DNA from: Saccharibacter sp. 17.LH.SD
GTDB lineage: Bacteria > Pseudomonadota > Alphaproteobacteria > Acetobacterales > Acetobacteraceae
Assembly (NCBI RefSeq): GCF_009834805.1
Contig: NZ_WVHO01000009.1
Coordinates: 64,501-128,500, forward strand
Length of the DNA stretch: 64,000 bases
Reading direction: 5' to 3'
Shown: positions 1-64,000 of the stretch, piece by piece
Layout: every line of letters starts with the position of its first letter
How positions within the stretch are numbered: position 1 is the stretch's first letter
Position numbers and translations under genes: made by a program
Notes under the pieces: model-generated
Seen by the model: only the letters and a program-made list of their open reading frames with translations
What the model was told of the DNA's origin: nothing
Database searches by the model: none

Positions 1-51
1 AGGGGCATCTCACGCTGTTTACTTGCTGTAAGTTGTATGTGGAGAGTAGGT

Positions 52-1125
52 TTATGAGGCGGAAGAGACCGCGCTTATCTCGGAAAGGGATTTAACGTTT
101 TCACGAGACATGGCGTCTAATAGTTCATGTTTGAGGCGTGTTAGAACAGTGGGTCCTTCATAAATGAATGATGTATAGACTTGAACGAGACTTGCTCCCA
201 TTTGTAGCCGTTGTAGGATGTCGTATCCACTTTCAATCCCCCCCGAAGAAATAAGCGTCAAACGACCTTTTGAGATCTGCGAGACATGTTGAAGAACATG
301 GCGTGATCGTTCAGTGAGAGGTCGGCCCGATAATCCACCCGCTTCGTGCCTATGAGGCGATGAGAGGGTCTGGGGGCGGGCAAGTGTTGTGTTGGTTAGA
401 ATGAGACCATTTGCGCCGTGATTAATGGCTGCCTCGACAATAGGCTCGTAAGATTCATCATCAATATCTGGAGAGAGTTTGACGAGAAGCGGTGGGCGGT
501 CAGAATGTTTTTGTTGGATGGCATCTAATATCTGGCTCAACATGTCAGCACTTTGTAGGTCGCGCAGCCCTGGCGTGTTGGGGGATGAAAGATTGATGGT
601 GATATAATCGGCGTAGGATTTGACGCGTCCAATGAGCGCTGGATAATCCTCCAGAGGGTGGGCGTTTATTTTGTTGATACCTAAATTGATCCCGATGGGA
701 TGAGAGCCAGTATGGATAGTCCCGTTGTGTGATGGGCGATAAAGATGAGCCAAATTCTGGCAGAATTGATCAATGCCACAGCTGTTAAATCCCATACGGT
801 TGATAATGGCGCCATCGTTGAGAAGACGGAAAAGGCGAGGGCGTGGGTTGCCTGGCTGTGGGCGTGGGGTGACGGTGCCTGCTTCCACATAGCCGAAGCC
901 CAAATGGGCGAGCCCACGGATAGCACGTGCATTTTTATCAAACCCTGCGGCGAGACCAATGGGGTTAGGGAAGGACAGCCCAAGAACATGAGTTTTTAAA
1001 GAAGGGTCATCCGGGGTGGTTTTCCCTGCAAGGCCTGCCCCAATTGAACGGATGGCAATCTCATGGGCAAGCTCTGGATCAAGTTGACGCAACATCCAGC
1101 TGGCTATCTTCCCGGTGTCAATCAT
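52..1125 (-). CDS. pyrD: Dihydroorotate dehydrogenase (quinone), class 2
   Basis: Oxidises dihydroorotate to orotate in pyrimidine synthesis, passing electrons to quinone at the inner membrane. The 357-residue length fits class 2 enzymes. Family blocks are visible: GLAAGFDKNA near residue 57, NRMGFNSCG near 109, the active-site segment NLSSPNTPGLRDLQ near 178, NTTLARP near 245 and SSGGIESG near 293, which form the FMN site. The N-terminal 40 residues match the membrane-associating extension that separates class 2 from class 1. The ATG is preceded by AGGGGAAGAAGA, a good ribosome binding site. It stands alone, divergent from the small gene at 1229. Confidence 0.96.
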   Translation of the reverse strand: MIDTGKIASWMLRQLDPELAHEIAIRSIGAGLAGKTTPDDPSLKTHVLGLSFPNPIGLAAGFDKNARAIRGLAHLGFGYVEAGTVTPRPQPGNPRPRLFRLLNDGAIINRMGFNSCGIDQFCQNLAHLYRPSHNGTIHTGSHPIGINLGINKINAHPLEDYPALIGRVKSYADYITINLSSPNTPGLRDLQSADMLSQILDAIQQKHSDRPPLLVKLSPDIDDESYEPIVEAAINHGANGLILTNTTLARPQTLSSPHRHEAGGLSGRPLTERSRHVLQHVSQISKGRLTLISSGGIESGYDILQRLQMGASLVQVYTSFIYEGPTVLTRLKHELLDAMSRENVKSLSEISAVSSAS

Positions 1126-1228
1126 TCTTCTTCCCCTTTGATTTTAATGGAGATATCACCACATCAGGGCCTCTCATGGCCTATGTTATGGAAGCATACC
1201 CATTATTCTTGAAGGTAGTAGAGGCAAA

Positions 1229-1498
1229 ATGACGTGGGATGAACCCTATCTTGAGACGTGCTGCCGTTCTGCATTGCATAGATTGCTGCTCAGTGGTGAC
1301 GGGGGGCGCCCGGTGGCAGCGCCAGCAGGAGCGCGTATCCCAGACTTTCGTCAATCGTTGAAAGATCGTCCTTGTCTTGAGCGACTTCAGGAGCGGGGTT
1401 TTGCACGGCAGAGGGAAGATGGTCGTTTTATCATTACAGCCGAGGGTGTGGCGCGCCATGCGATTGAAATCGGTGGCGCTAAGCGGCGTTCTCGGTAA
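1229..1498 (+). CDS. Small conserved-looking protein of unknown function
   Basis: An 89-residue basic protein that I do not recognise. The ATG follows AGAGG at a suitable distance. The C-terminal half (ERLQERGFARQREDGRF, then ITAEGVARHAIEIG) has the pattern of a winged-helix recognition helix and wing, so a small DNA-binding role is possible, but this is inference only. It lies 66 bases before dusB on the same strand and could be cotranscribed with it. Confidence 0.6.
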   Translation: MTWDEPYLETCCRSALHRLLLSGDGGRPVAAPAGARIPDFRQSLKDRPCLERLQERGFARQREDGRFIITAEGVARHAIEIGGAKRRSR

Positions 1499-1564
1499 AA
1501 AATACATGATTCCTGTAAGGTCATATTTGCGATTTTTGGCGGAGAACGCTAGATTTCTCAGACT

Positions 1565-2671
1565 ATGAATGTTTTTCCCTCCACATCATCTTCTGTAGCG
1601 GCATCGAACGGTGCGACTGCTGGATCGGCCTTTCCCTTGCCTCCTATTTCTCTAGGAGATGGAAAGGTTATAGAGGATCCCGTTATCCTGGCTCCAATGT
1701 CCGGTGTGACAGATTTGCCTTTCCGCCGTTTGGCCCGTGAGTTGGGGGCAGGATTGGTCATTTCGGAGATGATTGCTTCTTGGGCAATGATCCGTGAGAA
1801 TGAAGCGACACTTCGTATGGCGCGCACGGCTGGTGAGGATGGTCTTAATGCCGTCCAACTTGCTGGTTGTGATCCGGAGGCCATGGGCAAAGCAGCTCAG
1901 ATGGCTGTCGAAGGCGGAGCGGATGTTATTGACATCAACTTTGGGTGCCCCGTCAAAAAAGTAGCCATTGGTCAAATGGCTGGATCGTCTTTGATGCGCG
2001 ATGAGTGCTTGGCTGCGCGATTGTTGGAAGCAACGGTTAAAGCGGTCAATGTTCCGGTGACTTTAAAGATGCGGATGGGATGGGATCATACGAGTCTCAA
2101 CGCGCCTCGCCTAGCACGCATCGCAGAGGAGGCGGGCATTCGTATGGTGACGGTGCACGGACGAACTCGACAAATGTTCTATAATGGGACCGCTGATTGG
2201 GAATTTGTTCGCCAGGTGAAGGACGCTGTCAAATTGCCTGTCATTGTTAATGGCGATATCACCACAATTGCCTCGGCACGCGATGCTTTGCATCAATCAG
2301 GAGCTGATGGTGTGATGATTGGGCGTGGATGTTACGGTCGTCCGTGGTTCCTTGCTCAGTTGGTCACGTCGCTGCGTACAGGGCAGGATGTGCCTGATCC
2401 TGATTTGGCGACGGAAAAGGCGATTGTTCTGAAACATTATCGCATGATGTTGGAGCATTTTGGTGAATATCCTGGGCTTCGTTTGGCCCGTAAGCATGTG
2501 TCTTGGTATTCAGCTGGTTTGCCTGGGTCAGCAGCATTTCGGGCAGAAGTAAACCGTTTAACCCAGGCAGAAGAGGTGATTTCCTTACTCGACAAGTTCT
2601 ATGATGGGCATATTGCTGCGGGGTTCGTGCGTGATAGGGAACATGTCTCGACAGCACGACATGCGGCATGA
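1565..2671 (+). CDS. dusB: tRNA-dihydrouridine synthase (NifR3/DusB family)
   Basis: FMN- and NADPH-dependent reduction of uridines in tRNA. The TIM-barrel motifs are clear: [16 protein letters not shown] (about 41-56) for FMN contact, [10 protein letters not shown] with the catalytic Cys at residue 128, [20 protein letters not shown] and VNGDITT, then [11 protein letters not shown] near 257. At 368 residues it is longer than usual because of about 30 low-complexity residues before the barrel, so the true start may lie further in; no strong ribosome binding site precedes 1565. In Alphaproteobacteria this gene (nifR3) normally heads the nifR3-ntrBC-ntrYX operon, which is the arrangement here minus ntrB. 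Confidence 0.95.
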
Positions 2672-3386
2672 GGCAAATTTTGTGACTAGAGGTGAGGCTC
2701 AATCATCAGCACTGCGCACGCTGCTTTTATATGGAACGAGTGGCATTGAACGGCGAGAAGTGGCCCGACATCTTCATGATCATAGTCCTTATGCAGCAGG
2801 TAATTTTGTTGAGGCACATTTAAGAGCTGTTCCTCGTGGATTACGTGCAGACCGGTTGTTTGATTCTCCTGAAAAAAATTGGATTAAACAAGCGCAGGGC
2901 GGGACATTATTGATTGATGAGGTTGATTGTTTATGTCCCGCTTTGCAAAAGCGTTTTGTTGATTTTTTGACGCACAATGATGCACGCGTTCGAGTGATTG
3001 TTGCGACGCGCTATGAGCGTTCTGTTTTGTTACAGCATGGTGATCTTGAAGAAAGCTTGTATCATTGGTTGACCTCTCTGGAGGCGAGTCAGTGTTTAGG
3101 CCCTGAGCGTATTCGGGCTATACGACTTCTGTCTAAAGGGGAATCGTTGGGGCTATCCGCACTGCTTGAGCCTGTGATGCGTCGTTATATTACGGCAGGG
3201 TTGGAAGCCGGTGAGCAAAATCTCCATGCTCATATTGTTGGTGCAGTGGAACGGCCTTTGATATCAATGGTATTGAGTCATGCCGGTGGGAATCAGCTTC
3301 GTGCGGCTGAATTGTTGGGGATTAATCGTAATACATTAAGAAAACGTATTCGTGATTTCGCTATCGTCATACCCAAAGGGGAATAA
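2643..3386 (+). CDS. Degenerate NtrC: AAA+ remnant with Fis-type DNA-binding domain, no receiver
   Basis: By position (between dusB and ntrY) and by its C-terminus this is the ntrC locus. The last 40 residues carry a well-kept NtrC-type helix-turn-helix ([20 protein letters not shown]). The rest is eroded. There is no receiver domain. The Walker A site that should read GxxGxGKE reads [10 protein letters not shown] and lacks the lysine. The GAFTGA sigma-54 loop is absent and the arginine-finger region is unrecognisable, although a Walker B-like TLLIDEVD remains. The frame is open for about 247 codons without a frameshift. The start is uncertain: ATG 2643 overlaps the dusB end, with GTG 2631 and ATG 2661 as alternatives. 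It cannot be an NtrC-type ATPase activator; a retained DNA-binding role is inference. Confidence 0.8.
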
Positions 3387-3389
3387 GGC

Positions 3390-5753
3390 GTGAGATATTT
3401 AACGATTGGTCGGGCACGTCGTTTCTTAGTGCGGTTGACCAGTGCTGACGGTGTTGTGTTGCTCACTGTTGTGGCGCTGTTCCTTGCATTTATTACCTTT
3501 GGTGTTTTGGCGGGAGGGATGTCTGTTGCCTATTTTCCACAGGTGCAGGCAGTACTTTTCTTATTAGATTTTATAACATTAATGCTCATTGCAGCAGCGG
3601 CTATTGCCCAGATAGGCCGCATGCAAGCAGAGCGACGTATGGGCCTTGCGGGAGCACGGCTTCACGTTAGGCTCGTGACGCTCTTCGGTATTATTGCTGT
3701 TGCTCCAACGGTTATGGTGGGAGCGCTCTCGGCCTTGTTTTTCCATTATGGTGTGGAAATATGGTTTTCAAACAGGGTGAATACAGCGCTGAGTGAGGCG
3801 CGTTATGTGGCTGCAGGTTATTTGCGTGAGCATAATGAAAATACACGTACAGAAGCATTTGCTTTAGCGAATACGCTACTCACAGTTCAAAATGATGAGT
3901 TGTTCGCCCGAGGGACGGATCTTTTCCATGATCCATCGCGTTTGCAAGCATTGCTTGAAGATGAGGTGACAGAGCGTGGTTTGAGTGATGCTGTTATTTT
4001 TGACCCTTATACGGACAAAGTAATTGCAACGGGTGGTCTTTTCGCCACTAAAGGAACAGGGCCACCACTACCTTTACCATCTCGATCTGTGGTTGCGATG
4101 GCCAGAACAGGGGATGTGGCTATTTTGGATCAGCCAGAGGCGCGTGTCGTACGAGCTGTCATCTCCTTGGGCGGGAATTCAGGGTTGATGCTCGTGATAA
4201 CCCGTCCTGTTGATCCTGACATCATTCAACATATGCAGCGTACGACAGCGCTTGTTCAAGATTATCAGCGTATGCTCCGAAATCGGAACAAAACGCAGAT
4301 CATGTTGGTCGTCATTCTTGTATTAATGAGTTTGTTGGTTTTGTCGGTTGGTATGTTGACGGGATTGGCTCTGGCAAACCGTATCGCTCATCCATTAAGC
4401 CGTCTTATTGTTGCTGCGCGTCGTATTGCTCGTGGGGATTTAGAAGCAAGAGTCCCTGTTGAAGGGCTGCCGACTGAACGTGACGATGAGGTTAAGACAC
4501 TCTCATGGGCGTTCAATCGTATGACAGATCAGCTCTCGAGCCAGCGCTCTGAATTGATGAAAGCGTATGATCAGATCAATGAGCGCCGGCGTTTTACAGA
4601 GACAGTGTTGTCAGGTGTTTCTGCTGGCGTCATTGGGTTGGATAACCAGCAGGTTGTGGAGTTGCCTAATCGGGCAGCATCTGTGATTTTGCAGAGGGAC
4701 CTCCAAGCGCAAATTGGTAAAAGTTTGGCTGTTTGTGTGCCTGAATTTACAGAGCTTTTAAATGCTGTAAAGCAAGCGCCAGATCGGGAACATACGTCTG
4801 AAGTACAGATTGATGCGGAAGGAGCTCAGGCCCCAGGAGGCCCTGGTGAGGGAGGAGGAGCTGGTGCTGGACGAACCCTTCTTGTGAGGATCGTTACGGA
4901 AAAACGCGCTGAACAAGATGGTGGTTATGTGGTGACATTTGATGACATTACTGTGTTACAAATGGCACAACGTAAGGCCGCATGGGCTGATGTTGCGCGT
5001 CGCGTGGCGCATGAAATTAAAAATCCTCTTACTCCCATTCAACTTTCGGCTGAACGGTTGCGCCGACGTTTCCAAAAGGAAATTACGAGTGATCCAGAGA
5101 TCTATAATCAACTGGTGGAAACGATTATTCGCCAGGTAGGTGATATCGGGCGTATGGTAGATGAGTTTTCATCTTTCGCACGTATGCCTCAGCCTGTGAT
5201 GAAGCGGCATGATTTGGCACGGTTATGCCGTGAAGCTTTGATTTTGCAACGACATGCCCATCCTGAGATTATGTATTGTACTAAAGATCTTGAGGAGGGG
5301 CCTGTTATTGTGCTCTGTGATAGGCAACTCATTGGTCAGTCATTGACTAATCTTTTACAAAATGCGGCTGATGCTATTGCGATGACGGGGCGCAAGGCGA
5401 CAAAAGAACAGCCCTGTATTGGTGAGATCGGTATTTCATTGCATGCTTGTGGGCATCAGGCTGTTGTTGGAGTAAGTGATAATGGTATTGGCCTTCCTTC
5501 AGTGGAGCGCCATCGCTTGGTCGAGCCTTATGTTACTCATAAGCCAAAAGGTACAGGGTTAGGGCTTGCCATTGTTCATCGGATCATGGACGTTCATCAT
5601 GGGATACTTTCTTTGGAAAGTTTGACAAAAGATAAAGATATGTCAGGGGAAGAGAAAGTTCAGCCTCCTGAGAAACAACACGGGACGCTTGTTACACTTT
5701 GTTTGCCTTTGGCAGAGGGAGAAGACCCCGTAGGTGGGCGTATCGGAGCATGA
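3390..5753 (+). CDS. ntrY: Nitrogen-regulation sensor histidine kinase NtrY
   Basis: Membrane sensor kinase of the NtrY/NtrX pair, linked in Alphaproteobacteria to nitrogen, redox and envelope control. A GTG start 3 bases after the ntrC remnant is used. The 787 residues show two N-terminal membrane segments (about 17-75) and a third near 95, a periplasmic region, a further segment at 304-328, a HAMP domain (ALANRIAHPLSRL), a PAS domain, and a HisKA site VAHEIKNPLTPIQ with the phospho-acceptor His at residue 541. The ATP-binding site follows with NAADAI, DNGIGLP and GTGLGLAI. A glycine-rich insert lies around residues 476-493 in or next to the PAS domain. Its partner NtrX starts 9 bases downstream. 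Confidence 0.96.
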   Translation: MRYLTIGRARRFLVRLTSADGVVLLTVVALFLAFITFGVLAGGMSVAYFPQVQAVLFLLDFITLMLIAAAAIAQIGRMQAERRMGLAGARLHVRLVTLFGIIAVAPTVMVGALSALFFHYGVEIWFSNRVNTALSEARYVAAGYLREHNENTRTEAFALANTLLTVQNDELFARGTDLFHDPSRLQALLEDEVTERGLSDAVIFDPYTDKVIATGGLFATKGTGPPLPLPSRSVVAMARTGDVAILDQPEARVVRAVISLGGNSGLMLVITRPVDPDIIQHMQRTTALVQDYQRMLRNRNKTQIMLVVILVLMSLLVLSVGMLTGLALANRIAHPLSRLIVAARRIARGDLEARVPVEGLPTERDDEVKTLSWAFNRMTDQLSSQRSELMKAYDQINERRRFTETVLSGVSAGVIGLDNQQVVELPNRAASVILQRDLQAQIGKSLAVCVPEFTELLNAVKQAPDREHTSEVQIDAEGAQAPGGPGEGGGAGAGRTLLVRIVTEKRAEQDGGYVVTFDDITVLQMAQRKAAWADVARRVAHEIKNPLTPIQLSAERLRRRFQKEITSDPEIYNQLVETIIRQVGDIGRMVDEFSSFARMPQPVMKRHDLARLCREALILQRHAHPEIMYCTKDLEEGPVIVLCDRQLIGQSLTNLLQNAADAIAMTGRKATKEQPCIGEIGISLHACGHQAVVGVSDNGIGLPSVERHRLVEPYVTHKPKGTGLGLAIVHRIMDVHHGILSLESLTKDKDMSGEEKVQPPEKQHGTLVTLCLPLAEGEDPVGGRIGA

Positions 5754-5762
5754 GGATATCAG

Positions 5763-7178
5763 ATGGGACATGAGATTCTGATTGTCGATGACGAACCAGA
5801 TATCCGTTTTCTCCTTGAGGGAATTCTAGGCGATGATGGTTACGAGACCTACAGTGCCGCGAACTCTGATGAGGCGGTACAGTTGTTTCGGGACCATCGT
5901 CCGTCTTTGGTTATTCTTGATATTTGGCTTCAAAATTCAAAGATGGATGGCATGGAGCTCCTGCGATTGTTTAAATCTGAGGAGCCGGATGTTCCTATTT
6001 TGATGATTTCAGGGCATGGGACGATTGAGACGGCAGTCGCTAGTCTGCATGAAGGGGCCTACGATTTTATCGAGAAGCCTTTTCGGTCAGATCGGTTGCT
6101 CGTTGTGGTCCAGCGTGCGCTTGAGGCGGTGCAATTAAAGCAAGAGAATGCTGAATTACGTTTGCGGGCTGGTGTCCAAAAAACATTGATGGGTAACAGC
6201 CAGCTCATGATGGCATTACGAGGGCAGATTGCTCGTGTTGCCCCAACGAATTCTCGTGTGTTGATTACGGGGCCAGCGGGTGCTGGTAAAGAAGTCGCAG
6301 CGCGGATGATTCATGCTCAATCTAAACGTGCGGATGGAGCCTTTGTTGTACTGAATTGTGCGACATTATCCCCCAATAGCTTCGAAGAAGAGCTGTTTGG
6401 CGTTGAAGCTACTGGAGATCAACCGGCTCGGCGAGGTGTGTTAGAGCGTGCGCATCGAGGGACGTTATTGCTCGATGAGGTTGCGGATATGCCCTTGGAG
6501 ACACAAGGAAAGATCGTTAGAGCCTTGCAGATGCGTACATTTGGCCGTGTTGGTGGTCATAGCGATACAAAAGTTGATGTTCGTGTGATCGCCACGACCA
6601 GTCGTGACTTACAAGAAGAGATTGCGGCACGACGTTTCCGTGAAGATTTATTTTATCGCCTTGCTGTTGTGCCGCTGAAGGTTCCGGCGCTTTCTGAACG
6701 GCCTGAGGATATTCCAGCTTTGGCAAAGTACTTTCTAGAAAGTTGTGCACAATCAGCAGGGTTGCCGCCACGGGAATTGTCGGTGGATGCCCTGGCGAGC
6801 CTTCAGACATATGAGTGGCCGGGGAATATTCGGGAGTTACGTAACTTAATGGAGCGTATGCTCATTATGGCCCCGACGAATGGAAATGGGGGGGGGCAGG
6901 ACCCTATTCGAGCGGATGCCTTGCCGGAAATGGTACGTAAAGGAGCGCCATCAATGACACGTCTCAATGCAGATGCTGATGTGATGAGCCTGCCGTTACG
7001 GGAAGCCCGCGATAAGTTTGAGACGCAATATCTCCAGGTTCAGCTTATGCGTTTCGGGGGGAATATTAGCCGAACGGCAAATTTTGTTTGCATGGAACGT
7101 AGTGCTTTACATCGTAAATTGAAGCAGTTGGGTGTAACGCAAGAGGAACGGTCTGTAACAGCATTATCTGAGCGTTAG
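5763..7178 (+). CDS. ntrX: Response regulator NtrX, sigma-54-activator architecture without GAFTGA
   Basis: Partner of NtrY. An N-terminal receiver has the acidic pair D9/D10 and phospho-acceptor D53 (VILDIWLQ). The AAA+ domain keeps Walker A (GPAGAGKE) and Walker B ([11 protein letters not shown]) and the [10 protein letters not shown] segment, and the C-terminus has a Fis-type helix-turn-helix ([20 protein letters not shown]). The GAFTGA loop that contacts sigma-54 is missing: ELFG is followed by [12 protein letters not shown]. This loss is common in alphaproteobacterial NtrX, so regulation through the sigma-70 holoenzyme is likely. It is followed by hfq after 23 bases. Confidence 0.96.
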
Positions 7179-7201
7179 GGCGAGGGGAAAAAGAGACTTT
7201 T

Positions 7202-7447
7202 ATGTCATCATTACTGTCTGATTCTGTGCAGTCTGTGTTTCTGGATTATCTGCGTCAGCAAGAGGAGCCAGTGACGGTTTTTCTTGTGAATGGTGTTAAG
7301 CTTCAAGGGGTTATTGTGCGTTTTGATGCGCATACGCTTTTGTTGAGGCGTGATGGGCATGTGCAGCTTGTTTATAAAAATGCCGTTAGCACGATTATGC
7401 CTATTTCTGTTGTTCCTGATTTTTCGGAAGGGATAGAGCTACCTTGA
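7202..7447 (+). CDS. hfq: RNA chaperone Hfq
   Basis: Sm-like hexameric RNA chaperone that pairs small RNAs with mRNAs. At 81 residues it has the usual size. The Sm1 region [19 protein letters not shown] and the Sm2 region [10 protein letters not shown] (the YKHA-type motif) are intact, as is [11 protein letters not shown]. It lies between ntrX and hflX, the standard alphaproteobacterial neighbourhood, and its stop overlaps the hflX start codon. Confidence 0.98.
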
Positions 7448-8766
7448 GGAGAGAGCCACAACCAACCGAGCCAGAACCAACCCGTGCGGCAGTCATTTTA
7501 CCTATCGATAAGACGGGTAATCATCATAACCCGCGGGCTGCTGAATCACGTTTGGAAGAAGCGGTCGGGTTGGCTTCTTCTATTGGGCTAGAGATTTCAT
7601 ATAAAACCATTTTTCCTTTGCGCACCCGCCGTCCCGCGACATTGCTGGGAAGTGGTCAGTTAGAGCAGCTAACAGAAGAAGTAAAATCTCAGCGTATTGG
7701 TGTTGTTGTTTTTGATGCACGCCTTTCTCCTGTTCAGCAGCGTAATTTGGAAAGAGCTTTAGGCTGTAAGGTTGTTGATCGAACCGGTCTTATTCTTGAT
7801 ATTTTCGGTGCCCGTGCAGCCACAAGAGAAGGTGTGCTCCAAGTTGAATTGGCTCATCTTGAATATCAACGTTCTCGTTTGGTGAGGCTGTGGACGCATT
7901 TGGAACGTCAGCGTGGTGGCTTTGGCTTTTTGGGCGGGCCGGGCGAGACGCAGATGGAAGCGGACCGGCGAATGTTAGACGAGCGGCTTGTCAAGTTGCG
8001 GAAGGAACTTGAACAAGTAAGGCGCACGCGTGGTTTGCACCGGACCGCACGTCGTCGTGTTCCTTATCCCATTGTAGCGCTTGTAGGATATACGAACGCA
8101 GGGAAATCGACCTTATTCAACACGATTACCGGAGCCGGGGTTCATGCCCAGGATCAGCTTTTTGCAACGCTTGATCCAACAATGCGTGAACTGACATTGC
8201 CATCAGGGCGAAAGGTCATTTTGTCAGATACTGTGGGCTTTATCAGTGAGTTGCCGACGGAACTTATTGCGGCTTTCCGTGCGACACTAGAAGAAGTTGC
8301 GGAAGCCGATATCATATTGCATGTGCGCGATGCGGCGCATCCAGAGAGTAACGCTCAGCGTAGTGATGTGCTTGGTGTCTTAGAGGATATGACCAAGGAT
8401 AACATGCTGGATACAGCATGGCCAGAACGTGTCATTGAAGTGATGAATAAAGCAGATCTTTTGGGTGGGACAACTGTCATCCCTAAAAGAGAGGGATCCG
8501 TGGCTGTATCGGCGCTGACACAAGCAGGTTTGCCCGATTTGCTTGAGGCGTTGGACGCATTCATGACGCGTTCTATGCAGATTGTTCGTGTGCGTGTTGC
8601 CATTACGGCAGGGGCCGCATTGGCTTGGTTGTATCAACATGGTGAAGTGCTGGAACGTGTTGATAGTGAAGAAAGCGTGACGCTCAGGGTTCGTCTTTCT
8701 CCCGTTGATAGAGAGCGTTTTACTCGGCAATATCCTGATCTTTTTCAAGAAGAGGATTGTCGTTAA
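7444..8766 (+). CDS. hflX: GTPase HflX
   Basis: Ribosome-associated GTPase that splits stalled 70S ribosomes. The N-terminal domain contains [10 protein letters not shown] and [14 protein letters not shown], followed by the linker [13 protein letters not shown] and a G domain with G1 [15 protein letters not shown] near residue 214, G3 [12 protein letters not shown] and NKADLL as G4. The 440-residue length is typical. The chosen start is TTG at 7444, which overlaps the hfq stop by four bases (TTGA), implying translational coupling to hfq. An intrinsic terminator follows. Confidence 0.96.
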
Positions 8767-8819
8767 CGGATATTATTCGGTGTTGGATGCGCGTTTCTGA
8801 GATTAAAGATGGATGAAGC

Positions 8820-8862
8820 AGAAAGGGGGCCGTAGCGATAATCATGCCACGGCCCCCTTTCT
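8820..8862. terminator. Bidirectional intrinsic terminator between hflX and the SulP gene
   Basis: A perfect 14-bp inverted repeat has arms at 8820-8833 and 8849-8862, GC-rich in the middle (AAAGGGGGCCGT against ACGGCCCCCTTT), with a 15-base loop. T-rich sequence follows on the plus strand. It sits between convergent genes and probably serves both. Confidence 0.85.
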
Positions 8863-8887
8863 TTATGTCTTTTCGTTTATGTGGTGC

Positions 8888-10345
8888 TTATTGAAATTTG
8901 AGTAAATTTTCGTGGGATTGTTTGTTGAAGAGATCGTGTTGTGTCTCATTCAGTCCGTTGATCGAGACGTGCTTCTCATGAGCTCTTAGTTTCTCGATAA
9001 TCTTTTCGAGGCCTTGGACAGCTGTAATATCCCAGAAATGTGCGTTTGTGAGGTCTAGAATGACTGTTGAAGCGTCTGTTGTATAATCAATAGCTTCATT
9101 GATGAGGTCGGCTGACGCAAAGAACACTTGGCCTTTTATATGATAAGTCAATACGCTGTCATGGCGATCTGATTGGATGTTAACCAGTTTTGAGGCGTGC
9201 CAAGCAAAGAAAACGCCTGATAGAAGAACACCGACGACAACACCAGCGGCGAGATCGTGGGTAATTACAACAACAATGACGGTAACAATCATAACGAGGC
9301 TGGAGAGTTTCGGACGACGTGTAAGGTCACGTAAGCTTCCCCAGGCAAAGGTGCTGATTGACACCATGATCATGATTGCGACCAGAGCCGCCATAGGGAC
9401 GTGCGAAACCCATTGGTGGAGAACAACCATCAAGAGCAGCAGGAAAGCACCGGCCGTAAATGTTGAGAGGCGCCCTCGCCCGCCATAGCGTAGGTTCCCG
9501 ACGGTTTGGCCAATCATCCCGCATCCTGCAATACCGCCGAACAATCCAACAAGGATATTGGAAATGCCAAGCCCTGTGCATTCACGTTGAGGAGAGCCAT
9601 GTGTGTCTGTTGCGTCATCGACAACAGAAGCAGTCATAAGAGATTCGAGGAGCCCCACCGCCGCAGCTGCCAGGGCGTAAGGGAAGACAATTTCCAAGGT
9701 TGTCCATGTGAGTGGGATATGGGGAAGCGTAAGATGTGGGAGGCCCGTGGGAAGTTCTCCTAAATCAGCAACAGTGCGTACGGGCATGGGATGAAAAATT
9801 GTGATCGCTGTGAGGATAATGATGCAGATGAGGGGGGAGGGAATACCATTAAAGACACGGGGAATGAGATAAATGATGATAAGCCCCAGAGCGATTAATA
9901 CATAAGTGTGCCAGGTGACACCGAGCATTTGAGGGACTTGGGCGGAAAAAATAAGGATGGCGAGTGCATTAACAAACCCGGTGCGGACTTCGCTCGACAC
10001 AAAGCGCATGACGGATTGAAGGCGGAGCAGGCCGAACACGACCTGAAAAGCACCTGCCATTAAGGTGGCGAGCAGCATATAAGGGACACCGTGGGAATGG
10101 ACGAGAGGCGCCATGACAAGCGCAACAGATCCTGCGGCTCCGGAGATCATTCCTGGACGACCGCCAAAAATGGCTATGGAGACAGAAATGACAAAGGAGG
10201 CAAAAAGTGAGACAGCGGGGGATACCCCGGCAATGTAAGAAAAAGCGATAACTTCAGGAATGAGAGCAAATGTTCCCACCATTCCAGCAAGAATTTCGCG
10301 CACCGGACGTCGCGTCCATTCTTGAACGTAGGATTGAGCAGACAT
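8888..10345 (-). CDS. SulP-family anion transporter with STAS domain
   Basis: Inner-membrane SLC26/SulP permease. Roughly ten to twelve hydrophobic segments run from about residue 20 to 390, with the SulP segments IPEVIAFSYIAGVSP, GRPGMISGAAGSVALVMAP and GLLESLMTASVVDD. The last 80 residues form a STAS domain (YHIKGQVFFASADLINEAI, VILDLTNAHFWD). The substrate cannot be told from sequence; members move sulfate, bicarbonate or other anions. I prefer the start at 10345 (MSAQSYVQEW); an in-frame start at 10423 would add 26 hydrophilic residues, and neither has a clear ribosome binding site at normal spacing. Confidence 0.9.
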   Translation of the reverse strand: MSAQSYVQEWTRRPVREILAGMVGTFALIPEVIAFSYIAGVSPAVSLFASFVISVSIAIFGGRPGMISGAAGSVALVMAPLVHSHGVPYMLLATLMAGAFQVVFGLLRLQSVMRFVSSEVRTGFVNALAILIFSAQVPQMLGVTWHTYVLIALGLIIIYLIPRVFNGIPSPLICIIILTAITIFHPMPVRTVADLGELPTGLPHLTLPHIPLTWTTLEIVFPYALAAAAVGLLESLMTASVVDDATDTHGSPQRECTGLGISNILVGLFGGIAGCGMIGQTVGNLRYGGRGRLSTFTAGAFLLLLMVVLHQWVSHVPMAALVAIMIMVSISTFAWGSLRDLTRRPKLSSLVMIVTVIVVVITHDLAAGVVVGVLLSGVFFAWHASKLVNIQSDRHDSVLTYHIKGQVFFASADLINEAIDYTTDASTVILDLTNAHFWDITAVQGLEKIIEKLRAHEKHVSINGLNETQHDLFNKQSHENLLKFQ

Positions 10346-10559
10346 AGTTTTTGAACGGGCCTTCTTTTGATCGTGAACAAAATAACAAGCAAGGTGCACC
10401 CGTATTCCGGCCCGGGGCGGCAATTCCGTTTCAATTATAGAATGTTACTTTGTTTCTGTGAAGCGACGCTGTCGCAACGTGTGATAAATGATTTTGTAAA
10501 AAATGCAGATTAGGGCTGGACGACACAGCAAGGATTTAATAGAACTCTCCTCGCTGTGT

Positions 10560-10636
10560 GGCGGATGTAGCTCAGTTGGTAGAGCGCCGGTTTGTGGTAC
10601 CGGTGGTCGTGGGTTCGAGCCCCATCATTCGCCCCA
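10560..10636 (+). tRNA. tRNA-His (anticodon GTG)
   Basis: The cloverleaf folds. The acceptor GCGGATG pairs with CATTCGC, the D arm is GCTCAGTTGGTAGAGC, the anticodon stem CCGGT/ACCGG encloses loop TTGTGGT with anticodon GTG, and the T arm is GTGGGTTCGAGCCCCAT. The additional G at position -1 opposite C73, the identity mark of tRNA-His, is present at 10560. CCA is encoded at 10634-10636. Confidence 0.97.
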
Positions 10637-10644
10637 GCCTTCCC

Positions 10645-11559
10645 TTAAAAATTCGATTGTTGGTGTTTCCCTCGCGGATAGGCGAATAGTCGCGCGAGCC
10701 CATTTGTTAGCCTGATGGGGTGTACGCCAAGGCGCTGTTGCATCGCGGTGATATCAATATCTTTATCTTCTAACAGGCGTCGTATTTCTTCTGGGGTGAC
10801 AGTGGGTACGCCGGGGAGAATTCTGCTGAGACGGCTGAGGATCATGAGAAACTTTACCGGAAATGTAATAATAAGGCGCGGGGCAGATCCGCTATAGCGT
10901 AAAATCAGAGTGATAAATTGGCGATAGCTCACGCGCTCTGCCCCAGCGATATTCAGACTCTCTGCATGTTGAATATCATGGCACGCCATAAGGGTGAGTG
11001 CCGCGCAAAGACACCGAGTGACATCACTTTGTTCAATAGGTTGAACCCAGGAGCGTCCTCTTTTGGGAAGGGGGATAACGGGGAGATAGCGTAATAATTG
11101 TGCCAGGCGTTGTACATTATTCTCTCCTTCGGTCCCATAGATCATGGTTGGATGTAGAATAAGAGAAGGGCGAGGGTCTGCTTGAAGTGCTGTTTCTCCT
11201 GCAAGGACACCACGGGCGTGATCATCTGGCCATTGCGTGAACTTACGCGTGCTGCCGAGGGCGATCATGGGTGCTTTTGTCGATGCTAAAAGCGTGGGAA
11301 GGAAACGCGCATGGGCCGTGTTGACAAGGCAGGCAACGTCATGAAATGCCGCAGGAAGTGTATGAGGTTGCGTTAAGTCGATTTGGCGAATGTCAATAAA
11401 TGGCAAATCCCGTGGGGAAAGGCGCGCACGTAGCTTACGTGGTTGACGGGTGAATGCGATAATGGGCGTCTTAGAATCAAGTAATTTTCGGCAAAGTGCA
11501 AAGCCTGTACGGCCTGTTGCTCCAATAATTCCGACAGGGGTGGGGTAAAAAGGTTTCAT
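10645..11559 (-). CDS. NAD(P)-binding protein, NmrA/atypical SDR type
   Basis: A 304-residue Rossmann protein. It starts with the dinucleotide motif GIIGATGRTGFAL and contains the strands expected of the NmrA/NDUFA9-like atypical short-chain dehydrogenases, including HPTMIYGTEGENNVQRLA, which corresponds to the usual RPxxxxG segment, and VQPIEQSDVTRCL. The canonical YxxxK catalytic pair is not evident, so it may bind the cofactor for a structural or regulatory role. Its start overlaps the stop of the upstream large unknown gene by four bases, so the two form an operon. Confidence 0.8.
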   Translation of the reverse strand: MKPFYPTPVGIIGATGRTGFALCRKLLDSKTPIIAFTRQPRKLRARLSPRDLPFIDIRQIDLTQPHTLPAAFHDVACLVNTAHARFLPTLLASTKAPMIALGSTRKFTQWPDDHARGVLAGETALQADPRPSLILHPTMIYGTEGENNVQRLAQLLRYLPVIPLPKRGRSWVQPIEQSDVTRCLCAALTLMACHDIQHAESLNIAGAERVSYRQFITLILRYSGSAPRLIITFPVKFLMILSRLSRILPGVPTVTPEEIRRLLEDKDIDITAMQQRLGVHPIRLTNGLARLFAYPRGKHQQSNF

Positions 11560-13106
11560 TGCACATGCGCAGCCGTCATATGAGCCGAATCGAGTAAAAC
11601 ATCTACGGGTTCTGAGAAGGGAAGATTTAATATGTCATACAATGAGAGATCTCCGAATGTAATGCTGAAGGTGCGATTCTGCGGTTTGAGAAGATAATCG
11701 CTTAAAGGGGTTAGAAGAGGATGCGTTTCTGTGATGGTGCCTAAATCTTGTACAGCTTTTTCACGACTCATAGCGAGGTTGTCTTTCAATAGGTTTGGGT
11801 GCGTAAAGAAAAACAAACAGTCTAAAAGGTGATCTCCCTTTATGGAGAGGGTTGAATCATCAAAGATAATTTTTTGAAGTAGATGATTGTCAGACGGCTC
11901 ATGGATAAGAGCCGGCAGAGACATTGGCATGCGATAATGGCTGTTGAATGACAGGAGGCCTGTCTTCGGAACAATGAAGCGTAAGGTAAGGACACTCTCC
12001 CAGTTATCATATTCTTCTTGGTTTGTTTGAGAAAAACGGATGACGCTTTGTTGGCCTGAAAAAGGCAAGGGGAAAAGGTGATGGTTTGTGAGGCGGGCAT
12101 GCAGTCCCTGAAATTCCCCTTCAGTGCGTAGCACCTCGTTTTCATGACGGCGTGTCATAACGAAATGATCTATTTGAAAATGGCTTGTATCCGTGGCGTT
12201 GCTCAATTTGAGAGAAAGACCGTTGAAGCCAAGGGTGCCGGGAGACGTCCATATCGTTTGAAAAGGGTTATTATGGAATTGCTCCGATAGAGAGGCGTCA
12301 CTACGGAAAGGGTGCTGCAACCAGTGCATTGTCCCCTGATGAGCATTAAATTCATCAAGGGTAATGCTCACTGGGAGGCGAGGGGTCTCTGAAAGATTTA
12401 ATGCAGGGAAAAGGAAAGATAATTTCCCTGAAAAAAGCGAGGCCACGAGCGGAGAAGCGATATCAAGTTTTGCTGTGAAATGTTGGATATTGGCGTAGGT
12501 TTGAGAGCCGAGACCATAACCTTCGAAGGTGAAAGTTCCGATATGGAGATGGGACAAAGAAAGGTTAGGGTTCAGGATGGTGGGATGAGAGATAAAGAAT
12601 GTTTCAAGCCCTTCAACATGCATACGTCCGAAACGGATGGCCGACATATCGTCGAGATTGAAAGTCATAAAAGCGGTAGGAACATTATGGTCATCCGTCG
12701 CATGACTATTGGGGTGGGCGTTTACAGCGTAAGGAACAAGCAAATGTCGGAGAACACCCTTAGAAAATGTAAATTTTAAAGTGGGATTCTCATAGGTTGC
12801 TTTTGTGATGAGTACACTTGCTAAACTGATATGACCATCAGACAGGATCTGAGGGTGTCCTAAGCGAATATGATGAGCGTGAAACGTAATATCATGATAG
12901 CGGAAGGTCACATTGCGTAGAGAAAGTCCGCGAACCAGAAGTGCAGGGGAAGCATCTTGGTAAGTAAATTGGCTTCCCACTGGGAGATTTTCTTGAAAAC
13001 GCGCTAAAGCTTGATTGAGTCTATGATTGGCCTCGCGGTAGATGCCAACGCCAGTAATAAAAAATATTAAGGCCGTCAGACAAAGAGTTAGCCAAGGTCT
13101 TTTCAC
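11556..13106 (-). CDS. Large membrane-anchored protein of unknown function
   Basis: A 516-residue protein that I do not recognise. One N-terminal membrane segment (WLTLCLTALIFFITGVGIY, residues 5-23) without a clear cleavage site is followed by a long beta-rich region with repeated alternating hydrophobic strands (ASPALLVRGLSLRNVTFRYH and similar). This resembles the general look of AsmA-like or other periplasmic lipid-handling beta proteins, but no family motif can be cited. It is translationally coupled (4-base overlap) to the NmrA-like gene. Confidence 0.7.
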   Translation of the reverse strand: MKRPWLTLCLTALIFFITGVGIYREANHRLNQALARFQENLPVGSQFTYQDASPALLVRGLSLRNVTFRYHDITFHAHHIRLGHPQILSDGHISLASVLITKATYENPTLKFTFSKGVLRHLLVPYAVNAHPNSHATDDHNVPTAFMTFNLDDMSAIRFGRMHVEGLETFFISHPTILNPNLSLSHLHIGTFTFEGYGLGSQTYANIQHFTAKLDIASPLVASLFSGKLSFLFPALNLSETPRLPVSITLDEFNAHQGTMHWLQHPFRSDASLSEQFHNNPFQTIWTSPGTLGFNGLSLKLSNATDTSHFQIDHFVMTRRHENEVLRTEGEFQGLHARLTNHHLFPLPFSGQQSVIRFSQTNQEEYDNWESVLTLRFIVPKTGLLSFNSHYRMPMSLPALIHEPSDNHLLQKIIFDDSTLSIKGDHLLDCLFFFTHPNLLKDNLAMSREKAVQDLGTITETHPLLTPLSDYLLKPQNRTFSITFGDLSLYDILNLPFSEPVDVLLDSAHMTAAHVQ

Positions 13107-13239
13107 AAGTTTCGTCTCTAGAAGTGGCGATTATAGTACGGGGGACAGTCTTCTAGCTAAGCTATCACAGCCTTGTTAGAAAGGTAATAAGCCTCAGCCT
13201 ATGTTACCGATTTAAGAATGATTGGGAGGAGCGGAAAAC

Positions 13240-13263
13240 AATGTGGTATTAGAATACCACATT
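13240..13263. repeat. Perfect 11-bp inverted repeat with a 2-base centre
   Basis: AATGTGGTATT at 13240-13250 and its exact complement AATACCACATT at 13253-13263 are separated by AG. It lies 55 bases upstream of the predicted rplM -35 box. The near-continuous symmetry suits a protein-binding operator better than a terminator, and no T tract follows directly. Confidence 0.8.
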
Positions 13264-13318
13264 CGTATAAATGCTGATTTTCAGCCATAAATTCTTGGTA
13301 GAGAGTCTTAAAAAACAC

Positions 13319-13347
13319 TTGACCTGACAGCGTTATATCGCGATAAC
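13319..13347 (+). promoter_or_regulatory. Predicted sigma-70 promoter of rplM-rpsI
   Basis: TTGACC at 13319-13324 and GATAAC at 13342-13347 are separated by 17 bases. This gives a transcript with a leader of roughly 105 bases before rplM. Confidence 0.55.
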
Positions 13348-13459
13348 TCCGCCATCTTATGTCTCCTCTAGGATGTGTCTCTATGAAAATAGGGACAGGG
13401 AAAAGGGAGGCTTTCCCGGTGGACGATGTTCGTTCCACCTCAAGTTGGAAATGTCATTG

Positions 13460-13933
13460 ATGAAGACCACACTTTCGCTGAAACCTGCGGAGGTGACGAG
13501 AAATTGGGTCCTGATCGACGCCGAAGGGCTAGTCTTGGGCCGTCTCGCCACCATCATCGCTAACCGTCTGCGCGGTAAGCATAAACCTCAATATACTCCA
13601 CATGTTGATTGTGGCGATGCCATCGTCGTGATCAATGCGGAGAAGGTTGTGCTGACTGGTAATAAAGTTGGGCAGAAGCTGTTCCATTATCACACAGGTC
13701 ATCCTGGTGGGATTAAGGAGCGCAGCATTCGCCAACGTCTGGAAGGTAAAAATCCAGGCCATGTGGTGGAGAAGGCTGTTGAGCGCATGATCTCACGCGG
13801 TCCTTTGCAGCGCGCTCAGATGAAGCACTTGTACGTTTATGCCGGAACAGAGCATCCTCATGAAGGTCAAAAGCCTGAGAAATTGGATGTTGCTTCCATG
13901 AACCGCAAGAATACCCTGAACCGTCAGTCGTAA
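13460..13933 (+). CDS. rplM: 50S ribosomal protein L13
   Basis: Large-subunit protein placed early in assembly. The 157-residue product begins [12 protein letters not shown], the usual alphaproteobacterial start, and contains [50 protein letters not shown] and MLPRGPL-like [20 protein letters not shown] chose ATG 13460 over ATG 13451 because it matches the family start. It forms the usual operon with rpsI, 9 bases downstream. Confidence 0.97.
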
Positions 13934-13942
13934 GGCCAGGAC

Positions 13943-14443
13943 ATGTCAGAGACTCAAGAGCGCCCAGCCGAGCGCACCGGCACGCTGCAGGATCTTGCTA
14001 GCGCTGCTCCCGTTACCACCAATGCTGCACCGGTTTATGAAGCCAAACGTGACGAGCATGGTCGTTCCTACGCAACAGGCCGTCGTAAAGACGCTATTGC
14101 ACGTGTATGGGTTAAGCCAGGTAAAGGCGACATTGTTGTCAATGGTCGCCCGGTAACAACCTATTTTGCACGTCCCGTGCTGCGTATGTTGATTACACAG
14201 CCATTCCTACTCACCGATCGTTACAATCAGTTTGATGTGTACTGCACGGTGACAGGTGGTGGGCTTTCCGGCCAGGCTGGTGCCGTACGTCATGGTATTT
14301 CCCGTGCTCTTTCACATTATGAGCCTGAGTTGCGCCGTATCCTGAAGGTTGCTGGCTTCCTCACGCGTGATAGTCGTGTTGTTGAACGTAAGAAATACGG
14401 TAAAGCTAAAGCACGTCGTTCCTTCCAGTTCTCTAAGCGTTAA
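13943..14443 (+). CDS. rpsI: 30S ribosomal protein S9
   Basis: Small-subunit protein whose C-terminal tail reaches the P site. The core runs from [14 protein letters not shown] (about 43) through [10 protein letters not shown] and [19 protein letters not shown] to the strongly basic tail ending FQFSKR. The first 40 acidic, alanine-rich residues are the N-terminal extension typical of alphaproteobacterial S9. An intrinsic terminator follows. Confidence 0.97.
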
Positions 14444-14477
14444 TTTTTCAAACGCGATTGAACTTAAAGGTCGAGAG

Positions 14478-14510
14478 AACCCCTGCTCACTTTATGTGGC
14501 AGGGGTTTTT
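14478..14510 (+). terminator. Intrinsic terminator after rpsI
   Basis: The arms AACCCCTGC (14478-14486) and GCAGGGGTT (14499-14507) form a 9-bp stem, extended by CAC/GTG after a bulge, and run into TTTTT. Confidence 0.9.
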
Positions 14511-14584
14511 CTATGTGCGGAAATATGCCAGAGTGTACCGCAATTTTACCTGTCCATGTGACAGCATATCTTCAGGACCCTGGC

Positions 14585-15670
14585 ATGATGGCTGATTTTT
14601 GTATCGAAAAAACCTCTACTCCTACGTCACCAGAACGGCGCGCAGAACTCCTTAAAGACCCGAAATTCGGTCGGGTTTTTACAGATCATATGGTGGTGAT
14701 TCGTTACAAAGAAGGCCAGGGATGGCATGATGCAAAGGTGACGCCACGTCGTCCTTTGGAAATTGATCCTGCATCGACTGTTTTACATTATGGGCAGGAA
14801 ATTTTTGAAGGTATGAAAGCCTATCGTGGGAGCGATGGGGAAATACGGCTTTTTCGTCCAGAAGCGAATGCGGAACGCTTTGCGACTTCTGCACGCCGTC
14901 TGGCTATGGCAGAGTTACCAGAGGATCTTTTCCTAGGGGCTATTGAGGCTCTTTTGAAAGTTGATCATGATTGGATTCCAACCAATCGCGATCAAAGCCT
15001 TTATCTGCGTCCGCTTATGATTTCGAATGAAGTCTTTCTCGGTGTAAAGCGGGCTGATGAGTATTTGTTTGTTCTTCTTGCCAGTCCAGTAGGCGCCTAT
15101 TTTAGTGCAGGCTGTGTGCCTGTTTGGGTTTCTGAAAATTATACACGCGCAGCTATTGGCGGCACGGGAGAGGCTAAATGCGGCGGGAACTACGCGTCTA
15201 GTCTTGTGCCACAGCAAGAAGCGGCATCAAAAGGATGTAGCCAGGTGTTGTTTCTCGATGCGCGCGAGAGACGCTATATTGATGAGATGGGTGGGATGAA
15301 CGTGATGTTCGTCCGTAAAGATGGTTCGGTTGTGACGCCGCCGTTAAATGGAGCCATTTTACGTGGAATTACGCGTGATAGTCTTCTGAAGCTTGGCCGC
15401 TCTATGGGCATCACAATGAGCGAAGAGCCTATTGCGATTGATGACGTGTTTGCTGGTGCCGCGTCGGGTGAGTTCGTGGAGGCTTTTGCCTGTGGTACAG
15501 CAGCTGTCGTTTCACCTATAGGTATTTTACGTCGTGAATCGGGTGAGGTTCGTTTTGGAGATGGTGAGAATGCCGGGCCTGTTGCTCTCCGTTTGAAGGA
15601 AGCTTTGACGTCTTTGCAGCGTGGTGAGGCCGAAGATTCGTTTGGCTGGGTTCGTCGCGTTTCATTGTAA
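14585..15670 (+). CDS. ilvE: Branched-chain amino acid aminotransferase
   Basis: PLP fold-type IV transaminase that makes valine, leucine and isoleucine from their keto acids. The product resembles the long, BCAT-like subtype of about 360 residues: YGQEIFEGMKAYR, FRPEANAERF, YLRPLMISNE, the PLP-lysine segment GEAKCGGNYASSL and TPPLNGAILRGITRDS are all present, and EAFACGTAAVVSPIG lies near the C-terminus. ATG 14585 is chosen because AGGA lies 7 bases before it; an upstream in-frame start at 14513 lies partly in the rpsI terminator and is unlikely. Confidence 0.95.
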   Translation: MMADFCIEKTSTPTSPERRAELLKDPKFGRVFTDHMVVIRYKEGQGWHDAKVTPRRPLEIDPASTVLHYGQEIFEGMKAYRGSDGEIRLFRPEANAERFATSARRLAMAELPEDLFLGAIEALLKVDHDWIPTNRDQSLYLRPLMISNEVFLGVKRADEYLFVLLASPVGAYFSAGCVPVWVSENYTRAAIGGTGEAKCGGNYASSLVPQQEAASKGCSQVLFLDARERRYIDEMGGMNVMFVRKDGSVVTPPLNGAILRGITRDSLLKLGRSMGITMSEEPIAIDDVFAGAASGEFVEAFACGTAAVVSPIGILRRESGEVRFGDGENAGPVALRLKEALTSLQRGEAEDSFGWVRRVSL

Positions 15671-15679
15671 GTTTATAGA

Positions 15680-15716
15680 CCCCTAACGCTGTAAGACCCG
15701 TAATCAGCGTTAGGGG
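15680..15716. terminator. Hairpin terminator between ilvE and the TIM-barrel gene
   Basis: A perfect 12-bp inverted repeat (CCCCTAACGCTG at 15680-15691, CAGCGTTAGGGG at 15705-15716) lies between convergent genes. The plus-strand tail GAGGGTTTATTTCTTT is T-rich. Confidence 0.8.
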
Positions 15717-15752
15717 AGGGTTTATTTCTTTAGATCGGAGCGAATGGGTCGT

Positions 15753-16601
15753 TTACGCGTCGTTCCAGAGCTTTTTCAGTCCCTGATAGCTTCGTTTAAT
15801 GACATCTGCTGGGTCTTCAAGATAGAGACTGTCTTCTACATCTGAAGAAAATATTTCGACGGCACAGGCGCCTCGAAATCCAGCGTCCCACGTTGCTTGT
15901 AGAAGAGAACGGAGAGGGATGTCGCCATCTCCTGGGATGAGGCGATCCCCCGCAGAGCGTGGGGTCCTCCAATCGCTAATTTGTACGACGTTGATGCGTG
16001 AGCCTGCGGCACGAATGGTTTCAGCCGCTTGAGGTTGTTGCCAAATATTCCAATAATCTAGACAAAGCCCTAGAGCAGGATGTCCCACTGTATCGATGAT
16101 CTCAAGTGCTTGGTTAATCGTCCAGATTCCTGTCTCACTATTGATCGATGTTGGATTGAGAGGTTCCAGCGAGAGGGTTATGCCCAATTCTTCAGCGAGG
16201 GGACAAAGGCTCTTCAAGGCCTTAATGGTTCCATTTAAGCATTCCTGAACATTTCCCTGTGGAGGGGCCCCCGTGTTTACCACAAAGGGGGCGCCTTGGG
16301 TGTAAGGGGCAAGGGTACGCATTGTATGCTCTAGCCGGCGAAGTCGTTGGGCCGGGTCTTGTGGCTCAGACACCATTTGACTGCCATAAAAGGTGCGTAC
16401 GAGTGGTTGGACAGAGCTGACTTTAAGACCACTTTCACGAACAAGACGCATTTGCTCATCAAGTCGGTTGAGGTCCATTTTTGCTTCACAGAGCTCGATC
16501 GTTTGTACGCTCAAAGAAGGGAAACGGCGGATATCTTCTTCAAAACTCCATGGTTGGGTTGTGAATTGATTCATACCGAGAGGGAAAGGGAATGTGCTCA
16601 T
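15753..16601 (-). CDS. Sugar phosphate isomerase/epimerase-like TIM-barrel protein
   Basis: A 282-residue protein of the AP-endonuclease-2/xylose-isomerase-like superfamily. The metal-site strands are visible as ITLSLEPLNP, LGLCLDYWNIW, VVQISDW and CAVEIFSS, and the family segment GDRLIPGDGDIPLRSLL is present. In many relatives the second strand reads D-x-x-H; here it reads DYWN, so metal ligands may differ. Substrate cannot be assigned. It lies 5 bases downstream of an alpha/beta hydrolase in the same direction, so a small catabolic operon is likely. Confidence 0.85.
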   Translation of the reverse strand: MSTFPFPLGMNQFTTQPWSFEEDIRRFPSLSVQTIELCEAKMDLNRLDEQMRLVRESGLKVSSVQPLVRTFYGSQMVSEPQDPAQRLRRLEHTMRTLAPYTQGAPFVVNTGAPPQGNVQECLNGTIKALKSLCPLAEELGITLSLEPLNPTSINSETGIWTINQALEIIDTVGHPALGLCLDYWNIWQQPQAAETIRAAGSRINVVQISDWRTPRSAGDRLIPGDGDIPLRSLLQATWDAGFRGACAVEIFSSDVEDSLYLEDPADVIKRSYQGLKKLWNDA

Positions 16602-16606
16602 AGGGA

Positions 16607-17416
16607 TTATTTCCGAAGGAAGTCGAGAACGATTTGATTGAATTTTTCTGTTTCATCCATGAACAGCATATGTGAGCTGTTATGGAAGATGACGGAGTCG
16701 CAGTGCGGCATATGGTCTGCCACCCATTGAGGTCCAGCTGCGGGAAGCACCTTATCTTTTTCTGCAATGAGCATGAGTGATGGGAGTTTTATTTGTGGGA
16801 GAACATCACGCCAATCTTGCGTGGTGTGGTCTGCCATCATGGCCGAGCATGCATAAGAAGGGCATTTTTCCATCTCATTTAACAACATAGACTTTTCGTC
16901 GTCTGGAAGAGAGGTATTGAGACAATCTAAAAGATTTTGTTCATCAAAGGCTGAGCGATTAAAAGCAAGTTGTTGCTGTAAGAAGGTCAATCCGGCCTGG
17001 TCATAACAGGTCGCGTGACCGAGTTTCCAATCTGGTGAAAAATATTGTTTGGGTGTTTGTTGAACGTAGATTGCGCTGCGAAGGCGATGGTCTCCAAAGA
17101 GCTCAAGATAAGACCAAATAATGGGAGAACCAATTGACCATCCCAAAATAGTGGCGTCTGTGAGGTCAAGCGTGTTGAGAATATCGCGGAGATCAGCGGC
17201 TAGTCGCGCAATACGATAACCATGTGTTGGTTTGTCAGAATTCCCATGGCCACGAAGATCAACTGTTATAACGCGGTGATGACGTGATAACGCTTCAATA
17301 TTGCGGTGGAAAAAACGGCTGGAGAACGTCCATCCATGCAGCATGACTAATGGGCGCCCTTGCCCGTATTCCTCATAATGAATCTGGATATGATCGCTTG
17401 TCGTCACTTTTGGCAT
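16607..17416 (-). CDS. Alpha/beta hydrolase
   Basis: A 269-residue serine hydrolase fold. It has the oxyanion segment VMLHGWTFSSRFF, the strand VITVDLRGHGNSDKPTHGY, the nucleophile elbow GWSIGS, an acid in LMLIAEKDKVLPA and the catalytic histidine in NSSHMLFMDE. It resembles non-haem haloperoxidase-like esterases. The substrate is unknown. It is the first gene of a two-gene unit with the isomerase-like gene. Confidence 0.88.
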   Translation of the reverse strand: MPKVTTSDHIQIHYEEYGQGRPLVMLHGWTFSSRFFHRNIEALSRHHRVITVDLRGHGNSDKPTHGYRIARLAADLRDILNTLDLTDATILGWSIGSPIIWSYLELFGDHRLRSAIYVQQTPKQYFSPDWKLGHATCYDQAGLTFLQQQLAFNRSAFDEQNLLDCLNTSLPDDEKSMLLNEMEKCPSYACSAMMADHTTQDWRDVLPQIKLPSLMLIAEKDKVLPAAGPQWVADHMPHCDSVIFHNSSHMLFMDETEKFNQIVLDFLRK

Positions 17417-17528
17417 ATCAAAGCCTCCCGCTATATAGGGCAGATCAGAGTGTGAATTTTGCTTGCATGCTCAGGGCATATTCGAACAATTAAACAGAAA
17501 TAAGGCCGCAATACGTCATAATCTATAG

Positions 17529-18821
17529 GTGGATACCACAAGTATAGAGCATGAGCTTTCTCTGAGTGTCATTGTTCATTATCTCGTACAAGCAGGTAAA
17601 TTACTCTATCGGGTGCAGCGTCATGGGGGAAGGGTTGTGGTTCTATTGCAGGTTGAGGAAGCAGAGAAGAAAGCGTTGTCCTATGCAGGAGATTTTGGGA
17701 TAGAGCGTGTTTCGTTAGAGCAGGCTATTGGTCGCGTTTTACGCGAAGATATCAAAGCGGAGCGTGATCAGCCACCTTATAATCGAGTGATGATGGATGG
17801 GATTGCGTTGCGTTATGAAAGCGCTTTTCCCTTGGAATGTGTTGGTCTACAGCCTGCTGGACAGCCTCCTATGGTGTTGGAAGAAGGACGGGTTTGTGTT
17901 GAGGTCACGACTGGATCAGTCTTGCCTGAAGGAGCTGATTGTGTCGTGCCGATTGAGCATATTCATCTGGAAGCGGGAATGGCGTCCTGGAAAGGGGATG
18001 TATTGCCACAGAGGGGGCAGTTTATTCATCTTCGCGGTGCGGATAGGAGAAAAGGCGATGTGCTTTTATCGTCAGGTCAGCATTTAACGGGGCCTGCACT
18101 GGCGGTCTTAGCGGCGAATGGCATGACACATGTTCACGTAAGCCGTCTTCCAGCAGTGGCTATTCTTGTTACGGGAGATGAGCTTGTCGAAGTAGAAGCA
18201 TCGGTGCAGCCATGGCAGATCAGGCGTTCGAATGATTATGCTATTATGGGAATGTTACGGCAGCATGGTATCCAAGAAATTGCGCGTTTTTTTGTTCATG
18301 ATGATGCAGAAGGCACGCTGCGGATTTTACACAATATACTAGACATGCATGACGTAGTCGTTATTAGCGGTGGGGTCTCTATGGGGCCTTTTGATTTTGT
18401 GCCTCGTGCCTTAGAAAAAGCAGGCGTACAACAAATTTTTCATAAAATTGCACAACGCCCAGGTGGTCCGCTTTGGTTCGGGCAAGGACAGGAAGGACAA
18501 CGTGTTTTTGGCCTTCCAGGGAATCCTGTCTCTGCGATGGTCTGTATGGCACGGTACGTCTTACCGCTTCTCACAAGGGCTTCGGGGGGTCGTGAGTGTG
18601 ATGCTGTGATGTTACGTCTTACAGGTCCTGTCTCGCGTTTGGCACAGCGGACTCGTTTTGTCCCTGTGCAGCGGCGGGGAAGAGATGAGGCTGTGCCATG
18701 TCCTGTGCCGACTTCTGGTGACTTTATGACTCTGGCCCATATGGATGGGATTGTGGAATTATCTCCAGGTGATGTTGATGCGGATATCGGTGAAATGGTT
18801 CGGTTCTATGGTTGGTCATAG
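17529..18821 (+). CDS. moeA: Molybdopterin molybdenumtransferase MoeA
   Basis: Inserts molybdate into adenylated molybdopterin. MoeA motifs are in order: DQPPYNRVMMDGIA, VEVTTGSVLPEGADCVVPIE, RGADRRKGDVLL, AILVTGDELVEV, SGGVSMGPFDFV and FGLPGNPVSAMVCMARY. The first 40 residues do not resemble MoeA, which normally begins at the equivalent of VEEAEKKAL near residue 42. Internal starts GTG 17637 or TTG 17646, following GGGGGAAGGG, may be the true one; the GTG at 17529 is the longest possible. It heads a six-gene Moco operon. Confidence 0.93.
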   Translation: MDTTSIEHELSLSVIVHYLVQAGKLLYRVQRHGGRVVVLLQVEEAEKKALSYAGDFGIERVSLEQAIGRVLREDIKAERDQPPYNRVMMDGIALRYESAFPLECVGLQPAGQPPMVLEEGRVCVEVTTGSVLPEGADCVVPIEHIHLEAGMASWKGDVLPQRGQFIHLRGADRRKGDVLLSSGQHLTGPALAVLAANGMTHVHVSRLPAVAILVTGDELVEVEASVQPWQIRRSNDYAIMGMLRQHGIQEIARFFVHDDAEGTLRILHNILDMHDVVVISGGVSMGPFDFVPRALEKAGVQQIFHKIAQRPGGPLWFGQGQEGQRVFGLPGNPVSAMVCMARYVLPLLTRASGGRECDAVMLRLTGPVSRLAQRTRFVPVQRRGRDEAVPCPVPTSGDFMTLAHMDGIVELSPGDVDADIGEMVRFYGWS

Positions 18822-19833
18822 GACGCAGGATTATTGGGGGCGGCCGTTACAAGATCTTCGCATTTCCGTAATGGATCGCTGTTCGTTTCGTTGTCCTTAT
18901 TGCATGCCGGAATCGCTTTACCCAGAAGAGTTTCGGTTTCTTTCTGGGCAGGAACGGTTGAGTTTTGATGAGATTGTCCAGATTGCGCGTGTGGCTGTGC
19001 AGTTAGGGGTGCGTAAGCTGCGCCTCACAGGGGGAGAACCCTTATTGAGGGCAGATCTGCCGGAATTGATCACACGTTTAGCCTCCCTAGAGGGGGTTGA
19101 GGATCTGGCTTTAACTACGAATGGTGTGCTTTTACCTCGTCAAGCATTGGCCTTACGTCAAGCAGGGTTGCATCGAGTAACGGTCAGTTTGGATGCGTTA
19201 GACCCGACAACGTTTGAACAGATGAGTGGTGGGCGTGGGAGGGTTGAACAGGTTTTAGAGGGGATTGAAGCTGCACGACGTGTTAACTTCCCAAAAGGGA
19301 TAAAGATTAATACCGTTGTCCAGCGTGGTGTTAATGAGAAGGACGTTCGTCCGCTTGCTCTTTATGGGCGCCAGCGCGGTATTGTCGTTCGTTTTATTGA
19401 GTATATGGATGTTGGTACCCGTAATGGCTGGCAGATATCCGATGTTGTGCGTGCAGAGGATATTCTCGCTCTCTTATCGGAAGATGGAGAGTTGGAACGA
19501 TTGCCTTCATATGAGCAGCATGACGTGGCGCAGCGGTATCGTTATCGCCATGACGGGAGCGAAATTGGAGTGATTGCTTCTGTAACATCGCCTTTTTGTC
19601 GTGGATGTTCGCGAGCGCGTCTTTCTTCAGATGGGAAATTACACACGTGCTTATTTTCAGCTGAAGGGTTTGATTTAAGGTCTCTTTTACGCGGGCAGGA
19701 TATGTTCTCTTTGGAAGAGGTAATGCGTTCTATTTGGCAGGAAAGACGCGATCGCTACAGTGATAGGCGTTTCCACCAGCACGATAAATTGAGCAGTGGA
19801 TCGCGTGTTGAAATGAATTATATTGGGGGATGA
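18808..19833 (+). CDS. moaA: GTP 3',8-cyclase MoaA
   Basis: Radical SAM enzyme that starts molybdopterin synthesis from GTP together with MoaC. The first 4Fe-4S cluster site is CSFRCPYC (Cys 25, 29, 32) and the second is CRGCSRARLSSDGKLHTC in the C-terminal third. TGGEPLLR and the C-terminal GG, which is needed for activity in the family, are present. ATG 18808 overlaps the moeA end by 14 bases and gives 341 residues, the usual size. Confidence 0.96.
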   Translation: MVGHRTQDYWGRPLQDLRISVMDRCSFRCPYCMPESLYPEEFRFLSGQERLSFDEIVQIARVAVQLGVRKLRLTGGEPLLRADLPELITRLASLEGVEDLALTTNGVLLPRQALALRQAGLHRVTVSLDALDPTTFEQMSGGRGRVEQVLEGIEAARRVNFPKGIKINTVVQRGVNEKDVRPLALYGRQRGIVVRFIEYMDVGTRNGWQISDVVRAEDILALLSEDGELERLPSYEQHDVAQRYRYRHDGSEIGVIASVTSPFCRGCSRARLSSDGKLHTCLFSAEGFDLRSLLRGQDMFSLEEVMRSIWQERRDRYSDRRFHQHDKLSSGSRVEMNYIGG

Positions 19834-19834
19834 A

Positions 19835-20317
19835 ATGAATACGCTAAGTCATGTGGATGGGCGTGGTGATAACCCCAAGATGGTGGATGTTGGGCACAAG
19901 AAAGTGACAACGCGGGAAGCTTATGCTCAGGCCCGAGTGGTGTTTCCTGCTGTGGTTGCAAAAACTCTGCAACAGGCTGGTTTCATGACTAAAAAAGGCG
20001 CTGTGCTCACGGTAGCGCAGATTGCCGGTGTGATGGGGGTAAAAGCGACGCCCCAGCTTATTCCTTTATGTCATTCATTGAACCTGAGCGGATGTGATGT
20101 GGAGCTGACTCTCGAGGGGAATGATGTGGTGATCCATTGTCGTGTCTCATGTGAGGGACGAACGGGCGTGGAGATGGAAGCGTTGACGGGAGCGAGTGTT
20201 GCCGCTTTGACGGTATATGACATGTGTAAAGCCCTCAGCCATGATTTGGTTATTCAAGATGTACGGTTGATCAGCAAGTCTGGCGGGAAACGGGATTTTC
20301 AGCGGGACCTCACATGA
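19835..20317 (+). CDS. moaC: Cyclic pyranopterin monophosphate synthase MoaC
   Basis: Completes cPMP formation after MoaA. The 160-residue product starts right after the moaA stop, with GGGGGAT as ribosome binding site, and contains MVDVGHKKVTTREA, GAVLTVAQIAGVMGVKAT, LIPLCHSLNLSG, TGVEMEALTGASVAALTVYDMCKAL and the lysine-rich KSGGKRDF end. Confidence 0.97.
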   Translation: MNTLSHVDGRGDNPKMVDVGHKKVTTREAYAQARVVFPAVVAKTLQQAGFMTKKGAVLTVAQIAGVMGVKATPQLIPLCHSLNLSGCDVELTLEGNDVVIHCRVSCEGRTGVEMEALTGASVAALTVYDMCKALSHDLVIQDVRLISKSGGKRDFQRDLT

Positions 20318-20922
20318 CAAAAATACTTTATGGTCTTGTTCTTGCGGGGGGAATGAGTTCCCGCATGGGGCGAGACAAGGCAACGCTCGTTTATCAAGGG
20401 CAAGCACAGTTACAACGAGCGATGGCGTGTCTGGAGCCATATGTCGAGAAAGCGTTTGTTTCCATAAGAGAGAGTCAAAGATCTGAGCCTTCTCGTGCTT
20501 CTTACGAGCAAATTATTGATGAAGAAGGGATAAAAGGGCCGGCGGCAGGGTTACTTGCTGCGTATAAAGCTTTCCCTCATGCTAATTGGCTTGTTCTGGC
20601 GTGTGATCTGCCTTTGCTGAGAGACAAGACGCTGCGAGATTTATGTCATCAGTGGCATGATTCTTTTGAGCCGAGTAGGGCGCCGATAGCATATCGGAGT
20701 ACTTACAATGGGTTGCCGGAGCCGCTATGCGCCATATGGACACCGCCATTGTTGGAAGCTTTGAAAAGCTATGTGACAGAGGGTGTTTTTTGTCCCCGTA
20801 AAGCACTGATTCGTTATGGTGTGTCGACGTTATCTCCGTCCGAGCAGGAGTGGTTGGAGAATGTAAATACACCATCTGAGCGTGAGGCGGTGTTAAAGCA
20901 TTTAGGGGATGCCAGCATATGA
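20314..20922 (+). CDS. mobA: Molybdenum cofactor guanylyltransferase MobA
   Basis: Adds GMP to Mo-molybdopterin to give the guanine dinucleotide form used by DMSO-reductase-family enzymes. The nucleotidyltransferase signature LAGGMSSRMGRDKA is at residues 9-22, followed by GPAAGLLAAYKAFP and LVLACDLPLL. It overlaps moaC by four bases (ATGA). The length of 202 residues is normal. Confidence 0.93.
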   Translation: MTKILYGLVLAGGMSSRMGRDKATLVYQGQAQLQRAMACLEPYVEKAFVSIRESQRSEPSRASYEQIIDEEGIKGPAAGLLAAYKAFPHANWLVLACDLPLLRDKTLRDLCHQWHDSFEPSRAPIAYRSTYNGLPEPLCAIWTPPLLEALKSYVTEGVFCPRKALIRYGVSTLSPSEQEWLENVNTPSEREAVLKHLGDASI

Positions 20923-21158
20923 AAATATATTTGGAATATTTTGCTCAGTTGCGTGATTTGGCGGCTCGTTCTCATGAGGAAAGGGAAACGACTGTGACGA
21001 CGCCTGCGGCTTTGTATGAAGATATAAAGAAAGAATATTGCTTTCCTTTCCATCGAAAGCAGCTTCGTGTCGCGGTGAATGATGCTTTTGTTCCTTGGGA
21101 TTATCCCTTGAAGGCAGGTGAGCGCGTTGTGTTTATTCCGCCTGTAACTGGGGGATAA
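20919..21158 (+). CDS. moaD: Molybdopterin synthase small subunit MoaD
   Basis: Ubiquitin-fold sulfur carrier. The 79 residues end in PPVTGG; the terminal GG is where the thiocarboxylate forms. It overlaps mobA by four bases (ATGA), and moaE follows after five bases. Confidence 0.94.
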   Translation: MKIYLEYFAQLRDLAARSHEERETTVTTPAALYEDIKKEYCFPFHRKQLRVAVNDAFVPWDYPLKAGERVVFIPPVTGG

Positions 21159-21163
21159 TTCAT

Positions 21164-21607
21164 ATGTCGCTCTTTTTCAAAATTGCGCATGAGCCAATTG
21201 ATCGGCAAGCTTTGCAGGCTCCCCTTCACTTATCGGAAGCAGGTGGGTTTTGCTCTTTTGAAGGGTGGGTGCGCAACCATAACGAAGGTCGTGCCGTGAA
21301 CGGCTTAGATTATGAGGTATATGAAGCGCTTGCCACGGCTGAAGGAAGGAGAATTCTTCAGGAGGCGCAGAAGAAATTTTCCCTTTCTGCGGCATCTGCC
21401 GTGCATCGATCAGGGGCTCTCTGTATAGGGGATATAGCCGTATGGATTGGTGTAGCGGCGCCGCATCGTGATGCGGCTTTTAAGGCATGTCGGTACATTA
21501 TTGATGAAATAAAAAAACGCTTACCGGTATGGAAAAAAGAGCATTATCTGGATGGCGATGCTCAATGGGTGATGTGTCATCATCATGAGGATGTGGCGGA
21601 TAGGTGA
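21164..21607 (+). CDS. moaE: Molybdopterin synthase catalytic subunit MoaE
   Basis: Transfers sulfur from MoaD to cPMP. The 147-residue product has FEGWVRNHNEGRAVNGLDYEVYE, AAPHRDAAFKACRYIIDEIK and the active-site lysine segment RLPVWKKEHY. Last gene of the Moco operon. Its final 25 bases overlap, on the opposite strand, the end of the Sel1 gene. Confidence 0.95.
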   Translation: MSLFFKIAHEPIDRQALQAPLHLSEAGGFCSFEGWVRNHNEGRAVNGLDYEVYEALATAEGRRILQEAQKKFSLSAASAVHRSGALCIGDIAVWIGVAAPHRDAAFKACRYIIDEIKKRLPVWKKEHYLDGDAQWVMCHHHEDVADR

Positions 21608-22362
21608 TCAATCTCATGTTCTGTGCGAAATTCGGCCAATTTTTGGGCGATGTCTTGGCGTAGTTCGTCATCGTGCGGGGCGTTAGGTCGACTTAATTCG
21701 CGTTCCATAGCGAGGAGAATATCTGGCGTGGCGTTCTGAACGGATTTGCGCCAGAATTCCAGGGCTTCTTCAGGGCGGTTCATAGATAGAAGAAGAGCGG
21801 CATAATTATGCTGTCCGCGATAGTCGCCTCCTTCAGCAGAGCGTCGATACCAGTCGAAAGCTGCTTGCGGGTTAGGCGGTGTTTCCCATCCTTCTTCAAT
21901 GAAACGCGCGAGAAGGTTCATTGATTTGGGATGGCCTTTAAGGGCAGCACGGCGGAATAGGATGAAGGCTTGCTTCATGTTTTTTTCAACACCGAGCCCA
22001 CGCATATAGAGGATTCCTAAATTATAGGTACCCCATAGATCTCCCAATTGTGCAGCTCGGTTATAGTGCTGTGCGGCTGTTGGGAGGTTGCGTGGGCAGC
22101 CCCAGCCAAATTGCGCACAACGTCCCAGCATATTATGAGCAGGCCCATAATGAGCTTTTGCTGCAATGGTAAACCACTCATAAGCACGCATATGATCAGA
22201 AGGTAGATATTGGCTATTGAGAAGAGCTTTCCCCCAGAGGACTTGTTCGAGAACATGGCCTTGTGAAGCTTTTTGATAAATTTCTTGAAGATCGTCGGGC
22301 AGGGGAGGCGGTGAAGGTTTTCTACTTTGGCGGAAACGTTGGAGAAACCGTGTGAATACCAT
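21583..22362 (-). CDS. Sel1-repeat (tetratricopeptide-like) protein
   Basis: A 259-residue protein with about four to five Sel1-like repeats from residue 30 on: AYEWFTIAAKAHYGPAHNML, PTAAQHYNRAAQLGDLWGTY, QAFILFRRAALKGHPKSMNL and AAFDWYRRSAEGGDYRGQHN. Such proteins are adaptors in signalling or envelope assembly; the partner is unknown. No clear signal peptide is present. Its 3' end runs into moaE convergently. Confidence 0.88.
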   Translation of the reverse strand: MVFTRFLQRFRQSRKPSPPPLPDDLQEIYQKASQGHVLEQVLWGKALLNSQYLPSDHMRAYEWFTIAAKAHYGPAHNMLGRCAQFGWGCPRNLPTAAQHYNRAAQLGDLWGTYNLGILYMRGLGVEKNMKQAFILFRRAALKGHPKSMNLLARFIEEGWETPPNPQAAFDWYRRSAEGGDYRGQHNYAALLLSMNRPEEALEFWRKSVQNATPDILLAMERELSRPNAPHDDELRQDIAQKLAEFRTEHEIDHLSATSS

Positions 22363-22522
22363 CAGATCATGCCCCTCCAGTGGAATGTGTCGCGATACAG
22401 AAAGAGCTTATAAAAATAACTGATGATGATAAAGGTACCCCAGTGCGCGAAGGGTTGGAACCTCATCTTGGTATATGGCGTTTTATAATTATTTATAGAC
22501 GGATAACTAAAATAGGTACTTC

Positions 22523-22608
22523 TGGTGCGCACTGCGGGACTTGAACCCGCACGTCCTTACGGACCCGAGATTTTAAGTCTCGTGCGTCTACCATTCCGCC
22601 AAGCGCGC
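22523..22608 (-). tRNA. tRNA-Leu (anticodon TAA)
   Basis: Read on the minus strand, acceptor GCGCGCT pairs with AGTGCGC, and the anticodon stem CGAGA/TCTCG holds loop CTTAAAA with anticodon TAA. A long variable arm (class II, GGGTCCGTAAGGACGT) and encoded CCA (22523-22525) complete it. It lies 23 bases after the zinc peptidase gene and may be processed from that transcript. Confidence 0.96.
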
Positions 22609-22631
22609 ACTTAACTCAGAAGCGGGTTTTC

Positions 22632-23312
22632 CTATATCATACGTAAAAGCGTAATACCATAATGGTGCAACCATTTTTCTGCATTTAATCGTCCCTTACG
22701 TCCTTCAGGATACCATTTATCAACGCAGGCCCAGAAGTTTGCACTGTGGTTAAAGTGGAGCAAATGGGATAATTCATGGACGATGACGTAGTGACAGACG
22801 CTGGGTGGAGCGAGAATTAAGCGCCAGCTCAGCATGACGTGGCCTTGTCGTGTGCAGCTTCCCCAACGGCTTTTTACGTCACGTAGTGTGAGGCGAGTGG
22901 GGGTTATTCCCATATGTTTAGCGTGATGTTCAACAAAGGTGGGAATACGCTCTGCGGCAAGGTGACGTAAGAATATTTTCAGGCGTTTTTCACAATTATC
23001 TGAGGATGTCTTTGTAATATGAAGCCCTTCTCCATCGAGCCAGATGCGTCTTGACGAGGGCTGCTCTTCTATATGAATGGGGTAAGAGCGCCCTTCTATG
23101 GGAATACTCCCTTGTTTAAGAGCGGAAGGTGGGAGCTCGTTAAAGGCTTCGTGAATCCATTGAGATTGTGTTTGAACAAAGGCGATGGCTTGTTGGTGAG
23201 TTATGTGAGGTGGAATGGTGACGATGAGAGCATTTTGTTGAATATCAACACGTAAAATGACGCGCCGGGCACGGGTAGATTTTTTCCAAATGATAGGCGG
23301 CGCGAACATCAA
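22632..23312 (-). CDS. YgjP-type zinc metallopeptidase (DUF45)
   Basis: A 226-residue predicted metalloprotease. The zinc motif is HELSHLLHFNHSANFW with HExxH and a downstream His, preceded by the family segment RDVKSRWGSC and LSWRLILAPPSVCHYVI. It is soluble, with no signal peptide. It sits directly downstream of the YcgN-like gene (3-base gap). Confidence 0.9.
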   Translation of the reverse strand: MMFAPPIIWKKSTRARRVILRVDIQQNALIVTIPPHITHQQAIAFVQTQSQWIHEAFNELPPSALKQGSIPIEGRSYPIHIEEQPSSRRIWLDGEGLHITKTSSDNCEKRLKIFLRHLAAERIPTFVEHHAKHMGITPTRLTLRDVKSRWGSCTRQGHVMLSWRLILAPPSVCHYVIVHELSHLLHFNHSANFWACVDKWYPEGRKGRLNAEKWLHHYGITLLRMI

Positions 23313-23315
23313 AAC

Positions 23316-23810
23316 CTATTTAGAATTATTCTTTAAGGAGTTTGTGCATGGTGGTGCATGATCCGGCCATTCTCCGGGCCAATCGGCTTGATGGTCTTCA
23401 ATCATGCCAGCGTAGCGTTCATTAAGACAGCGACCGCGCGCGGATGCCCCTGAGGTGTGTACGGTGTCTTGAGAGCCGCTTACGAGGGGATGCCAGTCGG
23501 GAAGGTCAAACCCATCACGCAATAGGCGATAAGCGCAACTAGGGGGAAGCCAGTCAATATCGCGAAGAAGGGCTGGCGTTAAGGAAATACAATCAGGGAT
23601 ACGACGTTGGCGACGGTGATAGTCAGTGCAAAGACATGTTTGAGTGTCAAGGAGTCGACATGAAATGTCTGTCCAAATGATCTCATCAGTTTCTTCATCA
23701 CGAAGTTTATGCAGGCAGCAACGACCACATCCATCACAAAGGGATTCCCATTGTGATTGGGTCATGTCTGCTAATGGGGTCGTTTTCCAGAAAGGAGGTG
23801 TGGAAGTCAT
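23316..23810 (-). CDS. YcgN-family cysteine-cluster protein (UPF0260)
   Basis: A 164-residue protein with the family's conserved cysteines: LCDGCGRCCLHKLRDEETDE, TDISCRLLDTQTCLCTDY and RIPDCISLTP, then LPPSCAYRLL. These suggest a metal or Fe-S cluster. Function in the family is unknown. It probably shares an operon with the zinc peptidase. Confidence 0.92.
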   Translation of the reverse strand: MTSTPPFWKTTPLADMTQSQWESLCDGCGRCCLHKLRDEETDEIIWTDISCRLLDTQTCLCTDYHRRQRRIPDCISLTPALLRDIDWLPPSCAYRLLRDGFDLPDWHPLVSGSQDTVHTSGASARGRCLNERYAGMIEDHQADWPGEWPDHAPPCTNSLKNNSK

Positions 23811-23831
23811 AATAACGTAATGTTGAGATCT

Positions 23832-24824
23832 TTAATGTTGTTTCAACCAAGCTGAGAAGCGTGCTTCTAACACAGGTGCATGTGTGGACCAGAAATTATT
23901 ATTAATAACGAGGGAATTGTTGGGAAGAGGTTCAGGTAGGTCTGGAAAATGAGGGAAGTTCTTATCGAGTTGGGTAAGGGTTGTGCGGAGACTGGCGTGG
24001 TTGGGATTATTGGGGACGCTCCAATAATATTCCGTGTAGAGCGATAAATGTGCAGAAAGCTCTGTGACATAAGAATCTCTACGGAGGACGGAAGCTGCTA
24101 AAGTATCATGGGGGATAACGCCCATGAGAAAGCCCCTGTGTTGAAGGAGACGGTGCGCTTCATTTGGGGTACGCCACCACAGAATATAGGGGCGAAGTTG
24201 ATCAAGGCGGTGGAAAGCATGCTCTATCCCCTGTGGGGTGGAGAGGACATCGTAAACATGTCGTGGTGGAATGCCATCAGCAAGGAGTGCAACTTCCAAG
24301 GTAATACGTGCTGTTTGGGGGAGGGCGCGTTGTCCTGGTAGTTGGACGACATTCCACAGATCTTCCCAATGCGGAGGAGTGCTCAGGCGTGAACGGTCCC
24401 AGGTGAGAATTGTTTCCGAAAAACCAGCTGGTTGGCCGCAGCCTGTATTGTTTTGAATAGGATATAATACGCCTTGTGCACAACCAATGGTCAGCTGGGT
24501 ACTATCAAGCATGGCGGCTTGCCAGCGTCTCGGGTGTTTATTGATCACCTCTAGAAAATTATTATTTGTTCCATCCCATTCTCGGAGGCGAATTTTATGA
24601 TTTTTGAAGGTGGGAGGTATAATGAGAGTGTGGCCATGGAGGCTGTTCTGAGGCAGCGCCCAGGTGGATAGATGAGAACGTGGAGATGCCACGCTATCGT
24701 GCGAGAAGGTGCTTGTGATGGCTAAGAGGATGGCGCACAAGAAGGCGATAATTGTCTCTTTTTTGATGAGAGTGATGAAGGCCCCCAGAGGCGGGCATTG
24801 TATCATTTGATGGGATGTATTCAC
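23832..24824 (-). CDS. Orphan periplasmic solute-binding-like protein (PotD-like fold)
   Basis: A 330-residue secreted protein. A hydrophobic stretch at about 25-40 (IIAFLCAILLAIT) is followed by HDSVASPRS, consistent with a signal peptide. The body has features of spermidine/putrescine-type binding proteins: a segment like PHWEDLWN, then a helix region LPQTARITLEVALLADG, GIEHAFHRLDQLRPYILWW and GVIPHDTLAAS. No ABC permease or ATPase lies nearby, so the ligand and transport role are unknown. The GTG start has no obvious ribosome binding site; ATG 24806 is an alternative. Confidence 0.65.
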   Translation of the reverse strand: MNTSHQMIQCPPLGAFITLIKKETIIAFLCAILLAITSTFSHDSVASPRSHLSTWALPQNSLHGHTLIIPPTFKNHKIRLREWDGTNNNFLEVINKHPRRWQAAMLDSTQLTIGCAQGVLYPIQNNTGCGQPAGFSETILTWDRSRLSTPPHWEDLWNVVQLPGQRALPQTARITLEVALLADGIPPRHVYDVLSTPQGIEHAFHRLDQLRPYILWWRTPNEAHRLLQHRGFLMGVIPHDTLAASVLRRDSYVTELSAHLSLYTEYYWSVPNNPNHASLRTTLTQLDKNFPHFPDLPEPLPNNSLVINNNFWSTHAPVLEARFSAWLKQH

Positions 24825-25172
24825 GCGAAAGGCACTTGGAGTTCAGAATATTGTTGGGAGGGCTACGGATCAGTTCCGTAGTGAATACACAAGATAACCG
24901 GGCATAGAAATGATAAAAGCTTAAAAACTGTTAGAAGAAAAATAAATAAAATCTTTATATCATGATCACAATCATGCTGTTTTCTGTCAATTCCTGAGTA
25001 TGACCCGTATCAGGTCATTGTTTAACGGTTTGATAGTAAAGCACACAGTTATGAGACTATCTGTTCATCCTATATATGAAATATAGAGTAATCTTTTAAG
25101 AAAAGCTTTTATCCAGATATGATTTTTAGTATAGTGGCGAAAATATTTTTTTGAGGGGTTGTAAAGCACACC
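24825..25172. promoter_or_regulatory. AT-rich 348-base divergent intergenic region with several inverted repeats
   Basis: No gene is seen. It contains CTACGGA-5-TCCGTAG at 24863-24881, CATGAT-CACA-ATCATG at 24961-24976, ATGACC-7-GGTCAT near 25000-25018, and an 11-base direct repeat GTAAAGCACAC at 25036-25046 and 25161-25171, the latter touching the next start codon. Promoters for both flanking genes should lie here. Confidence 0.6.
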
Positions 25173-25613
25173 ATGAGTAGTCCTGTTGAAGTGGGTCAAG
25201 AGGTTCTGTCTGCTCAAGGGCAGATTATTGCACATTGTGTGAAGCGTCATGGTATCCGTGTGGCTTTTGCAGTCATAGCGCTCGTGTTTCTCTTATTTGC
25301 TGCCATATCGTTTCATGGTGTGCTGTGGGCGCTTTTTTTTGCATTCTGCCACTTTGGGATATTCTATTCAGCATTGTGTGTTTTAGGGGTCGATCTTCTT
25401 TTTGTCGTTTTGTTTATTATCCTGGCGGCTATTTCACGCCGTCCTGGCTTGGCTGAGGAAAGGGCGCGTATCGCACGCGATAATAAGCTGCATGAATTGA
25501 AACAGTCTATCGCCTTGTCCGCCCTTCTTAATGTGGTGACAGGCCCAATGGGTCGGTCTGCCGGTGGGTTCTTCTTTAAAAAGGCGCGGTCTGCTTTTTC
25601 TCGTAAAAAATGA
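25173..25613 (+). CDS. Small two-helix membrane protein of unknown function
   Basis: A 146-residue protein. Two strongly hydrophobic segments (about 29-50 and 54-87) are followed by a basic cytoplasmic-looking tail (EERARIARDNKLHELKQSI, ending SAFSRKK). It looks like the holin-III-like/DUF1469 envelope proteins in size and layout, but I cannot identify the family with confidence. ATG 25173 is weakly served by GAGGGG 14 bases away. A terminator follows at 25695. Confidence 0.7.
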   Translation: MSSPVEVGQEVLSAQGQIIAHCVKRHGIRVAFAVIALVFLLFAAISFHGVLWALFFAFCHFGIFYSALCVLGVDLLFVVLFIILAAISRRPGLAEERARIARDNKLHELKQSIALSALLNVVTGPMGRSAGGFFFKKARSAFSRKK

Positions 25614-25965
25614 TCTGGAGTTTGCTGATTCTACGGCGAGATGAGGGAATTCTCGCCGTGAATGTGACGCTCACGAAAAGGTGATCTGCAGCGGAATGGG
25701 GAGATGAGGAAACACTTCATCGCCCCATTTTTGCTATAAAAAGCGCGAAAATTAACTCTCGAGGAATATAAGAATTTATTCATTCTGCGGCAGCGTGTCA
25801 CATAAGGAGACTAGGCAAGGAGCAGATAATATCTTAATTCCTTCGGGTGAGATGGTTTGTTGTCAGATCATCGACTGATTATATGTGAAGATTGGGATAG
25901 GGACGTGGCGAGAGCGCGATATGTATCACTGACCCGTTGTTATGATGGGTATGGGGAGTGGTATG
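25614..25965. promoter_or_regulatory. 352-base gap before the DUF1656 gene: two hairpins and likely promoter
   Basis: No gene is supported. A 9-bp hairpin (ACGGCGAGA at 25633-25641, TCTCGCCGT at 25651-25659) and an intrinsic terminator at 25695-25732 end the upstream gene. A promoter for the efflux genes is expected between about 25740 and 25940; TTGTCA at 25860-25865 is a possible -35 box without a convincing partner. A trace of a FUSC permease was looked for by eye and not found. Confidence 0.5.
25695..25732 (+). terminator. Intrinsic terminator after the two-helix membrane gene
   Basis: The outer stem AATGGGG/CCCCATT and inner stem GATGA/TCATC are separated by one mismatch and enclose a short loop; TTTTT follows the 3' arm. 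Confidence 0.85.
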
Positions 25966-26160
25966 ATGCTCACTGAAGTAGATCTCTTTGGTATCTTCGT
26001 TTCCCCTATCGCTGTTTATGCCGTTGTCGCCGTATTTGTTACCCTAATATTCCGTTTTCTTTTGTGGAAACTTGGGGCTCTGAGCTGGTTTTGGCATATT
26101 GCCCTCTTTGAGATTGCTTTGTATGTCTGCGTGCTTTGCCTCTTGGTGCTTTATGTCTGA
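25966..26160 (+). CDS. DUF1656 small membrane protein (AaeX-like)
   Basis: A 64-residue protein starting MLTEVDLFGIFVSPIAVY, the DUF1656 pattern, with two membrane segments. It is the small first component of AaeXAB-type exporters. ATG 25966 is preferred (GGGGAG seven bases upstream) over in-frame ATGs at 25942 and 25963. The HlyD-family gene starts 12 bases on. Confidence 0.88.
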   Translation: MLTEVDLFGIFVSPIAVYAVVAVFVTLIFRFLLWKLGALSWFWHIALFEIALYVCVLCLLVLYV

Positions 26161-26172
26161 GGGGGGAGTATA

Positions 26173-27084
26173 ATGGTTTGGTTGCGTCGTTTGTTGCGCC
26201 CTCTTTTGACCCTGATCGTTGTTTGTTTAGCGGTTGGGTTGGGCTACGTTGTTTGGGACATTTATGTCCTTGATCCTTGGACACGTGATGGACGTGTTCG
26301 CGTGTATGTTGTTGATGCCGCTCCTGAGGTTTCAGGAACAGTCGTGTCTGTTCCCGTTGTAGACAACCAATTTGTCCATAAGGGTGATCCTCTTTTCGTT
26401 ATTGATCCGTTACGGTTTCATCTAAAAATTGATGAAGCGAGGGCGCGGTTATTGGGTGTTACAGAGGATTATAAACTTAGTATCTCCAATGCACGTCGTC
26501 GTAAGGGACTGAGCGGCGTTGTCTCTCGCGAAGAGCAAGAAGACTTTGATTCTGAAGTTGAGACGAGACATGCGAAGGTTGAAGAAGCTCAATCGGATTT
26601 AGATACGGCTCTTCTCAACCTCCAACGTTCAACGGTTTATGCGGCGGTTGATGGTTATGTGACCAACCTTAATCTTCGTGTTGGGGATTATGCGCAGGCG
26701 GGTCAACCACGGATGGCAGTGATTGACGCGCATAGCTACTGGGTTAATGCTTATTTTGAAGAAACCAAAATGCACGGGGTACGTGTTGGGGATCCGGCGC
26801 GTATCAAGCTGATGGGATATCGCCATGTTCTCAGAGGGCATGTCGTTAGCATTGGACGGGGTATTAATGACGAAAATGGTGTGTCTGACCGGTTAGGTCT
26901 TCCAGACGTCAATCCCATTTTCACATGGGTACGTTTGGCACAGCGTATCCCGGTGCGTATTGAGTTTGATGATGTCCCTCCGGAAGTGACTTTGTCAGCT
27001 GGTATGACCGCCACGGTGGCCGCTGGTTTAGAGAAAAAGGGTGGGCGTGGTCTGTTAACGACGTGGCTCCAGGATCATTTGTGA
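26173..27084 (+). CDS. HlyD/EmrA-family periplasmic adaptor (AaeA-like)
   Basis: Membrane fusion protein linking an inner-membrane pump to an outer membrane factor. The 303 residues have one N-terminal membrane helix (LLTLIVVCLAVGLGYVVW), a lipoyl half-motif VSGTVVSVPVVDNQFVHKGDPLFVID, a short helical hairpin with EEAQSDLDTALLNLQRS, the second lipoyl half TVYAAVDGYVTNLNLRVGD, and a beta-barrel region. The short hairpin is typical of AaeA-like adaptors. It is followed after one base by the outer membrane factor. Confidence 0.93.
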   Translation: MVWLRRLLRPLLTLIVVCLAVGLGYVVWDIYVLDPWTRDGRVRVYVVDAAPEVSGTVVSVPVVDNQFVHKGDPLFVIDPLRFHLKIDEARARLLGVTEDYKLSISNARRRKGLSGVVSREEQEDFDSEVETRHAKVEEAQSDLDTALLNLQRSTVYAAVDGYVTNLNLRVGDYAQAGQPRMAVIDAHSYWVNAYFEETKMHGVRVGDPARIKLMGYRHVLRGHVVSIGRGINDENGVSDRLGLPDVNPIFTWVRLAQRIPVRIEFDDVPPEVTLSAGMTATVAAGLEKKGGRGLLTTWLQDHL

Positions 27085-27085
27085 T

Positions 27086-28588
27086 ATGAGGCGCGCGTTT
27101 CTTTTGACCATCTCTGGTTGTTTATTCTTAACATCCTGCATGGTTGGTCCTGATTATAAGCCTGATCATTTTCCGGTGCCGGACCATTTTACAAGTCAAC
27201 CACATCCGGCAACGAAAGAAGAAATTGCGGCTACTGAAGCGTCGTTAAAAGAGTGGTGGGCTAAGTTCCAAGATCCCGTTTTAAATTCATTGGTAGAACG
27301 GGCTATTAAAGGAAATTACGACCTCCAGGTCGCTTCACAACATATTTTGAGTGAACAGGCCTTAAGGCGCTTAGCCCAATCTGATTGGTATCCACAGTTG
27401 GATGCTAATGCCGGAGGGGGCGATAGTCGTTATTCAATTAATGTTGATAACTGGCCGATCCGTCCTGGTAACCCAGTGAACCATCCAGATGCTTCTGTTC
27501 TAACCTATGGAGCACGGGCGAATTGGGAGCTTGATGTGTTCGGGCGAATTGCCCGGCAAGTACAAGAGCGTAAACGAATCGTTGATGAATCAATTGAAGC
27601 ACGCCGGGGCGTCTTAGTTACGTTATTAAGTCAGCTTGTCGGTGATTATATTATTCTTCGGACTGTGCAGGAACGCTTGAACGTTACTGAGGATGCGATT
27701 CGCACGGCGCATGCAAGTACTCAATTGGTTGAAAGACTTTATACCAATGGTGTGGGCAATACATTAGCTATTGCTCAAGCAAGAGCTGAGGAACATGCTG
27801 AGAAAGCGCAACTGCCGCCTTTGCATGCACAACAAGAACGTATGATTCATGCCATTGCGATGCTGATGGGTGAAATGCCAGGGACGATAGAGCCAGAACT
27901 AGAAAAAAGGCATCCTTTGCCAAAGGTGCCAACTTTCCCAGCAACGATTCCTTCGATGGTTTTGGCTAATAGGCCTGATATCCGTGAAGCAGAGCGGCAT
28001 TATGCAGCAAGTATGGCGCGTATTGGTGTCGCAGTGGCTCAGCTTTATCCGAATTTTAGCATTCCATTAACATTTAATCCGAATGCTTCTGCCTTGTATC
28101 AGGCGTTCCAGGTTGGCGGTATGAGCTGGAACTTTATGATGATGATGTCTCTTCCAGTGCTACATGGTGGGAAATATGGTGCGCAGATTGCAGAAGCGCG
28201 TTCCCAAGCAGAAGCCAGCCGGTTGCAGTACCGTCAGACAGTACTGAATGCTTTCCGTGAAGTAGAAGATGGTCTTGATGATTGGCATCAAGACAATGAG
28301 ACGGTTAGCCAGCAATGGGCAGCAGCCAAAGAAGCAGGCTTAGCGCGTGAGCGAGCGCAGAAGCTCTTTACTGCGGGTTTGACAGGGTATTTGAATGTTT
28401 TGAACTCACAACAAACAGCCCTGAAAGTGCGAGACGATGCTGTTCGTGCAAGTGGACAAAGGCTGAACGATGCCGTTACACTCTATGTTGCCATGGGGGC
28501 TGGCTGGCAGGGGCGTGAGTTGACCGATACACGGTTGCCAATCGAGAAAAAAGGACAAAGCATGCTCATGAGGGCGTTTACGCGTTAG
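27086..28588 (+). CDS. Outer membrane efflux lipoprotein, NodT/TolC type
   Basis: Trimeric outer membrane channel. A lipoprotein signal ends at LTSC, with Cys 18 to be acylated, followed by MVGPDYKPD, the usual NodT start. Two TolC-type repeats follow, with LDVFGRIARQVQERKR, IAQARAEEHAEKAQLPPL and, in the second repeat, LANRPDIREAERHYAASMA and FREVEDGLDDWH. The 500-residue length is normal. With DUF1656 and HlyD proteins it forms an exporter lacking an inner-membrane permease in this window. Confidence 0.95.
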   Translation: MRRAFLLTISGCLFLTSCMVGPDYKPDHFPVPDHFTSQPHPATKEEIAATEASLKEWWAKFQDPVLNSLVERAIKGNYDLQVASQHILSEQALRRLAQSDWYPQLDANAGGGDSRYSINVDNWPIRPGNPVNHPDASVLTYGARANWELDVFGRIARQVQERKRIVDESIEARRGVLVTLLSQLVGDYIILRTVQERLNVTEDAIRTAHASTQLVERLYTNGVGNTLAIAQARAEEHAEKAQLPPLHAQQERMIHAIAMLMGEMPGTIEPELEKRHPLPKVPTFPATIPSMVLANRPDIREAERHYAASMARIGVAVAQLYPNFSIPLTFNPNASALYQAFQVGGMSWNFMMMMSLPVLHGGKYGAQIAEARSQAEASRLQYRQTVLNAFREVEDGLDDWHQDNETVSQQWAAAKEAGLARERAQKLFTAGLTGYLNVLNSQQTALKVRDDAVRASGQRLNDAVTLYVAMGAGWQGRELTDTRLPIEKKGQSMLMRAFTR

Positions 28589-28713
28589 TGATCAGGCCAT
28601 TCCTTTATAGTGTCTCTGTTTGAGAAGTGATTGAAGTTCTTAAATACTATCAGAGAGTATATTGACGTCATCTATAACGTGTCCCACATCATGATGTATA
28701 GGAGAAGCGTAAG

Positions 28714-28869
28714 ATGGAAGTGGAGCCACATTCTGCGAGGGAATTCTTAGAACCTAAAGTTGAGGAACTGTTTAAGCAGGCGGTTGCGGCGGGCTTCCCG
28801 CGAGATGAGGTTCTGGCCGTGCTGATTGATTTGTTAGATGACAGTAATTTAGGGGGCGTGGAGCAGTAA
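28714..28869 (+). CDS. Very small acidic protein upstream of the J-domain gene
   Basis: A 51-residue ORF that opens MEVEPHSAREFLEPKVEELF and ends GGVEQ. GGAG stands 9 bases before the ATG. The stop overlaps the next start (TAATG at 28867-28871), a strong sign of translational coupling. It is predicted to be mostly helical and acidic. No family is recognised. Its fixed place before a co-chaperone suggests a link to it, by inference. Confidence 0.72.
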   Translation: MEVEPHSAREFLEPKVEELFKQAVAAGFPRDEVLAVLIDLLDDSNLGGVEQ

Positions 28870-29774
28870 TGAGCGATCCGTATACGACTCTTGGTGTGAG
28901 TAAAACAGCTTCTGATCAAGAAATTCGCAGTGCTTATCGTCGTCTTGTAAAACAATATCATCCTGATCGGAATCCTGATGATCCAAAGGCGGAGGAGCGG
29001 TTTAAGGCCGTTGGTAAGGCCTATTCCATTATAGGGGATAAAGAGAAGCGCCAACGGTTTGATCGCGGTGAGATTGATGCGGATGGTCAAGAGCGTGCCC
29101 CCTTTGGCGCAGGAGGAGCCGGAGGATTCAGCGGCGGCTTTAGTGGGCAAGGAGGCTTCGAAGCTGACGATTTGGGTGATATTTTCTCAAGCATGTTCGG
29201 CGGTGGAGGAGGGTTCCGTGCTGGTGGCCAACCCCGAAGAGGTGGAGACCTACAGGGGGAGCTTCGTATCTCTTTTACGGAAGCTTTGTTGGGCACAAAG
29301 CGTGACGTTAGCTTAGGGGAAGGGCGTCATGTCAGTGTTAATATTCCGGCAGGGATTGAGGATGGGAAGACCCTGCGTTTGAAGGGGAAAGGCTCTCCTG
29401 GCCATCCGGGACGTGATGGCCGTCCGGGCCCGGCAGGAGATGTCCTTCTCAAAATATTTGTGGCGTCAGACCCTTACTATACCCGTGATGGACGTGATGT
29501 TCGTGTCACAGTAGATGTGGATTTGCGAACGGCTGTACTGGGTGGAAAGATCCATGTGCGCACGCCGAAGGGGACTGTTGCTGTTATGGTGAAGCCTCAT
29601 TCTGATAGTGGGACGACATTACGCTTGAAGGGGCGTGGTGTTGCCGCAACGAAGCAGCATGCCGCAGGGGATTTGTACGCGACATTGCGTGTTGTCATCG
29701 GAACTCCTGATGAGAAGTTAGAGGAATTCTTGCGTCAGCAGACGGTAGATGAAAATGTGGCTGGTGAGGGATAG
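28869..29774 (+). CDS. DnaJ-class co-chaperone, CbpA-like (no zinc finger)
   Basis: A 301-residue Hsp40. The J domain is at residues 1-70 with YHPDRNPDD (the HPD motif that stimulates DnaK), followed by a G/F-rich linker (AGGAGGFSGGFSGQGGF) and directly by the C-terminal client-binding domains (LQGELRISFTEALLGTKRDV, VNIPAGIEDGKTLRLKGKGS). The cysteine-rich zinc domain of true DnaJ is missing, so it is the CbpA/DjlA-independent type II-like class. Confidence 0.94.
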   Translation: MSDPYTTLGVSKTASDQEIRSAYRRLVKQYHPDRNPDDPKAEERFKAVGKAYSIIGDKEKRQRFDRGEIDADGQERAPFGAGGAGGFSGGFSGQGGFEADDLGDIFSSMFGGGGGFRAGGQPRRGGDLQGELRISFTEALLGTKRDVSLGEGRHVSVNIPAGIEDGKTLRLKGKGSPGHPGRDGRPGPAGDVLLKIFVASDPYYTRDGRDVRVTVDVDLRTAVLGGKIHVRTPKGTVAVMVKPHSDSGTTLRLKGRGVAATKQHAAGDLYATLRVVIGTPDEKLEEFLRQQTVDENVAGEG

Positions 29775-29780
29775 CGGTTT

Positions 29781-29942
29781 ATGGCCCAGTCTTCTACACG
29801 TTTAGCGGCATGGTGGCGGTGGTTTCGTCGTAGTTATTTGCCAAGTGCCTTCGTTGCAATTGTGTTTGTGTGTGTTTTATCGCTACTCAGTGTGTACGGA
29901 ATCATGGAGAAACACGGCTTTCATCTCGCTGGAGGCTGGTGA
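29781..29942 (+). CDS. Very small single-helix membrane protein after the J-domain gene
   Basis: A 53-residue ORF beginning MAQSSTRLAAWWRWFRRSYL, then a hydrophobic helix (SAFVAIVFVCVLSLLSVYG) and a short tail ending LAGGW. It starts 6 bases after the J-domain gene, with GAGGGATAG upstream as a ribosome binding site. The basic aromatic N-terminus predicts the N-in orientation. No family is recognised. Confidence 0.65.
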   Translation: MAQSSTRLAAWWRWFRRSYLPSAFVAIVFVCVLSLLSVYGIMEKHGFHLAGGW

Positions 29943-30000
29943 GGTCGTGTTTTATAGGAGGGCGGGTATGCTCTTCCTTTTGTGATGAGGGGGAGCGTCA

Positions 30001-31515
30001 TTGAGTAATGAAGTAGCGCGTTCATTGTCTTTTTTGCCAGCTCGTAGGCGGGCTTTTTCTGTCGTGTTCGCGATTGAGCTGTGGGAACGCTCTGGTTATT
30101 ACGGAATGCAAGCGGTTCTGACCCTTTTTATGGTCGAACACTTGCATATGTGTGATAGCGATGTGAACGACATGCAAGGCGCGCTGGGTTGGCTTATTTA
30201 CGCTCTTCCTGTGTTAGGCGGGGTGATCGGTGATCGGCTCCTGGGGATACGCCCCACTTTAGTATGCGGAGCGATAGGTCTTACAATAGGTTATTTTACA
30301 TTGGCATTGTCTTTGACAATGCCAATTGTGTTTTTACCTTCTTTGGCCTTAATTGCGCTTGCAAATGGTCTTTTTAAGCCTAACGCTGGTGCTCTGGTGA
30401 GGCAGATTTATGCGGGTGATGGGGCCGCTCTCGATGCGGCTTTTACGCTGTATTACATGTCTGTAAATGTGGGCTCCACGTTCTCCATGCTCTTGATGCC
30501 ATGGTTGCAGCAGCGTTTTGGCCCTATGATTGCCTTTATGGTATGTGGGTTTGGCCTTCTTATAGGCGTAATCTATTATAAATTTCGTTCATACTGGTTA
30601 GACAATTTTTTTTCTGAATATCGCCTTAAAGAAAGCGTTGGTTTCGAGTCCCCGGAAAATGGGAAGCGATTATGGGGGGGGCTGGGGTTAGGTTTCTTGG
30701 TCACCTGGGGAGCGGCTACAACGGCGCTCCGGCATATTGCTCTTATGCACTTTGTTGTGGTGTTGGCGATCATAGGTTTACTCCTTCTATGGTACGTGAT
30801 TTATCGTCGCGCTGCCGTCTATGAGCGTGCGGGTTTATTATTGAGTTATATCTTAAGTTTGCAGACGATGGCTTATCTGGTTTTTTACCAGCAGCAGCAA
30901 AGTTCATTGACCCTTTTTGCTCTACGTGCCGTGTCAGGTGCTTATAAATTGGGGAGATGGACGTTATTTTCGATGTCGGCTGGCCAATTTCAGGCGCTTA
31001 ATCCCATTTGGATTATGGTGTTGAGTCCGCTTTTAGCATGGTTATATCAACGCGAAGCGCGCACGGGGCGTGAAATTATGTTTCCTCTCAAAATATTGGG
31101 AGGGTATGTATGTGTCGGATTGGCCTGTTTATTATTATGGCAAGCCTCTTCAAGGGCATCGGGGCTGATATCGCCATGGGTTATGGTTGCAAGTTATGGT
31201 GCAATGTCTCTGGGGGAGCTTCTCACAATGGGGCTAGGTCTAGCGATCATTGCTCGTTATGCTCCCATGCGGGTTAGTGCGCTCCTCATGGGGAGTATGT
31301 ATTTCCTATGGAGTGTTGGGATGTATGGTGGGGGGATGGTTGCCAATTTAGCGGCTATGCCAGTGAATGAAATTCATGAGGCTCATCAAGCATTTTTTTA
31401 TGCTCCGCTCTTTCGAAATCTTTTTTTAAGTGCCGGTGCGCTATGCATTGTCGTACTGGTTTTTCTTCCGTTAATAAAACGTTTAGACGTCCAGCATCGG
31501 GCAAGTGTAAGATGA
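30001..31515 (+). CDS. POT-family proton-dependent oligopeptide transporter
   Basis: Inner-membrane di/tripeptide:H+ symporter of the MFS. The family hallmark ELWERSGYYGMQAVL (ExxER in helix 1) is at about residues 26-40, followed by a PTR2-type segment PVLGGVIGDRLLGIRPTLVCG and ANGLFKPNAGALV. About 12 to 14 membrane helices span 504 residues. The TTG start at 30001 is preferred because GGGGGAG stands just upstream. Confidence 0.93.
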   Translation: MSNEVARSLSFLPARRRAFSVVFAIELWERSGYYGMQAVLTLFMVEHLHMCDSDVNDMQGALGWLIYALPVLGGVIGDRLLGIRPTLVCGAIGLTIGYFTLALSLTMPIVFLPSLALIALANGLFKPNAGALVRQIYAGDGAALDAAFTLYYMSVNVGSTFSMLLMPWLQQRFGPMIAFMVCGFGLLIGVIYYKFRSYWLDNFFSEYRLKESVGFESPENGKRLWGGLGLGFLVTWGAATTALRHIALMHFVVVLAIIGLLLLWYVIYRRAAVYERAGLLLSYILSLQTMAYLVFYQQQQSSLTLFALRAVSGAYKLGRWTLFSMSAGQFQALNPIWIMVLSPLLAWLYQREARTGREIMFPLKILGGYVCVGLACLLLWQASSRASGLISPWVMVASYGAMSLGELLTMGLGLAIIARYAPMRVSALLMGSMYFLWSVGMYGGGMVANLAAMPVNEIHEAHQAFFYAPLFRNLFLSAGALCIVVLVFLPLIKRLDVQHRASVR

Positions 31516-31632
31516 TGATTTTAAGGTGTGTTTCTAGATACAAGGACGGCGTTGAAGCGAAATCATTTCGTGTGAGTCCTGTAAGGTATTGGTTACAACT
31601 AGTTGAAACAAATCACGAAGAGCAGCACTTTC

Positions 31633-33192
31633 ATGAATGTTAACTGGCATAAAATGGTTGGACGGGTTGGTCTCGTTTCACTCGTGTGTTTTGGTCATGC
31701 TGTGGCGCAGGATACAGACCTTTCTGATGGACAGGACAGGCTGCATTTGACAAAGGCTCAGCGTGCGTCAGTGTTGCAACCTTATCGGCCAATGGATGGT
31801 TCGCAGTCTTCTGGAAGTTTTATTCCCAAGAATAATCTTCCTATTCCGGGCGATCCTTTGGCGCCGTACCCAGGAAGCAAGGCGGCACCACACCAAAAGC
31901 AAACAGGTTTTTTTCCAAATAGTTTTCAGGATTGGTTACAACAAGACAGCGTTTTTGGAGATCCTTACGGCTGGCGCTCTTACCTGCAGGATCATGGTGT
32001 GACCTTTGGTGGCCGATATTTCTCGGAGACGGCGGGGAACCCTGTGGGAGGCAAATCTAAATCTACGCGTTATGCAGACGAAATTGCATTTAGTATTGAT
32101 TTTAATTTAAAAAAATTAACAGGCTTATCAATCGGTATTCTCCACTTTATGACGACGGCTCGTCAAGGTGCGGGGATCGGTCAGACCTTACCTGCTGTTG
32201 ATAGTCCACAAGAAATTTTTGGTTCAGGTGAGACGATGCGCCTCACGAGGCTTTCGTGGGAAATGCCGTGGAACCGTTATGTTAGTACAGAAGTGGGTGA
32301 AATCAATACAGAGAACGATTTTGAAGCGTCCTCCACCTATTGGGGAGCAAACTTATACTGCCAATTCCAGAATAACGGTATCTGCGGTATGCCGCAGTCT
32401 ATCGCTATGAACTCTGGATATGGGTATTACCCTACGGCTCACCCGGGGGCATGGGTTAAGTTTTATCCTGCTGGTAACGATCATTATCAGATCCAATTTG
32501 GGGCTTACAGTGTCGAGCCCAATATTTCAGCCGTGCGGAATGGTTGGAGATTGGGAGTACATCAGGCGACGGGTACGTTCCTTCCATTTCAATTGGGATG
32601 GCACCAAGGCGGGAAGGATGATTATAGTGGCCCCTTACAGACGAACGTTCATATAGGTGGGTATTGGGATACGTCTGAGGTAAAAAATGTTTATTCCCAG
32701 CTCAGTTCCTATGGGGTGCCTGCCCAGCTAGCTCAGGAAGCGCAGGTTTCGAAGGTAAGGGGTCGTTTTGGTGGATGGGTCCAGGTGGACCGTATGTTGG
32801 AACGTGATGAAAATGATCCGCGCCGTTCAACCGCTTTTTTTGGGTCTTTCACATGGGGAGACCCACGAACAGCGGTTGCTCCTTATTTTATGACGCTTGG
32901 CGTGGTTAGGAAGGGGACCTTTGCCGGTCGCCCAGATGATACGATTGCTCTGGGTATGAAAACGATTTGGATCAATGAGAAACTAACAAAATGGGCCAGA
33001 AATAAGCAAAATGCAGGGGCTATGGGGGTTTATAAACCAAGCTCAGAAACGGCACTGGAGCTTAACTATGGGTGCCGTTTGGCCCGGTGGCTCTTAATAC
33101 GTCCGGGTGCGCAATATATCTGGAGTCCAGGAGCTACAAATCGTTACAAGAATGCTTTGCTTCTTGATCTGCAGGCCAGTGTGACGTTCTAA
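31633..33192 (+). CDS. oprB: OprB-family carbohydrate-selective porin
   Basis: Outer membrane barrel for sugar uptake. From ATG 31633 the signal peptide (MVGRVGLVSLVCFGHAVAQ) would be cut after AVA. The mature part has a proline-rich linker, then the OprB pattern GVTFGGRYFSETAGNPVGG, a long set of alternating barrel strands, ALELNYGCRLARWLLIRPGAQYIW and the C-terminal strand LLLDLQASVTF ending in Phe, as outer membrane proteins do. An upstream in-frame TTG at 31603 seems less likely. Confidence 0.92.
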   Translation: MNVNWHKMVGRVGLVSLVCFGHAVAQDTDLSDGQDRLHLTKAQRASVLQPYRPMDGSQSSGSFIPKNNLPIPGDPLAPYPGSKAAPHQKQTGFFPNSFQDWLQQDSVFGDPYGWRSYLQDHGVTFGGRYFSETAGNPVGGKSKSTRYADEIAFSIDFNLKKLTGLSIGILHFMTTARQGAGIGQTLPAVDSPQEIFGSGETMRLTRLSWEMPWNRYVSTEVGEINTENDFEASSTYWGANLYCQFQNNGICGMPQSIAMNSGYGYYPTAHPGAWVKFYPAGNDHYQIQFGAYSVEPNISAVRNGWRLGVHQATGTFLPFQLGWHQGGKDDYSGPLQTNVHIGGYWDTSEVKNVYSQLSSYGVPAQLAQEAQVSKVRGRFGGWVQVDRMLERDENDPRRSTAFFGSFTWGDPRTAVAPYFMTLGVVRKGTFAGRPDDTIALGMKTIWINEKLTKWARNKQNAGAMGVYKPSSETALELNYGCRLARWLLIRPGAQYIWSPGATNRYKNALLLDLQASVTF

Positions 33193-33216
33193 TATAACTT
33201 TGAGGGAGTGAGGTAA

Positions 33217-34473
33217 ATGCGTTTTTTCTCCGCAGGGTTCCCGAGATCGGTGTACGTGGGCGCATTTTCCTTTCTTCTTTCTGGCTGGACCTCGGTGCAT
33301 GCGGAGGATGTAAAAAAAACGGCAGCGGAACAAAATTGGTTTTCCGATATCGATGTTGGCTTTTTAGTTGAAGGCGGTGCGATGGGAAATAGCGGCCATC
33401 CGCGCAATGGGATGAATTTTGGCCAGCTGTTGCCGTCGCGGAGTGGCCAGCCGACGCTTGATCAGATTGCGATTACGCTCACAAAGCCTGTTGACCCTAT
33501 TGGTGGCGGATATGGTTTGGGAGTAAATTTGCAGCTCCTTTATGGATCAGATTCACGTTCCTACGTTATTTCAGGTATTTCAGACCGGTGGCTGAATAAC
33601 CGTAATCAGATCACGCCGACTGTTGCAAATATTGCCTTGCACATGCCTTGGCTGACGCACGAAGGGTTGGATGCTCAGGTTGGTATTTTCCCATCCCCCA
33701 TGGGCGTTGAGGTGCTTAATCCAACGGCACGTGCGTTCTATACGCTGTCGTACACAGCCCAATATTCTAACCCGTTTGAGCATGTAGGCGCTTTGTTTCA
33801 ATGGCATTTGAATAAGCATTATACGGCTATTTTTGGCATTGATGCGGGTAATCAAATGTCCTTTGGAAAGGGGAATAATAATGGTGAGCCAGCCGGGTAT
33901 GTTGGCTTTAGCGGGAGCTCGCTTTTCGGTGGTGCTCTGTCGTTCACGTATCTTTTGAGAGTTGGGCCGGAAGATGCACGTCGCTCTTTGGGGGCGGTAC
34001 GGGCACATTCTGCACAGCGTTTTTGGAATGATCTCAATGCAACGTGGCAAATTTCACCGAAATGGAGCCTTACGGGGGAATTTACCCAGGTGCATGATGA
34101 GGGAATGCATGCTGATACATGGAGTGGTGTTGTATGGGGTGGGTATGCTGCAACATCCACGTTGACTCTTAATGTGCGTGGAGAAGTCTATCGCGACAGT
34201 ACGGGCCAAATGGTGGTGCAATATCCTGATAATGAAGGTTATGCTCACGCTTTGTTAGGGTTGCCAGCACGCACTTATACGGCACCACCAACGACATATG
34301 GGGATCTTTCCTTCAATGCTGTGTGGCGTCCCAATGTCGGGCATCATATCAAAATCTTTCAGGTTCGCCCGGAGATTCGGTTTGATCGTGCCCTTAATGG
34401 GACACGTCCCTTTTCGGATTTTGACCGTCGAGGGCGCATCCTCTTTGGAGGGGATGTGACAGTAGGATTCTAA
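33217..34473 (+). CDS. Outer membrane beta-barrel protein (BBP2/OmpL-like porin)
   Basis: A 418-residue exported protein. The signal peptide ends at SVHA/ED. The body matches the putative beta-barrel porin-2 type: GFLVEGGAMGNSG, GLGVNLQLLYGSDSR, MPWLTHEGLDAQVGIFPSPM and YSNPFEHVGALFQW, with a C-terminal strand ending DVTVGF. GAGGTAA precedes the ATG. It lies 24 bases after oprB and probably shares its transcript. The substrate is unknown. Confidence 0.85.
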   Translation: MRFFSAGFPRSVYVGAFSFLLSGWTSVHAEDVKKTAAEQNWFSDIDVGFLVEGGAMGNSGHPRNGMNFGQLLPSRSGQPTLDQIAITLTKPVDPIGGGYGLGVNLQLLYGSDSRSYVISGISDRWLNNRNQITPTVANIALHMPWLTHEGLDAQVGIFPSPMGVEVLNPTARAFYTLSYTAQYSNPFEHVGALFQWHLNKHYTAIFGIDAGNQMSFGKGNNNGEPAGYVGFSGSSLFGGALSFTYLLRVGPEDARRSLGAVRAHSAQRFWNDLNATWQISPKWSLTGEFTQVHDEGMHADTWSGVVWGGYAATSTLTLNVRGEVYRDSTGQMVVQYPDNEGYAHALLGLPARTYTAPPTTYGDLSFNAVWRPNVGHHIKIFQVRPEIRFDRALNGTRPFSDFDRRGRILFGGDVTVGF

Positions 34474-34482
34474 CGGCGTCAG

Positions 34483-34971
34483 CTAACCACGACCTCGATA
34501 GCCAGGGACTTCTTGGGCTGGAATCCATACATCTGTTGGTGGCGTGTTGCTTTGCCAAAAAACATCAATGGGGATTCCACCGCGTGGATACCAATAGGCA
34601 CCGATTCTCAGCCATTCAGGGTCAAGGAGCTCAACAAGGCGTGAGGCGATTGTCACAGAACAATCTTCGTGGAATGCGCCATGATTGCGAAAACTGGTGA
34701 GATAGAGTTTGAGAGATTTGCTCTCAACAATCCAGCCACGCGGGATATAATCAATAACGATATGAGCAAAATCGGGCTGACCTGTAACAGGGCAAAGAGA
34801 CGTAAATTCTGGCGCTGTAAAGCGAACGACATAGCGTTTTCCAGGGTGAGGAGCCGGGACCCGCTCTAGGATAGCTTCCTCGGGAGAATGGGGCTGTGCT
34901 GTTTGACGTCCGAGCTGGCTAAGAGCGTCTGTTCCTGGTGCAGATGGACCGGGTGGATGGGGGTTAGACAT
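34483..34971 (-). CDS. queF: NADPH-dependent 7-cyano-7-deazaguanine reductase QueF
   Basis: Reduces preQ0 to preQ1 in queuosine synthesis. The 162-residue unimodular (YkvM-type) form shows the nucleophile Cys 60 in [15 protein letters not shown], the substrate-binding [20 protein letters not shown] and the C-terminal [16 protein letters not shown] 34971 is chosen because GGAGA stands seven bases before it; a longer in-frame start at 35049 adds a non-homologous stretch. It is convergent with the porin gene, with a nine-base gap. Confidence 0.95.
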
Positions 34972-35083
34972 TAAATTTCTCCTGTAGGTTGTGAGAATTA
35001 TAGGGAAGGGATTTGCAAAAAAGAAAGATTCAGTGCAGAAGACCCTCACTCTTTATTAACCTATCGTCCCCTGGAAGATCGCC

Positions 35084-36904
35084 ATGGACATTCGTAACAT
35101 CGCTATTATCGCCCATGTCGATCATGGGAAAACAACGCTGGTAGACCAGCTCCTCCAGCAATCAGGTTCGTTCCGCGAAAATCAGCACGTTGATGAACGT
35201 GCGATGGACAGCAACGACCTAGAGCGTGAGCGCGGGATCACCATTCTCGCAAAATGCACCTCCGTGGTGTGGAAGAACACGCGTATTAATATCATTGATA
35301 CACCAGGTCACGCCGATTTCGGTGGTGAGGTTGAGCGTATTCTGAGCATGGTTGACGGGGCGGTTATCCTCGTTGACGCAGCAGAAGGGGCCCTCCCTCA
35401 GACGAAGTTTGTGCTCGGGAAAGCTCTTGCTCGCGGCATTCGCCCTATCGTGGTGGTGAATAAGATTGACCGCGGTGACGCGCGTCCTGATGAAGTGCAT
35501 AACGAGATCTTTGATCTTTTTGCATCATTGGATGCGAATGATGAACAGCTTGATTTCCCGATGCTCTATGCGTCTGGACGTCAGGGCTGGGCTGATACGG
35601 AACTCGAAGGGCCACGGAAAGATCTGTCTCCGCTGTTTGATTTGGTTGTTCGGCATGTGCCAAGCCCAGGGCTTGATGAAAACAAGCCGTTCGCTATGGT
35701 GTCTACCATCCTCGAAAGTGATAACTTCCTTGGTCGTATTCTGACCGGTCGTATTGAGCAGGGTCGTCTGCAGGTTAATTCGCCAGTGCGTGCGATTCGT
35801 CGGGATGGCACGATTGTTGAATCCGGTCGTATTACGAAGCTTCTTTCTTTCCGTGGTCTGGACCGTGTGGCCGTCGAAGAAGCAAAGGCTGGTGACATTG
35901 TAGCAATCGCGGGTCTGTCTGAAGCGACGATCCCTGATACAATCGCTGATCCTTCCATCGGTGAGCCGCTGCCTTCAACACCGGTTGATCCTCCAACCTT
36001 GTCGATGACCTTCCGTATCAACGATGGCCCGATGGGTGGTCGTGAAGGGAAGAAGGTTACGTCGCGTCAGATTCGTGATCGCCTCTTCAAAGAAATTGAA
36101 GGGAATGTTGCGATTAAGGTCACAGAGAGCCCTGAGAGTGAAGCGTTCGAGGTTGCCGGACGTGGTGAGCTTCAGCTCGGTGTGTTGATTGAGACCATGC
36201 GTCGTGAGGGTTTTGAGCTGACAATCGGGCGCCCGCGCGTTTTGTTCCGTGAGAACCCAGAGACAGGTGAGCGTGAAGAGCCATATGAAGAGGTCATCGT
36301 TGATGTCGACGAGCCTTATTCTGGCGTCGTGGTTGAGAAGATGTCCTTGCGTAAGGGGATGATGCAGGACATGCGCCCTTCCGGTGGTGATAAGGTGCGT
36401 CTCAGCTTCTTGATTCCATCACGTGGTCTTATTGGTTATCATGGCGAGTTCCTGACCGATACGCGCGGCTCTGGCTTGATGAACCGTTTGTTCCACTCTT
36501 ATCAGCCTTATGCGGGTACGATTGAGGGACGTCGGAATGGTTCCTTGATTTCAGCTGAAGATGGCAATACAACGGCTTATGCTCTGTTCTCTTTGCAGGA
36601 TCGTGGAACGTTGTTCGTCGATGCTGGAGAGAAAGTATATACCGGGATGATCATCGGTGAACATTCTCGTGAAAATGACCTAGAGGTGAATGCGGTTCGT
36701 GAAAAGAAACTCACGAATATGCGTGCAGCGGGTAAAGATGATGCGTTGCTCCTGATCCCACCTCGTAAAATGAGCTTAGAGCAGGCCATTTCTTACATTG
36801 AGGATGATGAATTGGTGGAAGTAACGCCTTCAGCCATTCGCCTCCGTAAGCGGTATTTGGACCCACATGAGCGCAAGCGCGCAGCGCGTGGGAAAAAGGA
36901 CTGA
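35084..36904 (+). CDS. typA: Ribosome-associated GTPase TypA/BipA
   Basis: Translational GTPase needed under stress and cold and for 50S assembly. The G domain has [29 protein letters not shown] and [14 protein letters not shown]. Domain II and an EF-G-like domain III follow, then the BipA-specific C-terminal domain with [17 protein letters not shown] and the [20 protein letters not shown] block. The 606-residue length is standard. An intrinsic terminator follows the stop. Confidence 0.98.
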
Positions 36905-36909
36905 TTGTG

Positions 36910-36940
36910 AAAAGGCCGGGTAAATCCCCGGCCTTTTTTC
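36910..36940 (+). terminator. Intrinsic terminator after typA
   Basis: AAAAGGCCGGG (36910-36920) pairs with CCCGGCCTTTT, whose T run continues for six bases; the loop is six bases long. Confidence 0.92.
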
Positions 36941-37023
36941 TTAGTGGTGTCTTGGGGGCATGATGATGCCTTCGTTATAATTCATTGAAATATAGGTTTG
37001 GATTCGTTTGAGGGAGATGAGAG

Positions 37024-37317
37024 ATGTCTAAAAATCTTTACGCAACGATGACTGCGCTTCCTGGCTGTCGTGATAAAGTGGCGCAACTTCTTACCAATTT
37101 GGGAAAAGATGTACGAGCCGAACCGGGATGTGTACGATTTGTTGTCTATACACGTGATGATTCCCCCGATTGTTTCCATGTTGAGGAAAGTTATCGAGAT
37201 GAAGCGGCTTTCCGCGCTCATATGGGAACAGAGCACGGAAAGCATTTTAACAAGGCGATCGAGACGTTGGTAGAAGGCGGTGCGTCCAACGTGGTCTTTC
37301 TAAGACCGGTTGAGTGA
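37024..37317 (+). CDS. Antibiotic biosynthesis monooxygenase-like (ABM/YgiN fold) protein
   Basis: A 97-residue ferredoxin-like dimeric alpha/beta protein. It has the ABM pattern: MTALPGCRDKVAQLLTNL, RAEPGCVRFVVYTRDDSP, HVEESYRDEAAFRAHMGTEH and HFNKAIETL. Members degrade quinones or haem or act on small aromatic compounds; the substrate here is unknown. GGGAGATGAGAG precedes the ATG. Confidence 0.9.
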   Translation: MSKNLYATMTALPGCRDKVAQLLTNLGKDVRAEPGCVRFVVYTRDDSPDCFHVEESYRDEAAFRAHMGTEHGKHFNKAIETLVEGGASNVVFLRPVE

Positions 37318-37326
37318 GGCTTACAG

Positions 37327-38355
37327 TCAATTGTCGCCAGGTTTGCCGCGACTGGTAGAGTGTTCAAAGCGAAGCGCTCTTTCAGGATGGGCAACGGAAT
37401 GGGCCGTGTGAGCGGCCATCGCGCCTTCTGAAAATCCTTGAAGGATTAACTTCAGTTTGCCTGGGTAGCTGGCGACATCGCCAATGGCGAAAATACCGGG
37501 TGTGCTGGTCTCTAATGTCGCCGGGTTGACAGGAATCGCGCTACGATGGGTTTGAAAGCCCCATGTTGCGATAGGCCCTAGGTCTGTCGATAGTCCATAG
37601 AAAGGCAGAAGTGTATCAGCCTCGAGATGCCGTGATGATCCATCCATTGAGGTGACTTCTACGGCATGAAGTTTACCTTCTGAGCCATGTAAAGCATGCA
37701 GCTGGTAGGGAACAATTTTTTCAATTTTCCCTTCAGCGATTTTTGTTTCAATTTTAGCGAGTGTTTCAGGTGTACCACGGAAGCGGTTACGCCGGTGGAG
37801 TAAGTAAATATGTTGAGCTACCTCTGACAGTGAGAGCGCCCAGTCGAGAGCAGAATCTCCGCCACCGGCAATGACAATACGCTTACCTGTAAAATCGGCG
37901 CGTTTTCTGACGTGATATTGCACAGCATGTGTGCGTTCATAAATGTCTAGATTTTCAAGTGGTGGGCGATTGGGGCCAAAAGCGCCGGCGCCCGCAGCGA
38001 TAATAATGGCTTTTGCCTGCACGAGGTCACCACGCTCATTGGTGAGAGAAAATTCACCACGATGCCCTTTAAGGGTTGTGACCCGGCTGCCGAGAAGACG
38101 CGGGATTTGGAAAGGAGCAAGTTGAGCTTCTAACGCCGTGATGAGAGCTTCCCCCGTAATGGCCGGATGTGCGGGAATATCATAGATCGGTTTTTCAGGA
38201 TAGAGCGCTGTACATTGGCCACCTGCGTATTCCAACGCGTCCATGAGGACACAGTTTAAATGCAGCATACAGCATTCGAATGCGGCAAAAAGAGCTGTTG
38301 GGCCTGCACCAATGATGGCGATATCTGTCGTGATGGAAGAATGCGTATGTGTCAT
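37327..38355 (-). CDS. Ferredoxin/flavodoxin--NADP+ reductase, thioredoxin-reductase-like type
   Basis: A 342-residue FAD protein. It has an N-terminal FAD motif IIGAGPTALFAAFE, the segment LEYAGGQCTALYPEKPIYDIPA that marks this subgroup, a second Rossmann motif IVIAGGGDSALDWALSL for NADPH, and IFAIGDVASYPGKLKLILQGF, which lies in the flavin-site region. The redox CxxC of thioredoxin reductase is absent, as expected for the YumC-type reductases. It would reduce ferredoxin or flavodoxin for biosynthesis. Confidence 0.92.
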   Translation of the reverse strand: MTHTHSSITTDIAIIGAGPTALFAAFECCMLHLNCVLMDALEYAGGQCTALYPEKPIYDIPAHPAITGEALITALEAQLAPFQIPRLLGSRVTTLKGHRGEFSLTNERGDLVQAKAIIIAAGAGAFGPNRPPLENLDIYERTHAVQYHVRKRADFTGKRIVIAGGGDSALDWALSLSEVAQHIYLLHRRNRFRGTPETLAKIETKIAEGKIEKIVPYQLHALHGSEGKLHAVEVTSMDGSSRHLEADTLLPFYGLSTDLGPIATWGFQTHRSAIPVNPATLETSTPGIFAIGDVASYPGKLKLILQGFSEGAMAAHTAHSVAHPERALRFEHSTSRGKPGDN

Positions 38356-38544
38356 AGAAGAATCTCATAAGCATTTTTTGAGTGATGGAGTAGTACTTTT
38401 CAGTAAGTTATTGTCGGTAAATGACATTAAAAGTGTTGGATTGTCATTCGGTAAAAGAAGTTTTTTCCGTGAATGGTGAGAAAACTTTTCAGAGTGTAGA
38501 AAAGAGGTCAGAAGAGTAGAAACTGTGACTGTTTGCGTCAGCGA

Positions 38545-39294
38545 ATGGCATATAGTCCTGAAGATAAGGATGCTCGTTGCGTGCCCGAACATTCTCATAT
38601 TGTGAAGCGTTATGAACAAGAGCTGGCACAGTTGCGGTCGCTCATGGCCCAAATGGGCGGTATGGTAGAGCAGCAGCTTTCATGGGCTCTCTCTGCCATT
38701 GCGGATGGCCATGAAGACGCGGCACGTTTGGCTGTAAAGCAAGAGGCTGATGTTGATTTACTAGAATATCGCATAGAAGCCCTAGCTATTCGCCTATTGG
38801 CGTTACGCTCCCCCATGGCGGATGATTTACGTGAAATTGTCTCGGCTATGAAAATTGCTGGGGATTTGGAGCGTATTGGAGATTATGCAGCCTCTATGGC
38901 GGTGCGCGTTTTACAAGGTCGTATAGCGGGGCTAGGGGCCATTTTAGTGTCTTTCCGGCAGATGGGACATTTAGTCCAAGATAATCTTCGCCGATCGCTG
39001 GATGCTGTTTTGCAGAAAAATAAGCATGCATCGTTGAATGTATGGCATGCAGACCTCCCCGTAGATGACTATTATACAGCTATTTTCCGTGGTCTTTTGG
39101 CGAATATGATGCAGGACCCGCGTCATATATATTCTGGCACCGAACTGCTGTTTATTGTGAAAAATTTGGAGCGTATCGGAGACCATGCCACGAATATTGC
39201 TGAGCGGGCATTTTTTGTTGTGACGGGTGATGTTTTACCAAGCAGGCGTCCACGAGGTGGGGCATTAAAAGAAGAGAAGGGGGCAGGGACGTAG
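38545..39294 (+). CDS. phoU: Phosphate signalling regulator PhoU
   Basis: Two-fold three-helix repeat protein that mutes PhoR under phosphate sufficiency. Conserved helices include LAQLRSLMAQMGGMVEQQL, EADVDLLEYRIEALAIRLL and the repeated metal-site pattern LERIGDYAASMA and LERIGDHATNIAERAF. ATG 38545 is chosen over an upstream TTG at 38533. Its stop overlaps the phoB start by one base. No pst transporter genes are seen next to it. Confidence 0.95.
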   Translation: MAYSPEDKDARCVPEHSHIVKRYEQELAQLRSLMAQMGGMVEQQLSWALSAIADGHEDAARLAVKQEADVDLLEYRIEALAIRLLALRSPMADDLREIVSAMKIAGDLERIGDYAASMAVRVLQGRIAGLGAILVSFRQMGHLVQDNLRRSLDAVLQKNKHASLNVWHADLPVDDYYTAIFRGLLANMMQDPRHIYSGTELLFIVKNLERIGDHATNIAERAFFVVTGDVLPSRRPRGGALKEEKGAGT

Positions 39295-40010
39295 TGAGTG
39301 GCCGAAAGATTGCTGAACCAAAAGGTTTAGTCCTTATCGTGGAAGATGATGCGTCTTTATTGTTGATGTTACAGTACAATCTCGAACAACGGGGCTATCG
39401 CGTTGTAACGGCAGGCAGTGCGGAAGAGGCCATAGAGTGCTTGGAAAAAAATCGTCCTGATCTTGCAATTCTTGATTGGATGTTACCAGGTTTGTCAGGT
39501 CTAGATTTGTGCCGCCGTATTCGAGAACATGCTGTTTTTCGAGAAATGCCTGTTCTTTTCCTGACGGCTCGCTCGGATGAACAAGATGTTATTCGTGGGT
39601 TAGATATTGGGGGCGATGATTATCTTATCAAACCATGCAGTATTGATACGTTGGAGGCGCGGGTAAGAGCGTTACTGCGTCGAAAACGTGGGGCATATAC
39701 GGGGCTTTCTTTTGCAGACTTGACGTTAGATCCTGAGACGCATCGTGTTGAACGTGGCGGGATGTTGTTGGCTTTGGGGCCGACGGAATATCGTATTTTG
39801 ATCGTGTTAATGCGTCATCCTTATCGTGTTTTCAGTCGGGAAGATTTGCTGGCACGGGTATGGGGCAAGAATGTGCACGTAGAGCCCCGTACGATTGATG
39901 TGCATATTCGACGATTGCGCAAGGCGTTAAATCAGAATGGGAAAGAGGATTTAGTACGCACGGTGCGTTCAGCAGGATATGCGTTGGATGATGGTGTGGT
40001 GACGCCCTAA
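39294..40010 (+). CDS. phoB: Phosphate regulon response regulator PhoB
   Basis: OmpR-family transcription factor. The receiver has E17, D18, D19 and the phospho-acceptor D61 (LAILDWMLPG); the C-terminal winged helix contains PTEYRILIVLMRHP, EDLLARVWG and PRTIDVHIRRLRKAL. GTG start overlaps the phoU stop. It should bind the Pho box at 41266. Confidence 0.95.
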   Translation: MSGRKIAEPKGLVLIVEDDASLLLMLQYNLEQRGYRVVTAGSAEEAIECLEKNRPDLAILDWMLPGLSGLDLCRRIREHAVFREMPVLFLTARSDEQDVIRGLDIGGDDYLIKPCSIDTLEARVRALLRRKRGAYTGLSFADLTLDPETHRVERGGMLLALGPTEYRILIVLMRHPYRVFSREDLLARVWGKNVHVEPRTIDVHIRRLRKALNQNGKEDLVRTVRSAGYALDDGVVTP

Positions 40011-40032
40011 TGTATGAGGCTCTTTTGCGCGA

Positions 40033-41253
40033 ATGTCTGGAGGGATGAGCCTAACATTAGTCTGTTTCGTTGTTCTTGCGGTGATGGGTTGGGCCGGTGT
40101 TGGCATTTTATTATGGCGTCGTCCGCCCGCAGAAAAGCATAGAGAAACTGTAAAGGAAGCCGTTTTTCCCTCCCCTGATTGGGGGAAGCTGATTGATGAT
40201 ATTCCAGCCTATATGGTGCTTTTGGATGGGATGGGGGCGGTTGTTCATGTCAATCAGGAGGCGCGTCATCAGTTTGATGAGCGTCTGGGAGCTGTCCTGC
40301 GTCATCCTGAGGTTCGGTCCCTTTTAGAGGCTGCTTTGAGAGAATGGCATCATCATTCGCAGGGGCCCTATTCGATTTTTTCGGCGAGTGTCACGCTTGA
40401 TGTGCCCGTTTCATGGACAGTTCATCTCGCTTTGCGATGTGTGACAGATGCTCATGAACGGCAGCCGCATATTTTAGCGGTGCTGTCAGACCGGAGTGAA
40501 GCGCGCGCTATTGACCGTATGCGTGTCGATTTTGTGTCGCATGCCAGTCATGAACTGCGTACTCCTTTAGCGTCGATCAGTGGTTTTATTGATATGTTGC
40601 GTCACGATGTGGAAGATAAAGCGTTACGCCAGCGTTCATTAGAGATTATCGCGCAGCAAACAGATCGGATGAAACGCCTTATTGATCGGTTGCTTTACCT
40701 TTCATATGTTCAGGCACGTGCCTTTCAGCGCCCGCAAACAGTTATTAACGTCGATGATGTTATGGTTCTTCTTCTGGATGAAGTGGCGCCACGGTTTGAG
40801 GGTGATGACACAATGTTGCGCCTTGAGGTGGAAGAGGAATTGTTCATTCAGGCGGATGAGGATGAACTGGTCCAAGTATTCCTCAATTTGATTGAGAATT
40901 CCTTGAAATATGCACGGAAAGAAAGAGACATTTTAGAAATCAGAGTATTTGGTCGCCAGGTTGTCCCTCAAGATCCGTTATGGCCTGGGGGCGATGGTAT
41001 TCTTTTGGGGGTGAGTGATAATGGGAAAGGCGTTGATCCACGCCATATTTCACGTCTGACAGAACGTTTTTATCGTGTGAAAGAGGATGCTTCGTCAGTC
41101 ACAGGAAGTGGATTGGGTTTGTCGATTGTACAGCAAATTATTGAACGCCATGAAGGAAGCTTTCGTGTGCAAAGCGAGCTCGGACAGGGGACAATCTGTT
41201 TTGCATGGTTACCAAATCCTGTTCTCTGCCAGGGACGCGAAGGTGGACATTAA
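40033..41253 (+). CDS. phoR: Phosphate regulon sensor kinase PhoR
   Basis: A 406-residue histidine kinase. One N-terminal membrane helix (LTLVCFVVLAVMGWAGVGIL) is followed by a PAS-like region and HisKA FVSHASHELRTPLASISGF with His 173, then the ATPase motifs NLIENSLKYA, SDNGKGVD and GSGLGLSIVQQI. The lack of a periplasmic sensory domain is normal for PhoR. ATG 40045 is an alternative start. It lies 22 bases after phoB. Confidence 0.95.
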   Translation: MSGGMSLTLVCFVVLAVMGWAGVGILLWRRPPAEKHRETVKEAVFPSPDWGKLIDDIPAYMVLLDGMGAVVHVNQEARHQFDERLGAVLRHPEVRSLLEAALREWHHHSQGPYSIFSASVTLDVPVSWTVHLALRCVTDAHERQPHILAVLSDRSEARAIDRMRVDFVSHASHELRTPLASISGFIDMLRHDVEDKALRQRSLEIIAQQTDRMKRLIDRLLYLSYVQARAFQRPQTVINVDDVMVLLLDEVAPRFEGDDTMLRLEVEEELFIQADEDELVQVFLNLIENSLKYARKERDILEIRVFGRQVVPQDPLWPGGDGILLGVSDNGKGVDPRHISRLTERFYRVKEDASSVTGSGLGLSIVQQIIERHEGSFRVQSELGQGTICFAWLPNPVLCQGREGGH

Positions 41254-41265
41254 TCCGCTACGGTA

Positions 41266-41294
41266 CTGTCATAAGAGTATCATAGAAATTTCAT
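41266..41294 (+). promoter_or_regulatory. Pho box: three PhoB half-site repeats
   Basis: CTGTCAT (41266-41272), GTATCAT (41277-41283) and ATTTCAT (41288-41294) are spaced exactly 11 bases apart with four-base spacers. The first unit equals the consensus half-site and the others match 5 of 7 positions. It stands about 97 bases before the phosphodiesterase start and directly after phoR. Confidence 0.8.
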
Positions 41295-41390
41295 ACTGAA
41301 CGCTGGTTTGTGTCGCTAGATTCGCTTCTGGAAACGATTTCTCTGTTGGGGAGGGGCGCTTTCGGGTGTTTGGATGTGAAGGATGGTGGC

Positions 41391-42500
41391 ATGATGTTAA
41401 CGCGGCGCCAGGTGTTGGGGATGGGTGGGGCATATGCTCTGTGGGCACGTTCCATAAGAGCGCAGGCTGCGCCTTCTTTAGCCCCCAAGCCCATAGTTTT
41501 TGCTCATCGTGGGGCTTCAGCGTGGCGACCTGAACACACCTTAGCATCTTATGCGAAAGCCATGCTTGATGGTGCTGATTTTATTGAGCCTGATTTAGTG
41601 ATGACGAAGGACGGACATTTGGTCGTCCGTCATGAAAGCAATATTGCTGAGACCACAGATGTTAAAGATCACCCAGAATTCTTCGCGCGGTATCGCACAT
41701 GTGTGATTGATGGAGAGAAACAAACAGGGTGGTTTACAGCAGATTTTACATTAGAGGAGTTAAAGACTCTCCGAGCACGAGAGCGGCTTGCAGCTATCAG
41801 AGAACATAATACGCGGTATAATGACCGCTTTGAAATTCCGACATTTGAAGAAGTTATTGATGTCGTTGCCGCACAATCTGCTGCGAGTGGAAAAATTTTT
41901 GGTCTCATTCCAGAGATCAAGCATTCAACATTTTTTCATAGTATTGGGCATGATCCAGAGGCGGTTTTTCTAAAAACTATCGCAAATCATGCCTATACGC
42001 GTCAGGCCCCTTTAGAAGTGCAGTCTTTTGAAACCGGCAATTTGAAGAAAATTCGAGAGTCTGTTTTAGAAATTAACCCACAGGCTCGGTTGATGCTTTT
42101 AATGGGGGAGCGCCAAGAAATTCCTCCTGATTTGTTCGCTAAGGGTCAGAAAATAACCTTTGGGGATTTGATGACGCCTAATGGATTACGTGAGATTAAG
42201 CGTTATGCGGATGTTATTGGGCCGTCGAATACGGATATTATCCCTCGTGATGCCCATGGAGCGTGGCTCGAACCAACCTCTTTGATTAGTGATGCGCACA
42301 AAGAGGGGTTGTTGGTGCATTCTTATACAGCACGACCAGAAAATATTTTTTTGCCGCAACACCTACGCAGCAAAGGGAAGCTTGTTGATCGTAACCCTAA
42401 CGGAATGTTGGCGGAAATCAGACGTTATTTAGACCTCGGCTTGGATGGTTTTTTTACAGATGACCCGGCATTGGGGCGTATTGTTGTCGATGCAGGATGA
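41391..42500 (+). CDS. glpQ: Exported glycerophosphodiester phosphodiesterase
   Basis: Hydrolyses glycerophosphodiesters to glycerol-3-phosphate and an alcohol. From ATG 41391 (AAGGA seven bases upstream), the N-terminus has a twin-arginine signal TRRQVLGMGGAYALWARS and a likely cut after RAQA, so it should reach the periplasm folded. The GDPD core has VFAHRGASAWRPEHTLASY, FIEPDLVMTKDGHLVVRHE, LIPEIKHSTFF and a C-terminal FFTDDP. With PhoBR and a Pho box upstream, a phosphate-scavenging role is likely. Confidence 0.94.
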   Translation: MMLTRRQVLGMGGAYALWARSIRAQAAPSLAPKPIVFAHRGASAWRPEHTLASYAKAMLDGADFIEPDLVMTKDGHLVVRHESNIAETTDVKDHPEFFARYRTCVIDGEKQTGWFTADFTLEELKTLRARERLAAIREHNTRYNDRFEIPTFEEVIDVVAAQSAASGKIFGLIPEIKHSTFFHSIGHDPEAVFLKTIANHAYTRQAPLEVQSFETGNLKKIRESVLEINPQARLMLLMGERQEIPPDLFAKGQKITFGDLMTPNGLREIKRYADVIGPSNTDIIPRDAHGAWLEPTSLISDAHKEGLLVHSYTARPENIFLPQHLRSKGKLVDRNPNGMLAEIRRYLDLGLDGFFTDDPALGRIVVDAG

Positions 42501-42593
42501 AAATGACGGAAAGGAGGGGGGCCGATAAATTGACTTAGTTTCCGTTCTTCGTTCAGATTTCTGTCTCTGAGATGAGAATGAAGGAGATCTCTC

Positions 42594-43619
42594 ATGGCTG
42601 ATCGTATCCCAGCAACGTTGATTCCTGGTGACGGGATTGGCCCAGAGATTACGGACGCGACGGTTCGTGTGCTGAGAGCATTGGAGGTCCCGTTTGAGTG
42701 GGATGTGCAGCGTGCTGGTGTAACCGCGTATGAAGCCACAGGCTCTGTTTTACCGGATGAGGCATTAGAAAGTCTTAAGCGCACCGGGTTAGCGCTTAAG
42801 GGGCCTTTGACGACGCCTATTGGAGAAGGGTTTCGTTCCGTTAACGTGACGTTGCGGAAAATGTTTGGTCTTTATGCGAATGTGCGCCCAACAAAGACGC
42901 TCTTGCCTGGTGGTCGTTATGAGGGGGTTGATGTCACTGTTGTGCGAGAAAATGTCGAAGGACTTTACGCGGCGATGGAACATTACATGCCTGTTGGGGA
43001 CGATACGGAAGCCGTTGCTTATGGAGCAGGCTTTAATACGCGTGTTGAATGTCAGCGGATTGTTCGCCACGCCTTTGAGTATGCTCTCAAGCATGGTCGT
43101 CGGAAAGTGACGCTGGTACATAAAGCCAATATTCTTAAAATATTGAGTGGGTTGTTTCTTCATGAAGGGCGGCGTGTTGCCGCTGACTATGCAGGAAAAA
43201 TTGCGTGTGACGAGCGCATTGTGGATGCGTGTGCCATGGAGCTCGTGCTCCATCCTGAAACCTATGATGTCATTGTCACAACGAATTTGTTTGGGGATAT
43301 TCTTTCTGATCTAACCGCCGGGCTTGTTGGCGGTTTGGGAATGGCTCCTGGTGCGAATATCGGTGAGAACATGGCTATTTTTGAAGCCGTGCATGGGTCA
43401 GCGCCGGATATTGCGGGGAAAGATAAAGCTAACCCTATTGCTTTGCTGCGTGCTGCTGGATTGATGTTAGTCCATGTTGGTCGTCAGGACCTTGCAGAAA
43501 AGCTCGAACATGCCATTCACGAGGTTGTGGTCACACAAGGGATCAGGACAGCAGATTTAGGCGGTGAGGTTGGGACAAAGACCTTTACTCAAGCGTTATT
43601 GAGTGTCGTGGAAGGCTAG
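42594..43619 (+). CDS. Isocitrate dehydrogenase (NAD-type)
   Basis: A 341-residue member of the decarboxylating dehydrogenase family. TLIPGDGIGPEITDA, RENVEGLYAAMEHY, NLFGDILSDLTAGLVGGLG and EAVHGSAPDIAGKDKANP are present. The substrate loop SVNVTLRKMFGLYANVRP has the isocitrate-type serine/asparagine (S-x-N) pattern and differs from isopropylmalate dehydrogenases. An adjacent aconitase gene (13-base gap) supports the TCA role. AAGGAGATCTCTC is a strong ribosome binding site. Confidence 0.88.
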   Translation: MADRIPATLIPGDGIGPEITDATVRVLRALEVPFEWDVQRAGVTAYEATGSVLPDEALESLKRTGLALKGPLTTPIGEGFRSVNVTLRKMFGLYANVRPTKTLLPGGRYEGVDVTVVRENVEGLYAAMEHYMPVGDDTEAVAYGAGFNTRVECQRIVRHAFEYALKHGRRKVTLVHKANILKILSGLFLHEGRRVAADYAGKIACDERIVDACAMELVLHPETYDVIVTTNLFGDILSDLTAGLVGGLGMAPGANIGENMAIFEAVHGSAPDIAGKDKANPIALLRAAGLMLVHVGRQDLAEKLEHAIHEVVVTQGIRTADLGGEVGTKTFTQALLSVVEG

Positions 43620-43632
43620 AGGGAAAAATCTG

Positions 43633-46299
43633 ATGACGCATGAAAAGATAAGCTCCTTCTGGCGTACACTGTCCTGTGCAGGCCATGACTATCGTTATGT
43701 TAGTTTAGATGCTGTGAGTGAGGGGTTGGGGGATGTGTCACGTCTTCCGGTTTCATTAAAAATTCTGCTTGAAAATGTTCTACGCCATGGTGGGGATGGC
43801 GCCGGTTTTGTGGAATGGCTCAAAGAGGGGCGAAGTCAACGTGAAATCCCTTTTAGCCCGTCGCGCATTCTTATGCAGGATTTTACGGGTGTGCCCGCTG
43901 TGGTGGATTTAGCCGCTATGCGTGATGGCATCATCGCTTTGGGAGCTAACCCCGAGAAGGTAAATCCACAAGTGCCGGTAGATCTCGTGATTGATCATTC
44001 GGTGCAAGTTGATGTCTCTGCGGAAGATGATGCTCTTTCTCTGAATATGAAGCGGGAGTTCGAGCGTAATCGCGAGCGCTATGCGTTTCTTCGATGGGGG
44101 CAAGAAGCGTTTAAGCAGTTTCGCGTGGTGCCACCAGGAGCTGGAATTTGTCATCAAGTTAATTTGGAATATCTGGCACCAGTCGTCTGTCAGACGAAGG
44201 ATGATAAGGGGGACATTATAGTATACCCTGATACGGTGTTTGGTACAGACTCCCATACGACCATGATTAATGGTCTTGGCGTGTTAGGATGGGGCGTTGG
44301 TGGGATTGAGGCTGAAGCCGCCATGTTGGGACAAGCAGGGAAGATGCTTATTCCTGACGTTGTCGGTGTGCGCTTAGAAGGCCAGCTTGTTGAAGGCACC
44401 ACAGCCACGGATCTGGTGTTAACCATCACTCAGCGTCTACGCGCTAAAGGCGTCGTCGGGCGTTTTGTTGAATTTTACGGCCCAGCGCTTGAGCATCTTC
44501 CGGTGGCGGATCGGGCGACGATTGCCAACATGGCTCCAGAATATGGCGCAACCGTTGGGTTCTTCCCTGTTGATCGGTTAACGACGGATTATTTGTATCA
44601 GACGGGGCGTTCAAAAGAACATATTGCGCTGGTAGAGGCTTATCACAGACAACAAGGGACCTGGCATGAACCAGGCCAGATGCCTCCTCATTTCACAGAT
44701 CATCTCACGATCAATCTTTCAGATGTTGTTCCATCACTGGCTGGGCCGCGCCGCCCACAAGATCGTATTGCTCTGGGGGATGTGAGTGGTGCTTTCCGTC
44801 ATTTTCTGGAAGAGACATCTCAAAATTTACCAAAACGAGGGCGGGATCTTCCCGTTTCAGGCCAGTCTTATCGTTTGAAAGATGGGGCGGTTGTCATTGC
44901 AGCGATAACATCGTGCACGAGCACCTCCAATCCAGAGGTGCTGTTAGCCGCAGGGCTGCTTGCGCGGAAGGCGCGTGCTTTGGGTTTGAAACCAAAACCA
45001 TGGGTTAAGACGTCCTTAGCACCGGGCTCGCGGGTTGTGACGGATTATTTAGAACGCGCAGGGTTGGATGCCGACCTTAATGCGCTGGGGTTTCAAACAG
45101 TTGGGTATGGGTGCACGACGTGCATCGGGAACTCTGGCCCGCTAAAGGATGAGATATGCGAGGCAATTGAGCAAAATGATTTAGTTGCCGTGTCTGTCTT
45201 GTCTGGAAATCGGAATTTCGAAGGCCGTATTTCTCCGCAAGTGAGGGCAAACTATTTAGCGTCCCCGCCGCTCGTCGTGGCCTATGCGCTCCTTGGAACT
45301 GTGGATCAAGATATTACGACCTCTGTGTTGGGTCATGATCCGCAAGGAAAGCCCATTAAATTAAGCGACCTATGGCCAAGTCGTGCGGAAATTTCAGATT
45401 TGTTAGGGTCTTCTCTGAGCCGTGATACGTTTATTGACCGTTATCGTGATGTGACTTTAGGGACAGAGGCATGGCAGAAGCTGCCCGTTGCTAAAGGTTC
45501 AGCGACTTATCCGTGGAATGATCAATCAACTTATATCCAGAACCCACCTTATTTTGAGGAGCTGACCTCTAAGAAAGTCTTTTTAGATGACATTTCTCAA
45601 GCGCGAATCCTGGCATTGTTGGGTGATAATATCACGACAGATCATATCTCACCGGCTGGGGCGATCGGTTTAGAAACTCCTGCAGGGGTTTATCTGCGTC
45701 AGCATGGTGTAGCCGTCCAGGATTTTAATTCGTACGGGGCACGTCGAGGCAATGATCGTGTGATGATGCGCGGGACATTTGCTAATATTCGCCTGAAAAA
45801 TGAGATGGCGCCCGGCACGGAAGGGGGCGTGACTCGCTTCTATCCCGGGGGTGATGAGATGACTATTTTTGACGCAGCAGAGCGTTACCGGATGTCTTTA
45901 GTACCTCTAGTGGTGATTGGCGGCAAAGAATATGGCATGGGGTCATCGCGTGATTGGGCGGCGAAAGGAACCAGGCTGCTAGGGGTGCGTGCGGTTATTG
46001 CGGAAAGCTTTGAGCGTATTCATCGTTCCAATTTGGTTGGAATGGGTGTCTTACCTTTAGTGTTTCCAGAAGGAGTGACACGTCACACATTAGGGTTAAA
46101 GGGAGATGAGTTGTTATCCTTAGAAGGTCTTAAAGATCTTGTTCCACGTGGAACTGTGAGAGTGACGATAACATCTTCTGATGGCTCTCAGCAGACGGTA
46201 GAGGTGCTGTGCCGTGTGGATACGGTTGATGAGCTTCTTTATGTGAAAAAGGGCGGCATTCTTCCCTATGTTCTGTGCGGTATGGCTAAAACGGCATGA
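43633..46299 (+). CDS. acnA: Aconitate hydratase A
   Basis: Isomerises citrate to isocitrate with a 4Fe-4S cluster. The cluster cysteines lie in SCTSTSNPEVLLAAG and GCTTCIGNSGPL. GTDSHTTMINGLGVLGWGVG and the C-terminal swivel domain (EYGMGSSRDWAAKG) are intact. The 888 residues are normal. ATG 43633 is served by GAGGG. It is translationally adjacent to the isocitrate dehydrogenase gene. Confidence 0.97.
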   Translation: MTHEKISSFWRTLSCAGHDYRYVSLDAVSEGLGDVSRLPVSLKILLENVLRHGGDGAGFVEWLKEGRSQREIPFSPSRILMQDFTGVPAVVDLAAMRDGIIALGANPEKVNPQVPVDLVIDHSVQVDVSAEDDALSLNMKREFERNRERYAFLRWGQEAFKQFRVVPPGAGICHQVNLEYLAPVVCQTKDDKGDIIVYPDTVFGTDSHTTMINGLGVLGWGVGGIEAEAAMLGQAGKMLIPDVVGVRLEGQLVEGTTATDLVLTITQRLRAKGVVGRFVEFYGPALEHLPVADRATIANMAPEYGATVGFFPVDRLTTDYLYQTGRSKEHIALVEAYHRQQGTWHEPGQMPPHFTDHLTINLSDVVPSLAGPRRPQDRIALGDVSGAFRHFLEETSQNLPKRGRDLPVSGQSYRLKDGAVVIAAITSCTSTSNPEVLLAAGLLARKARALGLKPKPWVKTSLAPGSRVVTDYLERAGLDADLNALGFQTVGYGCTTCIGNSGPLKDEICEAIEQNDLVAVSVLSGNRNFEGRISPQVRANYLASPPLVVAYALLGTVDQDITTSVLGHDPQGKPIKLSDLWPSRAEISDLLGSSLSRDTFIDRYRDVTLGTEAWQKLPVAKGSATYPWNDQSTYIQNPPYFEELTSKKVFLDDISQARILALLGDNITTDHISPAGAIGLETPAGVYLRQHGVAVQDFNSYGARRGNDRVMMRGTFANIRLKNEMAPGTEGGVTRFYPGGDEMTIFDAAERYRMSLVPLVVIGGKEYGMGSSRDWAAKGTRLLGVRAVIAESFERIHRSNLVGMGVLPLVFPEGVTRHTLGLKGDELLSLEGLKDLVPRGTVRVTITSSDGSQQTVEVLCRVDTVDELLYVKKGGILPYVLCGMAKTA

Positions 46300-46320
46300 T
46301 AGAAAATTGTTGGCTATGAC

Positions 46321-46770
46321 ATGATGATTACGCTTTTGTCCCCTATGCAGACGGTTTGCTTGGCTCAGCAGCTTGCTGATCGTGTCTATCAAGGAGACTG
46401 CATCGCTTTATCAGGGGATCTTGGAGCGGGGAAAAGCACATTTGCGAGAGCCTTTTTGAAGGCCCTCGCGCGTGATGAGAGCTTGGAGGTTCCAAGCCCG
46501 AGTTTTGCATTAGTGCAGCCCTATGACACGCCCAAGGGACCCGTGTTTCATTATGATCTTTGGCGGCTATCTGGCCCTGAAGGTTTGTATGAGCTGAATT
46601 GGGATGAGGCGTGTGAAGCGATCATGGTGGTTGAATGGCCAGATCGTGCTGAAGATCTTCTTCCGCAAGAGGCGCTGCATGTTCATCTTACCTATGGCGA
46701 AAAAGAAGAGGAACGTCATCTTACGATGAGTGGTTGGCCAGAATCACGTTTGATGGGATTGAGTGTGTGA
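46321..46770 (+). CDS. tsaE: tRNA threonylcarbamoyladenosine biosynthesis ATPase TsaE
   Basis: P-loop protein that helps TsaBD make t6A37 in tRNA. Walker A GDLGAGKSTFARAFL is near residue 31-45, followed by VPSPSFALVQPYD, HYDLWRLSGPEGLYELNWDE and VVEWPDRAEDLLP, the family blocks. The 149 residues fit. Its stop overlaps the addB start (GTGA). Confidence 0.95.
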   Translation: MMITLLSPMQTVCLAQQLADRVYQGDCIALSGDLGAGKSTFARAFLKALARDESLEVPSPSFALVQPYDTPKGPVFHYDLWRLSGPEGLYELNWDEACEAIMVVEWPDRAEDLLPQEALHVHLTYGEKEEERHLTMSGWPESRLMGLSV

Positions 46771-49700
46771 GAGTTGCGACAATCCCGGCGTCATTGCCGT
46801 TTCTGGATCATGTAGCGAAAAATTGGTTGGAGCGCATTGGTCTTAAAGGGGTGAATGACGCCCAACAGGGTGGACAGGTTGGGACAATCCTCGTGCCTGG
46901 ACGCCGGGCAGCGCGCGCTTTGATGGAGGCTTTCCTCAGGGTGTTAGATGGAAAAGCAACGCTCCTCCCAGCCATTGTCGCGCTCGGTGATGTTGATGGT
47001 GAAGCGTTATTTTCAATGCGCTTGGAGGAAGGGCTACCTCCTGCTGTTGAGCCGACACGTCGTTTAGCGGTGTTGGCCCGTTTGATTGTACAGGCGTCTT
47101 TATTCCGTGGCGTAGAAGGGCAAGGGGCTGAAACGATCGAGCGTGTTTGGCCATTGGCGCAAGCTTTGGCCGACTTGATGGATGAAGCGGAGCGTTGTGG
47201 TGTTTCATTAGCTAAAGCCCTACCAGAAGCAGTTGCGGAGGACTTTGCTGACCATTGGCAAAAAACGCTTCTTTTTTTACAAATTGTTACGGACTTTTGG
47301 CCGAAATGGCTGGAGGAAGAGGGACAAACAAACGTTCTCGCGTGGCAGATTGCTCTTTTACACGCACAGGCGAAGGCATGGCGAGAAGAACCACCGCAGG
47401 CACCCGTTTGGGCGGTCGGATTTGTCGATGGTTCAGCGGGTGTGTCGACTGTTTTGAAGGCTGTTGCGTCTCTTCCTCAAGGGGTTGTGGTCTTACAAGG
47501 TGTTGATTGCGCTTTATCAGAGCAATTGTGGGATTCATTGTCGGAAACGCATCCTCAAGCTCTTTTCCGAGAGCTTTTGGATGATATTGAAATAAAGCGG
47601 CAAGAGTTAGAAATGTGGGGTACGCCACGTCGTCTTGGTCGAGAAATATTGTTACGCGATGTTCTTCTGCCGGAAGAAGGGATTGCTCGGTGGGGAGAAG
47701 AGAGAGAAGAGCTGGATAAAGCAGGGCTGAGCTTTTTGCCGGCCGCTGACTCGCAGCAAGAAGCGCAGGCTATTGCCCTTATTTTACGTGATGTTGCGTC
47801 TCATCCAGGGCGGACAGGTGCTTTGGTGACGCCGGATCGAGCCTTAGCCCAGCGCGTAAAGAGTGAATTATTACGTTTTGGGATTTACGCTGATGATAGT
47901 GCGGGAGAGTCTCTTGTCCGCACACCGTCGGCTGTTTTTTTACGGCTGATTGCAGCCGCTGTTACGGCGGATTTGTCCCCGGTTGCCTTGTTAGCGGTCA
48001 TCAAGCACCCATTAGCTTCATTGGGGATGTCACCTGGTCAATGTCGTGTTTATGCGCGGTTGTTGGAGCGTGTTCTCTTGCGTGGGCCTGCTCCAGCGCC
48101 AGGAATAAAGGGATTACAGGCGGCATTAGCGGAAAAGCAGGAGAGTCTCTCGTCTGATGAACGAGGAATGTTCACGGTCAAGGAGCTACAGTTTTTTCTA
48201 GAGAGGCTTGAGGCTGCTTTTGCGCCACTTCTAACCCTTCAAGGGAAGGTGCCTCTTCCTGATATGTTGGAAGCGTTGATTCAAACAGCAGAGGCGCTTG
48301 CCGCGGCTGGGGCCGAGGAGACTGATGCTCTATTGCAAGAAGAGGGGTCCCGTTTATGGCGGGGAGAGGATGGGGCGATGTTGTCTCATCATCTTGTTGA
48401 ATTAGCGACCTATACCGACTTACTTCCTCCGCAGCCAATCAGTGCGCTCGAGAACTTTTTGACGGTGTCGATGGCTCGGAAAGCGCTAACAGGGCTAAGG
48501 GGGCATCAAGACGGCGTTGAGCTCGCTCATCCCCGGATTTCTATTTACGGGGTGTTGGAAGCCCGACTGCTTGCCTTTGATACGGTTATATTAGGAGGGC
48601 TGAATGAAACAGTTTGGCCACCACTGCCTGACTCTGGACCATGGATGAGCCGCCCTATGCGGCAGCGTGTTGGGTTGTTTTCTCCAGAGCGGCAGATTGG
48701 GGCTAGTGCGCATGATTTTGCAATGGCGGTTCTCGCGGCAGATCATGTGGTATTGTCACGTTCTCAGCGGCGTGATGGTGGGCCTGCGGTGCCGGCAAGG
48801 TGGCTTGTACGCCTTTTTGCTTTTCTTGTGGGGCAGTCACAGGGGGGAGAAATCCCCGTGCATCCCGCTTTATCGTGGCAAGAACAGCTTGATCTGCCTT
48901 TAGGAGAGGCACGTCCTGTCTTACCGCCTGAACCGCGACCTCCGTTAGTTTTAAGGCCGCGCGGTCTCAGTATTACGGCTATTGATACGCTTAAACATGA
49001 TCCCTACGCGATTTATGCGCGGTATGTGCTGCATCTTAAAGCACTGTCACCTTTGGAAGAAGGTGTCGAGCATGCTGATTATGGGATGATTGTGCATGCT
49101 GCATTGGACCGAATGTTTCGTCATTACCCAGAAGGCTGGCCAGGACGTTCTTCTCAGATATTGAAAACATATTTTGATGATATCTTAGAAAACTCTGCTT
49201 TACGTCCTGCCTTACGTGCCTGGTGGCGGCCTCGTTTATATCGCATTGCTGATTGGGTGGTGATGCAGGAAGCAGACCGCATGACTGGGCGTGTCATGGT
49301 ACGGTCTTATACGGAAGTGGAGACAAGCTTTATCTTAAAGGATCTTCCGGGAGGAGATTTCCGCCTGAGAGGACGGGCTGATCGTATTGATATTGCACGT
49401 TATCACGATGTGGATAACCGCCCTCAAGCATGGGTCTTTGATTATAAAACGGGAGCCCCCCCTCCTGTAAAAGATGTGGCAGAGGGGTGGGCATCACAGA
49501 TGGTATTGGAAGCAGCGCTTCTTGAAAGAGGGGCCTTTAAGGGCGTGCCTTCCTCTGAGGTTGTGCAATTACTTTATTGGCATTTGAGTGGTGGGGCAAC
49601 GCCTGGAGAAATACGCAAAATTCCTTCTGATCAGGGGAAGGTTGCACGACAAAATGATGTGAGCTTCGCTGATCTGGTGGGGGATGCGTTGGAACGGTTG

Positions 49701-49844
49701 CGTGCTTTGATTGCAGATTACGATGATCCACGACGTCCTTATCGGTCGCAACCATGGGCAGGGCGTGTGTTGCGTTATACGGATTACGCTCAGCTTGCGC
49801 GTGTTGATGAATGGCGATTGTCAGCAGGGGAGGGCGGCGTGTGA
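46767..49844 (+). CDS. addB: Double-strand break repair nuclease subunit AddB
   Basis: Partner of AddA in the helicase-nuclease that resects DNA ends before recombination. The 1025-residue protein has an inactive helicase-like front part (TILVPGRRAARALMEAFLR; GALVTPDRALAQRVK) and a C-terminal RecB-type nuclease site, GRADRIDIARYHD, followed by VFDYKTGAPPP. GTG 46767 is chosen because it forms the four-base overlap with the tsaE stop; an upstream TTG at 46734 is possible. Confidence 0.94.
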   Translation: MRVATIPASLPFLDHVAKNWLERIGLKGVNDAQQGGQVGTILVPGRRAARALMEAFLRVLDGKATLLPAIVALGDVDGEALFSMRLEEGLPPAVEPTRRLAVLARLIVQASLFRGVEGQGAETIERVWPLAQALADLMDEAERCGVSLAKALPEAVAEDFADHWQKTLLFLQIVTDFWPKWLEEEGQTNVLAWQIALLHAQAKAWREEPPQAPVWAVGFVDGSAGVSTVLKAVASLPQGVVVLQGVDCALSEQLWDSLSETHPQALFRELLDDIEIKRQELEMWGTPRRLGREILLRDVLLPEEGIARWGEEREELDKAGLSFLPAADSQQEAQAIALILRDVASHPGRTGALVTPDRALAQRVKSELLRFGIYADDSAGESLVRTPSAVFLRLIAAAVTADLSPVALLAVIKHPLASLGMSPGQCRVYARLLERVLLRGPAPAPGIKGLQAALAEKQESLSSDERGMFTVKELQFFLERLEAAFAPLLTLQGKVPLPDMLEALIQTAEALAAAGAEETDALLQEEGSRLWRGEDGAMLSHHLVELATYTDLLPPQPISALENFLTVSMARKALTGLRGHQDGVELAHPRISIYGVLEARLLAFDTVILGGLNETVWPPLPDSGPWMSRPMRQRVGLFSPERQIGASAHDFAMAVLAADHVVLSRSQRRDGGPAVPARWLVRLFAFLVGQSQGGEIPVHPALSWQEQLDLPLGEARPVLPPEPRPPLVLRPRGLSITAIDTLKHDPYAIYARYVLHLKALSPLEEGVEHADYGMIVHAALDRMFRHYPEGWPGRSSQILKTYFDDILENSALRPALRAWWRPRLYRIADWVVMQEADRMTGRVMVRSYTEVETSFILKDLPGGDFRLRGRADRIDIARYHDVDNRPQAWVFDYKTGAPPPVKDVAEGWASQMVLEAALLERGAFKGVPSSEVVQLLYWHLSGGATPGEIRKIPSDQGKVARQNDVSFADLVGDALERLRALIADYDDPRRPYRSQPWAGRVLRYTDYAQLARVDEWRLSAGEGGV

Positions 49845-52800
49845 TTGATGCAGATTCGGAGCGTCAAAATAAGCAAAAAACGGCTATTGAAGTCGCTGAT
49901 GATGCACAGCGTTTAGCGTCGGACCCCTGTGCATCGGTCTTTGTGTCTGCCTCAGCGGGATCAGGAAAAACAAAGCTGCTGATTGACCGTCTGTTACGGT
50001 TAATGCTGCCTATTGAGGGCGTGGATGATGAGGGGCGCCCAACTCTCGTGAAAGGGTCTGATCCAGCGCGTATTTTATGCCTGACCTACACAAAAGCGGC
50101 CGCGGCAGAAATGGCCAATCGTTTGCAGAATAGGTTGGGGCAGTGGGTTTCTCTAGCGGATGAAAAATTGGGGGAAGAGCTGAGGGCCCTCAACGTGCCT
50201 GATACGGCTGCGACACGTGCGCAAGCACGGGGATTGTTTTTGCGTGTATTGGATCTCCCTGGTGGGCTTCGTGTTGAGACCATTCACGCTTTTTGTCAGT
50301 CTTTATTACGGCGTTTCCCATTAGAGGCAGTGTTAGATCCGCATTTTTCCCTTATGGAGGAGACCGATAGCCTTTTAGCGTTGCGTCAAGCTCTTGAGCA
50401 GGAGCTAGGTGAGAATGGAGACCATGCCACGACGCTGGCAAGTATTTCGTCATTTGATGACGTCGTGCAGCGTATTACGGGCTTTAATGAGAAGATTGGA
50501 CGTTTACAGTCCCTTTTGGCGCTTTGGAAGCAAAGCCCTCAGCATGTGTTGGCAGCCTATAAGCATCTTTTGAAAACGGGCAATGACGATACGGCTACGC
50601 TTGAGCGGGAAATATGCTCTCCCCCGAAAGAAGAGTTTTTGCGGGAAGGTCTCCAAGCCGCATGGCCCGATATGTCCGAAAGTGGGCGCCGGAGCGGTCA
50701 AGTTTTGTTGGATTGCTTGGCACAACCGAAAGATGAACGTCGGGATGAGGTTTTTAGGACCATTTTTCTGAAGGTCAGTGACGGACGGCCCCGTAAAATG
50801 AATTCCATGGTCGGGAAAAAGGCTCAATCTCTTGTTCCAGAATTGTTGGAGGCTTTGGAGCAGGAAGCCCAGCGGCAATGGGAATTGGAAGAGCAACGAC
50901 GCGCACAAAAACTTTTGGTGGTTAATTATGCTCTTTTAGGCCTCGCGGCCCCGGTGTTGTCTCGTTTTTATGACGAGAAGAAACGGCGTGGTGTCGTTGA
51001 TTATAACGATCTTATTGCGCGAACACGTGATTTGTTACGTGATCCAGGGGTCGCCTGGGTGATGTATAAGCTGGATGGTGGGATTGACCATCTTTTGCTT
51101 GATGAAGTGCAGGATACGTCTGCCTTACAATGGGAGATTGCTGGGGCATTAACTAGTGACTTTTTTTCAGGGGAAGGACGCCATCAGCTCGGGCAAAGGC
51201 CGCGAACGGTTTTTGCTGTGGGAGACTTTAAGCAGTCTATTTATAGCTTCCAGGGTGCTGAGCCAGAGCAGTTTCATGCGTGGCGCCGTGAATTTGCGCG
51301 GCGGGTGAATGCGGCTGGGCTTCTTTGGAGAGAGCCGGAGTTGAATGTCTCTTTCCGCTCTGTTTCACCAGTGCTGCAGTTGGTTGATTGTGTATTTAAA
51401 AGCGATATCGCCGCACATGGACTTCGTGAGGTGGGGCGACGCTCATTGACAGCTCATATTTCAGCGCGTCCAGGGGAAGGGGGGCGTGTCGAAATATGGC
51501 CTCTTGTCCCGTCAAAAGAACATGAAAATGAACAGACACAGGATGGAAGTGTCATAAGCCCTTGGCGTGCACCACAACGCAATGAAGACCAGCGGAGTGC
51601 ACCACAACGTTTGGCCGAGGCGTTGGCTGAATGGATCGCAGGGAAAATTGGTATTCCTTTACAAAAAGGACAGTTACCGTTGCGTGCGGGGGACGTTCTG
51701 ATACTCGTTCCCAAACGATCTGCTTTTTTACGAGCGCTTATTCGTGCGTTGAAGCTGAGGCGTATCCCAGTGGTCAGTTTTATTCGCTCTGGCTTAACGG
51801 AACAGGTCGCTGTGCGCGATTTGATGACGCTGTGTGCCGTTTTGCTTTTACCACAAGATGATCTGAGCCTCGCCAGTTTTTTGACGTCCCCTTTAGGAGG
51901 GATCAGTGATGATTCTCTCATGGATTTGGTGACACTGAATGGAAAGAAGGCCCTTTTAGGGGCAGACGGTAAGTCTTTATGGTCTGTCTTACGAGAGCGG
52001 TATTCAGAGCGAGAAGAGTGGACGCAAGCCTGGGAGCATCTTTCTGCACTGTATCGGCGGGTGGATTACGACACACCTTACACGATTTTAGTTCAGGCAT
52101 TGGGACCTCAGGGAGGGAGGGCGCGTTTATTGGCTCGATTGGGCCCCGAGGCTGCAGAACCTGTTGATGAGTTGCTCAGCGCAGCCCTAACGTATGAATC
52201 CCAACATCCACCATCGCTTCAAGGTTTCCTTCATTGGTTAGAAGCGAGCCAGACAACGACACGTCGGGAGCCTGAGAGTGACATAGATGCCGTACGAATC
52301 ATGACCGTCCATGGGTCAAAAGGGCTTCAGGCACGGTTAGTCATTCTGCCAGATACGACGTCGGCGATGGATCGCGATCGCGACGTGTTGTGGAGGAGGC
52401 AGGACGGTGGGGAGGATTTACCGCTTTGGGTTCCCCATAAGAATGATATGAGAACAACGCAAACCGATCTCTTCACGGGGGAAGCGGCAGAGCAACGGCG
52501 TGCTGAACGCAATCGCCTGCTTTATGTGGCTTTAACACGTGCGAGTGATTCGTTGGTTGTATGTGGTTGGGAGCCTTCTGGGCGCGGCGATATCGCTGAT
52601 ACAAGCTGGTACCAACAGTGTTGGGATGGATTTTCTCGATTAGACAACATCACGGCAGAGCCACTTGGACTGGGCTGGCCGGGGGATCGTTTGATTTTTG
52701 AAGCACCTGTTGAACGTCGGCAGAATTTATCCTCTTTGGGCATAGACGTTACGCCTCCCATAACATTGCCTTCATGGCTTGGCAGTGCGCCTGAATGGCA

Positions 52801-53473
52801 GGTTGCTCCAGCCCCACGTGAGGAAGCACTAGCGCGTCCTCTAACACCGAGCCGTCCAGAAGGGGCTGAGTTTGGTCCACTTCCCGTGGCAAAGTCTCCT
52901 TTAGACATTTTGCATCAGAAGGTGCGGGACGATGCTCTTCTCAAAGACGAAGGCCGTCAAAAAGCAATGCAACGTGGGCGGCTTGTGCATCGTCTTTTGC
53001 AGCTTTTACCAGGGATTCCTGAAAGAGAGCGTGAAGATAAAGCGCGTTCCTGGTTAGCACGACCTGCATGGAAATTATTGCCACGTGATGTTGACACCCT
53101 TTGTCGACAGATCATGGGTGTTTTAGCGGAGCCACGATTATCTCCTCTTTTTGGACCGTCAAGTTGGTCAGAGCAGGCGATTTCTGGAACACTCATGCAG
53201 GGTACATTAGGGCGTGTTGTTTTAGGGAAAGTGGATCGTTTTTGTCTTCAAGCAGAGAGTGTGTGGCTGTGTGACTATAAAACGGGCCGTCGGCCACCTC
53301 GTGAGGCTTCCCAAACACCATCGGCTTATTTGCGGCAAATGGCTGCTTATCGTGCTGTGATGCAGCAAGTGTATCCAGAACGAGAAATTCGCTGTTTTCT
53401 CGTCTGGACAGAAGGGCCAGAAGTGAGTGAATTACCGGCGGACCTTCTTAAAGAATATGAGAGAAGTTTTTGA
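49841..53473 (+). CDS. addA: Double-strand break repair helicase-nuclease AddA
   Basis: UvrD-family helicase with a C-terminal nuclease domain. Walker A SASAGSGKTKLLIDRLL, helicase motif Ia ILCLTYTKAAAAEMANRL, motif II LLLDEVQDTSALQW, motif III AVGDFKQSIYSFQGAEPE, motif V RIMTVHGSKGLQARLVILP and motif VI NRLLYVALTRASDSLVV are all present, as is the nuclease site VVLGKVDRF followed by LCDYKTGRRPP. GTG 49841 overlaps the addB stop by four bases and follows AGGGGAGGG. The 1210 residues fit the family. Confidence 0.96.
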   Translation: MIDADSERQNKQKTAIEVADDAQRLASDPCASVFVSASAGSGKTKLLIDRLLRLMLPIEGVDDEGRPTLVKGSDPARILCLTYTKAAAAEMANRLQNRLGQWVSLADEKLGEELRALNVPDTAATRAQARGLFLRVLDLPGGLRVETIHAFCQSLLRRFPLEAVLDPHFSLMEETDSLLALRQALEQELGENGDHATTLASISSFDDVVQRITGFNEKIGRLQSLLALWKQSPQHVLAAYKHLLKTGNDDTATLEREICSPPKEEFLREGLQAAWPDMSESGRRSGQVLLDCLAQPKDERRDEVFRTIFLKVSDGRPRKMNSMVGKKAQSLVPELLEALEQEAQRQWELEEQRRAQKLLVVNYALLGLAAPVLSRFYDEKKRRGVVDYNDLIARTRDLLRDPGVAWVMYKLDGGIDHLLLDEVQDTSALQWEIAGALTSDFFSGEGRHQLGQRPRTVFAVGDFKQSIYSFQGAEPEQFHAWRREFARRVNAAGLLWREPELNVSFRSVSPVLQLVDCVFKSDIAAHGLREVGRRSLTAHISARPGEGGRVEIWPLVPSKEHENEQTQDGSVISPWRAPQRNEDQRSAPQRLAEALAEWIAGKIGIPLQKGQLPLRAGDVLILVPKRSAFLRALIRALKLRRIPVVSFIRSGLTEQVAVRDLMTLCAVLLLPQDDLSLASFLTSPLGGISDDSLMDLVTLNGKKALLGADGKSLWSVLRERYSEREEWTQAWEHLSALYRRVDYDTPYTILVQALGPQGGRARLLARLGPEAAEPVDELLSAALTYESQHPPSLQGFLHWLEASQTTTRREPESDIDAVRIMTVHGSKGLQARLVILPDTTSAMDRDRDVLWRRQDGGEDLPLWVPHKNDMRTTQTDLFTGEAAEQRRAERNRLLYVALTRASDSLVVCGWEPSGRGDIADTSWYQQCWDGFSRLDNITAEPLGLGWPGDRLIFEAPVERRQNLSSLGIDVTPPITLPSWLGSAPEWQVAPAPREEALARPLTPSRPEGAEFGPLPVAKSPLDILHQKVRDDALLKDEGRQKAMQRGRLVHRLLQLLPGIPEREREDKARSWLARPAWKLLPRDVDTLCRQIMGVLAEPRLSPLFGPSSWSEQAISGTLMQGTLGRVVLGKVDRFCLQAESVWLCDYKTGRRPPREASQTPSAYLRQMAAYRAVMQQVYPEREIRCFLVWTEGPEVSELPADLLKEYERSF

Positions 53474-53484
53474 TAATTATCAAA
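53469..53484. repeat. Perfect 16-bp palindrome across the addA stop codon
   Basis: TTTGATAATTATCAAA is fully self-complementary; the addA stop codon is inside it. It may be an operator for trxA or part of a weak terminator. Confidence 0.6.
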
Positions 53485-53491
53485 TATGGTT

Positions 53492-53509
53492 GCGCTTTTG
53501 GAAAAGCGC
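53492..53509. repeat. Perfect inverted repeat upstream of trxA
   Basis: GCGCTTTT and AAAAGCGC flank GG in the 96-base gap between addA and trxA. There is no T tract after it on the plus strand, so termination of addA is doubtful. Confidence 0.6.
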
Positions 53510-53569
53510 CCAATATCTCTATGTCCGAAGGCATTATCGCATCATGGATTGCGTTTAAGGGAGTTTTTT

Positions 53570-53899
53570 ATGAGTGAGCATACAGTTGCCGTAACGGATC
53601 AGGGTTTTGAGGCAGACGTTCTTAAAGCAGATGGTTACGTTTTGGTTGATTTTTGGGCAGAATGGTGCGGTCCTTGCCGGATGGTCGGGCCTGCTTTGGA
53701 AGAAATTGGTGCCGATTACAAAGGTCGCGTGAAAGTGGCGAAGGTGGATATTGATTCCAATCCTGAAACACCAACGACTTATGGTGTGCGGAGCATCCCA
53801 ACGATGATTATTTTCAAGGGTGGGAAGCCAGTAGCGCAGCAAACGGGTGCACTTCCAAAAAGCCAATTGAAAGCATGGATTGATCGTACATGCGTGTAA
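53570..53899 (+). CDS. trxA: Thioredoxin 1
   Basis: Cytosolic disulfide reductase. The 109-residue product has VLVDFWAEWCGPCRMVGP with the redox pair Cys 33/Cys 36, the partner residues VAKVDIDSNPETPTTYGVRS and the cis-proline segment SIPTMIIFKGG. ATG 53570 follows AAGGGAG; an upstream in-frame start would add 28 unlike residues and cross the hairpin. Confidence 0.97.
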   Translation: MSEHTVAVTDQGFEADVLKADGYVLVDFWAEWCGPCRMVGPALEEIGADYKGRVKVAKVDIDSNPETPTTYGVRSIPTMIIFKGGKPVAQQTGALPKSQLKAWIDRTCV

Positions 53900-54027
53900 T
53901 GGCCTGAAAGTATATTTTGTGTTCCTGACAGAGATGTGCTGTCATTTGGAGGCGTTGTACCGTTTTTCTTAGGATAGCATGAGTTGGGAGCGTGGCCAGG
54001 ACGACAGGGAGAGTGTAAGATGGGAGG

Positions 54028-55212
54028 ATGTCTAAGCGTCCAGTCTTTCCTTCGCCTGTCGTTCTGACCTCTTCAGAGGCAGTTGCATCATTATGTGAAA
54101 CATTGCGTCATGAACCCTTCGTGACGATTGATACGGAGTTTGTTCGAGAGAAAACATATTGGCCTAAGTTATGTCTTGTTCAGTTGGGAGGGAAGAACGA
54201 CGTTGCGTTGATTGATGCTTGTGCCCCGGGGATTGATTTGACGCCTTTAGCTAATTTGTTGGCAGAACCTTCGTGTAAGAAAGTATTCCATGCGGCTCGG
54301 CAAGATTTAGAGATATTTTTGCATCTCTTTGGGCGTTTGCCCGTTAATGTCTTTGATACTCAGATTGCGGCTATGGTGGCCGGATTTGGTGAGCAAGTGG
54401 GGTATGATAGTCTGGTAGGGGCTATTACAGGGCAATCAATTGATAAAACGCATCGCTTTAGTGACTGGGCTGCACGTCCATTAACGAAAGCACAAATTGC
54501 GTATGCAAGCGCAGATGTAACGCATTTGCGTGTTGTGTATTGTGCATTGCGTGATCAATTGAAAGAGCAGGACCGTATTCATTGGGTTGAGGCTGAGCAG
54601 GCTATTTTGACGGAGGAGAAGACCTTTCGTCCTGACCCACGGCGTTTGTGGGAAAAATTAAAGGCACGCACGAATAATCGTCGCATGTTGGCCATTTTGA
54701 GGGAGATTACAGCGTGGCGTGAAGGTGCTGCGCAACGTGTTGATGCCCCCCGGCAAAGAATTGTGCGTGATGAAAGCCTCTTAGAAATTGCTGCGGTGAA
54801 GCCACGGACCGCGAGTGATCTGGCGCGCATTCGGGGTGTTAGTTCTGGGTTGGCCGATGGAGAAATGGGCAAGGAGCTTTTAAACGCGATTATTGTGGGA
54901 GAAGCTGTTTCAGAAGATGAATTGCCAGTACCTCCTTCGAGAAAAAAAGCGGATCGCCCTAAAGTGCCTCAAGGTGTCGTGGCCTTATTAAAAGTTTTGC
55001 TCGCGGCGCGTTGTGAGACATATCGTGTAGCGGCCCGTTTGGTTGCCTCGAATGATGAATTAGAGCAACTGGCATTGGGAGAGACAGATTTACCTGTAAT
55101 GAAGGGATGGCGACGGGATGTTTTTGGGCAGGAGGCACAATTGCTTCTTGCAGGAAAGGTCGTTTTTTCTATTCGTAAGGGGGAATTGCATGTGGAAGCG
55201 CCGTCGCTTTAA
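54028..55212 (+). CDS. rnd: Ribonuclease D
   Basis: 3'-5' exoribonuclease that matures tRNA and other RNA ends. The DEDD exonuclease motifs are VTIDTEFVREKTYWPKLCLVQ-type Exo I (TIDTEFVREKTYW), Exo II HAARQDLEIF and FDTQIAA, and Exo III YASADVTHLRVVY. A C-terminal HRDC-like helical region follows (about 210-285). The 394-residue length is typical. Confidence 0.95.
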   Translation: MSKRPVFPSPVVLTSSEAVASLCETLRHEPFVTIDTEFVREKTYWPKLCLVQLGGKNDVALIDACAPGIDLTPLANLLAEPSCKKVFHAARQDLEIFLHLFGRLPVNVFDTQIAAMVAGFGEQVGYDSLVGAITGQSIDKTHRFSDWAARPLTKAQIAYASADVTHLRVVYCALRDQLKEQDRIHWVEAEQAILTEEKTFRPDPRRLWEKLKARTNNRRMLAILREITAWREGAAQRVDAPRQRIVRDESLLEIAAVKPRTASDLARIRGVSSGLADGEMGKELLNAIIVGEAVSEDELPVPPSRKKADRPKVPQGVVALLKVLLAARCETYRVAARLVASNDELEQLALGETDLPVMKGWRRDVFGQEAQLLLAGKVVFSIRKGELHVEAPSL

Positions 55213-55281
55213 GAAGTGATGGTGCGTCGAGCTAAGAGATATGAACTCTTCCACCTGCATTTGAATTATTGCTAATGATGG

Positions 55282-55308
55282 GTTCCTTCTTTGTAGAGTA
55301 GAAGGAAC
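55282..55308 (+). promoter_or_regulatory. Hairpin that buries the gcrA ribosome binding site
   Basis: GTTCCTTCT (55282-55290) pairs perfectly with AGAAGGAAC (55300-55308) across a nine-base loop. The 3' arm contains AAGGA, which is the Shine-Dalgarno for the ATG at 55312. If formed in the mRNA, this stem would hide it. Confidence 0.65.
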
Positions 55309-55311
55309 TAG

Positions 55312-56016
55312 ATGAATGGGAAAGGGAAGCCGAAGGCTATGGAATGGACAGAGGAACTGATCGCCAAACTTCGGGAATTGTGGAGCCAAGGTCTCTCAAC
55401 GGCAGAAATCGGGCGACAATTATCCATTACGAAGAATGCGGTTGTAGGTAAGGCACACCGTTTGGAGCTTCCTCCACGCCCTTCTCCTATTCGTAACAAG
55501 GGAGCAACTTCTGAGGGAGGCGCTACCACGGCACGTTCACGGACTAGTAAAACGACGCGCCGTAAAAAAAATGCCGAGAGTGAGTTACCTTTTGAGGATG
55601 CGAAGGAAAGAAGAGTCCCAGCAGCATCAGATGGGGCTTCGTCAGCAGGGGACGTGAAAGAATCGGCGAAGAAAGTTAGCGAATCAGTTGCCGTGGAAAA
55701 AGTTTCTTCCCGTGAGAAGAAGGCTCAGCCAGAGAGGAATATTCTTTCCGAGGATGTCGTAGCACGGGATGTTTCCAAAGAAGAATCACCCCCTGTGCGT
55801 TCGTCAGCGCCTCAACCACGGAAAGTTGTCCCGCCTCGTCGTGTAAGAGAGGCGATGGACCGTCCTACTCGGCAGGGGCCATCATGTCAGTGGCCCATTG
55901 GTGATCCTGGGACACCAGACTTTCACTTTTGTGGTGCTACCCCCTTACCTGGCAAGCCTTACTGCGGTGAGCATGCGGCTATTGCCTATGTAAAGATACG
56001 GGACCGCCGGCATTAG
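55312..56016 (+). CDS. gcrA: Cell cycle regulator GcrA
   Basis: Alphaproteobacterial transcription factor that acts with sigma-70 RNA polymerase, often at CcrM-methylated GANTC sites. The N-terminal helix-turn-helix domain is MEWTEELIAKLRELWSQGLS, TAEIGRQLSITKNAVVGKAH and RLELPPRPSPI; the C-terminal zinc-like polymerase-binding domain is CQWPIGDPG, FHFCGATPLPGKPYCGEHA. A low-complexity charged linker of about 110 residues separates them. ATG 55312 has AAGGA five bases upstream; ATG 55339 (MEWTEE) matches the family start and is an alternative. Confidence 0.95.
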   Translation: MNGKGKPKAMEWTEELIAKLRELWSQGLSTAEIGRQLSITKNAVVGKAHRLELPPRPSPIRNKGATSEGGATTARSRTSKTTRRKKNAESELPFEDAKERRVPAASDGASSAGDVKESAKKVSESVAVEKVSSREKKAQPERNILSEDVVARDVSKEESPPVRSSAPQPRKVVPPRRVREAMDRPTRQGPSCQWPIGDPGTPDFHFCGATPLPGKPYCGEHAAIAYVKIRDRRH

Positions 56017-56032
56017 TGGACGCAGCGCACCT

Positions 56033-56063
56033 ACCCCCTCTTTATCAAGAGTAAGGAGGGGGT
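56033..56063. terminator. Hairpin between convergent gcrA and bactofilin genes
   Basis: ACCCCCTC (56033-56040) pairs with GAGGGGGT (56056-56063) across a 15-base loop. It lies between convergent genes, but no T run follows either arm, so termination is a guess. Confidence 0.45.
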
Positions 56064-56078
56064 GCGTTGGTCTCATGG

Positions 56079-56720
56079 TTAACTGGCAGGATCTTCAGCC
56101 TTATTAGGCTCATCATTTTCTACTTGTTTGGCAGGTGTGGCAGCGTTGGGCTGCTGCGGTGTTGTGATGATATCGAGTTTGCCGATAATTTCGCCACCTT
56201 CATCAACCTGCAGACGACGGCATGAAGCATCGCCGTTCAAACGGCCGGAATTACGGACACATAAGCTATTTCGTGCCGTTAATTCGCCATCTAGTGTTCC
56301 ACTAATTTCGGCAGTCTCTACGTTGGCAATACCTTGAAAGGCTCCACCGTGAGCAATAACAAGCTCTTTCGCTGTGAGATGATCCGTTTCAACAGTGCCT
56401 TCAATGACGAGCTTTTCAACATCTTGAAGAGCGCCTTTGATCGTGATTCCCCGACCGATCACTAATGTTCGGGAAAAATTCGTTTTGGGCCGACGTTCTT
56501 CTCCATTGTCGTGATTAGACGTTGTATGGCGCGCACGAGAGACGAGAGCAGGAGAGCGGGAAGGAGCAAAGGACATATTATCTCTAATGTTACGAAAAGG
56601 GGTTGGTTGAGTTGGGGATGTGTTCCCTGGAGTTGATTGGGAGTTATCAGTTGAGGAAGGTTTATCAACCAAGGGGACCTCGCTATTGTCTCTAGAGTAG
56701 CAGAAGTGAAGAAAGTCCAT
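56079..56720 (-). CDS. Bactofilin-family cytoskeletal protein
   Basis: Polymer-forming cytoskeletal protein (DUF583 beta-helix). The core lies at about residues 80-175: TLVIGRGITIKGALQDVEKL, VIEGTVETDHLTAKELVIAH, GGAFQGIANVETAEISGTLD and GELTARNSLCVRNSGRLNGD, each turn with the hydrophobic-glycine rhythm of a right-handed beta helix. The proline-rich flanks are disordered. The start is uncertain; ATG 56720 was chosen, with in-frame starts at 56765 (TTG) and further in. Confidence 0.88.
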   Translation of the reverse strand: MDFLHFCYSRDNSEVPLVDKPSSTDNSQSTPGNTSPTQPTPFRNIRDNMSFAPSRSPALVSRARHTTSNHDNGEERRPKTNFSRTLVIGRGITIKGALQDVEKLVIEGTVETDHLTAKELVIAHGGAFQGIANVETAEISGTLDGELTARNSLCVRNSGRLNGDASCRRLQVDEGGEIIGKLDIITTPQQPNAATPAKQVENDEPNKAEDPAS

Positions 56721-57001
56721 TAGGGCGGAAGCCCCATTGGAATAGATAATACCCAACTGGCACAAGATGATGGCAAAATCTTATACGCCACTACGTGATG
56801 GCGACAAGCGTTGCGTGGACGTGTGGCGCTGTTTTCTGTCCAGTGTTGTTAAGATATGTCAAAATTTCACAAGATGATGCAATGCGTTTTGTTAATTCTC
56901 ATGAGAGTTTCTTGTGAGGAATGGGGTAATAAATAAGCCGTTGCTTCGATCCATCGAGGCTTTATGGTGCAGCTGCATTGTTATGAAAAGTTAGGAAAAT
57001 T

Positions 57002-58003
57002 ATGTCAGATTCATCCACCCCTGTGCGGTATGATCTCCTTTGTGTTGGCAACGCCATTGTCGATATGTTGGCCTCAGTAACGGTTGATAAGGTGACGGAG
57101 TTGGGAGCGGTGCCTGGGAGTATGACTCTCATTGACACACCGACAATGGAGAATTTGCAGAAAACCATTACGGTGGAACATGTTGCAGGGGGCGGATCCG
57201 CTGCGAATACCGCCGTTGTCGCTGCACGGATGGGAATTCGCTCTGGATATCTTGGTAAAGTTGCCAAAGATCAAGCCGGAGATGATTTTACGGATGATTT
57301 GAAAGCACAGAAGATTGCTTTTCCGTCGCGTCCTTTGGAAGCATCTCATGGGAGTGATGTTATTCCAACGGCACGTTGCATTGTTTTGGTGACGCCTGAT
57401 GGGCAACGTACAATGTTCACATATTTGGGTGCGTGCGTTGAGTTTACGCCAGATGACGTACAAGAAGAAATTGTTGAGCAGTCAGCGGTAACATATCTGG
57501 AAGGGTATTTGTTTGACCGCCCACGTGCGCAAGAAGCGTTTCATCGGGCTGCTGAGCTTGCCCATAAAGCAGGGCGTAAAACGGCATTAACACTTTCTGA
57601 TACGTTTTGTGTGCAACGTCACCGTGATGCCTTCCGTCAATTAGTGGCGGAATCGATCGATATTCTCTTTGCTAATGAGGCGGAGATCCAGGCGCTTTAT
57701 GAAACAGAACGTTTGGATGATGCTCTCGTCCAAGCAGCACGTGATACGGCCCTTGTGGTTGTGACGCGGGGAGCAGCCGGGGCTGTTGTGCAGTCTGGCT
57801 CAGAGCGCTTTGATGTACTGACTGCGCCCGTGAAGGTCGTGGATACTACTGGAGCCGGTGATGCGTTTGCTGCAGGCTTCTTGGCGGGTTTTGCGCGTCA
57901 TAAATCCCTGAAGGAGTGCGCAGAACTTGGCAACCGTGCAGCTGGCTCGGTTATCACTCGTTTAGGGGCTCGTCCTAGTGAGGACTTTGATATAACGGTT
58001 TAA
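57002..58003 (+). CDS. PfkB-family kinase, adenosine kinase-like
   Basis: A 333-residue ribokinase-fold sugar/nucleoside kinase. It has DLLCVGNAIVDML, the PfkB segment GGGSAANTAVVAARMG, AFPSRP, and the anion-hole/catalytic motif VVDTTGAGDAFAAGFLAGF with the catalytic Asp. The N-terminus matches adenosine kinase-like members better than ribokinase or fructokinase, but the substrate is not proven. AGGAAAATT precedes the ATG. Confidence 0.9.
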   Translation: MSDSSTPVRYDLLCVGNAIVDMLASVTVDKVTELGAVPGSMTLIDTPTMENLQKTITVEHVAGGGSAANTAVVAARMGIRSGYLGKVAKDQAGDDFTDDLKAQKIAFPSRPLEASHGSDVIPTARCIVLVTPDGQRTMFTYLGACVEFTPDDVQEEIVEQSAVTYLEGYLFDRPRAQEAFHRAAELAHKAGRKTALTLSDTFCVQRHRDAFRQLVAESIDILFANEAEIQALYETERLDDALVQAARDTALVVVTRGAAGAVVQSGSERFDVLTAPVKVVDTTGAGDAFAAGFLAGFARHKSLKECAELGNRAAGSVITRLGARPSEDFDITV

Positions 58004-58020
58004 TATCAAAATAGGATGGT

Positions 58021-58066
58021 TTTCAGTGGGAAGGCATAGATATTTTGGTGCTGCTTCCCACTGAAA
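58021..58066. terminator. 13-bp hairpin between the kinase gene and hpnK
   Basis: TTTCAGTGGGAAG (58021-58033) pairs exactly with CTTCCCACTGAAA (58054-58066) across a 20-base loop. It is placed between convergent genes and probably ends both transcripts, although no long T run follows. Confidence 0.65.
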
Positions 58067-58071
58067 GGACT

Positions 58072-58911
58072 CTATAGATCACGCCACCCAATAGAATGGA
58101 TATGATTTTCTTCCAGGCAGTGGCGTGTTTCAGGGGCTATGAGGGCATTGAGTTCCCCTCGTTGGTCATAGCCAGGCATAAGCTGAGCCATTTGAGTGTT
58201 TTGGTGTGTCGCTGGGTGGAAATAAATCTCACTTGTTCCAGACGGAAGCTGTGGGAGTAGAGATTGAACTTTTTCTGGCGTCATATGGCCGGACCATCGA
58301 AGGCCGAAGCAATAGTGATTCGTTTTTATCCCGGCCAATCGGATTTGTGCGCGCAGTATATGCGTCCAATAGTGAAGTGCTCGATCCCCTAGGGAGGTTG
58401 CTTCGTTAAGCGGATTGGAAGGCTCATAAGGGGTACGCACAGCTTTTAAGCCATAATTGAGCCCAGTTTTAATCAGTAAATTTCCAATAGTGGGATGAAG
58501 ATGCATGTGTTTATGTGCATTGGCATGATCCAGTGATAAGCCGCTGAGAGAAAAAGCACGAAACTGAGCTTCAATTTCTCTTTTCATGGCTGAGCGTGCA
58601 TGGGGAGAGAAAAAATAGCGAATGCCAAGTTCTAATTGATTACGACCAAACCACCCTTGAGTGTCTGTAATGGCGGGGAGCTTTAAAATTGAATCGCCTT
58701 CAATGGTTACAAGATGGAGGCCGACCTTTAGATTAGGCATGCGTCGTGCGCGTTCGATCGCATCTTGAGCAGCCGGTGCTGCCACCATGAGGCTTGTTGT
58801 CGTTAAGACACCTTCACGATGTGCCTTTTCAATGGCTTCATTAACTTCAAGGCTCATCCCAAAATCATCGGCGGAGATGATGACGCGGCGCTGATGTGAC
58901 GGTAAGGCCAT
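58072..58911 (-). CDS. hpnK: Hopanoid biosynthesis deacetylase HpnK
   Basis: YdjC/ChbG-family deacetylase that removes acetyl from N-acetylglucosaminyl bacteriohopanetetrol. The metal-site segments are VIISADDFGMSLEVNEA and HANAHKHMHLHPTIGN, and LKVGLHLVTIEGDSIL is the family strand. The product has 279 residues. The ATG has no clear ribosome binding site. An intrinsic terminator separates it from hpnJ upstream, which suggests that its expression is lowered or separately controlled. Confidence 0.9.
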   Translation of the reverse strand: MALPSHQRRVIISADDFGMSLEVNEAIEKAHREGVLTTTSLMVAAPAAQDAIERARRMPNLKVGLHLVTIEGDSILKLPAITDTQGWFGRNQLELGIRYFFSPHARSAMKREIEAQFRAFSLSGLSLDHANAHKHMHLHPTIGNLLIKTGLNYGLKAVRTPYEPSNPLNEATSLGDRALHYWTHILRAQIRLAGIKTNHYCFGLRWSGHMTPEKVQSLLPQLPSGTSEIYFHPATHQNTQMAQLMPGYDQRGELNALIAPETRHCLEENHIHSIGWRDL

Positions 58912-58934
58912 AAGAGAACATATCCGTAAATAAT

Positions 58935-58964
58935 AAAGGGAATAGCTGATAAGCTATTCCCTTT
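58935..58964 (-). terminator. Intrinsic terminator between hpnJ and hpnK
   Basis: Read on the minus strand, AAAGGGAATAGCT (58964-58952) pairs perfectly with AGCTATTCCCTTT (58947-58935) across a four-base loop, followed by ATTATTTACGG. It starts 31 bases after the hpnJ stop, at the usual terminator distance. Confidence 0.8.
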
Positions 58965-58995
58965 GATGCAGCCCATAAACGTGATGGGGTTTTAA

Positions 58996-60420
58996 TTAGT
59001 TAGCGTGACGCTGGCGAAGGAACTGGAAGAACTCCACACCTTCACGAAGGCGACGTTTCATCATCTGAGGATCACGAATCATCTCGTTGACGATAGAAGC
59101 AATTTTTGACGGACGGAAATAAAATTCCCGGTAGAATGTTTCTACACTCTTGAAGATTTCTGTGTGTGACAGATGAGGGTAGTGAAGAGGAGCAATCTGC
59201 ACGCCATCATCATCAATCAGCTCAGCTTCGTCTTCGTTTAACCAGCCATTCTCGGAGGCCTGCTTATGCAAGGCGGTACCAGGATAAGGTGCCGCAAGAG
59301 AAACTTGCAATGTATGAGGGTTAATTTCCTTAGCGAACTCGATGCTTTCACGAATTGTTTCGCGTGTTTCGCCTGGGAGACCAACAATGAAGGTTCCGTG
59401 AATTTTGATACCCAGTTTATGGCAATTCTTCGTAAATTCACGTGCAACTTCAATGCGCATACCCTTCTTGATGTTGTGAAGGATCTGCTGATTTCCGCTT
59501 TCGTAACCGACGAGGAGCAAACGGAGCCCATTGTCACGCAATACTTTTAATGTGTTGTAGGGAACATTAGCTTTTGCGTTGCAAGACCATGTAACACCCA
59601 TCTTGCCAAGCTCACGCGCAATCGCTTCAGCACGAGGGAGATCATCGGTAAAGGTATCATCATCAAAGAAGAATTCTTTGACCTGAGGGAAGTATTGTTT
59701 TGCGAGTCGTACCTCTGCGGCCACATGTTCAGGGCTGCGTGTCCGGTAACGATGTCCCCCAACAGTCTGCGGCCAGAGGCAGAAGGTGCAGCGTGATTTG
59801 CAACCGCGGCCTGTATAGATGGAGATATAAGGGTGCTTTAGGTACCCAATGAAGTAATCTTCAATTTTAAGGTCCCGTTTGTACACTTCCGTCACAAAGG
59901 GGAGGCTGTCCATGTCTTCAATCATGGAACGGTCTTTGTTGGTGATAATCTCACCAGCGTCATTCCGCCAGGTAATACCGTCAACGTCGGCAAATGGCGT
60001 GCCTTCAGCAATTTCCTTAATGGTAAAATCGAATTCGTTACGTGCAACGAAGTCGATAGGGCTACCCTGAAGCAAGCTTTCGTTAGGTTGCACGGCTACT
60101 TTGGCGCCGACCATGCCAATTTTCAGTTTTGGATTGGCTTCTTTCAGCATCTTGGCGACTCGAACATCGGAGCTGAAAGAAGGGGTCGATGTATGAATGA
60201 TGACAAGGTCACGATTCTTAACATCTTCCAAAATAGGTCCCATGCCCATTTTGGCTGGTGGAGCATCGATCAGACGGGAGCCAGGAACAAGCGCCGCAGG
60301 CTGGGCGAGCCATGTTGGATACCAGAAAGAACGAATCTCTCGTTTTGCTTGGTAGCGTGATCCTGCACCACCATCAAAACCATCGAAGGAAGGGGGTTGT
60401 AGGAAAAGGGTTCTCATCAT
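58996..60420 (-). CDS. hpnJ: Hopanoid radical SAM enzyme HpnJ
   Basis: B12-binding/radical SAM enzyme needed for bacteriohopanetetrol cyclitol ether formation. The radical SAM triad is GRGCKSRCTFCLWPQ, with Cys 207, 211 and 214. The N-terminal Rossmann-like domain has the segment VIIHTSTPSFSSDVRVAKML, the later part has LLLVGYESGNQQIL and GTFIVGLPGETRET. The 474 residues fit. Its start overlaps hpnI by four bases (ATGA). Confidence 0.95.
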   Translation of the reverse strand: MMRTLFLQPPSFDGFDGGAGSRYQAKREIRSFWYPTWLAQPAALVPGSRLIDAPPAKMGMGPILEDVKNRDLVIIHTSTPSFSSDVRVAKMLKEANPKLKIGMVGAKVAVQPNESLLQGSPIDFVARNEFDFTIKEIAEGTPFADVDGITWRNDAGEIITNKDRSMIEDMDSLPFVTEVYKRDLKIEDYFIGYLKHPYISIYTGRGCKSRCTFCLWPQTVGGHRYRTRSPEHVAAEVRLAKQYFPQVKEFFFDDDTFTDDLPRAEAIARELGKMGVTWSCNAKANVPYNTLKVLRDNGLRLLLVGYESGNQQILHNIKKGMRIEVAREFTKNCHKLGIKIHGTFIVGLPGETRETIRESIEFAKEINPHTLQVSLAAPYPGTALHKQASENGWLNEDEAELIDDDGVQIAPLHYPHLSHTEIFKSVETFYREFYFRPSKIASIVNEMIRDPQMMKRRLREGVEFFQFLRQRHAN

Positions 60421-61682
60421 GATCGGACACTACTCCTGTTGATGTCTGACGTGTCGACGCCGTGCCCATGGACGCTCGGAGAGGAAGGGTCGTCGGCTGC
60501 GCGTGGTGTTCGACGACGGGACGCTGATTGTGTTTTGTTACGGTTGATATGGACTGTTCGGCCACGCCATGCAACGCGCGAGCCGCGCGCGCTGGCGATC
60601 ATGACGGCAGCAGATAGCCAATCTCGTAAAAGAATGTAAGGGGAAATGCTGGGTAGTGGGCATTTCGTCAAGCGGGAAATATGGCGAGTTGTTAAGCTGC
60701 GTACTAGCCATCCCCCAATTAGTAACAGCCACGCTTTCCGCGATTTAGGAGAAAGAATGACACTCAGTGTTGCCCAAACAAGTGGGAGTTGGAGGGATGA
60801 AAGAGCATAACCAAGAGGTTCAATGCTTCTTACCGTTCGCCCCCAACGAATCTCGTGCGCTAAAAGCTCCCCAAGAGTTTCCTCCGCAACGGTAGTTAAG
60901 CACAAAGTGGGAGCTAATGCGATAGTTCCGCCTTGGCGTACAATACGTTTTCCTAGTTCCGAATCATCAGCAAGATAATTGACGAGAGCATGGAAACCAC
61001 CAATGCGTTCAAGATTTTTCTTCGTAAGTGCCATGGTCGCGCCTAGGCAATCTTGCCGACCGAGAAGGCGAGACATCATAACACCCGGAAGAAAATTGCT
61101 GTTGATGCTATAGGCCCCTAATTGCCGGACAAGGCGTCGGTCTGCAGGGAGCCCGGCATAAAGCGTCGTGACAAGCTGCACATCAGGTTTAAGCAGTGTA
61201 GCAACGATGCGCCGGAGATAAGAAGGTTGAACATGAATATCGGAGTCCGCGATCACAAAAAGATCGTGCTGGCACACCGATTGCATGTTGACGAGGTTGC
61301 TTACCTTACGGTTTGGTCCGTGGTTGGTTGTATCTATGACAACTGAGACAGGCCGTTCCGGGAAGCGGGCGCGCAAGCGATCTATGATAGGCAGAGCCTT
61401 ATCATGAGGGTGCTGCACGCCAAAGATGAGCTCATAATTAGGATAATCTTGCTGGAAAAAGCTTTCAATGGCTTCTTCAAGAAGAGGCTCTTCCCCTGCG
61501 AGTGGTTTGAGTACGCTTACAGGAGGGCTGGTCTGAGGAGAGGCATCATGGGATGAAGATGCAGTTTCGCGTTCCATCCTACGGAAACGCGAAAGCAAGG
61601 TAACGCCGATGATGCCTTGAATATGGCCGGCAATCGATAAAAGGCCGCTAACGGCAGCTGCAAGTGTCGTCAATGCCGGCAT
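60417..61682 (-). CDS. hpnI: Hopanoid glycosyltransferase HpnI
   Basis: Family-2 glycosyltransferase that adds N-acetylglucosamine to bacteriohopanetetrol. One N-terminal membrane helix is followed by PVSVLKPLAGEEPLLEEAIE, the nucleotide-binding DSDIHVQPSYL (DxD-like), LADDSELGKRIVRQGG and EIRWGRTVR (the RW motif), then C-terminal membrane segments near 290-330. The last 40 residues are basic and serine-rich and look less conserved. It is coupled to hpnJ. Confidence 0.92.
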   Translation of the reverse strand: MPALTTLAAAVSGLLSIAGHIQGIIGVTLLSRFRRMERETASSSHDASPQTSPPVSVLKPLAGEEPLLEEAIESFFQQDYPNYELIFGVQHPHDKALPIIDRLRARFPERPVSVVIDTTNHGPNRKVSNLVNMQSVCQHDLFVIADSDIHVQPSYLRRIVATLLKPDVQLVTTLYAGLPADRRLVRQLGAYSINSNFLPGVMMSRLLGRQDCLGATMALTKKNLERIGGFHALVNYLADDSELGKRIVRQGGTIALAPTLCLTTVAEETLGELLAHEIRWGRTVRSIEPLGYALSSLQLPLVWATLSVILSPKSRKAWLLLIGGWLVRSLTTRHISRLTKCPLPSISPYILLRDWLSAAVMIASARGSRVAWRGRTVHINRNKTQSASRRRTPRAADDPSSPSVHGHGVDTSDINRSSVRS

Positions 61683-61797
61683 CGCTTACCGTGCTCCTTT
61701 GCTTTTTTCATCACAGCATGAGGAGAAAACTCCCGTGCTGTTTGCACAGGAGTCGTGTGGTGAAAGAAGACTCGGAGGGTAAAAGGCCATACAGTGA

Positions 61798-62469
61798 TTA
61801 TTCATGAAGGAAATCATCAGCCTTTTGAGTCAGATTTTTTGTCAAACCGCTGGCTCCGCTTTGTCCGAAGATGGCTCTAAAATCGGATCGTTGGACGGCG
61901 ACTTGGCTAATGTGACCATTCAGGAGGATGTCAATGATACGCCATCCCTGAGGGGTTTGCGACATAACATAGTCGATGGATGTTGCATCGCTCACGGGGT
62001 CTGCTTTGCCACGGATTGTGGTATGAACAACTGTGCCGCCCGTTGAATTCTTTTTCGTCGTAGGCGAGACCATGAAGACAGCATCCGTTCCAGGCTTAAA
62101 GGTGGATGCATAATGTGCAGCGGTGAAACGCTGAAAAGCAGCCAAAAGCTGTGAGCGCTCATCGGCCGAGAGGTGGTCAAACCGTAGCCCAATGGAACGG
62201 CGCAGAATGGCACTTAGATCAAATGCCTGATCAACGGCGGGACCAATGATAGTGCTACGTTTATCGGCACTATCTCCATCCGTTTCAGCCTTTTGTAGGG
62301 CTGCATACAGTCCTTGGATCGGCGTAGTGGCGGCGGATTCGTTTGTATTGCTGGCTGCATGTGCAGCTGACACGATGGGGGTTACACTAAGGCCGCTAGC
62401 AACGAATAGGCTTCCAACGAGCAAGACAGAACGGGTAGTGTGAATCATAAAACGCCTGTTCATGTTCAT
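61798..62469 (-). CDS. hpnM: Hopanoid-cluster MlaC/Ttg2D-like periplasmic lipid carrier (HpnM)
   Basis: A 223-residue exported protein. The signal peptide LLVGSLFVASGLSV ends near SAAHA. The mature part has the MlaC/toluene-tolerance pattern: GPAVDQAFDLSAILRRSIGL, LLAAFQRFTAAHYASTF and WRIIDILLNGHISQVAVQRS, the lipid-binding C-terminal region. GGGAGA precedes the ATG. Role in moving hopanoids or other lipids through the periplasm is a family-based inference. Confidence 0.9.
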   Translation of the reverse strand: MNMNRRFMIHTTRSVLLVGSLFVASGLSVTPIVSAAHAASNTNESAATTPIQGLYAALQKAETDGDSADKRSTIIGPAVDQAFDLSAILRRSIGLRFDHLSADERSQLLAAFQRFTAAHYASTFKPGTDAVFMVSPTTKKNSTGGTVVHTTIRGKADPVSDATSIDYVMSQTPQGWRIIDILLNGHISQVAVQRSDFRAIFGQSGASGLTKNLTQKADDFLHE

Positions 62470-62804
62470 GCTATTTCTCCCATATGGTTTCGTACAAGTT
62501 TGCCGTCATCCAGCTGCCTTGTAACAGATGGAGACGCTCCGTGCTGTGTTAGATATGATACAGTCATGATGGCAATATGGTGTTTTGTCATTGAATGAAC
62601 AGTTACCAACGAGCTATATCAGCACATGAATTGCGTGGCGTTTGCCGTAGCTGGTGCTGCCATGGCCACGCGCAGTCCATATATTGGGCGTGGCTTTGGA
62701 AAATATAAAGAGGCAGTTTTCCGGTTTGGTCGCTGTGTGGAATTGTTGTCCCGACATGTCGGGGTGTGCTGGGCGTTGCCCCAGAGAGTGATCAGAGGAT
62801 TATA
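62470..62804. promoter_or_regulatory. 335-base divergent regulatory region between hpnM and hpnH
   Basis: No gene is supported. It holds a 14-bp palindrome CCCGACATGTCGGG at 62750-62763, 41 bases before the hpnH ATG, and GCGTGGC/GCCACGC (62633-62639 and 62665-62671). Promoters for both strands should lie here; a TATGAT-like element occurs near 62550. Confidence 0.55.
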
Positions 62805-63998
62805 ATGGCCGTACCATTGATGCAGGCTGTCCGAGTTGGACGGTACGTTCTCAAGCAGCACCTATCAGGGCGTAAACGCTACCCGCTTGTGCTGATGCTT
62901 GAGCCGTTGTTCCGTTGCAATCTAGCTTGTGCGGGTTGCGGTAAGATTGATTATCCAGCGAAGATATTAAACCAGCGCATGAGTTTGCAGGAATGTCTTG
63001 ATGCCGATAGTGAAGCGGGTGCGCCCATTATCGCCGTTGCAGGTGGTGAGCCGCTTTTGCACAAAGAGATGCCTCAAATTATTGAGGGTCTGATTGCGCG
63101 TAAGAAATACGTTTATCTTTGCACAAATGCGTTGTTGCTCGAAAAAAAGATTAACGATTATAAGCCATCTCCCTTTTTCTCTTGGGATATTCACCTGGAT
63201 GGCGACCAGCAGATGCATGATTCTTCTGTTTGTCAGGAAGGGGTTTATGACCGTGCTGTCGCCGCTATTCGTTTGGCAAAATCCAAAGGATTCCGTGTTT
63301 CCATAAACTGCACTTTCTTCGATGGTGTCGTCCCGGAAAGAGCTGCTGCTTTCTTTGATGAAGTCATGAAGATTGGTGTTGATGGTATCATGACGGCTCC
63401 GGGCTATGCCTATGAGCGTGCACCTGACCAGGAGCACTTTCTTAATAGGCAGAAAACAAAGACACTTTTCCGGGATATTTTCCGTCTTGGGAAAGGGAAA
63501 AAGTGGCGGTTTACCCAGTCTCCTCTCTTCCTAAACTTTTTAGCAGGGAACGAGAACTATCGGTGCACCCCATGGGGTAAGCCGTTGCGGACCGTCTTTG
63601 GTTGGCAGCGCCCATGCTATTTGCTGGGAGAGGGCTATGCTAAAACGTTCAAGGAATTGATGGACGATACAGCATGGGATCAGTACGGCACAGGTGCTTA
63701 TGAGAAATGCGCAGATTGCATGGTGCATTCAGGGTATGAATCAACAGCGGTTATGGATGCTGTGCGTCGCCCATGGCATTTCATTAAAGTAGCTCTTACA
63801 GGCCCTGAGACAGAGAAACCAATGCTGCCTGAGATTTCTCTCGCTAACCAACGTCCTGCCTCTTATGGGTATGATGAACAGGTGGCTGAGCAGATGAATC
63901 GTATTGAGACAAAAGAGAAACCCAGCCGGGGGCCGCGTATTCGTGTTAACGGTAAGCCGGTTAATACGGCGGTGGAATCTGCCGGCGCAGCGAGATAA
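62805..63998 (+). CDS. hpnH: Adenosyl hopene transferase HpnH
   Basis: Radical SAM enzyme that joins adenosine to diploptene-derived hopene, the first step of C35 hopanoid side-chain building. The cluster triad is CNLACAGC (Cys 38, 42, 45), then AVAGGEPLLHKEMP and LCTNALLL. The 397 residues end with a charged low-complexity tail. ATG 62805 has GAGGA upstream. The gene is complete and the window ends just after its stop. Confidence 0.95.
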   Translation: MAVPLMQAVRVGRYVLKQHLSGRKRYPLVLMLEPLFRCNLACAGCGKIDYPAKILNQRMSLQECLDADSEAGAPIIAVAGGEPLLHKEMPQIIEGLIARKKYVYLCTNALLLEKKINDYKPSPFFSWDIHLDGDQQMHDSSVCQEGVYDRAVAAIRLAKSKGFRVSINCTFFDGVVPERAAAFFDEVMKIGVDGIMTAPGYAYERAPDQEHFLNRQKTKTLFRDIFRLGKGKKWRFTQSPLFLNFLAGNENYRCTPWGKPLRTVFGWQRPCYLLGEGYAKTFKELMDDTAWDQYGTGAYEKCADCMVHSGYESTAVMDAVRRPWHFIKVALTGPETEKPMLPEISLANQRPASYGYDEQVAEQMNRIETKEKPSRGPRIRVNGKPVNTAVESAGAAR

Positions 63999-64000
63999 TT

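Follow-up and report, generated by a model that had tools for sequence, protein, structure and literature searches.

A predicted internal terminator between the hopanoid genes hpnJ and hpnK in Saccharibacter sp. 17.LH.SD and related acetic acid bacteria

Results and Discussion

The hairpin located between hpnJ and hpnK is probably an internal intrinsic (Rho-independent) terminator with partial read-through, which would lower hpnK relative to hpnI-hpnJ. The terminator reading is well supported by the sequence features described below, while partial read-through is suggested by the interruption of the U-tract together with the little room left for a promoter. According to this mechanism, a polymerase leaving hpnJ would make the stem, the interrupted U-tract would free part of the transcripts, and the remaining ones would continue into hpnK, leaving hpnK mRNA less abundant than hpnI-hpnJ mRNA. 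On this reading, the cell would need less HpnK than HpnJ. The stretch of DNA analysed here, referred to as the window, comprises 64,000 nucleotides of a 2.1 Mb genome available as 13 contigs, and all positions are given in its numbering.

Structure of the hairpin and its genomic setting

The stem-loop occupies positions 58935-58964 of the minus strand and consists of 13 perfect pairs closed by the loop TATC, as supported by the sequence, the scan for terminator-like sites, folding and shuffled controls. Read along the minus strand, the order is AAAGGGAATAGCT-TATC-AGCTATTCCCTTT, followed directly 3' of the stem by the interrupted U-tract ATTATTTACG (58925-58934, minus strand; sequence and scan). 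All 13 pairs are Watson-Crick, only five of them being G-C, and the loop measures 4 nt. The perfect 13-bp stem with a short loop on the minus strand, described in the initial annotation, is borne out by both sequence and scan; the tail is T-rich, as it claimed, but interrupted, with 5 T in 8. As expected for an intrinsic terminator, the stem-loop is stable, the core reaching -14.4 to -16.9 kcal/mol depending on trimming, and it is accompanied by a U-rich tract, which, interrupted as it is, scores 4.7-5.3 with the A-T closing pairs opened. The distance of 31 nt from the hpnJ stop (58965-58995) agrees with the annotated one, whereas the hpnK ATG lies 23 nt from the hairpin (58912-58934), not 24.

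The genes on both sides are well defined. The radical SAM protein gene hpnJ (58996-60420, minus strand; TIGR03471, 832.6 bits vs a cut-off of 577.6) precedes the hairpin, and the deacetylase gene hpnK (58072-58911, minus strand; TIGR03473, 377.3 vs 232.6 bits) follows it on the same strand, the two being separated by an 84-nt gap. The glycosyltransferase gene hpnI (60417-61682, minus strand; TIGR03472, 422.8 vs 310 bits) overlaps hpnJ by 4 nt. With respect to the curated NCBIfam cut-offs, HpnK, HpnJ, HpnI and HpnH score above and HpnM just below (157.4 vs 160.1 bits). A PfkB-type sugar kinase gene (57002-58003, plus strand), whose family matches lie below the curated cut-offs, is convergent with hpnK, an arrangement found in most of the 35 nearest loci defined below. 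Within 150 nt 3' of hpnK, 31 of these 35 loci contain no strict terminator-like site, and in most sampled Gluconobacter loci the gap between hpnK and the kinase gene is 25-39 nt. A second strict terminator-like hairpin is present in the hpnM-hpnI gap of the window (61729-61753, minus strand), 46 nt before hpnI, which places hpnI-hpnJ between two sites of this kind.

It is unlikely that the hairpin arose by chance. Folding of the 96-nt region yields -25.0 kcal/mol, compared with -15.5 ± 2.8 kcal/mol for shuffled sequences (z -3.35), none of 200 being as good. When the 84-nt gap is shuffled 3000 times with its dinucleotides preserved, no perfect stem exceeds 9 pairs, and a strict terminator-like site (stem energy of -11 kcal/mol or lower, U score of 4 or more) appears on the strand of the hairpin in only five of the 3000. 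Between positions 50000 and 64000 of the window, the hairpin has the most pairs of all 28 terminator-like sites, shuffled sequences containing 14.4 such sites on average. A match in the scan is by itself no proof, because strict sites also occur in other same-strand gaps and in coding DNA: the 64-kb window holds 13, seven in gaps (at five places) and six in coding DNA, and three of its ten same-strand gaps of 40-200 bp contain one, the hpnM-hpnI gap included. A dispersed or REP-like repeat was considered and rejected, as a search of the organism's own genome (E of 1 or lower) matches nothing except the site, once on each strand. The hairpin belongs to no Rfam family by any match near threshold: three matches have an E of up to 1, each scoring far below the gathering cut-off, and the one to STnc380, which overlies the hairpin on the plus strand, reaches 20.8 vs a gathering score of 60 bits.

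Occurrence among relatives

The position between hpnJ and hpnK was followed through the best 80 of 189 relatives of HpnK (L033-L112), among which the nearest named one is that of Saccharibacter floricola (76% identical). The 35 nearest loci (L033-L067) represent Saccharibacter, Gluconobacter, Bombella, Parasaccharibacter, Neokomagataea and their kin, and many are close relatives, so that the following counts are not independent. The gap is long in 29 of the 35, and in all 29 the hpnK-sense strand carries a hairpin followed by a U-rich tail, which the strict rule detects in 28 and only a looser rule in L034, whose bulged hairpin the strict scan missed. The remaining six have gaps of 12-15 nt and no hairpin. 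In the other 45 loci, mainly Acetobacter and Asaia, a strict site is found in only six, and together with the six nearest loci lacking both gap and hairpin this indicates that the hairpin is dispensable. Sorted into four classes, with L034 counted as having none, the 80 loci include 34 with stem and U-tract, three in which the U-tract follows after a few extra bases, 12 with a strong hairpin only (mostly Acetobacter) and 31 with none. In Asaia L081 and L107, as well as in L096 and L105, a junction hairpin includes the hpnJ stop and is accompanied by a short T-rich stretch, in a gap of only 23-24 nt.

The neighbouring gaps of the same loci behave differently. A strict sense site is present in none of the 78 readable hpnM-hpnI gaps, and in one of 79 hpnI-hpnJ gaps, the latter being a poor control because these genes overlap or nearly do so in most clade loci. 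The coding DNA of hpnM, hpnI, hpnJ and hpnK contains 11 strict sites on both strands in 315,993 bp. The looser scan detects hpnM-hpnI hairpins whose tail is weaker (U score 3.4-3.8) in L033, L034 and L035, which makes the contrast between the two gaps smaller within Saccharibacter; weak ones are also found in L074, L079, L088 and L111.

The place of the hairpin is conserved while its sequence changes. Over 30 sequences (the 29 long-gap loci and the window), the distance from the hpnJ stop to the hairpin core is 28.3 ± 2.4 nt, whereas that from the core to the hpnK start ranges from 17 to 115 nt (42.9 ± 34.3 nt), with 17-38 nt in Saccharibacter and Gluconobacter and gaps of 88-115 nt after the hairpin in Bombella. 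Such a fixed spacing from the hpnJ stop is as expected for the end of an hpnJ transcript, and would be less so for an element of the hpnK leader. The stems themselves differ by genus: the window has GGGAATAGCT, many Gluconobacter have GGGGTCATGGC and many Bombella have GGCGGCC. In 11 Gluconobacter rows all 132 of 132 pair cells are intact; none of the pairs has changed on both sides, and the covariation score is equalled or exceeded in 183 of 500 shuffles. The case for conservation rests on the turnover between genera, because covariation within Gluconobacter is unusable as proof of structure. A cross-genus MAFFT alignment, in which the stems are out of register and some are cut by the coordinates used, was set aside. 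Taken together, anatomy, shuffled controls and positional conservation back the terminator proposed in the initial annotation, which is retained as a prediction.

In a quick tree of HpnJ and HpnK, the window groups with two Saccharibacter rows (support 95, SH-aLRT only). Its clade contains 36 rows, 30 with hairpin and U-tract (L034 being marked present by hand) and six without, which form two separate, fully supported groups, one of Neokomagataea and one of Bombella/Parasaccharibacter. Over the whole tree, the hairpin label changes at least seven times. A second sample comprised 40 genomes of the family with 39 genus codes, seven stretches having no clear hpnJ match; it overlaps the first, since at least five loci (L113, L115, L118, L119 and L121) seem to equal L071, L101, L080, L109 and L110. 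Among the 33 with hpnJ, the gap is shorter than 40 nt in 23 (21 without a hairpin, two with a hairpin lacking a U-tract), and the ten longer gaps include three with hairpin and U-tract, six with a hairpin only and one with none, although in two of these ten (713 and 1154 nt) the genes are probably not neighbours. The commoner state in this sample is a short gap with no hairpin. Judged from these patterns and not by a formal inference of direction, the hairpin looks derived.

Alternative explanations

The hairpin could also be a complete terminator of hpnI-hpnJ, with hpnK forming a separate unit transcribed from a promoter of its own that lies within or across the gap. This is an unlikely explanation, though the most serious of the alternatives. 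The anchoring of the hairpin to the hpnJ stop and the 88-115 nt that follow it in Bombella fit such an arrangement, and in Gluconobacter oxydans the promoter consensus is lax (nAtnnn, ttGnnn) and short leaders are common (PMC5756330). The same paper maps 341 sub-operons from internal start sites in 571 operons, which makes a separate start for hpnK possible. The first letters of the U-tract in the window, TATTAT (58930-58935, minus strand), agree with a -10 hexamer in five of six places. On the other hand, the 17-38 nt between core and hpnK in Saccharibacter and Gluconobacter leave little space, a sigma-70 scan lists no promoter in the hpnJ-hpnK gap, and a promoter overlapping the hairpin would lack conservation, given the turnover of the hairpin sequence. 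A promoter 5' of the hairpin would meet the same terminator; at the end of hpnJ, four-fold sites in ten mixed sequences give no clear sign of an embedded one, the last 40 codons differing by 0.49 vs 0.48-0.62 elsewhere. The earlier suggestion that hpnK needs read-through is plausible, since no more than 17-38 nt separate the core from hpnK in these two genera, but a promoter overlapping the hairpin is possible as well.

An RNA-decay barrier or processing site that stabilises the hpnI-hpnJ mRNA, the unequal levels arising after transcription, is improbable. In E. coli, RNA structures are known to cause differential decay (PMC5927463), and the strong hairpins without a U-tract in 12 of the 80 loci would suit this role; in the clade of the window, however, a U-rich tail lies 3' of the stem on the hpnK-sense strand.

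A regulated attenuator with an antiterminator or a ligand appears very improbable. The placement between genes of one pathway would suit it, and two Saccharibacter loci, L033 and L034, are able to form an outer helix around the hairpin, in which the nucleotides immediately following the hpnJ stop pair with others located 3' of the U-tract. This outer helix is, however, absent from the predicted fold of the window. A riboswitch or antiterminator was rejected on two grounds: in 13 of 13 sequences, the 5' arm can pair with the preceding 150 nt over no more than 6-8 nt, G-U pairs counted, and no Rfam aptamer match comes near the gathering score.

Least credible of all is a role on the opposite strand, where the hairpin would terminate antisense transcription coming from the convergent kinase gene: although no strict terminator-like site lies in the gap between this gene and hpnK in the window (58004-58071, 68 bp) and a strict site occurs on that strand of the hpnJ-hpnK gap in 8 of the 35 clade loci, the hpnK-sense strand has one in 28, and the plus-strand stem of the window is followed by GATGCAGC, with no T-run.

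Comparison with known systems

Internal terminators of Ruminiclostridium have long stems and interrupted U-tracts that pair with upstream A, and they end part of the transcripts (PMC9045158). Like those of the ABC importer operons of R. cellulolyticum, the hpnJ-hpnK element is a stem-loop with an interrupted U-tract between genes of a cluster, whose U can pair with A before the stem; in contrast, partial termination was demonstrated there by Northern blots, while the present hairpin is known from sequence alone and concerns other genes in another phylum (PMC9045158). In operons of Methanococcus maripaludis, internal termination likewise leads to unequal gene expression, although the machinery is archaeal and the sites were mapped by Term-seq (PMC10450193). 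The structures governing the decay of operon segments in E. coli also result in unequal transcript levels within one operon, but they act post-transcriptionally and generally lie in coding regions, unlike the intergenic hpnJ-hpnK hairpin with its U-rich tail (PMC5927463). Control by internal terminators is known as a kind, and the hpnJ-hpnK instance is new; the titles and abstracts of the open-licence literature yielded no report of this hairpin, and neither 'hopan' nor 'squalene' occurs in the main text of the papers on RNAseq and on mRNA decay in G. oxydans. A paper on ethanol stress in Zymomonas describes hpnI, hpnJ and hpnK as all up-regulated, which is neutral for the terminator reading.

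Relation to hopanoid lipids

In the pathway as described in PMC12583986 after Schmerk et al. 2015, N-acetylglucosamine is attached by HpnI and deacetylated by HpnK, and the cyclitol ether is produced by HpnJ. The survey in PMC12583986, whose strain table contains no Saccharibacter in its Acetobacteraceae part, detected BHT N-acetylglucosamine in 11 of the 48 producing strains, where it accounts for 1-11%, and solely in species lacking BHT cyclitol ether; the compound is called primarily an intermediate. BHT glucosamine is still a dominant product in many strains with hpnI, hpnJ and hpnK, according to the same paper. The idea that the hairpin sets the ratio of acetylated to deacetylated head groups, put forward in the initial annotation, is therefore weak, as the survey does not suggest such a ratio. 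The proposal is safer, though still unproven, when restated as an effect on flux or on the balance between HpnK and HpnJ.

A broader proposal can be offered tentatively, with the balance of probability against it: acetic acid bacteria may have acquired internal terminators in the hpnJ-hpnK gap, perhaps on more than one occasion, and may maintain them at a constant spacing from the stop of hpnJ despite turnover of their sequence, as a selected device that would keep HpnK below HpnI and HpnJ and tune the flux from BHT glucosamine to the cyclitol ether. If the hairpin works as a partial terminator, head-group synthesis would have a built-in setting of the enzyme ratio that varies among close relatives. 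The presence of the hairpin in the sampled Gluconobacter and most Bombella, and its absence from Neokomagataea and a Bombella/Parasaccharibacter group, provide natural pairs for comparing HpnK dose with membrane lipids.

Further observations

Most loci have a weak hpnK ribosome-binding site whether or not a hairpin is present, and this feature decides nothing. A collection of plasmids contains 17 records with distant relatives of hpnJ. In the window, the divergent hpnM-hpnH gap harbours a stable hairpin (62665-62694, plus strand), 72 nt before the listed hpnH start.
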